A stretch of DNA of 40,837 nucleotides. Source: Gemmatimonadota bacterium (GTDB taxonomy: Bacteria > Gemmatimonadota > Gemmatimonadetes > Gemmatimonadales > GWC2-71-9). The stretch covers positions 1 to 40,837 of the forward strand of contig QHUZ01000031.1 of the NCBI GenBank assembly GCA_003223395.1, written 5' to 3'. Below are positions 1-40,837 of this stretch, piece by piece. A program made the translations under genes and the position numbers. The stretch's first letter is position 1, and every line of letters begins with the position of its first letter. The notes below the pieces were generated by a model. The model searched no databases. It saw only the letters and a list, made by a program, of their open reading frames with translations, and was not told where the DNA came from.

Positions 1-300
1 TGCCTCGGAGATGCGGCTGCCGTCGCGCCGCGCGTCGAGCATTTCGGCGCGCTCTTCATCGGTGCCGGGTCCGCGGAGGTGCTGGGGGACTACGGCGCCG
101 GGCCCAATCACGTGCTACCGACCGCTGGTACGACGCGGTCGCAGGGTGGGCTGTCGGTCTACACGTTTCTGAGAGTGAGAACCTGGCTACGGATCGATGA
201 CCCCGCCACGGCGCGTCCCCTCGTGGAGGACGCGGCGTGGTTCGGCCGGATCGAGGGGCTCGAAGCGCACGCGCGCTCGGCGGAGCGGCGACTGGATTGA
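1..300 (+). CDS. hisD: histidinol dehydrogenase, C-terminal part (5' end outside window)
   Basis: The first 99 codons are the end of a protein whose motif GDYGAGPNHVLPTAGTTR, followed by GGLSVYTFLRV, is the conserved C-terminal signature of histidinol dehydrogenase. This zinc enzyme performs the last two NAD-dependent oxidations of histidine biosynthesis, from L-histidinol to L-histidine. The His in NHVLPT is a metal or active-site ligand in the family. The frame is open from base 1, so the gene begins upstream of the window. The stop TGA at 298-300 is followed by a short GC-rich inverted repeat. The family assignment is secure; no other his genes are visible, so operon membership cannot be judged. 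Confidence 0.93.
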   Translation, partial: CLGDAAAVAPRVEHFGALFIGAGSAEVLGDYGAGPNHVLPTAGTTRSQGGLSVYTFLRVRTWLRIDDPATARPLVEDAAWFGRIEGLEAHARSAERRLD

Positions 301-317
301 GCGGGCGGTCCGCCCGC
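301..317. repeat. GC-rich hairpin directly after hisD
   Basis: GCGGGCG and CGCCCGC flank a 3-nt loop, starting one base after the hisD stop. No T-tract follows, so it is at best a weak or Rho-assisted terminator or an mRNA 3' stabiliser. It separates hisD from the gamma-glutamyltransferase-like gene. Confidence 0.4.
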
Positions 318-351
318 GGTAGCTTCCAGGCGATCCTTTCTCGGAGCACCG

Positions 352-2202
352 TTGGCCGTCCGTCGCTGCCTACTGCTCGCTCTTCTCGTTCTCCCGACAA
401 CACTCGCGGCACAGCGCACCCAGAAGCCGGCCTTGCATGGCCGCCATTGGGTCGCGATCACCGGCAAGCCACTCGGCGCTGAGGCCGGCGCCATGATGTT
501 CCAGAAAGGCGGCAACGCCGTCGACGCCACGTGCGCGATGCTGGCGGCCGTGACGACGATGTGGGACGTGCTGTCGTGGGGCGGAGAGACCCAGGCCCTG
601 ATCTACAATCCGAAAACGAAGCAGGTCATCGCGATCAACGCCCTCGGTGTGGCGCCCACCGGTGCGACGGCCGACTTCTACCGCTCCAAAGGCCTGCGTT
701 TTCCGCCGGAGTACGGACCGCTCGCGGCGATCACACCTGGGACGCCGGGTGGGCTGATGGTCATGCTTGCCCAGTACGGGAAGCTGAGTCTGCGGGAGGT
801 GCTCGAGCCGGCGATCCGCATGGCGGATGGGTACCCCATCGAGGAAGAGACTGCCAATTCGATCGAGCGCAACAAACGCTGGCTCAAACAGTGGCGCTAC
901 TCCCGCGCCGTCATGTTGCCCCACGCCGGCGAAACGCGGGAAGCACCGGAGGCGGGCGAGATCTTTCGGCAGCCCGAGCTCGCCGCGACGCTCCGCAAGC
1001 TGGTGGAAGCCGAGCAGGAGGCGCTGCGCCAAGGAAAGAACCGGCACGACGCGATCATGGCCGCGTACGATCGATTCTATCGTGGCGATATCGCGCAGGA
1101 GTTTGTGCGCGGGCTGCAGGAAGAAGGTGGGCTCATCACGTTGCCGGACCTGGCCAACTGGCGCGTCAAAATAGAAGAGCCAGTAATGACACAGTATCGC
1201 GGCATCGAGGTCTACAAGCTGCCGCAATGGTCGCAGGGACCCGCCATGTTGCAGGCGCTGAACATCCTCGAAGGCTTCGATGTCAAGGCGATGGGCTACA
1301 ACAGCACCCGCTACATCCACACCCTGTATCAGACGATGAGCCTGGCGTTCGCCGATCGCGATTTTTACTACGGTGACCCGGCGTTTCCTCCGGATGAGCC
1401 GATGCGCGGTCTGCTCTCCAAGGAGTACGCACGTCAGCGCGCACGATCGATCAATCCCGATCACAACGATCCCGACATCAAGCCCGGCGATCCGTATCCT
1501 TTCCAAGGAGGCACCAATCCCTATTTGCCGCTGCTCCAGCGCTGGTCACCGCGGCCGGTGACGACGTCCGAAGGCGGCACGGACGCGGCGGCGCTCGCGG
1601 CCTTCGACGAGGCGTTCCGGCGCGGGACGACGTCGATCGAGGCGGCCGACACGTCCGGCTGGGTTGTTTCGGTGACGCCGTCGGGCGGCTGGATTCCGGC
1701 GGTGATCGCAGGCCATACCGGCATCGGCGTGAGCCAGCGGGCGCAACAATTCGTGGTCGACAGTGCGGACAATCCCTTCAACGTCATCGTGCCGGGCAAG
1801 CGGCCGCGCGTGACCTTGACGCCGAGTCTGGCGGTGAAAGACGGGAAGCCGTTCCTGGCGTTCGCGGTGCAGGGCGGCGACACGCAGGATCAGAATCTCC
1901 TGCAGTTCTTCTTGAACGTGGTCGAATTCGGAATGGATGTGCAGCAGGCGGTCGAAGCCGCCAACATCACGAGCTACCAGATGCGCAACTCATTCGGCGA
2001 CCATAAGACCGAACCCGGCCGCCTCACGCTGCGCGACGACACGCCGTCGTGGGTGCGGCACGAGCTACGTGCGATGGGCTACAGGCTGGACTTCGACGAT
2101 CGGACGTCAGGTCCCATCAACGCGATCTTCTTCGACTGGAAGCACGGCTCGTTCTGGGGCGGGTCGAGTAATCACGGCGAGGATTACGGGATCGCGTGGT
2201 GA
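352..2202 (+). CDS. gamma-glutamyltransferase family protein, exported
   Basis: A 616-residue protein of the gamma-glutamyltransferase (Ntn-hydrolase) family, which cleaves or transfers gamma-glutamyl groups of glutathione-like peptides in the periplasm. A signal peptide (VRRCLLLALLVLP...LAAQ) occupies residues 1-21. The N-terminal GGNAVDA motif (residues 53-59) is typical of the family. The autoprocessing nucleophile is probably Thr434 in DTSGWVVSV, which replaces the more usual TTHFSVVD form; GGDTQDQ follows near residue 510. The start is TTG, preceded five bases upstream by GGAG (343-346). The distant relatives' usual length (about 580) agrees. Substrate preference cannot be read from the sequence; an acylase or hydrolase of the same family is possible. 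It ends convergently with thiC. Confidence 0.88.
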   Translation: MAVRRCLLLALLVLPTTLAAQRTQKPALHGRHWVAITGKPLGAEAGAMMFQKGGNAVDATCAMLAAVTTMWDVLSWGGETQALIYNPKTKQVIAINALGVAPTGATADFYRSKGLRFPPEYGPLAAITPGTPGGLMVMLAQYGKLSLREVLEPAIRMADGYPIEEETANSIERNKRWLKQWRYSRAVMLPHAGETREAPEAGEIFRQPELAATLRKLVEAEQEALRQGKNRHDAIMAAYDRFYRGDIAQEFVRGLQEEGGLITLPDLANWRVKIEEPVMTQYRGIEVYKLPQWSQGPAMLQALNILEGFDVKAMGYNSTRYIHTLYQTMSLAFADRDFYYGDPAFPPDEPMRGLLSKEYARQRARSINPDHNDPDIKPGDPYPFQGGTNPYLPLLQRWSPRPVTTSEGGTDAAALAAFDEAFRRGTTSIEAADTSGWVVSVTPSGGWIPAVIAGHTGIGVSQRAQQFVVDSADNPFNVIVPGKRPRVTLTPSLAVKDGKPFLAFAVQGGDTQDQNLLQFFLNVVEFGMDVQQAVEAANITSYQMRNSFGDHKTEPGRLTLRDDTPSWVRHELRAMGYRLDFDDRTSGPINAIFFDWKHGSFWGGSSNHGEDYGIAW

Positions 2203-2235
2203 TTGCGCGCTAATCCCCGCACCCGGCTGTGTCAT

Positions 2236-2263
2236 GTAGGGGCGCAGCATGCTGCGCCCCTAC
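2236..2263. repeat. perfect 28-bp palindrome, copy 1, at a convergent gene junction
   Basis: The sequence is GTAGGGGCGCAGCA followed directly by its exact reverse complement. A T-tract follows on the plus strand (2264-2269), so RNA read from the gamma-glutamyltransferase gene would form a hairpin with a CATG loop and a U-tail. It lies between the stop codons of two convergent genes (2202 and 2268). An identical copy is at 37254-37281, also at a convergent junction, so it is a dispersed element and a plausible bidirectional terminator. Confidence 0.85.
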
Positions 2264-2267
2264 TTTT

Positions 2268-3614
2268 TTATCGGCCCGTCCCAACTGCCTCCCGTTTCGT
2301 CTCCGGTTCGCGCAGCCCGAGCGAGCGCTCGATCTCCCGCGTGATGTGCATCGAGCAGAACTTGGGCCCGCACATCGCGCAAAACTCCGCGCTCTTGAAG
2401 TACTCGGCCGGCAACGCCTCGTCGTGCAGCTCGCGCGCTCGCGCCGGATCGAGCGCCAGGCGGAACTGCTCGTTCCAGTCGAACGCGTAGCGCGCGCGTG
2501 ACAGCGCGTCGTCCCGCTCGGTCGCGCCCGGCCGGCGCCGCGCGATGTTGGCCGCGTGCGCCGCGATCTTGTACGCGATCACCCCTTCGCGAACCTCCTC
2601 GGCATTCGGCAGACCGAGGTGTTCCTTGCGCGTCACGTAGCACAGCATGTCCGCGCCGAACCACCCGATCATCGCGGCACCGATCGCCGAGGTAATGTGG
2701 TCGTAGCCAGGCGCGACGTCCGTGACGAGCGGTCCGAGCGTGTAAAACGGCGCCTCGTGACACAGCTCCTTCTCGAGCCGCACGTTCACTTCGATCTGAT
2801 GCATCGGAATGTGCCCCGGCCCTTCGATCATCACCTGCACGTCCTTCGCCCAGGCACGCTCCGTCAATTCGCCCAGCACCGTGAGCTCGGCGAGCTGCGC
2901 CTTGTCGGTCGCGTCCGCAATCGAGCCGGGACGGAGCCCGTCGCCGAGGGACAGCGTGACGTCGTATTCACGCGCGATGTCGAGTAGCCGGTCGTAATGC
3001 TCGTAGAGCGGATTCTGTTTGCCGTGCTGGGTCATCCAATACGCCATCAGCGAGCCACCGCGACTGACGATTCCCGTGACACGGCCCAATGCGAGACCGA
3101 CGTGCTCGCGCAAGATGCCGGCGTGCACGGTGACGTAATCGACTCCCTGCTTCGCCTGGTGCTCGATGTTGTCGAGAATGTCGTCCGCGGTGAGCTGCGT
3201 GATGTCGCCGGCGATCTGGATGGCCTGGTAGATCGGCACCGTGCCGATCGGCACCGGCGACGCCGCGATGATCGCCTCCCGAATTGCATCGATGTTTCCG
3301 CCGGTGGACAGATCCATCACCGTGTCGGCGCCGTAGTGCACGGCGTGGTGCAGCTTCTCGAGCTCGCCATCGATGTCGGACTCGACGGCAGAGTTGCCGA
3401 TGTTCGCGTTGATCTTGACGCTGGCGACTTTCCCGATGGCCATGGGGTCGAGCCGCTGCTTCAAGTGATTCACGTTGGCCGGAATGATGAGCCGGCCGAT
3501 CGCGACCTCGTCGCGAATCGTCTCGGGCGCCAGCCCTTCCCGCTCGGCCACGCGCTGCATTTCGGGAGTAACGGTGCCCTGACGGGCGAAGAACATCTGG
3601 GTGCGGCAGGTCAT
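2268..3614 (-). CDS. thiC: phosphomethylpyrimidine synthase ThiC
   Basis: Radical-SAM enzyme that converts aminoimidazole ribotide to hydroxymethylpyrimidine phosphate, the pyrimidine half of thiamine. The 448-residue protein is the short form without the long N-terminal extension of the Escherichia coli enzyme. The C-terminal cluster motif CX2CX4C is present as CAMCGPKFC (Cys412, Cys415, Cys420), binding the 4Fe-4S cluster. [19 protein letters not shown] and [14 protein letters not shown] are further ThiC signatures. The ATG at 3614 has GGGAG six bases upstream. That ribosome-binding site is the last segment of a TPP riboswitch (3620-3699), so translation is probably shut off when thiamine pyrophosphate is plentiful. 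No other thi genes are in the window. Confidence 0.97.
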
Positions 3615-3619
3615 ACTGA

Positions 3620-3699
3620 GCTCCCTTCGCCGGTACGAACCGGATCAGGTTCTAAGGGTGTGATCTCAGCCTGCCGACTCCGGCAGGCACCCCTGCGAT
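3620..3699 (-). promoter_or_regulatory. TPP riboswitch (THI element) in the thiC leader
   Basis: Read on the minus strand the leader carries the conserved TPP aptamer blocks in order: GGGGTGCC, a variable CCTGCCGG/AGTCGGCAGG stem region, GGCTGAGA, ACCCTTAGAACCTGATC, CGGTTCGTACCGGCGAAGGGAG. The closing GGGAG is also the Shine-Dalgarno sequence of thiC, six bases from its ATG, implying translational control. A -10-like TACATT at 3711-3706 would place the transcription start at about 3700, exactly at the aptamer's 5' edge. Confidence 0.95.
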
Positions 3700-3718
3700 G
3701 ACCGAAATGTAGCGGGTT

Positions 3719-4264
3719 CTAAACTTCGCGCGGGCGTGGCGGTCCGTAACGCTCGGTGGGCTTGTGATTCTTTTCCCATTCAGGCCGAAACGCGAATGGA
3801 TCGAGCCCGATCGGCTGGTCCAGGGCAAGAATTCCATCGAGATGATCCAGCTCGTGCTGGAGCAGCTCCGCCATCGGCCCTTCGAGGTCCATTGTATTCA
3901 CGTTTCCCTTCAAATCGATGTAGCGGAGCGTGGCCCTGTAAGCGCGATTGACGCGGACGAGCAGACTTGGAAACGAGAAGCAGTCGTCCCAGACGTGAAA
4001 GTCCTCGGCGCCGACGTCGGTGATCTCCGGATTGATCATCGTCGCGCGGAATTTCCCGACCTCCACCAGCACAACACGCACCGGAGCACCGATCTGCGGT
4101 GCGGCCAACGCGCGGCCGAAATCGTATTTCTTGCGCGCTTGGCGCAGAGTGTCCCGCAGATCGTCGGACAGCAGTCGCACCGCCGGTGACTTGGGGTCTT
4201 CCACCGGAGTGCAGCGAACCCGCAAGATCGGGTCGCCAAGCTGGCGAATGCGTCGGACTGCCAT
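3719..4264 (-). CDS. def: peptide deformylase (atypical motif II)
   Basis: A 181-residue metallo-hydrolase that removes the N-formyl group from nascent proteins. Motif I is GRALAAPQIG (residues 50-59), motif III is QHELDHLDG (136-144) with both zinc-binding histidines. Motif II, normally EGCLS, reads DDCFSFP with the ligand Cys95 retained, as in divergent deformylases. The ATG at 4264 opens MAVRRIRQLGDPILR, the usual N-terminus; the frame stays open further upstream but lacks family homology there and would overlap the divergent nucleotidyltransferase gene. It ends 20 bp before the thiC riboswitch on the same strand. Since motif II is altered, it may be a secondary deformylase; a canonical copy could exist elsewhere. 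Confidence 0.9.
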   Translation of the reverse strand: MAVRRIRQLGDPILRVRCTPVEDPKSPAVRLLSDDLRDTLRQARKKYDFGRALAAPQIGAPVRVVLVEVGKFRATMINPEITDVGAEDFHVWDDCFSFPSLLVRVNRAYRATLRYIDLKGNVNTMDLEGPMAELLQHELDHLDGILALDQPIGLDPFAFRPEWEKNHKPTERYGPPRPREV

Positions 4265-4351
4265 GTGGGCGCGCCAAAATTGCCCCTTTCCGCCCCGCAT
4301 GCAACTACCTCTAGCCAACTCGCCACCCCCGCGCGTAGAGTCATAACCCCT

Positions 4352-4963
4352 ATGAGTCTGGCGGGAGTGGTGCTGGCGGCTGGACGGTCGGCCCGGATGG
4401 GCTCTCCCAAGGCCCTGCTGGATTTTCTTGGTCTGCCGTTCATAGTCCGGATCATGGAGGCGCTGGAAGCCCTCGAGGTAAAGGCGCGCGTCGTGGTCCT
4501 CGGTCCCGACGGGCCCCGGATTCAGCCGGTTTTGGCCGGTCATGACTGCATGATCGTAGAGAATCCAGAGCCTGAAACCGGGCCCATCGCGTCGCTCCGG
4601 GCGGCTCTGCGCGCGCTCCAGCCGCTGCAACCCAGCGCCGTCCTCGTCTGGCCGGTGGATCTCCCGCACGTCCGCGTGACTACCGTCGAGCGCATCCTCG
4701 AGACGCACCGTCGCACACGGGCATCAGCGGTGGTCCCGACGTTCGCCGAACGGCGCGGACATCCCGTGATCTGGGGATCGGCATTGTTTGGGGACTTGCT
4801 GGAGAGCCCGGAGGCGACGCGCCAAGGGGCGCGGGCCGTCTTGCACAAGCATGATAAGGAAGTGGTTGCCGTTCCCGTGGACGATCCGGCCGTGATCGAC
4901 GAGTTGAACACGCCCGAGGACTACGAGCGCCTGGTCAGGGAGTGGAATCGGGACATTTACTGA
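4352..4963 (+). CDS. MobA/MocA-like nucleotidyltransferase
   Basis: A 203-residue protein of the NTP_transf_3 family. The N-terminal nucleotide-binding motif VVLAAGRSARMGSPKALL (from residue 5) and the metal-binding WPVDLPHV segment (about residue 92) match MocA and MobA, which attach CMP or GMP to molybdopterin. RGHPVIW and DINTPEDY-like ELNTPEDYE are also typical of the MocA branch. The start ATG at 4352 was chosen because homology begins there; a weak -10-like TAGAGT lies at 4336-4341, giving a very short leader. It is divergent from def and stands alone 155 bp before sufB. No molybdoenzyme is in the window, so the substrate is uncertain. Confidence 0.82.
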   Translation: MSLAGVVLAAGRSARMGSPKALLDFLGLPFIVRIMEALEALEVKARVVVLGPDGPRIQPVLAGHDCMIVENPEPETGPIASLRAALRALQPLQPSAVLVWPVDLPHVRVTTVERILETHRRTRASAVVPTFAERRGHPVIWGSALFGDLLESPEATRQGARAVLHKHDKEVVAVPVDDPAVIDELNTPEDYERLVREWNRDIY

Positions 4964-5028
4964 ATTGAAAGGCGTCGAAGGGGAATACGTCGAGGAAAAG
5001 GCGTCAAACGGACGTCGTAGGCCATTCA

Positions 5029-5056
5029 TTGACAATCCCGACAAAACCATTAGGAT
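5029..5056 (+). promoter_or_regulatory. predicted sigma70-type promoter of the suf operon
   Basis: TTGACA (5029-5034), a 16-bp spacer and TAGGAT (5051-5056) form the best consensus promoter in the window. Two CCCGAC hexamers at 5037-5042 and 5058-5063, spaced 21 bp or two helical turns, flank the -10 and could be an operator direct repeat. The implied 5' leader is about 55 nt and ends with a CGGAG ribosome-binding site (5109-5113). No regulator gene adjoins. Confidence 0.6.
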
Positions 5057-5118
5057 TCCCGACTAGGCAGTCATTTTGATCGCCAAGTTTATGTCTGCTA
5101 AGGACTTCCGGAGCTCGC

Positions 5119-6552
5119 ATGACCAGTATTGAAGCCCACGTCCAGCAACCGTACAAGTACGGCTTCGTCACCGACATCGAATCCGAGGTCGTGCCGGCCG
5201 GCTTGAACGAGGACGTCATCCGGCTGATTTCGGCCAAAAAGGGCGAGCCGGAATGGATGCTGGAGTGGCGCCTGAAGGCCTACCGCAACTGGCTCAAGAT
5301 GAGCGAGCCGCACTGGCCCAACGTGAAGTACGGGCCGATCGACTATCAGGCGATCAGCTACTACGCCGCCCCCAAGCAGCGGCCCAAGCTGGACTCGCTC
5401 GACCAGGTCGATCCGAAACTGGTCCAGACCTTCGAGAAGCTCGGGATCCCGATCGAGGAGCAGAAGCGCCTGACCGGCGTCGCGGTGGATGCGGTGTTCG
5501 ACAGCGTGTCGGTCGCCACGACATTCCAGGCGGAGCTCGCGAAGTACGGCGTGATCTTCATGCCGATCTCGCAGGCGATCCGTGAGCACGCCGATCTGGT
5601 CCAGAAGTACCTCGGCACCGTCGTGCCGCACAACGACAACTTTTTCGCGGCGCTCAACACGGCGGTGTTCACCGACGGCTCGTTCGTGTACGTGCCGAAG
5701 GGTGTGCGCTGTCCGCTCGAGCTCTCGACCTACTTCCGCATCAACGCGTCGTCGACCGGTCAGTTCGAGCGCACGCTGATCATCGCGGACGAGGGCAGCC
5801 ACGTCAGCTACCTCGAGGGCTGCTCGGCACCCATGCGGGACGAGAATCAGCTCCACGCCGCGGTCGTCGAGCTCATCGCGCTGGACAACGCGCAGATCAA
5901 GTACTCGACGATCCAGAACTGGTATCCGGGCGACGACGAAGGAAAAGGCGGGATCTACAACTTCGTCACGAAGCGCGGCAAGTGTGCCGGTCGCAACGCG
6001 AAGATCTCCTGGACCCAGGTCGAAACCGGGTCGGCGATCACGTGGAAGTATCCCGGCTGCATTCTTCAGGGCGACAACTCGATCGGTGAGTTCTACTCGG
6101 TCGCGGTGACGAGCCACAAGCAGCAGGCTGACACCGGCACGAAGATGATTCACCTCGGCAAGAACACGCGCTCGACGATCGTGTCGAAAGGGATTTCTGC
6201 GGGCCGCGGGCAAAACACCTATCGCGGGCTCGTAAAAATCATGAAGGGTGCCGAGGGCGCGCGGAACTACTCGCAGTGTGACTCGATGCTCATCGGCGAC
6301 AAGTGCGGGGCGCACACCTTCCCGTACATCGACGTGCGCAACAGCACGGCGATCATGGAGCACGAAGCGTCCACGTCGAAGATCGGTGAGGATCAGATCT
6401 TCTACCTGCGCCAGCGCGGGCTCTCGGCCGAAGACGCGGTCTCGATGATCGTCAACGGCTTCTGCAAGGAGGTGTTCAAGGAGCTGCCGATGGAGTTCGC
6501 CGTCGAAGCCACGCGGTTGCTCGGGATCAGTCTCGAAGGGAGCGTAGGGTGA
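5119..6552 (+). CDS. sufB: Fe-S cluster assembly protein SufB
   Basis: A 477-residue scaffold subunit of the SufBCD complex, on which Fe-S clusters are built before transfer to apoproteins in the cytosol. The family core is clear, including [16 protein letters not shown], the LEGCSAP segment, and the C-terminal [20 protein letters not shown] with the Cys and His positions that ligate or deliver the cluster in SufB. The ATG at 5119 has CGGAG six bases upstream and is the first gene after the predicted promoter at 5029. Its stop overlaps the GTG start of sufC by three bases (GTGA), so translation is likely coupled. Length matches the family (about 470-490). Confidence 0.97.
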
Positions 6553-7322
6553 AGCAGGGGAAAGGTCTGCTCGAAGTCAAAGGGCTGCGTGTCGCCGTCG
6601 CGGGCAACGAGATCCTGAAGGGCGTGGATCTCACGATTCGCGATGGCGAAGTGCATGCGATCATGGGGCCGAACGGCTCGGGTAAGAGCACGCTCGCACA
6701 GGTGCTCGCAGGTCATCCGGCCTACACGGTGCTAGCCGGGACCGCGAAGTACGAGGGCAAGGACTTACTCGACATGAAACCGGAGGAGCGTGCGCGAGCC
6801 GGCGTCTTCCTCGCATTCCAATATCCGGTGGAGATTCGCGGAATCACGAATTCCTACTTCCTGCGGTCGGCCCTGAACGCGCTGCGCAGGGAGCGGGGGG
6901 AAGCGGAGCTGGATCCGATCGACTTCCTCCAGTTTCTCGAGCAGAAGCTCCGGGCGATCGGCTGGGACGACTCGATGATGAACCGTCCGGTGAACGAAGG
7001 GTTCTCCGGCGGCGAAAAGAAGCGCAACGAAATCCTGCAGCTCGCGGTCCTCGAGCCGCGCCTCGCGATCCTCGATGAGACGGACTCCGGGCTCGACATC
7101 GACGCGCTGAAGACCGTCGCCGAGACCGTCAACAAGCTGCGGGCGCCCAATCGTTCGTTCTTGATCGTGACGCACTACCAGCGGCTGTTGAACTACATCA
7201 CGCCGGACGTCGTCCATGTTTTGGCCGACGGCCGCATCGTGAAGTCTGGCGGCCCCGAATTGGCCCACGAACTCGAGGCAAAAGGCTACGACTGGCTGCG
7301 TGATGCGGCGATGGTGTCGTAA
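6549..7322 (+). CDS. sufC: Fe-S cluster assembly ATPase SufC
   Basis: A 257-residue ABC-type ATPase that drives conformational change in the SufBCD scaffold; it is soluble and not a transporter. Walker A is GPNGSGKST (residues 40-48), the signature is [14 protein letters not shown], and Walker B is [12 protein letters not shown] with the SufC-specific [12 protein letters not shown] wording. It begins at a GTG inside the end of sufB and its TAA overlaps the ATG of sufD (TAATG), so the three are translationally coupled. Confidence 0.97.
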
Positions 7323-8611
7323 TGGTGGCGGTTGAAAGGTTGGTAGGCGCATACAATACCTGGGCCACGAATGGTGCCTCGGAGGTGCCGGAGTGGCTCA
7401 AGGACATGAGAAGCGGCGCGATCGCACGCTTCGAGAGTCTCGGTTTTCCGAACATGAAGCAGGAGGCGTGGCGCTTCACCAGCGTCGCGCCCATCGCCGA
7501 AGGATCGTTTGAGCAGGCGAAGCCGCCCGCTCGGATTCCGACGCTCGAGGAGATCCGGCCCTTCTTGTTGCTGGAGGCGGGCTACCGTCTGGTTTTTGTG
7601 GACGGGTTTTTTCAACGCGCTCTCTCGACGCCGTTTTTCGACGACGTTCAGAGTTTGGCCCACGTCGTCACCCATCGGCAGGATCTCGTCCGCCAGCATC
7701 TCGGCAAGTACGCCGCGACCGAGGACCGGCCGTTCTCCGCACTCAATACCGCGTTCGTCAATGACGGCGCTTTTGTGCACGTGCCGGCGAAAGCGACGAT
7801 CGCGGAACCGATCCAACTGCTGTTCCTGGCGTCAGGCAAACCGGCTGTCACGCATCCGCGCAATCTCGTCGTGCTCGACCGCGAAGCGCGCGCGAGCATC
7901 GTCGAGACGTACGCGTCGCTCAGCCACGGCGCCTACTGGACCAACAGCGTCACCGAAATCGTGGTGGGAGAGGCGGCGAGGGTCGATTATCATCGCGTCC
8001 AGCGCGAGAGCCCGGGCGCCTATCACGTGGCGGCGACACAGACGCATCAAGGTCGGGACAGTACGGTCAACTTGCACATGGTGGCATTCGGGGCGGCGCT
8101 CGCGCGGCACGACATCGGCGCGGTCCTGGCGGGTCCGGGTGGCAGGCTGATCCTCAACGGATTGTACCTCCTGGCCAGTCAGCAGCACGCCGATCATCAT
8201 ACGACGATCGACCATGCCGCTGACCATTGTGAGAGTCACGAGTATTTCAACGGTGTGCTCGACGACAAGTCGCGTGGCGTATTCACGGGCCGCATCATCG
8301 TGCGTCCGGGCGCCCAGAAGACCGACTCGAAGCAGACCAACAACAACCTGCTGCTCTCGACTGACGCGCACGCCGACAGCCAGCCGCAGCTCGAGATCTA
8401 TGCCGACGATGTGAAATGCACGCACGGCTCCACAGTCGGACCGCTCGATCCGCGCGCGCTCTTCTACCTGCGCAGCCGCGGCATCGGCGAGCATGAGGCC
8501 CAGCAGCTGCTGACGTACGGCTTCGCCGCCGAGATCCTCGGCCGGATGGAAGTCGCGCCGCTGCGCGCACAGCTCGACGGCATCGTGCGGGGTCGCCTGG
8601 CGGAGCAATGA
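7322..8611 (+). CDS. sufD: Fe-S cluster assembly protein SufD
   Basis: A 429-residue SufB paralogue that pairs with SufB in the SufBC2D scaffold and is needed for iron entry. Recognisable parts are KQEAWRFTSVAPIAE near the N-terminus, the beta-helix core, and the C-terminal block CTHGSTVGPLDPRALFYLRSRGI followed by EAQQLLTYGFAAEIL, which is diagnostic of SufB/SufD. The shorter N-terminal region and position after sufC identify it as SufD, not a second SufB. The ATG overlaps the sufC stop; its TGA overlaps the ATG of the scaffold gene sufU by four bases. Confidence 0.95.
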   Translation: MVAVERLVGAYNTWATNGASEVPEWLKDMRSGAIARFESLGFPNMKQEAWRFTSVAPIAEGSFEQAKPPARIPTLEEIRPFLLLEAGYRLVFVDGFFQRALSTPFFDDVQSLAHVVTHRQDLVRQHLGKYAATEDRPFSALNTAFVNDGAFVHVPAKATIAEPIQLLFLASGKPAVTHPRNLVVLDREARASIVETYASLSHGAYWTNSVTEIVVGEAARVDYHRVQRESPGAYHVAATQTHQGRDSTVNLHMVAFGAALARHDIGAVLAGPGGRLILNGLYLLASQQHADHHTTIDHAADHCESHEYFNGVLDDKSRGVFTGRIIVRPGAQKTDSKQTNNNLLLSTDAHADSQPQLEIYADDVKCTHGSTVGPLDPRALFYLRSRGIGEHEAQQLLTYGFAAEILGRMEVAPLRAQLDGIVRGRLAEQ

Positions 8612-9066
8612 ACGATCTCGGCGACCTCTATCAGCAGGTCATCCTCGATCACAACCGCAATCCGCGGAACTTCAAGCGCCTCGAGTCTGCGAATCGCAAG
8701 GCCGAGGGCAACAACCCGCTGTGCGGCGACCGCATCCAGCTCTACGTGCAGCTCGACGGTGGGACGATCACAGACATCGGCTTTCAGATGCCGCAGGGCT
8801 CGGGCTGCGCGATCTCCAAGGCGTCCGCGTCGCTGATGACGGATGCCGTCAAGGGCAAACCCGTGAAGGACGCTGAGGCGATGTTCGCCGCGTTCCGCGG
8901 CATGCTCTCGGGCGGCGCGAACGCGCCAGGCAAGCTCGCCGCTTTCTCGGGCGTGCGCGCGTTCCCCAGCCGTATCAAGTGCGCGAACCTCGCCTGGCAC
9001 GCGCTGCACGCGGCGCTGCAGAACAGCGCCGAGCCGGTGACCACCGAATCGGCGAAAGACTTCTGA
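8608..9066 (+). CDS. sufU: SufU-like sulfur-transfer/scaffold protein
   Basis: A 152-residue member of the IscU/NifU N-terminal family. The three cysteines and one aspartate of SufU are present: Cys39 and Asp41 in NPLCGDR, Cys67 in SGCAISKAS, Cys125 in RIKCANLAW. In SufU these bind zinc and accept persulfide from SufS before it goes to SufBCD. The long spacer between the second and third cysteines, longer than in IscU, supports SufU. It lies before sufS; in many other suf operons the order is S then U. It overlaps sufD (ATGA) and sufS (TGATG). Confidence 0.93.
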   Translation: MNDLGDLYQQVILDHNRNPRNFKRLESANRKAEGNNPLCGDRIQLYVQLDGGTITDIGFQMPQGSGCAISKASASLMTDAVKGKPVKDAEAMFAAFRGMLSGGANAPGKLAAFSGVRAFPSRIKCANLAWHALHAALQNSAEPVTTESAKDF

Positions 9067-10295
9067 TGCTCGACACGCGCCGCATCCGGCCCGACTTTCC
9101 GATTCTCGCGCAGCAGGAGAACGGCCAACGTCTCGTCTATCTCGACAATGCGGCGACCAGTCAAAAGCCGCTGCGCGTGATCGACGCCATCACCCACTTC
9201 TACAGCCACCACAACGCCAACGTGCATCGTGGCGCCTACGCGCTCGCGGTCGAGGCGACAGAGGCCTACGAGGCAGCCAGAACAGCGATCGCCCGGTTCG
9301 TGAACGCCTGGGCGCGCGAGGGCGTGGTCTTCACCCGGGGCACGACCGAGTCCATCAACCTCGTCGCCGGGTCGTGGGGACGGGCCAACGTCAAAGGCGG
9401 TGATACCGTGGTGGTCACCGCCATGGATCACCACTCGAACATCGTTCCGTGGCAGATCCTCTGTCAGGAAAAGGGCGCCACCCTGCGGATGGTGGAGATC
9501 ACCAAGGATGGCCGCATCGACCTGGCCGACTTCGGCCGGGCCCTCGAGGCGAAGCCCAAGATCGTCGCGTTTCCATATGTCTCGAATTCGCTCGGTACCG
9601 TGAATCCCGCTGCCCAGCTCAGCAAGCTGGCGCACGCCGCGGGGGCGGTGACCGTCGTGGACGGGGCGCAGTCCAGCCCCCACCTCCGGGTCGACGTCCA
9701 GGCGCTCGATTGTGACTTCTACGCGTTGTCGGGGCACAAGATGCTCGGCCCCATGGGAAGCGGTGCTCTGGTCGCCAAGCCGGCGCTGCTCGAGGCGATG
9801 CCCCCCTACCACGGCGGCGGCGAGATGATCGAGCGCGTGTGGGACGACCGGTCCAGCTGGAACAAGATCCCCCACAAGTTCGAAGGCGGGACGCCCAATG
9901 TGGAGGCTGCCGTCGGGTTGGGGGCCGCAATCGCGTATCTCGAGCAGCTGGGGATGGACAAAGTCTCCGAACACGAGCAGGAGTTGGCCCGCGTGGCGAT
10001 CGATCGGCTCTCGCAAATCGAAGGCGTGACGATCTACGGACCGCGCGATCACCGTGCCGGCGTCGTGCCGTTCACGTATGGCGACATTCACCCGCACGAT
10101 CTCGCAACAATCCTGGACAAGGACGGCGTCTGTATTCGGGCCGGTCACCACTGCACACAGCCGCTGATGCGACGGCTGGGAGTCGCGGCGACCGCGCGGG
10201 CATCCTTTTACATCTACAACGACCTGGACGACATCGATGCCCTGGTCACCGCCGTGCGAAAAGCCGGCGAGCTCTTCGGCGTCTTAGCCTCCTAG
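9066..10295 (+). CDS. sufS: cysteine desulfurase SufS
   Basis: A 409-residue PLP enzyme of the group II cysteine desulfurases. It takes sulfur from cysteine as an enzyme-bound persulfide and passes it to SufU. The PLP lysine is Lys225 in ALSGHKMLGPMGSG, His122 stacks on the cofactor in MDHHSN, and the persulfide cysteine is Cys363 in RAGHHCTQP. The ATG at 9066 shares its first base with the sufU stop and starts MLDTRRIRPDFPIL, the usual N-terminus; the frame continues open upstream but would run through sufU. It is the last gene of the operon; 32 bp separate it from the ABC transporter genes. Confidence 0.97.
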   Translation: MLDTRRIRPDFPILAQQENGQRLVYLDNAATSQKPLRVIDAITHFYSHHNANVHRGAYALAVEATEAYEAARTAIARFVNAWAREGVVFTRGTTESINLVAGSWGRANVKGGDTVVVTAMDHHSNIVPWQILCQEKGATLRMVEITKDGRIDLADFGRALEAKPKIVAFPYVSNSLGTVNPAAQLSKLAHAAGAVTVVDGAQSSPHLRVDVQALDCDFYALSGHKMLGPMGSGALVAKPALLEAMPPYHGGGEMIERVWDDRSSWNKIPHKFEGGTPNVEAAVGLGAAIAYLEQLGMDKVSEHEQELARVAIDRLSQIEGVTIYGPRDHRAGVVPFTYGDIHPHDLATILDKDGVCIRAGHHCTQPLMRRLGVAATARASFYIYNDLDDIDALVTAVRKAGELFGVLAS

Positions 10296-10327
10296 TCCAT
10301 CAGCCCCTTAGCCTCTAGTTTCGGGGC

Positions 10328-11294
<967 letters not shown>

Positions 11295-11302
<8 letters not shown>

Positions 11303-12554
11303 GGTCTGGGCGATCATTCGCCGCGAGTTCGTCGAGCGCGTTCGCACCAAGTGGTTCTGGGTCTCGGCCATCCTGGGTCCGGTCTTGTTCGCCGGCATAA
11401 TCGTCTTCCAGATCATGCAATCGGTGGGCGGTGGAGTCCGGAACATCGCGATCGTCGACACCGGGAGCCTCGGCTACGGTGCCCAGATCGGGGAGGCGCT
11501 GGGAGCCAGCAGGACGTTGCGGGCCAAGACGGTCAAGCTGAGTCCTGGCGTCCTCGATTCGCTGACCGGGCTCGTGGAGTCGAAGCAGATCAATGGTTAC
11601 CTGATCGTCTCTGACTCGCTCCCGACAGAAGGAAAAGCGGAGTATCGCGCGTCGAATCTCTCGCTGCAGACGATCGAGGAGCTGCAGCGGACCCTGAATC
11701 GCGTGGTGGTGAAGGCCCGCCTGCAGAGCAAGGGTGTGAATCCCCCAGTCGTGGATTGGGCCCAGGCGCTCAGGGTCAATCTGGATCAGAAGAAGATCGC
11801 GCACGGCCGCACCACGACGGAGAGCGCGGGCGAGTCGTTCATCCTCGCCTACGTGATGGCGATTCTCCTGTTCATGGCGATCCTGCTGTACGGTGTGAAC
11901 GTCATGAGCTCGGTGCTGGAGGAGAAAACCACCCGGATCATCGAGGTTCTCGTCTCGTCGCTGCGACCGTTCCAGCTCATGCTGGGCAAGGTGATCGGCG
12001 CCGGTGCGGTATCGTTTTTCCAGTTCGTCATCTGGGGCGTCTCGGCGCGGCTGCTGATCAGCCTGCGCGTCCCCATCGCCCGCGCGCTGGGTGCGGATAC
12101 CGCTTCCGCGCAAACCATGACGCTGCCGCACATCCCGTTTGCGACACTCGCCGTATTCATGGCGTTCTTCCTGGGTGGCTTCCTCCTGTATTCGTCGATG
12201 TTCGCCGCCGTGGGCGCGATGTCGAGCAACGAGCAGGAAGCCCGCCAGGCGCAGCAGCCGGTGACGTACCTGCTGATGATTTCGTACTTGTCGATCATCG
12301 GCTTGACGAACGATCCGAGCTCGACGTTCGCGCGGACGCTGTCGATCGTGCCGTTCACGTCCCCGATCGCGACCCCAGTCCGCTGGACGGCGGGCAGCAT
12401 GGGCACCGGCGAGCTGCTCGCCTCATTGGCGATGCTCGTGATCGGGATCCTGGGCGTGACGTGGATCGCGGCACGGATTTATCGGGTCGGGATTCTGATG
12501 ACGGGCAAACGGCCGACCATGAAAGAGCTGGTTCGATGGGTCAGAACCGCCTAA
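11295..12554 (+). CDS. ABC-2 type permease (NatB-like)
   Basis: A 419-residue membrane subunit starting at GTG 11295, inside the end of the ATPase gene. After VHKVWAIIRREFVERVRTK comes a first membrane helix (about residues 18-42), a large extracytoplasmic domain (about 45-185), then a block of five or so helices beginning SFILAYVMAILLFMAILLYG. SSVLEEKTTRIIEVLVSSLRPFQLMLGK is the cytoplasmic loop shared by NatB and related ABC-2 permeases. It partners the preceding ATPase. The start was chosen from homology to the arginine-rich N-terminus; the frame remains open upstream within the ATPase gene. Confidence 0.9.
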
Positions 12555-12562
12555 CGACTAGA

Positions 12563-12623
12563 CGAGGACATGCAAAGACTGGGCTGCAGACGCACCGCGG
12601 GCTCGAGTAAACGGGGTACGGGA
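12563..12623. repeat. left inverted-repeat arm of the four-helix-bundle element
   Basis: Pairs base for base with 13035-13095 (coordinate sums of 25658). Mismatches are scattered, as expected of an old RNA or DNA stem. Immediately inside it is a GATGA-rich purine tract (12621-12646) of unknown meaning. Confidence 0.8.
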
Positions 12624-12672
12624 TGAGATGAAATGATGGGATGATTCTGCAGGTCCTGCTTATCCTCCTGAA

Positions 12673-13050
12673 GTGCCGAACCATCACACACTGAAAGCGT
12701 GGCAGCATGCCGAGAGACTCGCTGTTGAGTGCTCTCGCGCCGCTCAGCACTTCCCTGATTTTGAGCAAGAACGACTCGCCGATCAGCTTCGGAGGGCGTC
12801 GTACAGCGTTCCCCTTAACATCGCTGAGGGATCGGCCCGGAAGGGCAGCAGGGATTACCGCAGATTTCTCGATACGGCATGGGGCTCGCTCGCCGAGGTG
12901 CAAACCGCGCTCGTGATGGCGCGTGATATCGGTTACCTACGCGCGGCCGAGTTCGGGCGCCTCGAGGCACTTGCAACCGAGACTAGCAAGACACTCTTCG
13001 GTCTTCTCCGAAAGGTCACCCAGGCGATCGATCGTCCCAAACCCCGTTGA
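12673..13050 (+). CDS. four-helix-bundle protein, 23S rRNA intervening-sequence family
   Basis: A 125-residue protein of the family annotated as four helix bundle or S23/IVS protein, structurally related to the Avd protein of diversity-generating retroelements. The family hallmarks are LKAWQHAERLAVECSRAA, the SVPLNIAEGSARKGSRDYRRFL stretch, and EVQTALVMARDIGYL. Its molecular role is not established; nucleic-acid binding is suspected. The start is GTG at 12673 with no clear ribosome-binding site. The final codons and the TGA stop fall inside the right inverted-repeat arm, so gene and repeat form one unit. It interrupts what would otherwise be a natB to mnmG spacing of only a few dozen bases. 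Confidence 0.88.
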   Translation: MPNHHTLKAWQHAERLAVECSRAAQHFPDFEQERLADQLRRASYSVPLNIAEGSARKGSRDYRRFLDTAWGSLAEVQTALVMARDIGYLRAAEFGRLEALATETSKTLFGLLRKVTQAIDRPKPR

Positions 13051-13095
13051 CTGTGGGCCGCGGTGCGTCTGTGGCCTAGCCGTTGCCGGTCCTCG
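13035..13095. repeat. right inverted-repeat arm of the four-helix-bundle element
   Basis: Reverse complement of 12563-12623 at 47 of 61 positions. It contains the last five codons and stop of the four-helix-bundle gene and ends 17 bases before mnmG, so the mnmG promoter must lie in or right beside it. Confidence 0.8.
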
Positions 13096-13112
13096 CTTTG
13101 TAGTTTCTGTCC

Positions 13113-14984
13113 ATGTTCGACTATGACGTCATAATTGTCGGCGGTGGCCACGCCGGCACCGAGGCTGCCGCCATGTCGGCCCGCCTCGGCGCCAGGACTC
13201 TGCTGCTCACTTCTGTCCTGGACACGATCGGACAGATGTCCTGCAATCCCGCCATCGGCGGCATCGCAAAGGGTACCGTCGTCCGTGAGGTCGATGCCCT
13301 GGGCGGCATCATGGGCCGCGCCGCCGATCGCGCGACGATCCAGTTCCGGATGCTGAATCGGTCCAAGGGCCCGGCCGTCTGGGCCCCGCGCGCGCAGGCC
13401 GATCGCACCCTCTACAAGCGCGCCGTCCGCACGTTGCTCGAGCAATTCCCTGCCCTCGAGCTCACGCAGGGCATGGTCACAAATCTGCTCCTCGACGAGC
13501 GCGGCACGCGGGTCACCGGCGTCGAGACGAAGGACGGCCGTCGCTTCAGCGCGCGTGCCGTCATCATCACCGCTGGCACCTTCCTCCGTGGTCGTATTCA
13601 TCTCGGCACCGACACGCAAATCCCCGCGGGCCGGGCGGGAGATCAGCCATCCGTCGAGATGGCGCAAGTCATTGAAAAACTGGGACTTACGGTATCGCGC
13701 TTCAAGACCGGCACACCACCGCGCGTCGATGGCCGCTCGGTGAATTGGAGCAAGGTCGAACGCCAGGACGGCGACAGTCCCGAGTTCCGCTTCTCCTTCC
13801 ACGAGCGCGTCGACCGGCCACGGCAACTGCCGTGCTGGATCACGTGGGCTGGCGAAGAGGTGAAGGACATCATCCAGCGACATCTGAAGGAGTCGGCATT
13901 GTACGGTGGCGCGATCAGTGGTCGCGGGCCACGTTACTGCCCCTCCGTCGAGGACAAGATCGTGAAGTTCCCGGCGGCCACGCGCCACCAGATCTTTCTC
14001 GAGCCCGAAGGACTCGACACGACCGAGTTGTACGTGAACGGCCTGTCGACTTCCCTGCCCGTCGCCGTGCAGCTCGAGTTCCTGCATGCCGTCCCGGGCC
14101 TCGAGTGCGCCCACATGACACGCCCCGGCTACGCGATCGAGTACGACTACTATCCGCCGACCCAGCTCACACCGTGGCTCGAAGTGAAGACCGTCGAACA
14201 TCTGTTCTTCGCCGGGCAGATCAACGGCACGACCGGTTACGAAGAGGCGGCGGGCCAAGGCGTGGTCGCCGGCATCAACGCCGTCCGCCGGATCCGTGGC
14301 GCCGAGCCCGTGGTCCTGGGGCGCGACGACGCGTATGTCGGGGTACTCGTTGATGACTTGGTCACGCGCGGCGTCGACGAGCCATACCGCCTGTTCACGT
14401 CCCGGTCCGAGTTCCGCCTGCTCCTCCGTCAGGACAACGCACTGCGTCGCCTGTTGCCGCTCGCCGAGCGGCTCGGTCTGCTGACCGACGCCGAGCTACG
14501 CGCTGCGGAGCGGCGGCTCGAGGCGGAGGAGTCGGCACTGCGACTCGCGCGCGAGACGACGATCTCTCCGGAAGCGGCCGCCGGCCCACTCGCCGAAAGC
14601 GGTACGACGTTGATGGAGGGCGATCGGATCGCGGTGATCGCAAAGCGGCCAGGTGTCTCCCTGGCCGCCCTGTTCGCCGCCGCCGGCGTCGGAACCGAGG
14701 CGGCCGCGGATGCGATCGTGGCAGCGGAGATCGAGATCAAGTACGACGGCTATCTGGCGCGCGAGCGCGAGGCGGCGGCGCGACTCGCTGAGCTCGCGGC
14801 GTTTATCCTGCCCCTTGACCTGCCCTATCTCGAGCTGCGCACACTCGCGACGGAAGCACGTCAAAAACTCGATCGCGTGCGTCCCAGCTCCCTCGCGCAG
14901 GCCGCGCGCGTCCCCGGTGTGACGCCCAGCGATCTCCACAACCTCGTCCTTGAGGCCACGCGCTGGCGGCGGAGGGTCGCCTAG
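13113..14984 (+). CDS. mnmG: tRNA uridine-5-carboxymethylaminomethyl modification enzyme MnmG
   Basis: A 623-residue FAD enzyme which with MnmE installs the carboxymethylaminomethyl group on the wobble uridine of certain tRNAs. The FAD-binding GGGHAGTEAA is at residues 10-19. CNPAIGGIAKG, RAQADR, GTFLRG and the FAGQINGTTGYEEAAGQG block are all MnmG signatures. The ATG at 13113 is preceded six bases upstream by TAGTTT (13101-13106), suggesting a leaderless transcript. It stands in the classic origin-proximal place before parAB, but rsmG (gidB), usually found between them, is absent here. The neighbouring mnmE is also not in the window. Confidence 0.97.
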   Translation: MFDYDVIIVGGGHAGTEAAAMSARLGARTLLLTSVLDTIGQMSCNPAIGGIAKGTVVREVDALGGIMGRAADRATIQFRMLNRSKGPAVWAPRAQADRTLYKRAVRTLLEQFPALELTQGMVTNLLLDERGTRVTGVETKDGRRFSARAVIITAGTFLRGRIHLGTDTQIPAGRAGDQPSVEMAQVIEKLGLTVSRFKTGTPPRVDGRSVNWSKVERQDGDSPEFRFSFHERVDRPRQLPCWITWAGEEVKDIIQRHLKESALYGGAISGRGPRYCPSVEDKIVKFPAATRHQIFLEPEGLDTTELYVNGLSTSLPVAVQLEFLHAVPGLECAHMTRPGYAIEYDYYPPTQLTPWLEVKTVEHLFFAGQINGTTGYEEAAGQGVVAGINAVRRIRGAEPVVLGRDDAYVGVLVDDLVTRGVDEPYRLFTSRSEFRLLLRQDNALRRLLPLAERLGLLTDAELRAAERRLEAEESALRLARETTISPEAAAGPLAESGTTLMEGDRIAVIAKRPGVSLAALFAAAGVGTEAAADAIVAAEIEIKYDGYLAREREAAARLAELAAFILPLDLPYLELRTLATEARQKLDRVRPSSLAQAARVPGVTPSDLHNLVLEATRWRRRVA

Positions 14985-14999
14985 ATCCGAAACGTTGCA

Positions 15000-15013
15000 G
15001 TTTCACGTGAAAC
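15000..15013. promoter_or_regulatory. parS site 1
   Basis: GTTTCACGTGAAAC, a perfect palindromic core of the conserved chromosomal parS sequence bound by ParB. It lies 16 bp after the mnmG stop and 26 bp (centre to centre) from the second site, upstream of parA. Confidence 0.95.
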
Positions 15014-15025
15014 GTACGCTCTTTC

Positions 15026-15039
15026 GTTTCACGTGAAAC
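15026..15039. promoter_or_regulatory. parS site 2
   Basis: A second identical 14-bp parS core. It ends ten bases before the putative -35 of parA, so ParB nucleation here may also regulate the par operon. Confidence 0.95.
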
Positions 15040-15048
15040 GAACGTATA

Positions 15049-15078
15049 TTGGACTCGCGTTGATGAGCGAGCTATATA
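15049..15078 (+). promoter_or_regulatory. candidate parA promoter
   Basis: TTGGAC (15049-15054), an 18-bp spacer and TATATA (15073-15078) in a distinctly AT-rich stretch; the implied leader is about 18 nt and lacks a Shine-Dalgarno sequence. TATAAT at 15100-15105 overlaps the ATG itself and cannot serve this start. Confidence 0.5.
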
Positions 15079-15103
15079 ACTCTTTGGTAATTAACGACTT
15101 ATA

Positions 15104-15931
15104 ATGTCACGCGTAATAGCGATAGCAAACCAGAAAGGCGGCGTCGGCAAAACGACGACCGCCGTAAACATCGCGGCCTCGCTCGCCACTGCCGAGCGCA
15201 AGACGCTGCTCATCGACGCCGATCCGCAGGGCAACTCGACGAGCGGCGTCGGCATCGAACGCGATCGCATCCGCAAATCACTCTACGAATCGCTCATCGA
15301 CGGCGCGGCGCTGACTCAGGCGCGCTTCCCGCACGTGCATTTCCCGTATCTCGACGTCGTCCCCGCGACGCAGGACCTGGTTGGCGCCGAGCTCGAGCTC
15401 GTCAATCAAAGCGGGCGCGAAACACGGATGCGCGAAGCCCTGCGAGATGTCCGCGACGAGTACGGCTACGTCATGATCGACTGCCCGCCGTCGCTCGGTC
15501 TCCTCACGCTGAACATGCTGACAGCCGCTGACAGCGTGATCATCCCGATTCAATGCGAGTACTACGCGCTCGAAGGTCTCTCGCAGCTGCTCAACACCGT
15601 GAAGCTCGTGCAGCGCAATTTCAATCCCGCGCTCGCGATCGAAGGCGTGTTGCTGACGATGTACGACGCGCGGCTCAATCTCTGCAAACAGGTCGCCGAA
15701 GAGGCGAAAGAGTACTTCGGCGGCCGCATGTTCACGGTCACCATCCCGCGCAACGTGCGACTGGCGGAAGCGCCCAGCTTCGGTAAACCGATCCTCCTGT
15801 ACGACGTGCAATCGATCGGCGCGAAGAGCTACCTGGCCGTTGCCCAGGAGCTGATTCGCCGGGTCGAGCAGGACGCTCCACCCTCACCAAGCCTCCCCGC
15901 TATTGAACCGCAGCCGGAGGTGTCCGCATGA
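15104..15931 (+). CDS. parA: chromosome-partitioning ATPase ParA (Soj)
   Basis: A 275-residue deviant Walker ATPase that moves ParB-parS complexes and so segregates origins. The deviant Walker A KGGVGKTT is at residues 11-18; DADPQGNST and the Walker B-like YVMIDCPPSLGLLTLN follow. It has no N-terminal DNA-binding helix-turn-helix, as expected of the chromosomal type. The gene follows two parS sites, and its TGA overlaps the parB ATG by four bases. A proline-rich tail (PPSPSLPAIEPQPE) ends the protein. Confidence 0.97.
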   Translation: MSRVIAIANQKGGVGKTTTAVNIAASLATAERKTLLIDADPQGNSTSGVGIERDRIRKSLYESLIDGAALTQARFPHVHFPYLDVVPATQDLVGAELELVNQSGRETRMREALRDVRDEYGYVMIDCPPSLGLLTLNMLTAADSVIIPIQCEYYALEGLSQLLNTVKLVQRNFNPALAIEGVLLTMYDARLNLCKQVAEEAKEYFGGRMFTVTIPRNVRLAEAPSFGKPILLYDVQSIGAKSYLAVAQELIRRVEQDAPPSPSLPAIEPQPEVSA

Positions 15932-16812
15932 CGGAAACCGCCGCAGGAAGACGCCGCCTCGGCCGTGGTCTCGAGGCGCTGCTGGGGCCGACTCGCGAGG
16001 AGGCAGAGCGCGAAGGCAGCCTGGTCGAGCTGCCCATCAAGGACATCAAACCGAACCCGTTCCAGCCACGCCAAACCGTAGACCCGGCTGCGCTGGAAGA
16101 GCTGGTCTCGTCCATCAAGCAAGCCGGCCTGCTCCAGCCCGTCGTGGTGCGGCGCGCCAACGGCGGGTACGAGCTGATCGCCGGCGAGCGCCGCCTGCGC
16201 GCCTGCCAACAGCTCGGGTGGGAGCGCATTCCCGCCGTGCAGCGCGACGCCGACGATCGCACGTTGCTCACGCTCGCGCTGATCGAGAACCTGCAACGCG
16301 ACGATTTGTCACCGGTGGACGAGGCGCGCGGCTACGAGCGCCTCATTGCCGAATTCAAACTCGCGCAGCAGGACGTGGCCGACGCCGTTGGTCGCGACCG
16401 TTCGACCGTCGCCAACGCGCTCCGCCTCCTCAAACTCCCGGAAGTCGTATTGCAGATGCTCCATGAGGGGCATCTGTCGGTGGGTCATGCGCGCGCGCTG
16501 CTCGCACTCGAGGATTCGCGCATCGTCACGAATCTTGCCCGTGAAGCGGTGGCCCAAGGTCTCTCCGTTCGCGAGGTCGAGGACCGGGTGCGCGGTGGGC
16601 GCGCGCCGGAGCGCCGCCCGCGCATGAAACGCGGCATGGGCGCCGTCCCCGAAGTTCGCCGTGTCGAAGACGCGCTCCGCCGCCGGCTCGGCACCGATGT
16701 GCGCGTCACGTTGCGCGCTAAAGGCAAAGGTCAGATTCATCTGTCGTTCTATTCGAACGACGACCTCGCCCGGCTCCTCGAGGTCATCCTCGGCGCGCCG
16801 TTCGACGGATGA
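15928..16812 (+). CDS. parB: chromosome-partitioning CTPase/DNA-binding protein ParB
   Basis: A 294-residue ParB. The N-terminal RRLGRGLEALLG is the ParA-interacting peptide. The CTP-binding fold carries GERRLRA and LIENLQRDDL (the ENxxR motif). A helix-turn-helix follows in QQDVADAVGRDRSTVANALRLLKLP, and a C-terminal dimerisation domain in the last 60 residues. It nucleates on parS, including the two sites at 15000 and 15026, and spreads as a clamp. It overlaps parA before it and the M23 peptidase gene after it (ATGA). Confidence 0.97.
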   Translation: MTETAAGRRRLGRGLEALLGPTREEAEREGSLVELPIKDIKPNPFQPRQTVDPAALEELVSSIKQAGLLQPVVVRRANGGYELIAGERRLRACQQLGWERIPAVQRDADDRTLLTLALIENLQRDDLSPVDEARGYERLIAEFKLAQQDVADAVGRDRSTVANALRLLKLPEVVLQMLHEGHLSVGHARALLALEDSRIVTNLAREAVAQGLSVREVEDRVRGGRAPERRPRMKRGMGAVPEVRRVEDALRRRLGTDVRVTLRAKGKGQIHLSFYSNDDLARLLEVILGAPFDG

Positions 16813-17639
16813 CGAAGGGCACGCGCGGTGTCACGATCGTCGTCCACGCGGATGGCGATCTCGAATCGAAACAGTACCGGTTCCCACGCTGGGCTGTGAT
16901 CGCGGGGAAGTGGGGCGCCGGCGTGATTGCTGTCTTGGTCGTGCTGTTTTTCGCGTTCGCAGGACCGATCTCACGCAACGCCGCCCGGGTCCCGGGACTC
17001 GAGCGTGAGGTGTCCCGCCTGCGTCTCGAAAACAGCCGCGTGCAGCAGCTCGCCTCCGCGTTGAATCGTGCGGAAGCGAACTACCAGGAGCTGCGCCAAA
17101 TGCTCGGCGTCAAAGCTCCTCCCGAGTCGCGTACCGCGGGCAGCACGGGCGGCAGCGTCGCCCGAAACACCGATTTCGCGAACTCGATGCGGGCCGTGCC
17201 GATTCGAGCGGCGTTGCCGGGGGTCCCGAAGCGGTATGAAGGCGGTCCGTCGGCACCCACACACTGGCCCCTCGACGTCCCGGGGTTTGTCACGCGGGGC
17301 CAGGTCCGGCCAGGGGTGGTGGACGAATCGCATCCCGGCATCGACATCGCCGTGCCCCTGGGGACGCCGGTGCGGGCATCAGGGGGAGGCTCGGTGTCGG
17401 CGGCGGGGTACGACGCGGATTACGGGTTGTTCGTCCTCTTGCGGCATCCGTCCGGGTATGAGACGATGTATGGTCACATGTCACGGCTGGTTGCCGCCGA
17501 GGGCGACGAAGTTCAGGCGGGGCAGGTCATCGGTTTGTCGGGAAACTCAGGGCGGTCCACAGCTCCGCACCTGCACTTCGAGATTCGACGCGACAACAAG
17601 ACCGTCGATCCGCTGGAACTTGTGAAGGAGGGACGCTGA
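16809..17639 (+). CDS. membrane-anchored M23 family (LytM) endopeptidase
   Basis: A 276-residue protein with one membrane helix near residues 29-51, a coiled coil (about 62-100, LEREVSRLRLENSRVQQL), and a C-terminal M23 peptidase domain. The zinc and catalytic residues are present: His175 and Asp179 in HPGID, His223 in YGHMS, and HLH at 254-256. It probably cuts peptidoglycan cross-links in the periplasm. It overlaps parB by four bases and the bactofilin gene by one. Bactofilins commonly neighbour M23 peptidases such as LmdC and localise them, so it is likely steered by the next gene's product. Confidence 0.92.
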   Translation: MTKGTRGVTIVVHADGDLESKQYRFPRWAVIAGKWGAGVIAVLVVLFFAFAGPISRNAARVPGLEREVSRLRLENSRVQQLASALNRAEANYQELRQMLGVKAPPESRTAGSTGGSVARNTDFANSMRAVPIRAALPGVPKRYEGGPSAPTHWPLDVPGFVTRGQVRPGVVDESHPGIDIAVPLGTPVRASGGGSVSAAGYDADYGLFVLLRHPSGYETMYGHMSRLVAAEGDEVQAGQVIGLSGNSGRSTAPHLHFEIRRDNKTVDPLELVKEGR

Positions 17640-18064
17640 TGGCGGTGTTCTCAGAAAAGACTCCAACGTCCGCTGGCGGCCGTGAAGCCGTTCCCGGGCT
17701 ATCGATCATCGGCGCGGGGATGCGGGTCATCGGCGACATCTCGGCGGACGGCGTCGTAAAGATAGAAGGCTCGGTGAACGGAACGGTGCGGGCGGCAAAG
17801 CAAGTCCTTGTCGCGCGGGGCGGGGAAGTGGAAGGCGACGTCGTGAGCCGTGAGGCGATTATTGGCGGCGAGGTGCGCGGCGCGATCTACGCTGAGGAAC
17901 GGGTCGAGCTGCAGGCGACGAGTGTCGTTCACGGCGACGTGCACACCAAGCGACTCCTGATCCAGGAGGGCGGAGAGATCAACGGCGTGCTGCGGATGAG
18001 CGAGGACGCAGGCCAACCGCCGCAGGTCTCCCAACGCAGCGGGCAGGCTTTAGCGCGGGCATAG
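17639..18064 (+). CDS. bactofilin (polymer-forming cytoskeletal protein)
   Basis: A 141-residue protein with a central right-handed beta-helix made of short repeats (ISADGVVKIEGSVNGTVRAA, EGDVVSREAIIGGEVRGAIYAEERVEL) flanked by disordered ends, the layout of bactofilins. These form nucleotide-free filaments that organise wall synthesis or, in Myxococcus, the ParABS machinery. The operon parA-parB-M23-bactofilin supports both roles here. The ATG overlaps the M23 stop (TGATG). Confidence 0.93.
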   Translation: MAVFSEKTPTSAGGREAVPGLSIIGAGMRVIGDISADGVVKIEGSVNGTVRAAKQVLVARGGEVEGDVVSREAIIGGEVRGAIYAEERVELQATSVVHGDVHTKRLLIQEGGEINGVLRMSEDAGQPPQVSQRSGQALARA

Positions 18065-18187
18065 ATATCCACATGCCTAGCGCGGCCGCATGTGGATTCT
18101 CTAAGTTATTGTCACGTATCGTGTTGTGAGCATGTGCGATGTGGAAAGTCGCCTAACTGCCTCGATACTGTGACTACGGTGTCTTAA
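18065..18187. other. intergenic region with a hairpin and DnaA-box-like 9-mers
   Basis: A 10-bp stem (ATCCACATGC at 18067-18076, GCATGTGGAT at 18088-18097) with an 11-base loop follows the bactofilin gene and could be a terminator without a strong T-tract. Its left arm includes ATATCCACA (18065-18073), one mismatch from the TTATCCACA DnaA box; CTTTCCACA on the minus strand near 18142 also differs by one base. The region is AT-richer than its surroundings. TACGGT at 18175-18180 is a possible -10 for the next gene. An origin function is speculative. Confidence 0.35.
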
Positions 18188-18943
18188 ATGCGCCTAGACA
18201 GTTTGGTCCGCTTTCTCGATGACTATCTCCGCGTCACCGAGGAAATCGCGGACGCGCCCGAGGCGCTGAATGGCTTGCAGGTGAGCAACGCCGGCGAGGT
18301 CAGCCGCCTCGCGGCAGCCGTCGATCTCTGTGAGGCCACGGTCCGCCAAGCGACCGAGCAGCACGCCGACTTTCTCCTCGTTCACCATGGCCTGTTTTGG
18401 GGTGGCCTCCGGCCGCTCGTTGGTCCCGCCTATCGCCGGGTCGCGGGTCTGATAAAAGGAAACATCGCGCTGTACGCCGCACACCTTCCCCTCGACCGTC
18501 ATCCCGACGTCGGAAACAACGCCGTGCTTGCCCACATGCTCGACATCAAGGTTCGTGGCGATTTCGGATCCTATCACGGCGCCCCTGCGGGAGTGTGGGG
18601 GGAGTACAAAGGAAAGCGCGACGAGCTCGGTTGGGCACTGACCAAGGCTCTCGGGACGGCACCGCGGCTGTTCCCGTTCGGACCCGAGCGCGTGCAGCGG
18701 GTCGGTATCGTGACCGGAGCGGGAGGCTCGTTGATCCCGCAGGCGGCCGCGGCGGGTCTCGATACGTTCATCACCGGAGAAGGGCAGCACTGGACGTTTT
18801 TCGACGCCGAAGAGCTTGGTCTCAACGTGTTTTTCGCGGGTCATTACGCCACGGAGACAGTTGGCGTCAAGGCGCTGGCTGAGCAGGTCGCCAGGAAGTT
18901 CGATCTGCCCTGGGTGTTTCTGGATCATCCCACCGGGCTGTGA
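18188..18943 (+). CDS. Nif3-like dinuclear metal centre protein
   Basis: A 251-residue member of the NIF3/YbgI/YqfO family, once annotated as GTP cyclohydrolase I type 2. Metal ligands are visible as HHG (His66-His67), His99 and Asp103 in AAHLPLDRHP, and His219 with Glu223 in GHYATETVGV. The cellular role of the family is uncertain, with phosphohydrolase or metal-storage functions proposed. The start ATG at 18188 has no Shine-Dalgarno sequence; a TACGGT hexamer ends seven bases upstream, suggesting leaderless initiation. Its stop overlaps the GTG of the following MFS gene. Confidence 0.92.
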   Translation: MRLDSLVRFLDDYLRVTEEIADAPEALNGLQVSNAGEVSRLAAAVDLCEATVRQATEQHADFLLVHHGLFWGGLRPLVGPAYRRVAGLIKGNIALYAAHLPLDRHPDVGNNAVLAHMLDIKVRGDFGSYHGAPAGVWGEYKGKRDELGWALTKALGTAPRLFPFGPERVQRVGIVTGAGGSLIPQAAAAGLDTFITGEGQHWTFFDAEELGLNVFFAGHYATETVGVKALAEQVARKFDLPWVFLDHPTGL

Positions 18944-20148
18944 GCCCCCGGCGCGTCCTGGCCGTCCTGGCCGTCGCCGAGCTGCTCGCGATGGCTCCCT
19001 GGTTCAGTGCGTCCGCCGTTGCTCCGACCCTCGCCCGCGTCTGGCAGCTTTCGCCCGTCACGACCGCCTGGCTGACGATCTCGGTCCAGCTCGGATTCGT
19101 CGCCGGCGCGCTCGTGAGTGCGATCTTCACGCTGGCCGATCGTTTGTCCGCACGGCGGTTGGTCGCCGGATCGGCGGCGCTGGCCGCGCTCGCAACGCTG
19201 GGCGTTGCGGTCTCGAGCGGGATCGCGATGGGGATCGCCTGCCGACTGCTCACGGGCGCGGCGCTCGCGGGCGTGTACCCGCCCGGAATGAAGATCGCCG
19301 CGGGATGGTTCAAAGAAGGCCGAGGGTTCGCGATCGGGATTCTCGTCGGTGCGCTCACGCTCGGCTCGGCCAGTCCGCATCTGGTGCGCTGGGCTGTGTC
19401 GCCGGCGGCGTGGCGCGTTGTTCTCGTCGTCGCGGCGCTCAGCGCGCTCGCCGGCGGTCTCCTCATCTTTCTTGTTCCGAACGATGGTCCCTACGCGGCC
19501 CCTTCGCCGCCGTTTTCTCTCGCCGCCGCCCCTCGGATTCTGAAAGACCGTGGCGTACTGCTCGCGAACCTCGGATATCTGGGCCACATGTGGGAGCTGT
19601 ACGCGATGTGGACCTGGATGGCCGTGTTCATCACCGCGAGCGAGCACGCACGCCGCGGTGCGGACGCGGACGTCACAGCACTCGCGGCGCTCGTCACGTT
19701 CGTGGTCGTTGGCAGCGGCGCGATTGGTTGCTGGCTGGGCGGAACGTATGCCGATCGATGGGGCCGCACACTAATAACCAGCGCTGCGATGATGGTGTCA
19801 GGAAGCTGCGCCATCGCTGTCGGTTTTGTCTTTGGCAGCCCACTCGCCCTGTTGGTCCCGTTGCTGCTCGTGTGGGGGGTCAGTGTCGTCGCCGATTCGG
19901 CGCAGTTCTCCGCGGCCGTCAGCGAGCTCGCGCCGCGCGACTACGTCGGGACAGCGTTGACCCTGCAGACGAGTCTCGGGTTTCTGCTGACGTGCGCGAC
20001 CATCTACCTGCTCCCACGAGTCGCGGCCGTCATCGGGTGGCGCTGGAGCATGAGTGCGCTGGCGATCGGACCGGCACTCGGCGTCTGGGCGATGCTGGCA
20101 CTGCGGCGCCGTCCCGAAGCGGTACAGCTGGCCGGCGGGGCTCGCTAG
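18940..20148 (+). CDS. major facilitator superfamily transporter
   Basis: A 402-residue integral membrane protein with about twelve hydrophobic helices. The N-terminal half begins with a helix around VLAVLAVAELLAMAPWFSAS; the family loop motif between helices 2 and 3 is degenerate (TLADRLSARR), and GGTYADRWGR is the matching loop in the C-terminal half. The substrate cannot be predicted. It starts at GTG 18940 overlapping the Nif3-like gene, so the two are probably co-translated. Its stop TAG shares the sequence CTAG with the stop of the minus-strand gene that converges on it. Confidence 0.88.
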   Translation: MSPRRVLAVLAVAELLAMAPWFSASAVAPTLARVWQLSPVTTAWLTISVQLGFVAGALVSAIFTLADRLSARRLVAGSAALAALATLGVAVSSGIAMGIACRLLTGAALAGVYPPGMKIAAGWFKEGRGFAIGILVGALTLGSASPHLVRWAVSPAAWRVVLVVAALSALAGGLLIFLVPNDGPYAAPSPPFSLAAAPRILKDRGVLLANLGYLGHMWELYAMWTWMAVFITASEHARRGADADVTALAALVTFVVVGSGAIGCWLGGTYADRWGRTLITSAAMMVSGSCAIAVGFVFGSPLALLVPLLLVWGVSVVADSAQFSAAVSELAPRDYVGTALTLQTSLGFLLTCATIYLLPRVAAVIGWRWSMSALAIGPALGVWAMLALRRRPEAVQLAGGAR

Positions 20149-21278
20149 GGCAGGACGAAGACGCCAACCTCGCCGTCGTAGTCGTCGGCACTGCGCGTCG
20201 TGCCGCCCGGCGCCATCCACGGCCCCCCATCGCGACGCACGTTGATGCGATGCAGGCCCTTCGAAATCCGAAACGATGCCACCCAGGCGTCGGCGCTTGC
20301 GGGATTCCGCCTGAGCGGCACGGGACGCCAGTCGGTGAAATCACCGCTGATCTCGACCGCTGTGGCGCCGGGGGCGAAAAGCGTGAGCTGGACCTCGTCG
20401 TCCTGCTGGGCCCGAATCTCCAATCGCGTCTCCATGGAACTCGAGCCGTTCGATCCGCTCGCGTGGGGATTGGTCGGCAACGCCGGTAGGGGAGGTCGGC
20501 GGATCGTGATCGTGCCCAGACGGACGGCAGCTGTCACGTACCGGCCCGCGAGGCTGCCGCTGACGACATCGGTGGGGTAGCGACCAGCCGACAGGACCAG
20601 CGCCGCCTGCCGTCCCAGGGTGAGTGTGGCGCTGCCCTCACCAAACACGCCGCGCCCCCCGCCGCGACTCCATACGCGGGCTCCGACGACGCCTTCGAGC
20701 ACGATGCGAGCGCGCCGCCACTGAGCGGATGACCGTAGATCGGTGTACGCCGTGTCGCCAATAAACGACCGATCCAGTGACAGGAACATCGTCTTGTCGT
20801 CGCGCAGGAGCCACGCGCCTACCGCCAGAACCGTGACCGGTCGCGGACCGCCTCCGAACGACGACCGCCCGAGCGTGGCCGCGAGCCAGCCGCCACGATC
20901 CTCGTCCATCACGTGCAGGCGCGCGTCTATCTGTCCGTGGCTGAAGCTCGCGATGCTCGCGTAGTCGCTGGCACCTGCGGCCACGCCGAGCTCGCCGCGC
21001 CAATGTCGCGCCAGGGGCGTGAACCACGAACCATTGGCCGAGCCATCGAGACTGCGGCGGCCGCTCTGAAATTGCAGGTACGTGCCGCGAGCGCTCAGGA
21101 AGCCTCGGCCGGCGGGATGCTGCCAACGCATCGTCGGCGAAATGGACGCCGCACCTGACGCGAGGAAGCCATCGTATTGGACGTGCGTGATTCCCGCCTC
21201 GACGTTTGCGGTTACTTGTCCGCACAACCCATGAACACTGACCCCACACGCCAGTCCGATGAGGGCGAGTGTCCGCAC
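20145..21278 (-). CDS. exported outer-membrane-like protein with C-terminal CBM48-type domain
   Basis: A 377-residue protein with a signal peptide (residues 1-20, ...GLCGQ). Residues about 22-260 are rich in alternating polar and hydrophobic segments with aromatic ends, as in an outer-membrane beta-barrel. Residues about 282-377 form an AMPK-beta/CBM48-like immunoglobulin-fold carbohydrate-binding domain (VQLTLFAPGATAVEISGDFTDW, with GDFTDW at 312-317). The second gene of this operon has the same domain type. The start GTG at 21278 lies 12 bp after the preceding stop with no evident ribosome-binding site, suggesting coupling. I infer a surface polysaccharide-linked role; no enzyme motif is visible. 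Confidence 0.75.
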   Translation of the reverse strand: MRTLALIGLACGVSVHGLCGQVTANVEAGITHVQYDGFLASGAASISPTMRWQHPAGRGFLSARGTYLQFQSGRRSLDGSANGSWFTPLARHWRGELGVAAGASDYASIASFSHGQIDARLHVMDEDRGGWLAATLGRSSFGGGPRPVTVLAVGAWLLRDDKTMFLSLDRSFIGDTAYTDLRSSAQWRRARIVLEGVVGARVWSRGGGRGVFGEGSATLTLGRQAALVLSAGRYPTDVVSGSLAGRYVTAAVRLGTITIRRPPLPALPTNPHASGSNGSSSMETRLEIRAQQDDEVQLTLFAPGATAVEISGDFTDWRPVPLRRNPASADAWVASFRISKGLHRINVRRDGGPWMAPGGTTRSADDYDGEVGVFVLP

Positions 21279-21290
21279 GGAGATGAAGGA

Positions 21291-21908
21291 CTACGGCCGG
21301 GAGCGGCGGCGGGGCGTGTTAGGATTGCCTTGGGTGCTCGAAGTGCCGGGTGCATCGAACGCGCCCGCGTTGAGACGCACGGACGTAGCGGCGCCGGGGG
21401 GCGCGCCGAGCGTGATGTCGCGCTCGACGGCGCGCCGGAATTCGACGAGATCCGCGTCGCGCGCCTTCGGCGCGAGCGCGAGAACCGCTGCTGCGGCGCT
21501 GTCCGCGGGCACGCCGCTCGCGACGAGGTCGGCGAGCACCGCGAGCGCGATGGTGAGCGGCGGGCGCCGCACGTCGCGCAAATTGGCGAGGACGTCCGGG
21601 GTCGCGCCGGCGCGCAGCGCTGCAACGGCGGCCTCGAGCTCCGCTTCCGCGGCGCTCGTTCCCAGCGCGGTCCGCGCCGTGCCGAGATCGACGGCGAGCC
21701 TCCGGACGGCCGCCACAATCCGCGCCCCTGAGGCACCTTTCGTTACGCCTTCCAATGCCCGCTGAATGATCGGTTCCACGGGCAGACCCACGCCGTGCGC
21801 CGAGTCGACGACCGCAGCGACAGCCACCCGCGTATCGGGATCGAGCCGTTCGAGTCGTGGATCCTGGACAGCAACCTGGGTCACGAGAAGCAACGCGGCG
21901 AGCATCAT
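21291..21908 (-). CDS. exported alanine-rich protein of unknown function
   Basis: A 205-residue protein that I do not recognise. The first 15 residues (MMLAALLLVTQVAVQ) look like a short signal peptide. The rest is rich in Ala, Val, Arg and Asp with helical character, including VDSAHGVGLPVEPIIQRALEGVTKGAS, and ends in a low-complexity tail (TSSTQGNPNTPRRRSRP). The ATG overlaps the stop of the CBM48 membrane protein gene (ATGA), so it is co-translated within the sigma-factor operon. A periplasmic partner linking the membrane protein and the outer-membrane-like protein is a reasonable guess only. Confidence 0.7.
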   Translation of the reverse strand: MMLAALLLVTQVAVQDPRLERLDPDTRVAVAAVVDSAHGVGLPVEPIIQRALEGVTKGASGARIVAAVRRLAVDLGTARTALGTSAAEAELEAAVAALRAGATPDVLANLRDVRRPPLTIALAVLADLVASGVPADSAAAAVLALAPKARDADLVEFRRAVERDITLGAPPGAATSVRLNAGAFDAPGTSSTQGNPNTPRRRSRP

Positions 21909-22390
21909 GATCCTCTCCCTCCGACCGTAACCACCGAGCTCGGCGTTCCGAACTCATCGTCTTTTGCCGCCGGCGCACTCGGATCGGCGCGCCATTCGAC
22001 GCCGTTCACGAGAAATGCGTAGCGGTACCGTCCCGGCGCCAGCCGAACCACAGTTGCCCACACCCCATGCGCTGTTTGCATGGGCGAGCGCGCGGGGTCC
22101 CAATCGTTGAAGTCTCCGACGAGCGCGACGGAAGCAGCCTGCGGGGCGACCAGCACGAACTGGAGCGTGTCCACCGTAGTCGCGGCGTTCCAAATCCAGG
22201 GCCGAACAACGAGGACCGTTGCCAGGACGGCCGCGGCGGCGAGCAGCGGCCACAGCTTCACGCGCCGCCCGTTAGGCGGAGCCTGGGCGATCTCCCGCAT
22301 GACCCGCGCGTCCAACCCCGGGTCGATCGCCACGGGGCGGCGCAGGTGCTGAATCACGCGTTCGACGGTCTCATCTTCTCGTTCAAACAT
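21905..22390 (-). CDS. membrane-anchored CBM48-like protein, candidate anti-sigma factor
   Basis: A 161-residue protein. Residues 1-45 are cytoplasmic and helical (MFEREDETVERVIQHLRRPV...LDARVMREIAQAPP), residues about 46-63 are a single membrane helix, and residues about 75-155 form an isoamylase-N/CBM48-like domain with VGDFNDWDP (91-99) and GRYRYAFLVNGVEW (120-133). The zinc-binding HxxxCxxC of ZAS anti-sigma factors is absent. Position directly after an ECF sigma gene, with an overlap of eight bases, plus cytoplasmic-TM-sensor topology, suggests an anti-sigma factor whose sensor binds a glucan; this is inference. Confidence 0.8.
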   Translation of the reverse strand: MFEREDETVERVIQHLRRPVAIDPGLDARVMREIAQAPPNGRRVKLWPLLAAAAVLATVLVVRPWIWNAATTVDTLQFVLVAPQAASVALVGDFNDWDPARSPMQTAHGVWATVVRLAPGRYRYAFLVNGVEWRADPSAPAAKDDEFGTPSSVVTVGGRGS

Positions 22391-22955
22391 GCTCCGCCTC
22401 TCTCAGGTACTTCTGCAGCTGCTCGCGCGCGCGCTTCACCCGCATCTTCAGCGCCGACACCCCGGCCCCCGTCAGCTCGGCGATCTCCTCGTACTCGAGA
22501 TCTTGGACATGTTTGAGGAGAAACGCCTCGCGGTAGTCGGGCGCGAGGCGCGCGAGCGCTCGATCGACCGCGTCGGTCCAATCCAGGCGATCGGCCTGGT
22601 CGGCATGCGCTGCCAAGTCCAGGGCTTGAGCGTCGTGCACGAACGTCCGCCGGCGGCGCGCGGCACGCGCGCCCGTCGTGCGGCAGCGGTTCACCAGGAT
22701 TCCGTACAGCCAGGCGCCGAAGCGTGCCGGATCGTCGCAGCGCGCCAGGGAACGATAGGCACGCACGAAGCTATCTTGCAGCGCTTCCTCCGCGTCTTCA
22801 CGATCGCCGATCATGTGGACGGCGTAACGCCCCAGGCGATCGCGATAGCGGGAAACCAGCGCGCCGTACGCGCCGGTGTCGCCGGTCCGGACCCGGCGCA
22901 CCAGCTCTGCGTCGCTTGGTTCCACGCTGTTGATACCCATCGCGTAAGTTGCCAC
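22383..22955 (-). CDS. ECF RNA polymerase sigma factor
   Basis: A 190-residue sigma70-family extracytoplasmic-function factor. Region 2 spans about residues 28-95 (YGALVSRYRDRLGRYAVHMI, DAEEALQDSFVRAYRSL, FGAWLYGILVNRCR); region 4 spans about 128-182 (RLAPDYREAFLLKHVQDLEYEEIAEL, ALKMRVKRAREQL). There is no extra C-terminal domain. GTG at 22955 was chosen because TAAGGT ends seven bases upstream, fitting a leaderless start; ATG at 22940 is the alternative. It heads a four-gene operon and is preceded by a repeat array (22970-23036) containing its likely -35. Confidence 0.93.
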   Translation of the reverse strand: MATYAMGINSVEPSDAELVRRVRTGDTGAYGALVSRYRDRLGRYAVHMIGDREDAEEALQDSFVRAYRSLARCDDPARFGAWLYGILVNRCRTTGARAARRRRTFVHDAQALDLAAHADQADRLDWTDAVDRALARLAPDYREAFLLKHVQDLEYEEIAELTGAGVSALKMRVKRAREQLQKYLREAEHV

Positions 22956-22962
22956 GTCACAA

Positions 22963-23036
22963 ACCTTACACCGTCAAGGGGAAAACCGTCAAAAAGGCAC
23001 CGTCAAACACAAAACCGTGTAAGGCGTTGTGACGGT
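22963..23036 (-). promoter_or_regulatory. sigma-operon promoter with TTGACGGT repeat array
   Basis: On the minus strand TTGACGGT occurs exactly at 22977-22970, 22992-22985 and 23006-22999, with a degenerate copy (TTACACGGT) at 23022-23014, spaced 14-15 bp. An inverted copy, TGACGGT on the plus strand, is at 23030-23036. The middle TTGACG, an 18-bp spacer and TAAGGT (22968-22963) make a plausible promoter whose start would fall at the GTG of the sigma gene. The extra repeats look like operator sites and lie between the sigma operon and the divergent DUF4382 gene. Confidence 0.6.
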
Positions 23037-23103
23037 GCACCCGATCATCTGGGTATTCAATGCAACAGCGCCGTCTGCGCAACACCCCAGGAGGTTTTTG
23101 ACG

Positions 23104-24249
23104 ATGCCGAGACTGAGCCTCGCCCTGCTTGCCGTCGCTACGTTTGCCGCCGCCTGCTACAAGGACGACGCCACCGCCGGGATCAATAGTGGCAATCCGA
23201 AAGCCGAGGTATTCCTCACCGACGACCCGTTCCCGTTTGATTCGGTGCAGAGCGTGCAGGTCTACGTCATCAGCATCGCCGTTTCAACCCACCCGGACAC
23301 CGGCACCTCGGCCGACAGCATGCACTGGGTAACGGTCGCGGCTCCACATCGCCAGATCGACCTGCTCACGCTGCAGCAAGGCCTGACGGACTCGCTCGGC
23401 GCGGGACCAGTTACCGCCGATCAATACAAAGCCGTGCTCGTCACCATCAACGTCGACTCTTCGGCGGGCATCAGGTACAAGAATGGCTCACCAGCGGTCG
23501 TGCGGTGGCATGGCTCGGGGCAAGAGTCGTATGGCGTGTTCGTCCAGGCCCCGATCACCATCCCCGACACGGGCGCCGTCATCGTCATCGACTTCGATGT
23601 GGGACGGAGCTTCGCCTACAATCAGCGTGGCGATGGCGCATTCGATTTCTTCCCGGCGATCCGGGCAGTCAACCGAGGCGCAACGGGGAATATCGCGGGC
23701 ACGGTCATTTACGATACCAGTGGGGGACCCGCGGGCCCTGTCGCGGACGCAACGGTCAGCGCGTGGGGCGGCGGCCCGAACAATTGGTACATCCTCTCGA
23801 CCGGCAAGACCGATGCGGCGGGGCACTATCGTCTCGCGTACCTCTTGCCCGGCACATACATCGTCGGCGTTGAGCCGCCGTCCGGGAGCAACTTCGGATC
23901 TGCGCTCGATTCGAACGTCGCGGTGAATAAGGGCTTCGAAACCGTGCACAACGTCTCACTGTCGGTCTTCCGCGGTGATGTCATGATTCAGGGCGCGAGC
24001 TCGATGTTAGCGAATCACACGAATCGGCTCGAAGCCTTCGTTATCACCCCGCAGCACCAGCAGGACACCAATGCGGCGGTGGTCTGGCAGAGCTTGGACA
24101 CGACCGTGCTCGGACTCGTCACATATGTGGACAGCACGCACGTCTCGCGAGTGACATCCAAAGCGGTGGGAACGGGTCGCATCGTTGCCGCGAGCGGTGG
24201 CTTGGCAGACACGCTCGTGATTCATGTAGTCCCCGACAGCACGCCGTAA
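23104..24249 (+). CDS. DUF4382 lipoprotein with carboxypeptidase-regulatory-like domain
   Basis: A 381-residue exported protein. The leader ends in TFAAAC, a lipobox-like site with Cys18. Residues about 30-175 match the DUF4382 type (AEVFLTDDPFPFDSVQSVQVYVISIAV ... DFDVGRSF). Residues about 183-265 form a carboxypeptidase-regulatory-like beta-sandwich (GNIAGTVIYDTS ... TDAAGHYRLAYLLPGTYIVGVEPP). The C-terminus resembles a bacterial Ig-like domain (VVWQSLDTTVLGL ... VHVVPDSTP type). ATG 23104 has a textbook AGGAGG at 23090-23095. It is divergent from the sigma operon and may belong to its regulon. Function is unknown; cell-surface adhesion or binding is likely. Confidence 0.85.
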   Translation: MPRLSLALLAVATFAAACYKDDATAGINSGNPKAEVFLTDDPFPFDSVQSVQVYVISIAVSTHPDTGTSADSMHWVTVAAPHRQIDLLTLQQGLTDSLGAGPVTADQYKAVLVTINVDSSAGIRYKNGSPAVVRWHGSGQESYGVFVQAPITIPDTGAVIVIDFDVGRSFAYNQRGDGAFDFFPAIRAVNRGATGNIAGTVIYDTSGGPAGPVADATVSAWGGGPNNWYILSTGKTDAAGHYRLAYLLPGTYIVGVEPPSGSNFGSALDSNVAVNKGFETVHNVSLSVFRGDVMIQGASSMLANHTNRLEAFVITPQHQQDTNAAVVWQSLDTTVLGLVTYVDSTHVSRVTSKAVGTGRIVAASGGLADTLVIHVVPDSTP

Positions 24250-24257
24250 ATGCCGAG

Positions 24258-24294
24258 GCAGTCACGGCGCCGCTATATTGCGCGCCGTGACTGC
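24258..24294. promoter_or_regulatory. 13-bp perfect inverted repeat spanning promoter and start codon
   Basis: GCAGTCACGGCGC (24258-24270) and GCGCCGTGACTGC (24282-24294) are exact reverse complements around an 11-bp spacer holding TATATT (24274-24279). The GTG start at 24287 lies in the right arm, seven bases after TATATT. Read-through RNA from the upstream gene would bury the GTG in a hairpin, while RNA starting at this promoter would not contain the left arm. It could also be a repressor operator or terminator of the DUF4382 gene. Confidence 0.7.
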
Positions 24295-25276
24295 TCCCCC
24301 CTCCGTCCCTCCTCATCACCGCCCCGGCGGTGGTTTTCAGAATCCGTGGGTCGATCACGCCGTGCCGGGATTCGGGAGTCTCCTCAAGTGGATGCTCGTG
24401 CATCGCACCACGCGACCGCGACCCAAGGACCCCGACCCATCGGTGTTCAAGCGTGTGCCGCCCGATTATGTCCCGCCACGCGCGCCGCGGGCGCAGCTCA
24501 CGGTGACGTGGGTCGGACACTCGAGCCTGCTCATCCAGCTCGACGGTCTCAACATTCTCACCGACCCGATGTGGAGCGAGCGGGCATCGCCGGTCCAGTT
24601 CGCGGGCCCGCGGCGCTGGGTTCCGCCGGCGATCGCGTTCGAAGACCTGCCACCGCTCGATGTCGTCCTGCAGTCGCACAATCACTACGACCATCTCGAC
24701 AGCGGCACGGTGCGACGCCTCGCACAGAAGCATCCGGCGGCGTCGTGGATCGTGCCGCTCGGTCTCGCGTCGTTCGTCCAGACGCGCGGAGTGAATGTGG
24801 TGGTCGAGCTCGATTGGTGGCAGGAGACGCGCGTGGGGTCGGTCCGGATCGCGGCGACGCCGGCGCAGCACTTCAGCAGCCGCGGCATTGGCGACCGCGG
24901 TGACACGCTCTGGTGTGGCTTCGCGCTCATGGCCGCGAACGGTCATCGCGTGTATTTCGCGGGCGATACGGGCTATCATCCCGACTTCGGGACGATCGGC
25001 GAGCGGTGCGGTCCATTCGACGTCGCCTTGATGCCGATCGGTGCATATGAGCCGCGCTGGTTCATGCGCTACCTCCACATGAACCCCGAGGAGGCGGTCG
25101 CCGCGTTTCGTGCGCTGAACGCGCGCATGATGGTGCCGATTCACTGGGGGACGTTCAAGCTCACCGATGAAGCGATGGACGAACCACCCATCCGCGCCCG
25201 CGCAGCATGGGACGCGGCTGGCCTGTCACGCAGCGCGTATCGCCAGCTCGCGCACGGCGAGACGCTCACGCTCTAG
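24287..25276 (+). CDS. metallo-beta-lactamase-fold hydrolase (UlaG / NAPE-PLD-like)
   Basis: A 329-residue hydrolase. The metal motif is SHNHYDHLD (HNHYDH at 131-136), with AGDTGYHPDF as the bridging Asp region and PIHWGTF as the last His. GPRRWVPPAIAFEDLPPLDVVL and MRYLHMNPEEA are typical of the NAPE-PLD/RomA-like branch. No signal peptide is present, so it is probably cytosolic or peripheral at the membrane. The GTG at 24287 was chosen because TATATT precedes it by seven bases; TTG at 24278 would add three residues. A phosphodiesterase acting on a lipid is plausible but unproven. Confidence 0.88.
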   Translation: MTAPPSVPPHHRPGGGFQNPWVDHAVPGFGSLLKWMLVHRTTRPRPKDPDPSVFKRVPPDYVPPRAPRAQLTVTWVGHSSLLIQLDGLNILTDPMWSERASPVQFAGPRRWVPPAIAFEDLPPLDVVLQSHNHYDHLDSGTVRRLAQKHPAASWIVPLGLASFVQTRGVNVVVELDWWQETRVGSVRIAATPAQHFSSRGIGDRGDTLWCGFALMAANGHRVYFAGDTGYHPDFGTIGERCGPFDVALMPIGAYEPRWFMRYLHMNPEEAVAAFRALNARMMVPIHWGTFKLTDEAMDEPPIRARAAWDAAGLSRSAYRQLAHGETLTL

Positions 25277-25292
25277 CCCGGGACATCGAACT

Positions 25293-26765
25293 ATGCACGG
25301 TTGGAAGCTGATCCCCCTGGTGCTGTTGCTTGCCGGCTGCGCGGCACGTCGTCCGATGCCGCCACTGGCCGGGCCGTCATCGGAGCCGGTCCTGGAGACG
25401 CCTGCGCGCGTCGCGCTCATCACCGCACCGGGCGAAGCGGAGTGGTCGGCGCTCGGCAATGAAGCGACGGCGCTGCTGTCTCAGTATCTGCGGATCAACA
25501 CGACCAATCCGCCGGGAAATGAGATTGCCGCGGCGCGCTGGCTTCAGGCAGTGCTCCGGCGCGACGGGATCGAGGCGCAGATCTTCGAGCCGGCCCCCGG
25601 CAAAGCCAACCTCTACGCCCGGCTCGCGGGCGACGGCAGCGCGCGGCCGCTCATCCTTCTGAACCACATGGATGTCGTGCTGGCCTCGCGGGAATACTGG
25701 ACCGTCGAGCCGTTCAGCGGGCTGGTCAGGGACGGTTATGTGTGGGGCCGCGGCGCGCTGGATATGAAGGGCGAGGCGATCGCGCAGCTGATGACGATGT
25801 TGATCCTGACGCGCGCCCATGTTCCGCTCAAGCGCGACATCATCTTCCTCGCCACGGCAGACGAGGAGATCGGCGCCGGGGTGGGGGCCGCCTGGATCGT
25901 GGAACATCAGGCCGATCTCGTCCGGAATGCCGAGTTTCTGCTCAACGAGGGCGGGCTGACCCGGGCCGACGGCCGCGGGGGAGTCGAGTTCTACGGCGTC
26001 GGGACAACGGAGAAGTCGCCGTTTTGGCTCGACGTCACGGCGCGCGGGACGGCCGGCCACGGTTCACGCCCGACGCCTGACAATCCCGTCCACCGCTTGA
26101 TCCGCGCGCTCAACCGCATTGCCGACTGGCGCACGCCGCTCACCGTGACGCCGGCGGCGGAGCGGTCGTTCTCCGACCTCGCGACGATCGAGCGGGATTC
26201 GACGGTGCGTCGCTGGCTGAGCGACATTCGGACCGCGCTCCGCGATTCGGTCGCGGTTCGCGCCATCACGGCGGATCTCACGTACAACGCGCTGCTGCGC
26301 AACACGATCTCGATTACCGGTCTCAAGGGGAGTGACAAGACGAACGTCATTCCGCCGGTGGCCACCGCGGCGATCGACGTCAGGCTCCTGCCCGGACAGG
26401 ATCCCGCTGCGTTTCTCGCGGAGCTGACGCGTGTGGTGGGAGACACGGCCGTCACGCTGCGGCCGCAAGGGCCGAACTGGCCGGCGACCGAGAGCCCGAT
26501 CGAGACCGAGATGTTCCGCGCCATCACTGCCGTGGCGCATGGGCGTCACCCCAACGCGCTGGTCACGACGCTGATGCTGCCGGGCTTTACTGATAGCCAT
26601 TACTTCCGCCGCATGGGCATCGCGAGCTACGGCCTGGGGCCATTCCCGCTCACGCAAGGCGAGTCTCGCGGCGTGCACGGCAACGACGAGCGCGTCAGCG
26701 TCGAAGCGCTGCGCTTCGGCGTGCGGTTCTACTACGACGTCGTGTCGCGCGTCGCGGCAAAATAG
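25293..26765 (+). CDS. M20 family metallopeptidase, lipoprotein
   Basis: A 490-residue peptidase with a lipoprotein signal (LIPLVLLLAGCAARR, lipid-attached Cys16). Zinc ligands and catalytic residues follow the M20 pattern: LLNHMDVV (His and Asp), GRGALDMKG with the bridging Asp, and TADEEIGAG with the catalytic Glu pair. TAGHGSRP is in the dimerisation domain. It probably trims peptides in the periplasm for uptake. The ATG at 25293 is 16 bp after the hydrolase stop. Its end is only three bases from the convergent S9 peptidase. Length is typical of the carboxypeptidase S/M20 type. Confidence 0.92.
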   Translation: MHGWKLIPLVLLLAGCAARRPMPPLAGPSSEPVLETPARVALITAPGEAEWSALGNEATALLSQYLRINTTNPPGNEIAAARWLQAVLRRDGIEAQIFEPAPGKANLYARLAGDGSARPLILLNHMDVVLASREYWTVEPFSGLVRDGYVWGRGALDMKGEAIAQLMTMLILTRAHVPLKRDIIFLATADEEIGAGVGAAWIVEHQADLVRNAEFLLNEGGLTRADGRGGVEFYGVGTTEKSPFWLDVTARGTAGHGSRPTPDNPVHRLIRALNRIADWRTPLTVTPAAERSFSDLATIERDSTVRRWLSDIRTALRDSVAVRAITADLTYNALLRNTISITGLKGSDKTNVIPPVATAAIDVRLLPGQDPAAFLAELTRVVGDTAVTLRPQGPNWPATESPIETEMFRAITAVAHGRHPNALVTTLMLPGFTDSHYFRRMGIASYGLGPFPLTQGESRGVHGNDERVSVEALRFGVRFYYDVVSRVAAK

Positions 26766-26768
26766 CGG

Positions 26769-29180
26769 TCAGCGACTCGAGCTCGAGACTCCCGGCGCGC
26801 GCGGCTTCGCCTGTTTCACGTAGCGGTCGAACCAGTCGATCATCTCGGCCAGCGTATGGAGCACCGACTCGCGAGCCACGTAGCCGTGCGCCTCGTTCGG
26901 CAGCATCACGAGCCGCGCCGTCCCTCCCAGCCCCTTGATCGCGGCAAAGAGCCGTTCCGAGTTGATCGGGAAGGTGCCCGAGTTGTTGTCGGCCTCGCCG
27001 TGCGTCATCAAGATCGGTTCGTTGATCGAGTCGGCGTACACGAAGGGCGACATCCGCAAGTAGACCGGGCGCGCCTGCCAGAACGTGCGGTCTTCGTTCT
27101 GGAAGCCGAACGGCGTGAGCGTGCGGTTGTAGGCGCCGCTCCGCGCGATCCCGGCGCGGAACAGGTCCGAATGCGCGAGCAGGTTGGCGGTCATGAAGGC
27201 GCCGTAGCTGTGGCCGCCGATCCCGATGCGGTCGACGTCGCCGATGCCGGCGTCCACGACGGCCTTCACCGCGGCGCGCGCACTCATCACGAGCTGCTCG
27301 ACGTAGTGGTCGTTCGCCGTGTCGCCGCCGATGATCGGCATCTTGGGGTCGTCGAGCACGGCGTAGCCTTGTGTCAAGAAGAACAGGTGCGACGGGCCGC
27401 GGATGATGTTGAAGCGGTTTGGCGCCGCCGACACCTGGCCCGCGGCGCTCGCCGAGGCGAACTCGATCGGGTAGGCCCACATCACGACAGGAAGACGGGT
27501 CCCCGGCGTGTAGCCCGGCGGCAGATAGAGGGTGCCGGAGAGCGGCACGCCGTCTTCGCGCGTGTAGGTGAGCAGCCGCTTTTGGATCCCAGTGAGCTGC
27601 GGGGCGGGGTCCTTGAAGTCGGTGAGTGCCCGGAGGTTCGTGCCTTGGCGGATGAAGTAATTCGGCGGCTCGGTACGCGACTCGCGCCGGGTGACGAAGC
27701 TCTTGCCGGCGTCGTCGAGCAGCGCAACGACCGATTCGTAGTGAACGGTGTCGGCGCGCCAGAGTCGCTCAGTCTTTTTCGTGACGAGGTTCAGGCGGTC
27801 GAGGAAGGGTCGGTCGCCCTGCGGCGAGGCGCCGGCGCCCGTGAGGTAAATCCAGCTTCCGGTCCGCAGGATCGCGGCGTCACCGGCGGGTGTCATCCGC
27901 GTGATCGGGAACCCCGGGTCGGTGTAACGATCCTCGGCACTGCGGTCGAATAGGAGGACCGGGGCAGCACCGGGTTTTGTGGCATCGACGATCCATATCT
28001 TGGACCAGCGGCGCTCCCGGTCGTACTCTCCCAGGAACCCGACGCCCTGCGTGTCCCACAAGAGACCGCTGTAGCGCTTCGCGAGGCGCGCCAACTCCGT
28101 GGGCTCGGCGGTGAACGGCGCCGCGAGGGTGACGACGCGGTCCTGGCGCTCGGCCTTGCTGCGCGGGTCGCCGCCGTCCAGCGCTTCGGCCCAAACGAGG
28201 GTCGCAGGCGTGCCCGGGCGCCAGTTCACGCCGCGCGGGCCCGTGCGCACGCCGCGGATCGGTACACCTTCGCTCGAAGGCAACGTCGCGATATGGCGCA
28301 CGAGGTCGCCCTTCAGGTTCCAGACGTCGATCTCCTGCGGGAAACCACCGCTCGGCACGAGATAGGACAAAGGACGCACCGTGCGGATGACGAGCACGTT
28401 CTCGCCGCCGGGGGAGACGTCCACGCGCTCGAAGATCGCGGGCTTGCCGACTACGGTGCGCGCGCCGGTCGCCACATCGACCAGTGCGAGCTGCGCAGTG
28501 AAGTAGTAGTCGAACAGTTGCTCGTCGAAGTGGTTTTTCAGCAGGTCTTCGAAGGTCGGCGCGGGCGCGGCGCGGCCGCGGGTTTCCTGAATCGTCGGAC
28601 CCACTGGGGTCTCGGGCTCGACGGGTGCGGGGCCGCGGCCGTCGGGAATGAACTCACACAGGAGGCTCGTGCCCGAGGGCATCCATTGGCACGGCGGGCC
28701 CTCGGTGGCGTTCAGGGTCGCACCGGTGAGGGCGCGCGTTTGCCCGGTGGCGGCATCGGCGATCCAGAGGACGAGCCCCGAGTCGCGCGTTTGCACGAAG
28801 GCGATGTTGCGGCTGTCGGGCGACCAGATGACGTACGACAATGCCGCGGGCGTCGGAACGTTGATGCGGCGCTCGGTCCCGTCCGCCACGCGCTTCAGGA
28901 CGAGTCCCGTGACGCCGCCCGGGAGCTGCGGGCCCGTCGTGCGCGGGTTGATGCGGTTTCCCGCGAGGCGCAGCATGGGGGCCGCCAGCTCGGCGATCGT
29001 CGGCATGCTGCGTTGCTCGAGCAGCAGTAGCGATTGGCGGTCGGGTGAAATGCCTGCCGTGGGCAGCGGCGGTGCGTCCAGAATGTCAACGATTACTTGT
29101 GGCGGTGTCCTGTACGGCGTTTGTGCGGCAAGTCGTGTGGCGCTGAACAACGCGAGACAGCAAAGGATGACGCGGCGCAT
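26769..29180 (-). CDS. S9 family prolyl-oligopeptidase-like serine peptidase, exported
   Basis: An 803-residue enzyme with a signal peptide (VILCCLALFSATRLAAQ). The first 550 or so residues form the WD-like beta-propeller (SYVIWSPDSRNIAFV, DVSPGGENVLVI); the alpha/beta-hydrolase domain follows. The catalytic triad is Ser658 in GGHSYGAF, Asp731 in HGEADNNSG, and His765 in NEAHGY. The wording of the C-terminal domain resembles glutamyl-endopeptidase-like S9 enzymes. It probably digests oligopeptides in the periplasm, complementing the convergent M20 peptidase. A TAAGGT element about 30 bases upstream may be its -10. Confidence 0.93.
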   Translation of the reverse strand: MRRVILCCLALFSATRLAAQTPYRTPPQVIVDILDAPPLPTAGISPDRQSLLLLEQRSMPTIAELAAPMLRLAGNRINPRTTGPQLPGGVTGLVLKRVADGTERRINVPTPAALSYVIWSPDSRNIAFVQTRDSGLVLWIADAATGQTRALTGATLNATEGPPCQWMPSGTSLLCEFIPDGRGPAPVEPETPVGPTIQETRGRAAPAPTFEDLLKNHFDEQLFDYYFTAQLALVDVATGARTVVGKPAIFERVDVSPGGENVLVIRTVRPLSYLVPSGGFPQEIDVWNLKGDLVRHIATLPSSEGVPIRGVRTGPRGVNWRPGTPATLVWAEALDGGDPRSKAERQDRVVTLAAPFTAEPTELARLAKRYSGLLWDTQGVGFLGEYDRERRWSKIWIVDATKPGAAPVLLFDRSAEDRYTDPGFPITRMTPAGDAAILRTGSWIYLTGAGASPQGDRPFLDRLNLVTKKTERLWRADTVHYESVVALLDDAGKSFVTRRESRTEPPNYFIRQGTNLRALTDFKDPAPQLTGIQKRLLTYTREDGVPLSGTLYLPPGYTPGTRLPVVMWAYPIEFASASAAGQVSAAPNRFNIIRGPSHLFFLTQGYAVLDDPKMPIIGGDTANDHYVEQLVMSARAAVKAVVDAGIGDVDRIGIGGHSYGAFMTANLLAHSDLFRAGIARSGAYNRTLTPFGFQNEDRTFWQARPVYLRMSPFVYADSINEPILMTHGEADNNSGTFPINSERLFAAIKGLGGTARLVMLPNEAHGYVARESVLHTLAEMIDWFDRYVKQAKPRAPGVSSSSR

Positions 29181-29242
29181 AGGGTCTCAGCTCGATCGCG
29201 GGAACCGGAAACCTTACCACGCGCTCCGCGGCACGCAACTAG

Positions 29243-29512
29243 CTACTTGAGCGGCACGACAAAGCGCACGACAATCCGTTCCGCGGTCTGTGGGCTGATG
29301 CTGCACGAGCAATCCTGACCGACGATTCGCTTCCACCCGAGGACTTCCGCATCAGCGATGCCGGCGACGTCGCGATAGGTGATCTCCAGCATCTTCCCGT
29401 CGATGACGCGATAGGTCACGGGCCGGCCCAGCAGCCGGTGATGCGGGTCGATCTTCGCGAGCCCGTCGGCTAGCCGGCGCTGGAGCTCGGTGATGGCGTC
29501 GGTCGTCGTCAT
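29243..29512 (-). CDS. small conserved-looking protein of unknown function
   Basis: An 89-residue protein that I do not recognise. It has a helical N-terminus (DAITELQRRLADGLAKIDPHHRLL) and a beta-rich remainder (VTYRVIDGKMLEITYRDVAG, AERIVVRFVVPLK) with a CSCS pair. No signal or membrane segment is seen. Its ATG overlaps the queG stop by four bases (ATGA), which makes it very likely a real, co-translated gene. The overlap is the main support. Confidence 0.65.
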   Translation of the reverse strand: MTTTDAITELQRRLADGLAKIDPHHRLLGRPVTYRVIDGKMLEITYRDVAGIADAEVLGWKRIVGQDCSCSISPQTAERIVVRFVVPLK

Positions 29513-30429
29513 GAGCTGCGAACCGCCGCGGCGTTGCGCCGCATCCCCCCGTAGCCCGGACGGGTGAAGGGCGTCCCCTGGTAGCGGCGCTGAAAGTCAT
29601 CGTCGTCCATCTGAGCCAACTCGTGGATGTCGGGCTGCGCAATCTCGGGCCGCGGCGCCAACCCCGGATCACGCGTCGGCTGCGCAAAACTCACATTCCA
29701 AGGGCACACATCCTGACACACGTCGCAGCCGAATATCCAGTCGCCCAGCTGCGACGCCTGCGCGGGAGTGAATGCGCCGCGGTGTTCGATCGTGAGATAG
29801 GAAATGCAGGCGCGCGCGTCGAGATCGCGCGGCCCCGCAAACGCCTGGGTGGGACACGCATCAAGACAGCGGCGGCACGTGCCGCAGCGATCGGCTTCGA
29901 ACGGCAGATCCGGCTCTAGTCCTGCATCTGTGAGCACCACGCCGATGAACGTGAACGAGCCGATCTCCGGATGGATGAGCATCATGTTCTTGCCGATCCA
30001 TCCGAGCCCGGCGAGCTGCGCCAGCTCGCGCTCGGGGACTGGCCCGGCGTCTACATAGCAGCGCGTCGTCGCACCGGGGACGAGCTCGCGGATCGCCGTC
30101 GCGAGCTGCTCGAGCCGCTCACCGAGGACGTCGTGGTAATCGGGAGACCACGCGTATTGAGCCACTTGGCCCCGCGGCGTGGCCGCGGGGCTCGCTACCC
30201 TGGCCCCATGGAAATAATTGGTGAGCGTCACGACCGCCGTTTTGGCCTCGGGCATGATCAAGCGCGGATCTTTCCGTTTTTCCGCCTGCCGCTGCAGGTA
30301 CGTCATCGTGCCGGCGTGGCCGTCGGCGAGCCAGCGGTCCAGCTCGGCCGCGTGCGGATTGCGATCGAGCCGCGCGACTCCGGTCGCCGCAAAGCCCAGC
30401 TCGGCGGCGCGACGTTTGATCGCGATCAT
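29509..30429 (-). CDS. queG: epoxyqueuosine reductase QueG
   Basis: A 306-residue cobalamin-dependent iron-sulfur enzyme that reduces epoxyqueuosine to queuosine in tRNA anticodons, the last step of the pathway. Two 4Fe-4S motifs are present: CGTCRRCLDACP and CDVCQDVCPWN. The catalytic-region YVDAGPVPER and WIGKNMMLIHPEIGS are diagnostic. The protein lacks the C-terminal HEAT-like extension that some QueG proteins have. ATG 30429 overlaps the stop of the upstream small gene (ATGA). No other que genes are in the window. Confidence 0.96.
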   Translation of the reverse strand: MIAIKRRAAELGFAATGVARLDRNPHAAELDRWLADGHAGTMTYLQRQAEKRKDPRLIMPEAKTAVVTLTNYFHGARVASPAATPRGQVAQYAWSPDYHDVLGERLEQLATAIRELVPGATTRCYVDAGPVPERELAQLAGLGWIGKNMMLIHPEIGSFTFIGVVLTDAGLEPDLPFEADRCGTCRRCLDACPTQAFAGPRDLDARACISYLTIEHRGAFTPAQASQLGDWIFGCDVCQDVCPWNVSFAQPTRDPGLAPRPEIAQPDIHELAQMDDDDFQRRYQGTPFTRPGYGGMRRNAAAVRSS

Positions 30430-30692
30430 AGCCCCATCGTTTCGCGCCGCCAGCGCGCGAAGTTCACGACGTCATCGACCGCGGGGATTGCTCGTTCGTC
30501 GCCATACGCGGTGAACATGCGCCACTGCATGTAGTCGCGCGGCGGGATCGGCAAAAACGGCGGGCGGCGATACCAGTCGCGGGCGCGAAAACTCCACGCC
30601 AGGCGCACCAAGTCGACGGCGAGTCGCGGACGCACCAGCGCCCGCAGCGCCAAACGCAGATACAGTGCTGACCAACTCGCGATACGCTGCAT
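30426..30692 (-). CDS. small basic protein upstream of queG, unknown function
   Basis: An 88-residue protein not assigned to a family. It is rich in Arg and Trp with a hydrophobic helical start (IASWSALYLRLALRALV) and an acidic C-terminal half (MQWRMFTAYGDERAIPAVDDVVNFARW). The ATG at 30692 was chosen because upstream extension would cross the promoter of the divergent aminotransferase gene. GAAGGA abuts the ATG, and a -10-like TATACA lies six bases upstream, so initiation may be leaderless. The stop overlaps queG, so the three minus-strand genes form one operon. Confidence 0.65.
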   Translation of the reverse strand: MQRIASWSALYLRLALRALVRPRLAVDLVRLAWSFRARDWYRRPPFLPIPPRDYMQWRMFTAYGDERAIPAVDDVVNFARWRRETMGL

Positions 30693-30698
30693 TCCTTC

Positions 30699-30706
30699 TG
30701 TATATT
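30699..30706. promoter_or_regulatory. shared divergent -10 region
   Basis: TGTATATT contains TATATT on the plus strand (30701-30706), eight bases before ATG 30715, and TATACA on the minus strand (30704-30699), six bases before ATG 30692. Only 22 bp separate the two start codons, so the -10 elements physically overlap and the two transcripts would have almost no leaders and compete for polymerase. Confidence 0.55.
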
Positions 30707-30714
30707 CCCGGCCT

Positions 30715-31884
30715 ATGACGCTCGCAAGCAGCGTAAAACCGCGCGCGCTTGGACTCGCCAGGTACCGCGGCGAGTTTCCCATCTTTCAGTCGAGCGTCTA
30801 CCTCAACACCTGCTCGCTCGGGGCGTTGGGCGAGCGATCCCGCCGCAAGGTAGCGGAATTCCTCGACCTGTGGCAGAGCCGCGGCGCCTCGGCGTGGTAT
30901 GACGTGTGGTGGGAAGCGTTGGGCGACTTGCGCGCGCGCTATGGCCGCCTCGTCAACGCTGCCGCCACGGAGATCGCCCTGGCACCCAGTATCTCGGTCG
31001 CGCTCAGTGCGATCGCCGAATCGCTCGATTATCGCCGCCGGCCGAAAGTCGTGATCACGTCCCTCGATTTCCCGACGGTCGCGTATCAGTGGCTCGCCAA
31101 GGCCCCAGCGGGAGTGGAGCTCGTCGTCGTCGACAGTCCAGACAAGATCAGCGTGCCAGTCGAAGCGATCGCGCGGGCCGTGGATGATCGTACCGCGCTG
31201 GTCGTGACGTCGCACGTCTACTTCACGACGGGCGCGATCCAGGACATCAAACGCGTCGCCGAGGTCGCGCACGCGCACGGTGCCCTCTGTCTCATCGATG
31301 CATACCAATCCGTCGGCCAGATCCCCGTGGACGTACAGGACGCGGGTGTCGATGCCCTGGTCGCCGGCGGCCTCAAGTGGCTGCTCGGCGGACCGGGGAT
31401 CGTGTTTCTCTATGTGCGTGAGTCTGTTGCCCGCCGGCTCGAGCCGCGGATCTCGGGGTGGTTCGGACAGCGGGAGCAATTCGCCTTCGACCCGCGGGCG
31501 TTGACCTTCCACGACGATGCGCGACGGTTCGAAATGGGCACGCCGGCGCTCGCGGCCGTCTACGCGCAGCTCGGCGGCCTCGAGTACATCGAGGAAATCG
31601 GCACGCCGCGGATCCGGGAGGTCACTACAGCCTTGACCGAGGATCTGATCGCCACGGTGCGAGCCGCCGGCTTCACACCCAAGGTGGCCGCCGAGCCCGA
31701 ACGGCGCTCGGCGATTGTCATGATTCCCATGTCCGATCCCGCCGCGGCCGTGCGCCACCTGGCGGCGGGTGGCGTGATCGTCGATAGCCGGCCCGGGCAC
31801 GTCCGGTTCTCGCCTTTCTTCTATAACGTGCAGGATGACTATGTCAGAGCAACCGAGCGCCTCGCCTCGCAGCCCGCTCACTGA
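30715..31884 (+). CDS. class V aminotransferase family PLP enzyme
   Basis: A 389-residue fold-type I PLP enzyme of the class V aminotransferase/cysteine desulfurase superfamily. PLP contacts are LIDAYQS (Asp195, Gln198) and the Schiff-base lysine Lys221 in AGGLKWLLGGPG. YLNTCSLGALG near residue 29 replaces the usual YLDNAATS of desulfurases, and the desulfurase cysteine loop is not seen, so a kynureninase-like, isopenicillin-N-epimerase-like or transaminase activity is more likely. It heads a same-strand run and overlaps the LOG-family gene by 44 bases. Confidence 0.87.
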   Translation: MTLASSVKPRALGLARYRGEFPIFQSSVYLNTCSLGALGERSRRKVAEFLDLWQSRGASAWYDVWWEALGDLRARYGRLVNAAATEIALAPSISVALSAIAESLDYRRRPKVVITSLDFPTVAYQWLAKAPAGVELVVVDSPDKISVPVEAIARAVDDRTALVVTSHVYFTTGAIQDIKRVAEVAHAHGALCLIDAYQSVGQIPVDVQDAGVDALVAGGLKWLLGGPGIVFLYVRESVARRLEPRISGWFGQREQFAFDPRALTFHDDARRFEMGTPALAAVYAQLGGLEYIEEIGTPRIREVTTALTEDLIATVRAAGFTPKVAAEPERRSAIVMIPMSDPAAAVRHLAAGGVIVDSRPGHVRFSPFFYNVQDDYVRATERLASQPAH

Positions 31885-32611
31885 GGACGAACAGCTCCTC
31901 GTCCCGCCGCAGGTCGTACCGGTCGAGCGGCGGGCGTCCTTCACCAGCACCGACCCCTGGCGCGTGCTGCGCATCATGGGCGAGTTCGTCGAAGGGTTCG
32001 ATACGCTCTCCGACGTCCGCAACGCCGTGACGGTCTTCGGCTCGGCCCGCACGCCCGAAGGCGATCCCTACTACAAGGCAGCGCACGAGACGTCGCGCAT
32101 CCTCGCCAAGGAAGGGTTTGCGATCATCACGGGCGGCGGGCCGGGCATCATGGAAGCGGCGAATCGCGGTGCCAAGGAGGGCGGTGGGCTGTCGATCGGC
32201 TGCAATATCGAGCTCCCGTTCGAGCAAGGGACGAACCGGTGGGTCGAGCGCTCGATCAACTTTCGCTACTTCTTCGTCCGGAAGACGATGTTCGTGAAGT
32301 ATTCGACGGCCTTCATCACCTTTCCCGGGGGCTACGGGACGATGGACGAGCTGTTCGAGGCGCTCACGCTCGTCCAGACCGGCAAGGTCAAGCAGTTTCC
32401 GGTGGTGCTATTTGGTCGTGACTATTGGCGCGGTCTCGCGGATTGGCTCAAGGAACGCGTCGCGGGAGAGGGAAAGATCTCGCCCGAAGACCTGAATCTC
32501 TTTCTGGTCACCGACGAGCCCAAGGAAGCGCTCGGCTGGATCGTGGATGCGCGCGAGCGCCGCACCCGCGCCTTTCGTGCGATGAGCAAGTCCGCCCAGG
32601 CGAGCCGATGA
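31841..32611 (+). CDS. LOG family protein (nucleoside-5'-monophosphate phosphoribohydrolase type)
   Basis: A 256-residue Rossmann-fold protein of the LOG/TIGR00730 family, historically mislabelled lysine decarboxylase. Signatures are [28 protein letters not shown], and the active-site [12 protein letters not shown]. Family members split base from ribose 5-phosphate in nucleotides, some of them cytokinin precursors. ATG 31841 has AGGA five bases upstream and was preferred to ATG 31835. It overlaps the aminotransferase gene before it and the DHS-like gene after it (ATGA). The N-terminal 40 residues extend beyond the core. Confidence 0.9.
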
Positions 32612-33744
32612 CGCAGAACGAATTCCTGCGCGGCCAGCGCATCAATCCGAAGCCGGTCACGGGCAAAGAGACGGTGGCGGATCTCGTCGACAACGCGTTC
32701 CTGGCGTACAACGCCGGCCGCCTGGCGGAAGGCTGCCGGCTGTTCGCCGAGCGCATGCTCGACGAGGACGTGACCGTCGGCATGAGCCTCACCGGCGCGA
32801 TGACGCCCGCTGGTCTCGGCATGTCCACGATCATCCCGCTGATCGAAGCGGGATTTGTGGATTGGATCGTGTCCACGGGCGCCAATCTCTATCACGACGC
32901 GCACTTTGGCCTCGGCATGGCGATGCATCGCGGCACGCCCTTCGCCGACGACGTCGTGCTCCGCGAAGAGGGTGTCGTCCGGATCTACGACATCTTCTTC
33001 GACTACGACGTGCTGCTGTCCACGGATCGCTTCGTGCGTGAGGTCTCGGCGCGCGAGGAGTTCCAGCGGCCGATGAGCACCGCAGAATACCATTACCTGC
33101 TCGGCGGCTACGTGCTGGAGCGCGAGAAGGCGCTGGGTCTGTCCCGGAAATCGGTGCTCGGGGCGGCGTACGCCGCGGCCGTGCCGATCTACACCTCGTC
33201 GCCCGGCGACTCGTCGATCGGCATGAACGTCGCCGAGCAGGCGCTGTCGGGAAGCAAGCTGCGCTTTGACGTGAGCGCCGACGTGAACGAGACCTCGTCG
33301 ATCGTGTTTGCGGCGAAGGTGCGCGGCGGCAAGAGCGGTGTGTTGATCATCGGCGGCGGGAGCCCCAAGAATTTCGTGCTGCAGACCGAGCCGCAGATTC
33401 AGGAAGTCCTCGGCATCAGCGAGAAGGGTCACGACTACTACCTGCAGCTCACCGATGCGCGGCCTGACACGGGCGGCTTGTCGGGCGCAACGCCGGCGGA
33501 AGCGGTGAGCTGGGGGAAGGTCGATCCGGACAAGCTGCCGGGGACGGTCGTGGCATATCTCGACAACACCGTCGCCTTTCCGATTCTGGCGGCGTACGCG
33601 TTGGCACGCCGCAAGCCCCGCAAGTTGAAGCGCCTGTATGAGCGGCGCGGAGAGATGATGCGCGAGCTGACTGATTCGTATCTCGAGGCAAAAGCGGATC
33701 GCGACGCGCGCGCTGAGGCGGCAACTGGCGGCCGAGCGACCTGA
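32608..33744 (+). CDS. deoxyhypusine synthase-like protein
   Basis: A 378-residue member of the deoxyhypusine synthase family. The bacterial family motifs [35 protein letters not shown] and [12 protein letters not shown] are clear. [12 protein letters not shown] carries Lys304, aligned with the aminobutyl-accepting lysine of the eukaryotic enzyme. The His of the eukaryotic FFHS motif has no obvious counterpart in [15 protein letters not shown]. Bacteria lack eIF5A, so the acceptor must differ; relatives include homospermidine synthases, making a spermidine-derived product plausible. The start overlaps the LOG gene. Confidence 0.88.
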
Positions 33745-35260
33745 GATCCAGAAGTCTGCTGCGTCGACCAGGACGTATGCCGTTTACGTCCTGGGTCTGC
33801 TGACTCTCGTCAATCTTCTCAACTATCTCGACCGCAACGTCGTCTACGCGGTCTTCGAGCCGATCAAGCGCGATCTGCGTCTTTCCGATGCGCAGCTCGG
33901 CTGGCTTGGGTCCGCGTACATCATCGTGCTCTCGCTGGCGGCGCTGCCGCTCGGCGTCATCGGCGATCTGCGCTCGCGTCGGCTCGTGATCACGTGGGGC
34001 GTCGCGGTCTGGAGTGCGGCAACCACAGCGGGTGGCATCGCAAGGCAGTTCTGGCAGCTGTTCACCTGCCGGGCGCTCGTCGGCTTCGGTGAGGCGGGCT
34101 ACGCGCCGGCATCGCAGGCGATCATTGCGCAGTACTACAAGGGGCGACGTCGGGCGTTTGCTATAGGGGTCTACTCGGTCGGCATGGCGTTGGGCGGCGT
34201 GCTCGGCATCTGGCTTGGCGGTGTCATTGCGGAGCGCTACGGCTGGCGCTGGGCCTTCATCTGGATGGGTTTGCCTGGATTGGTGCTGGCGTTGCTCGCG
34301 TCGCGCCTGCGCGAGCTCGACCGCCGGCCTCCGCCGCCGATCGTCGAAACGCTGCGCCAATGGTGGCAGCATGGCATGCACGGTGTGACGCATTACGTCA
34401 TGCCGCTCGCGATCTGCGCGGGAATTGGCGCGGCGCTCGCCGGATTCTTTTCCTTATTCGAGGGAATCCCTTCGCAATTCAGCACCGCGCTGTTCGGTAT
34501 CGGGACCAGCGTGGGCATCGCCTGGACGGTGTGGCGGCTCGTGCCGCTCGCCGTGCGCCGCACGACCGCAGCGGGCGCGGTCGCCGCGGGCGCGTTCGAC
34601 GACTTTCAGGACGCCGCGATCCTCGTGCTGCGGACTCCGACCTTGATCTGGATATTTCTCGGCGGCGCGATGGTCACGTTCGCGGTGAACGGACTGGTCG
34701 CGTGGGCGGCGGCATTCATGCAGCGCATGCACGGGCTCTCCGTCGCGCAGGTGGGCGCCGAGTTCGGCGTATGGGCGCTCACCGGCGGTGTGCTGGGGGC
34801 GCTCGTCGGCGGCCGCCTGGCGGACCGGTTACAGCATCGTTGGCACGGTGGACGCGTGTTCACGTCGGGCGCGGGGTTCGTGCTGGGCGGGCCGGTGTGC
34901 GCCGCGCTGCTCTTGGTGCACGATCTCCGCTGGTTCGGCCCGCTTATCCTGGCGACATATTTCCTGTACACCTGGTACAACGGACCACTCGCAGCGGTCA
35001 TTCTCGACGTCGTTCCGCCTGCCGTTCAGGCATCGGTGCTGGGCGCGTTCGTGTTGTTCTCACATCTGGCGGGTGACGCGCTGGCGCCGCCGCTCATCGG
35101 CTATCTATCCGATCGCACCGGCGATCTGCGGACGGCGATGTTGCTGCTGCCGGCCGTCGGCCTGCTGGGAGGACTGGTGATACTCATTGCGTTAAAGACG
35201 GTGGCGCGCGACATGCGGCGTGTGATCGCGCTCGACATCCATGTGTCCGGCCAAGGCTGA
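33725..35260 (+). CDS. Spinster-like MFS transporter, non-standard start codon
   Basis: An integral membrane protein of about 511 residues. The first helix, [25 protein letters not shown], carries the NYLDR motif of Spinster-type transporters. Two additional hydrophobic segments in the middle (about 34390-34550) make more than twelve helices. The first ATG/GTG/TTG in frame is GTG 33926, which lies after helix 1 and helix 2's start and would cut the protein. CTG 33725 has GAGG six bases upstream (33715-33718) and is proposed as start; it overlaps the DHS-like gene by 20 bases. An assembly error removing the true start is the alternative. The substrate is unknown; the product of the upstream enzymes is a candidate. 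Confidence 0.75.
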
Positions 35261-35269
35261 GGTGGTGTC

Positions 35270-36268
35270 GTGAAGATCGCGGTGATCTTCGATTCGCTGC
35301 ATCCCGAATGGGAAGACGCCGCGTTCAAGCGCGAGGTCGAGCAAAAGGCCGAGGAAGCGGAGTACGATGTCGCGCGCGCGCTGCTGGCGGGTGGGCACGA
35401 CGTGCTGATGATCGGCATCGGCGATGACGTCACGCCGCTCCTCGCCAAGCTGGCCGACTTTCAGCCCAAGCTCGTGTTCAACGGCTGCGAGGGTTTCCGC
35501 AAGAACGCGCGCCACGAGTACGCGATCGCCGCCCTGCTCGACATCTATGGCTATCGCTACACGGGATCGTCGCCGACCGCGCTGCTGGTCGCGCGCAACA
35601 AGTCGCTGACCAAGAAGGTCCTGGCCTATCACGGCATTCGGGTCCCGGCGTTCGCCGAGTTCCACGAGGGCGACTCGCTGGTGCGGCCGTCGGAGCTGCG
35701 GTTTCCATTGATCGTCAAGCCACTCCTGGAAGACGCGTCGATCGGCATCGCCCAGGCATCGGTGGTCGAAGACGATCCGTCGCTGGCCCAGCGGGTCGAG
35801 TTCATCCACACCAAGTACCATCAGGCGGCGATCGTCGAGGAGCTGGTCGAGGGACGCGAGGTGTACGTGGGCCTGATCGGGAACGACGACCTCCAGGTCC
35901 TGCCGCTGACGGAGATGACCTTTGGTGAGCCGGAGACCGCCGAGCACCAGATCGCGACGTACAAGGCGAAGTGGGACGAGGAATATCGCAAGAAAAAGAA
36001 GATCAAGAACGTGTTCGCCAAGGGGGTCTCCGACGAGTTGACGCGCCGCATCGGCGAGATCTGCAGCACGGCATTTCACGCGTTGTGGCTCCAGGACTAC
36101 GGTCGTGTGGACGTGCGGCTGGCGCACGACAACGAAGTCTATGTCCTCGAAGTGAATCCCAACCCGTTCATTGCGGCCGAGCACGAACTGGCCGAGGCAG
36201 CCGAGAAGGCGGGCTTGAAATACAACGCCTTCATTCAACGCATCGTCGACGAGGCGATGGCCCGGTGA
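35270..36268 (+). CDS. ATP-grasp ligase, D-Ala-D-Ala ligase-like
   Basis: A 332-residue ATP-grasp enzyme. The N-terminal domain (about 1-100) has the KIAVIFDSLHPE start and VFNGCEGF; YGYRYTGSSPTALLVARNKSLTKKVL is the linker typical of D-alanine-D-alanine ligase relatives. FPLIVKPLLEDASIGI carries the ATP-binding lysine, and YVLEVNPNPFI carries the Mg-binding Glu and Asn. A charged insertion (KWDEEYRKKKKIKN) is unusual. It probably joins a carboxylate to an amine with acyl-phosphate chemistry. GTG 35270 has GAGGTG nearby; its stop overlaps the metallopeptidase gene. Confidence 0.87.
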   Translation: MKIAVIFDSLHPEWEDAAFKREVEQKAEEAEYDVARALLAGGHDVLMIGIGDDVTPLLAKLADFQPKLVFNGCEGFRKNARHEYAIAALLDIYGYRYTGSSPTALLVARNKSLTKKVLAYHGIRVPAFAEFHEGDSLVRPSELRFPLIVKPLLEDASIGIAQASVVEDDPSLAQRVEFIHTKYHQAAIVEELVEGREVYVGLIGNDDLQVLPLTEMTFGEPETAEHQIATYKAKWDEEYRKKKKIKNVFAKGVSDELTRRIGEICSTAFHALWLQDYGRVDVRLAHDNEVYVLEVNPNPFIAAEHELAEAAEKAGLKYNAFIQRIVDEAMAR

Positions 36269-37257
36269 GCCGGCGCGAAGTCCCGACCCCCGAGCTGCGC
36301 TGCCCCCGGTGTCACACCGAGCTGGAGCGGTTCTGGAGCTACTGCCCGAGCTGCAGCAGGCGGCTCGAGTGGAAAGACGCGCAGCGCGAGACGGGTGCGG
36401 AGTGTGCCTACTGCGGCTGGATGGTGTCGGACGCGTCGTCGTTTTGCCCGTGGTGCGGCCGCAACATCCAGGACGAGGACTCGAGCGACGAGCCGCTGAA
36501 GGCGCCGAACGGATTCAAGTTCCACGCGCGCTGCGACTGGGGCTGCGGCGGCGGCGTGATGTACCCCATGCGGTTTTGTCCGTGGTGCGGGCGCGCCCAG
36601 ACGTGGCGCTACGATGACTTCGAGAACGTCTGCCCCCACTGCGACCGCGGCGTCGACGATTGGATGGCGACGTGCCCGTGGTGCGGCGAGGACGCGACCG
36701 GTCGCGACCTCATCCCCCGCGCGCTGCGGCGGGCGCGGCGGCTGCTGATCGTGTCCCGAATCCGCGACTGGCACTACCGTGTCGCGTTACGGCCCGGCGT
36801 CTCGGGTGTCGCGCCGCGCGCGCCGAAAGTGATCGAGCTCGACCGCCGCTACGTCACCGGCAAGCGCCGCCGCGACGAGATCTCGTGGAACATGCTCACC
36901 GGCCTGCTGCTGCATGAGCTCGGTCACTCATTCCTCTATCATCACTGGGCATGGACGCGTACCGGCCGCTTCCGCCGCACCTTCGGCGAGGTGCGCAAAG
37001 CCTATCGCGTGGCGGACGAGCACTGGGTGGACTTCGAGCGGCGCCGCATCGCGACCACGCTGACCGACTACGTCAGCGCGTATGCGGCGACCCACCCGCA
37101 GGAAGATTTCGCGGAGACGTTCCGCTTCTACGTCGCACGTCGCGGCCGGCTCCGCGAGCTATTCGCGGAGTTCGGCCGCAAGCGGAAGGGTGTGAGACTG
37201 TACGAGAAATTTTTGGTGCTGCACGACTTTGTAAGGAGCCTGAGAGGATGGAAGTAG
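36265..37257 (+). CDS. four-zinc-ribbon HExxH metallopeptidase-like protein
   Basis: A 330-residue protein. Residues 1-145 hold eight CxxC-type knuckles forming four zinc ribbons (Cys13/16-27/30, 47/50-61/64, 90/94-105/108, 123/126-137/140). Residues about 185-330 form a metallopeptidase-like domain with HELGH at 217-221 and QEDFAETF (280-287) supplying a further acidic ligand. There is no signal peptide, so it should act in the cytosol. It starts at GTG inside the end of the ATP-grasp gene, an arrangement suggesting ligase and peptidase act on one substrate. Its TAG stop is inside the second 28-bp palindrome. Confidence 0.85.
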   Translation: MSRREVPTPELRCPRCHTELERFWSYCPSCSRRLEWKDAQRETGAECAYCGWMVSDASSFCPWCGRNIQDEDSSDEPLKAPNGFKFHARCDWGCGGGVMYPMRFCPWCGRAQTWRYDDFENVCPHCDRGVDDWMATCPWCGEDATGRDLIPRALRRARRLLIVSRIRDWHYRVALRPGVSGVAPRAPKVIELDRRYVTGKRRRDEISWNMLTGLLLHELGHSFLYHHWAWTRTGRFRRTFGEVRKAYRVADEHWVDFERRRIATTLTDYVSAYAATHPQEDFAETFRFYVARRGRLRELFAEFGRKRKGVRLYEKFLVLHDFVRSLRGWK

Positions 37258-37281
37258 GGGCGCAGCATGCTGCGCCCCTAC
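37254..37281. repeat. perfect 28-bp palindrome, copy 2, at a convergent gene junction
   Basis: Identical to 2236-2263. Its second to fourth bases are the TAG stop codon of the metallopeptidase gene, and the stop of the convergent outer-membrane protein gene lies 16 bp beyond it. Here no T-tract follows on the plus strand, so a purely intrinsic terminator role is less clear than at copy 1. Confidence 0.85.
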
Positions 37282-37297
37282 CCTCATATCACCTTCG

Positions 37298-37735
37298 TCA
37301 GTACAACGTCACATTCAGGCCGAACAGCAGCTGGAGCGACGAATTGCCGTGAAATAGGCCGCGCCCCTCGACGTACGGATGGGTCCGCCCGTAACGCGTC
37401 TCGAAGCCCCCGAACAGATCGAAGCCGGTGTCCGAGTTCCCGCTCGCCCGCAGGATGTTCAATCCACCGCCGAAGTACAGCGGCGTGCCCAAGCTACGGA
37501 ATTTGAGGTCCGCATTGAAGCCAACGAGCGATCCGGCGTTCACCAGGTAATAGTCGAACGAAGGGTAGAACTCGATCGACCGCGACACCGGCATGTGGAG
37601 TTGCGCGCCGATCAGCCAGTCATCGCTGTCGAAGTTGTAACCGCCGTGCACGCCGAAATGCGAGCGTTGGGCCACAGCGCGGGAAACGCCGGCGGCACTG
37701 AGGAGCAGCACGAGCGCCATGAGAATGCGTCGCAT
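37298..37735 (-). CDS. small outer-membrane beta-barrel-like protein
   Basis: A 145-residue protein with a signal peptide (LMALVLLLSAAGVSRAVAQ) and short amphipathic strands alternating with glycine-rich turns (FGVHGGYNF, IGAQLHMPVSRSIEFYPSFDYYLV, LYFGGGLNILRA, FDLFGGFETRYG, LQLLFGLNVTLY). It ends in an aromatic residue, Tyr, typical of outer-membrane barrels recognised by BamA. About eight strands fit. ATG 37735 has GGAGG ten bases upstream (37750-37746). The role is unknown; it resembles small OmpW/OmpX-sized proteins in form only. Confidence 0.8.
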   Translation of the reverse strand: MRRILMALVLLLSAAGVSRAVAQRSHFGVHGGYNFDSDDWLIGAQLHMPVSRSIEFYPSFDYYLVNAGSLVGFNADLKFRSLGTPLYFGGGLNILRASGNSDTGFDLFGGFETRYGRTHPYVEGRGLFHGNSSLQLLFGLNVTLY

Positions 37736-37775
37736 GATGTCCGGTCCTCCGGTTTACGTGCGCGTCCTCTACCCG

Positions 37776-37823
37776 GGGACCGGCCACGGGTTCGCGGGTT
37801 CCCGCCCCGCGCCCCGTGGTCCC
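37776..37823. repeat. nested inverted repeats after the DsrE-like gene
   Basis: GGGACC...ACGGG (37776-37790, with a 4-nt bulge) pairs with CCCGTGGTCCC (37813-37823), and GCGGG TT CCCGC (37794-37805) forms an inner hairpin. This lies 28 bp past the stop of the minus-strand DsrE-like gene and is probably a transcription end or mRNA 3' structure. No T-tract is visible. Confidence 0.45.
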
Positions 37824-37850
37824 GTGAGCCGTGTCACAACCTGTGATGCG

Positions 37851-38507
37851 TCAGCCCGCGAAGCAGTACGCGCACCCCTTCTCCTGTGACCGTGCCACCG
37901 CGAGCACGCCAGACGGCACGACCTGCACACCCGGGAGCAGTCCCGCGACCCACTCCGCCTTCACTGCAGCGGCGTCCATCCCCATCTTTTGCGCCACCAT
38001 TGCGCTGTAGACGGTCAGCGCGACGTTGCAGCACCCGACCTGGACGCCACTCGCCAGCAACGCCTTGAGTCCCGTGCCCGGCAGCGGGAGCGGCATCACG
38101 TCGGCAAAGATGTTGCGTGTCGCCGGCGCCTCGCCCTCCTTGATGCTGAACGGCGCTTCGCCGAGTTTGTACTTCGCCCACAGCGCATCCTGCATTGCAA
38201 TGGGGATCGCCGAGTGACGGAGCACGACCACCGCCGAATTGTCGGCGTCCTTCGTGCCGTAATTCTCGTTGTTGCCGTTGAGCCAGACGCGTGGCCAGAC
38301 GACCGGCATGCCGCCGTTCACCTCGGGTGCGTCGAAGATCATCTTGTGCTTCCCGTTGATGCGATTGAGCCACGTCTCGAACGACGGGTCTGCCCCCAGG
38401 ATGCGATCGGGGCGCGCCGGCTGCGCCTCGAGGCGAAGCGGGGTCAGCCCTGCGACTCCAGCGGCCGCCGTGGCGGCGAGACGACCAAGAAACCCACGCC
38501 TGTACAT
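37851..38507 (-). CDS. Tat-exported DsrE-like protein
   Basis: A 218-residue protein with a twin-arginine signal (YRRGFLGRLAATAAAGVAG). The body resembles the DsrE/DsrF-like sulfur-relay fold: ADNSAVVVLRHSAIPIAMQDALW, then LLASGVQVGCCNVALTVYSAMV. Cysteines 159-160 and the C-terminal pair in GCAYCFAG (212, 215) could carry sulfane sulfur or bind metal. ATG 38507 has GAGGAGG just upstream. It lies 11 bp after the tsdA-like gene, so the two form one operon and both products would be periplasmic. Confidence 0.8.
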   Translation of the reverse strand: MYRRGFLGRLAATAAAGVAGLTPLRLEAQPARPDRILGADPSFETWLNRINGKHKMIFDAPEVNGGMPVVWPRVWLNGNNENYGTKDADNSAVVVLRHSAIPIAMQDALWAKYKLGEAPFSIKEGEAPATRNIFADVMPLPLPGTGLKALLASGVQVGCCNVALTVYSAMVAQKMGMDAAAVKAEWVAGLLPGVQVVPSGVLAVARSQEKGCAYCFAG

Positions 38508-38518
38508 GCGAAGCCTCC

Positions 38519-39361
38519 TCAGTGATGTGACCGTGTTGGATATGCGACATCGGGTGGTGGATCGCCGTTGGGCCAATCGTTTTCCTTGCCCCGGAAGTCC
38601 GGCCGGGGACGCGCGTTCACATAGGCCGCAACGTTGAAAGCCTGGCTGTCGGTGAGCGTGCCGGGCGTATCGAACGGCATATTGCGACTGATGAACTCGG
38701 CGGCGGTCCGAACGCGCGTCATGCCGGCGCCGACGTTGTAGGACTCCGGCCCCCACACCGGAGGCGCGCCCGCCGTTCCCTCTCCCATTGGGCCGTGGCA
38801 CTTGGCGCAGCTTGCCGCGAAGACCCGCGCGCCGGCCGCCGTGTCGGCTGTGAAGCCCGCCCACTTCTGCAGACGCGCGTTGGCGCCTACCGGCGACGCG
38901 ACCGCGATACCGCGCGAAAGAAACGCGAAATACGCGACGATGTCCCGCATGTCCGGTCCGGCCGGATCGAGCGCCGCACCGTTCATGCTCCGCCGGAAAC
39001 AATCGTTGACGCGGTATTCGATCGTCTCGACGGTGCCGCTTCGGGCGCGATACTGCGGATAGCGCGCGAACACGCCCAGCCAGGAGCCGGTCTCGCGGCG
39101 CCCCGCGTCGAGATGGCAGCTCGTGCACCGCAGCCTGTTGCCCACGTGCCGCGGCAAGCTGTCCCGGGTTGCGGTGAGCAGCGCGCGTCCCCGTCGCACC
39201 GCGTCGCCGTAGGGACCTGAAGGAATGACCGAGTCGGCGGCTCCCGTCGCGCCGCTGGCTTGCGCGGGACGCGAGGAGTCGGTTCGACGACATCCGGTCA
39301 TGCAGATGATCCAGATGAGAACGCACGTACTGGGGCGCACTGGGCCAGATAATACCGGCAT
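38519..39361 (-). CDS. tsdA: TsdA-like dihaem cytochrome c (thiosulfate dehydrogenase family), lipoprotein
   Basis: A 280-residue dihaem cytochrome. Haem sites are CTSCH (79-83) and CAKCH (185-189). The sequence follows TsdA throughout: GNRLRCTSCHLDAGRR, YRVNDCFRRSMNG with the unusual Cys haem ligand (Cys121), PVWGPESYNVGAGM, and SRNMPFDTPGTLTDSQ with the possible ligand Met228. TsdA oxidises two thiosulfates to tetrathionate or does the reverse. ATG 39361 gives a lipobox-like leader ending MTGC (Cys24), anchoring it in a membrane. An upstream in-frame start would destroy that leader. It is divergent from the HEAT-repeat gene. Confidence 0.88.
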   Translation of the reverse strand: MPVLSGPVRPSTCVLIWIICMTGCRRTDSSRPAQASGATGAADSVIPSGPYGDAVRRGRALLTATRDSLPRHVGNRLRCTSCHLDAGRRETGSWLGVFARYPQYRARSGTVETIEYRVNDCFRRSMNGAALDPAGPDMRDIVAYFAFLSRGIAVASPVGANARLQKWAGFTADTAAGARVFAASCAKCHGPMGEGTAGAPPVWGPESYNVGAGMTRVRTAAEFISRNMPFDTPGTLTDSQAFNVAAYVNARPRPDFRGKENDWPNGDPPPDVAYPTRSHH

Positions 39362-39430
39362 TTCCGAAGGCGGCAACCTTTCGGGCGGTGCGCCTATCCA
39401 AACGCACGTCTCCTCCACCCGGGACTACTC

Positions 39431-40717
39431 ATGACTGCGCCGTTCCTTGCGCCCTTGCTGCTCGTCCTGCAGACCCGCGGCCCGATGGACTCTGCAACCG
39501 TCACCCGTGTGCTGAACGAGTTGCGCACCAGCGACTCGACTGTCTGTGCACTCGCCGGTGAAGCGCTGACCAACTACGGGGGCTTCTGGGGGCATTCGTT
39601 CGGCCAACCGGGCCTGGCCATGCCGCAACCGATGCCGACGCCCATGCCGATGCCGGGCGGTGGTGGCGGCGGTGGCGGCGGTGGAGTTCACTTCGCCATG
39701 CACGGGAGATCCCGCGACGTGGACCCTGCCGTGCTGCGCGCCTTCCGCGCGGTGATTCGCGACGACAATCGCTGCATTCGCAACATCGCCGCACGCGTCC
39801 TCGGCAATCACCATGACTCCGGTACCTACGACTTGTTCCTCGGACTGCTGCGCGACGCGCGCGCGGACCTCCGCGAAACCGGCGCACTCGGGCTCGGTGA
39901 GCTCGAGGATTCGCGCGCGATCAGCCCGCTGAGCGACGCGCTGAGTCGCGATGACAGCCCCGCAGTGCGGATGACCGCGGCCTGGGCACTCGGTGAAATC
40001 GAAGAGAAGGTCTCGATCGAGCCCTTATCGCGCGCGCTGAACGATCGCGCGCCGGAAGTGCGCCGGACGGCGGCATGGGCACTCGGCGAGATCGATGATG
40101 CGCGCGCGGTGCGGCCGTTGAGCACCGCGCTCGATGATCAGGCCGTCGAGGTGCGGCTCACCGCGGTCTGGGCGCTCGGCGAAATCGAGGACGCCTCCGC
40201 GGTGCCGGTGCTCGCGCCGGCCGCGAAGGACCGCGATCCGCGCGTGCGGCAGCAGGCTGCGTGGGCGTTGGGGGAAATCGAGAGTGCGCAGGGCATCAGC
40301 ACGCTCGAAACGTTGGTGCGCGATCCCGTCGCCGATGTGCGCAAGACGGCCATCTGGGCGCTGGGCGAGATCGAAGACGGCGGTGCGGTTCCCGCTCTCG
40401 CGACGGCGCTCAAGGACTCCGATCCGGACGTGCGCGCGCTGAGCGCGTGGGCCCTGGGTGAGATCGAGAACGGCGCGGCAGTCGAGCCCTTGCTGGTGGC
40501 GCTCAAGGACAGCGACGAGGATGTCCGCGCCACCGCCGCCTGGGCGCTGGGAGAAATCGAGAGCCCGCGCGCCTTTGATGGATTGACCGCGGCGCAGCGC
40601 GACGAGGTGGGTTCGGTCCGTCGCGCGGCGACGTGGGCGCTGCGGCAGATCGACGACAATGACGACCACCACAACGTCCGCGTGCGCGTGCGGCCGCGCG
40701 TGAAGGTCAAGCCTTGA
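39431..40717 (+). CDS. HEAT-repeat protein, exported
   Basis: A 428-residue protein. The start MTAPFLAPLLLVLQ may be a signal peptide. A low-complexity stretch MPQPMPTPMPMP plus ten glycines (about residues 64-85) precedes the repeat domain. From about residue 95 to 415 it is built of HEAT repeats of 31 residues whose second helix reads AWALGEIE almost without variation. Such solenoids bind proteins; PBS-lyase-type HEAT repeats are related. No catalytic motif is present. The stop overlaps the convergent glpD-like gene by 11 bases. The ATG at 39431 has no clear ribosome-binding site. Confidence 0.87.
   Translation: MTAPFLAPLLLVLQTRGPMDSATVTRVLNELRTSDSTVCALAGEALTNYGGFWGHSFGQPGLAMPQPMPTPMPMPGGGGGGGGGGVHFAMHGRSRDVDPAVLRAFRAVIRDDNRCIRNIAARVLGNHHDSGTYDLFLGLLRDARADLRETGALGLGELEDSRAISPLSDALSRDDSPAVRMTAAWALGEIEEKVSIEPLSRALNDRAPEVRRTAAWALGEIDDARAVRPLSTALDDQAVEVRLTAVWALGEIEDASAVPVLAPAAKDRDPRVRQQAAWALGEIESAQGISTLETLVRDPVADVRKTAIWALGEIEDGGAVPALATALKDSDPDVRALSAWALGEIENGAAVEPLLVALKDSDEDVRATAAWALGEIESPRAFDGLTAAQRDEVGSVRRAATWALRQIDDNDDHHNVRVRVRPRVKVKP
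39983..40654 (+). repeat. 93-bp tandem coding repeats of the HEAT domain
   Basis: The TGG codon of the AWALGEIE motif recurs at 39983, 40076, 40169, 40262, 40355, 40448, 40541 and 40634: exactly 93 bp each time, with no insertion or deletion. An additional, more divergent copy lies about 96 bp earlier. Confidence 0.9.
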
Positions 40718-40837
40718 TGCGGCTTCGCTCGACGATCTGAAAGTAGTCCCGCAGCTCCTCGGCCTCTTTGACGCCGTCCCAGCCGAGGAGCTGCTTCATT
40801 CGGGCGGCTACCCGCGGGACGACTGACCGCGCCTGGT
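40707..40837 (-). CDS. probable aerobic glycerol-3-phosphate dehydrogenase, C-terminal end (5' part outside window)
   Basis: The last 42 residues of a minus-strand protein: VVPRVAARMKQLLGWD followed by EELRDYFQIVERSRIKA. This pattern (VAxxMxxxLGWD, then an acidic helix) is the usual C-terminus of FAD-dependent GlpD-type glycerol-3-phosphate dehydrogenases. The gene begins beyond the right edge. Its stop at 40707-40709 lies inside the end of the HEAT-repeat gene. With so little sequence the assignment is probable, not certain. Confidence 0.6.
   Translation of the reverse strand, partial: QARSVVPRVAARMKQLLGWDGVKEAEELRDYFQIVERSRIKA

Follow-up and report, generated by a model that had tools for sequence, protein, structure and literature searches.

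The window analysed here, a stretch of 40,837 nucleotides and contig 57 of a 3.41-Mb draft genome that its named relatives place in the Gemmatimonadota, carries a gene of the 23S_rRNA_IVP family (PF05635) between long inverted repeats, and this locus raises the question of what a gene of the type found in the intervening sequences (IVSs) of 23S rRNA is doing in an intergenic palindrome. PF05635 genes are common and, to our knowledge, have no assigned function, nor do we know of any catalytic function for the IVP protein. The origin and mobility of the 23S rRNA IVSs themselves have been described as unclear (PMC4990558). An earlier note on this DNA had taken the locus for a free-standing relative of the ORF-bearing IVSs, and our searches support that view, as inverted arms around such an ORF were found in many genomes.

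Anatomy of the window unit

The 61-bp inverted repeats that the earlier note described were recovered exactly when we recomputed the pairing of positions 12563-12623 with 13035-13095, which gave 47 complementary positions out of 61 without gaps; when this geometry was placed at random in the window 300 times, the best 61-mer scored 31.5 on average and 37 at most. Ungapped extension of the repeat lengthened the pairing to 55 of 74 positions (12553-12626 with 13032-13105), and when 400 sliding windows were scored across the 40.8 kb, a score of at least 30 was obtained at this unit alone. The enclosed ORF matched PF05635 (E=2.5e-30; 105 bits against a cut-off of 33.8) as its sole Pfam family, and also TIGR02436, there being no other ORF in the unit; its TGA stop codon (13048-13050) lies within the right arm, again as had been claimed, and its GTG start is backed by an ATG at the equivalent position in a relative (G001). 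The unit is located between an ABC-2 permease gene (stop codon 12552-12554) and mnmG (ATG at 13113), and an Rfam search of the window identified no rRNA match, which agrees with the noted location outside rRNA and ahead of mnmG. The unit thus shares two traits with the 23S rRNA IVSs, namely an ORF of the S23p/IVP family and complementary termini that form a stem, but unlike them it is located outside the 23S rRNA genes. Elsewhere in the window there is a TPP riboswitch (RF00059, 63.6 bits) at 3605-3704 on the minus strand.

Table 1. Coordinates of the palindromic unit and its parts in the window.
Feature	Position	Strand	Remarks
Whole unit, including the outermost pairing positions	12553..13105	+	74-nt arms, 74% complementary
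Left arm of palindrome	12563..12626	+	Outer module CGAGGACATGCAAAGACT and core CAGACGCACCGCGG (12587-12600) match a dispersed palindrome family
Leader, left arm to start codon	12627..12672	+	Position corresponds to the loop of gene-less palindromes (comparison with gene-less copies)
PF05635 23S_rRNA_IVP / TIGR02436 gene	12673..13050	+	125 aa, four-helix bundle; GTG start; TGA in right arm
Right arm, complementary to left arm	13032..13095	+	Core CCGCGGTGCGTCTG (13058-13071), outer module CGTTGCCGGTCCTCG

PF05635 units in this genome and in other bacteria

Our searches identified 14 PF05635 matches, corresponding to 13 genes, in this genome, and inverted arms flank every one of the 12 genes that have both flanks, the observed score being reached in none of 200 shuffles. 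The arms are mostly short tandem arrays of 7-8-nt units that are oppositely oriented to the left and right of the gene, and the sequence of the array unit varies by gene (GGTGTCA, GGAATGAT, GGGGCGGTA and others). The possibility that the arms are one shared repeat was rejected, as their sequences differ from unit to unit; of the search for further copies that had been proposed, the part concerning the combination of arms and ORF was borne out in many genomes, while the arm sequence turned out to be private to each unit. When we scanned 437 kb of this genome for the arm-pair geometry, 12 places were identified, eight of them PF05635 units (that is, every such unit in the 437 kb away from the ends of the examined stretches) and four of them weak and without tandem arms.

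We searched 41 genomes, this one and 40 relatives, for PF05635 and found it in 36, at a maximum of 17 matches per genome; most of these genomes are incomplete drafts, and the per-genome unit lists are partial. An arm score of at least 30 was found in 90 of the 99 units with both flanks in this genome and its relatives, as compared to 20 of 1482 cross-pairings, in which the left and the right arm came from different units (a control drawn from the first 39 units), several of the 20 being between orthologous units. The tandem character of the arms was also apparent from the best lag inside the left arms, which was 7, 8, 14 or 16 in 64 of 87 units versus 20 of 87 control segments. In other phyla (Bacteroidota, Patescibacteria, Gastranaerophilales, Chloroflexota and others) 38 of 57 PF05635 loci scored better than 100 out of 100 shuffles; cultured bacteria such as Flavobacterium limi and Niastella soli are among the hosts of these units. 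Since combinations of arms and ORF exist widely and relatives keep the arms paired, neither of the two outcomes named beforehand as speaking against the reading, i.e., relatives that all have the ORF in place with no conserved arms, or the lack of any further copy of arms with such an ORF in any genome, was what we encountered.

Three further observations were made on these units. The left arm, which precedes the gene, is richer in G than in C in 77 of 87 units; three PF05635 matches are clustered on a 3.7-kb contig of one relative (L174, G003:C39); and a contig labelled Actinobacteria (L091, VAWH01000090.1) has a unit with the arms of the window unit (type A, see below) and a protein 78% identical to that of the window, this contig probably being mis-binned.

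Inheritance in place and gene-less hairpins

The suggestion that a host enzyme mobilises the unit through its stem gained no support here: within the genus the units stay where they were inherited, and we found neither a clear target duplication nor recent transposition. Units remain at orthologous places, homology between units at different places is limited to the ORF (at most 76% at the nucleotide level), and none of these comparisons showed a unit in the act of moving. Of ten genomes of the genus, nine have a unit at the mnmG site (the site in G007 is empty). Three arm types, A, B and C, occur there; two sister species differ in arm type, with A in G002 and C in G009, and their ORFs are divergent. 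All units at this site share one orientation, and an apparent inversion (L031 versus L006) was rejected, since once the loci were oriented the two run in the same direction. Queries with joined flanks identified species without the unit at several places, and the comparison of such empty sites, which had been expected to give precise ends and any duplication, showed no clean insertion and no clear target-site duplication in these divergent species, a short stretch being replaced instead. At the rpmA site relatives hold short gene-less inverted-array hairpins in place of the unit, at another site the ORF is truncated in a relative (L242) while the flanking arms are still in place, and arrays may extend over the stop codons of adjacent genes. 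At one further intergenic site, G002 and G009 (L192, L193) have a unit with other arms and the opposite orientation to that in G000 (L005), a difference that is either independent occupation or inversion with turnover.

Each arm of the window unit is one half of a ~138-nt palindrome that is dispersed in gene-less form; in the unit, the gene occupies the palindrome's centre. This type-A palindrome is found as ~10 full or partial gene-less copies per genome in G000, G001, G002 and G005, and no full copies were found in G003, G004, G007 or G008. In this genome gene-less copies of the arms were identified elsewhere for seven of 12 units (the window unit and six others, e.g., ~20 copies for the GGAATGAT unit), none being found for the remaining five, and in a control the flanks of five units matched only themselves. 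Gene-less copies of a unit's own arms were also found in several genomes of other phyla, where G042 and G045 (0.9 Mb) each had no fewer than 25 sites, and were few or lacking in about half of the 14 other-phyla genomes; these hairpin counts rest on sampled stretches and sequence searches. A separate interspersed palindromic repeat with TGTCATCCTGAGCG ends and no heptad arrays was noted at L086:11663-11910 and L267:4720-4918 (G000 and G002).

At five intergenic sites that have the type-A palindrome in type-A species, other species have palindromes of other families. Through the flanks of such sites we located 13 hairpins in species without type-A arms, which were therefore picked irrespective of their sequence, and for eight of the 13 there was a clear match among the PF05635 units of the genome they came from. 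The matched partners were type C (twice in G009), the CGGGAAA unit and type B (G003), type B (G004 and G008) and the unit L413 (G007), the last retrieved only after its hairpin was known; one further hairpin was a weak match of the same type (G008, C87b), and for four of the 13 no partner was found, several of these genomes being incomplete. As the best score in the type-B comparisons was often to another type-B genome, the match is one of family rather than strictly of genome. At shared sites one hairpin family has been replaced by another, in partial step with the resident IVP unit, although shared repeat units can inflate matches between low-complexity arrays and the tracking is partly confounded with phylogeny. 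In G027, a genome from another family, where seven of seven units have strong arms, an arm-independent scan gave ten hairpins, three of which matched the genome's own units at scores of 73-102, versus at most 26 for foreign arms; in G008, 200 kb contained no hairpin scoring at least 40 although 11 units are present. Covariation in the type-A hairpin was uninformative because most pairs are invariant, with double changes in just four of 39.

The main rival to the reading that IVP drives these families holds that the palindromes spread by other means, either as intergenic repeats in their own right or as hairpins akin to terminators, and that IVP genes chanced to insert into their loops or survive best there. 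That the gene-less hairpins exceed the gene-bearing ones in some families, that arms can persist around the truncated ORF of L242, and that arrays overlap the stop codons of neighbouring genes all fit such a model, as does a passage in PMC4679880, citing Mrazek 2007, in which heptanucleotide arrays are given as common bacterial slippage products. However, IVP genes almost never occur without arms (the 90 of 99 units above), and the model would require repeated independent insertions of different lineages into the centres of different families; moreover, inverted tandem-array hairpins numbered zero in 400 kb of two IVP-free genomes versus five in 400 kb of G002, which points the same way, though on counts too low to carry weight. 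We consider this model unlikely, if deserving of serious attention.

We likewise weighed whether the arms are kept for the stem they form in a transcript, to be cut by RNase III as in 23S IVSs and to insulate adjacent mRNAs, the spread of the repeats being incidental. The RNA fold of the window unit is more stable than those of 100 out of 100 dinucleotide shuffles (z=-5.8), the 28-bp stem of the Coxiella IVS is cut by RNase III in the excision of that element (PMC4990558), and among the arm mismatches in other phyla G.U pairs outnumber A.C pairs (63 versus 34, p=0.004). The 87 Gemmatimonadota units, however, show no such sense-RNA bias (103 G.U versus 118 A.C), and the model does not account for the recurrence of a unit's sequence, without the gene, at other loci; in our estimation it is rather improbable.

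More improbable still is that a RAYT (Y1_Tnp) transposase moves these hairpins as it would ordinary REPINs, IVP having nothing to do with their movement. While Y1_Tnp genes are found in 20 of the 41 genomes searched, with three in this genome, none were detected in the IVP-bearing G011, G027 (eight matches), G030, G034 or G007, and none of the IVP arms of this genome are near its three Y1_Tnp loci, two of which have unlike hairpins. In G033, which has Y1_Tnp matches and no PF05635, we noted GTCATTCCCGCGAAAGCGGGAATCC palindromes at L385:6084 and L386:2876, probably an ordinary RAYT/REP family.

The IVP protein and a comparison with known systems

Five type-A genes at the mnmG site differ with a pN of 0.02-0.07 versus a pS of 0.66-0.83 (saturating), and dN/dS for the protein at this site is ~0.01-0.03 where dS could be estimated; the window protein is therefore strongly constrained, and by these substitution counts its gene is under strong purifying selection. 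Residues S45, P47, N49-G53, S72 and E75 are invariant among 31 relatives. The predicted structure of the window protein (pLDDT 96) superposes on XCC0516 (2gsc, Z 21.3) and on a Bacteroides protein of the S23 family (2rld, Z 17.0), against a background in which unrelated bundles begin at Z 12. XCC0516 has been reported to be a homopentameric torus (PMC4990558). The same predicted fold matches Avd of diversity-generating retroelements (DGRs; 4dwl and 8ube) at Z 14.9-15.3, with an rmsd of 1.6-1.9 A over 106-111 residues, a likeness that would suit an element driven by a reverse transcriptase with which IVP acts as Avd does; yet an RVT_1 reverse transcriptase is found in just three of the 41 genomes and not in this one, and of the explanations considered here we regard this as the most far-fetched.

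The window unit is a free-standing gene-in-hairpin element, a PF05635 gene set in the loop of an intergenic palindrome. It is one of about a dozen such gene-bearing units in this genome, each with a palindrome sequence of its own, and for many of them further hairpins of that sequence, without a gene, are found elsewhere in the genome. The explanation that we favour, with slightly better than even confidence, is that IVP binds the hairpins of its own family and thereby enables the family to persist, to be copied or to be homogenised. IVP, an Avd-like bundle by prediction with a relative crystallised as a pentameric ring, may bind the hairpin as an RNA stem or as single-stranded DNA, and the family would then persist, or be copied or homogenised, by host replication, recombination or RNase enzymes, the gene-less hairpins being putative non-autonomous members served in trans. 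What we observed is the anatomy of the units, their nearly universal arms with sequences private to each copy, the gene-less family members in the same genome, the replacement of families at shared sites in partial step with the resident unit, and the purifying selection on the protein; that IVP binds the hairpins and drives their spread or homogenisation, and that a host enzyme of one of these kinds does the chemistry, we infer. Speaking against the explanation are that no unit was seen to move, that empty sites showed neither clean insertions nor clear target-site duplications, that four of the 13 flank-located hairpins lack a partner and one has a weak match, that five of the 12 units of this genome have no gene-less copies, the result in G008, and that IVP is not known to be catalytic.

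The gene-in-hairpin units and their scattered gene-less copies suggest that this is mobile or self-maintaining DNA of a kind that has received little study, and they hint at a possible origin of the ribosomal inserts. Slightly less assured than our favoured explanation is its extension, on which PF05635 proteins of many phyla may be hairpin-specific factors that maintain and spread their own palindromic DNA families, unrelated to RAYT/REPIN, the 23S rRNA IVSs being members that landed in rRNA. A gene in a palindrome would give PF05635 genes a testable function, the recognition and maintenance of hairpins; it would offer a likely source for the rRNA IVSs, add a second gene-hairpin system, on an unrelated protein, to RAYT/REPIN, and supply many proteins along with their natural cognate hairpins, from which specificity could be decoded. 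In the open-access PMC literature (subscription papers and preprints lay outside the scope of the search) we came across no paper that describes PF05635 units in intergenic DNA together with dispersed hairpins.

Among known systems, DGR Avd has the same predicted fold as the window protein (PDB 4dwl and 8ube, Z about 15), but its sequence is 14% identical, and no reverse transcriptase, template repeat or variable repeat was identified with the unit. RAYT/REPIN (Bertels and Rainey 2011, PMC3116915) shares the combination of a gene, palindromes derived from a repeat, and dispersed, matching, gene-less extragenic hairpins. Despite this like organisation the unit is not a member of that system, because the Y1 transposase is absent from it: its protein, a four-helix bundle, has no HuH/Y1 transposase domain, and the hairpins also differ from those of RAYT/REPIN, being 75-190 nt long, often built of heptad arrays, and of up to a dozen families per genome. 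As in the MITEs of DNA transposons, the gene-less palindromes have both ends in common with the gene-bearing unit, but unlike MITEs the unit has no transposase, and no terminal sequence is conserved across units; the empty sites, compared among divergent species, showed replaced stretches and no clear target-site duplication.

Some rRNA IVSs have no ORF, and these resemble the gene-less hairpins described here. The 23S rRNA IVSs of Coxiella and Leptospira are like the present units in their protein family, in having the ORF in an inverted-repeat stem loop and in their size of ~430-600 bp, and the Coxiella IVS has tandem heptamers (GACAGAT) ahead of its ORF that resemble the arrays found here (PMC4990558). 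Unlike the 23S IVSs, the present units are intergenic, occur in many copies per genome, have dispersed gene-less hairpins and are under strong purifying selection, whereas the ORF of the Coxiella IVS is decaying (PMC4990558). The stem of the Coxiella IVS, its excision by RNase III and its tandem heptamers nevertheless fit a common origin with the intergenic units.
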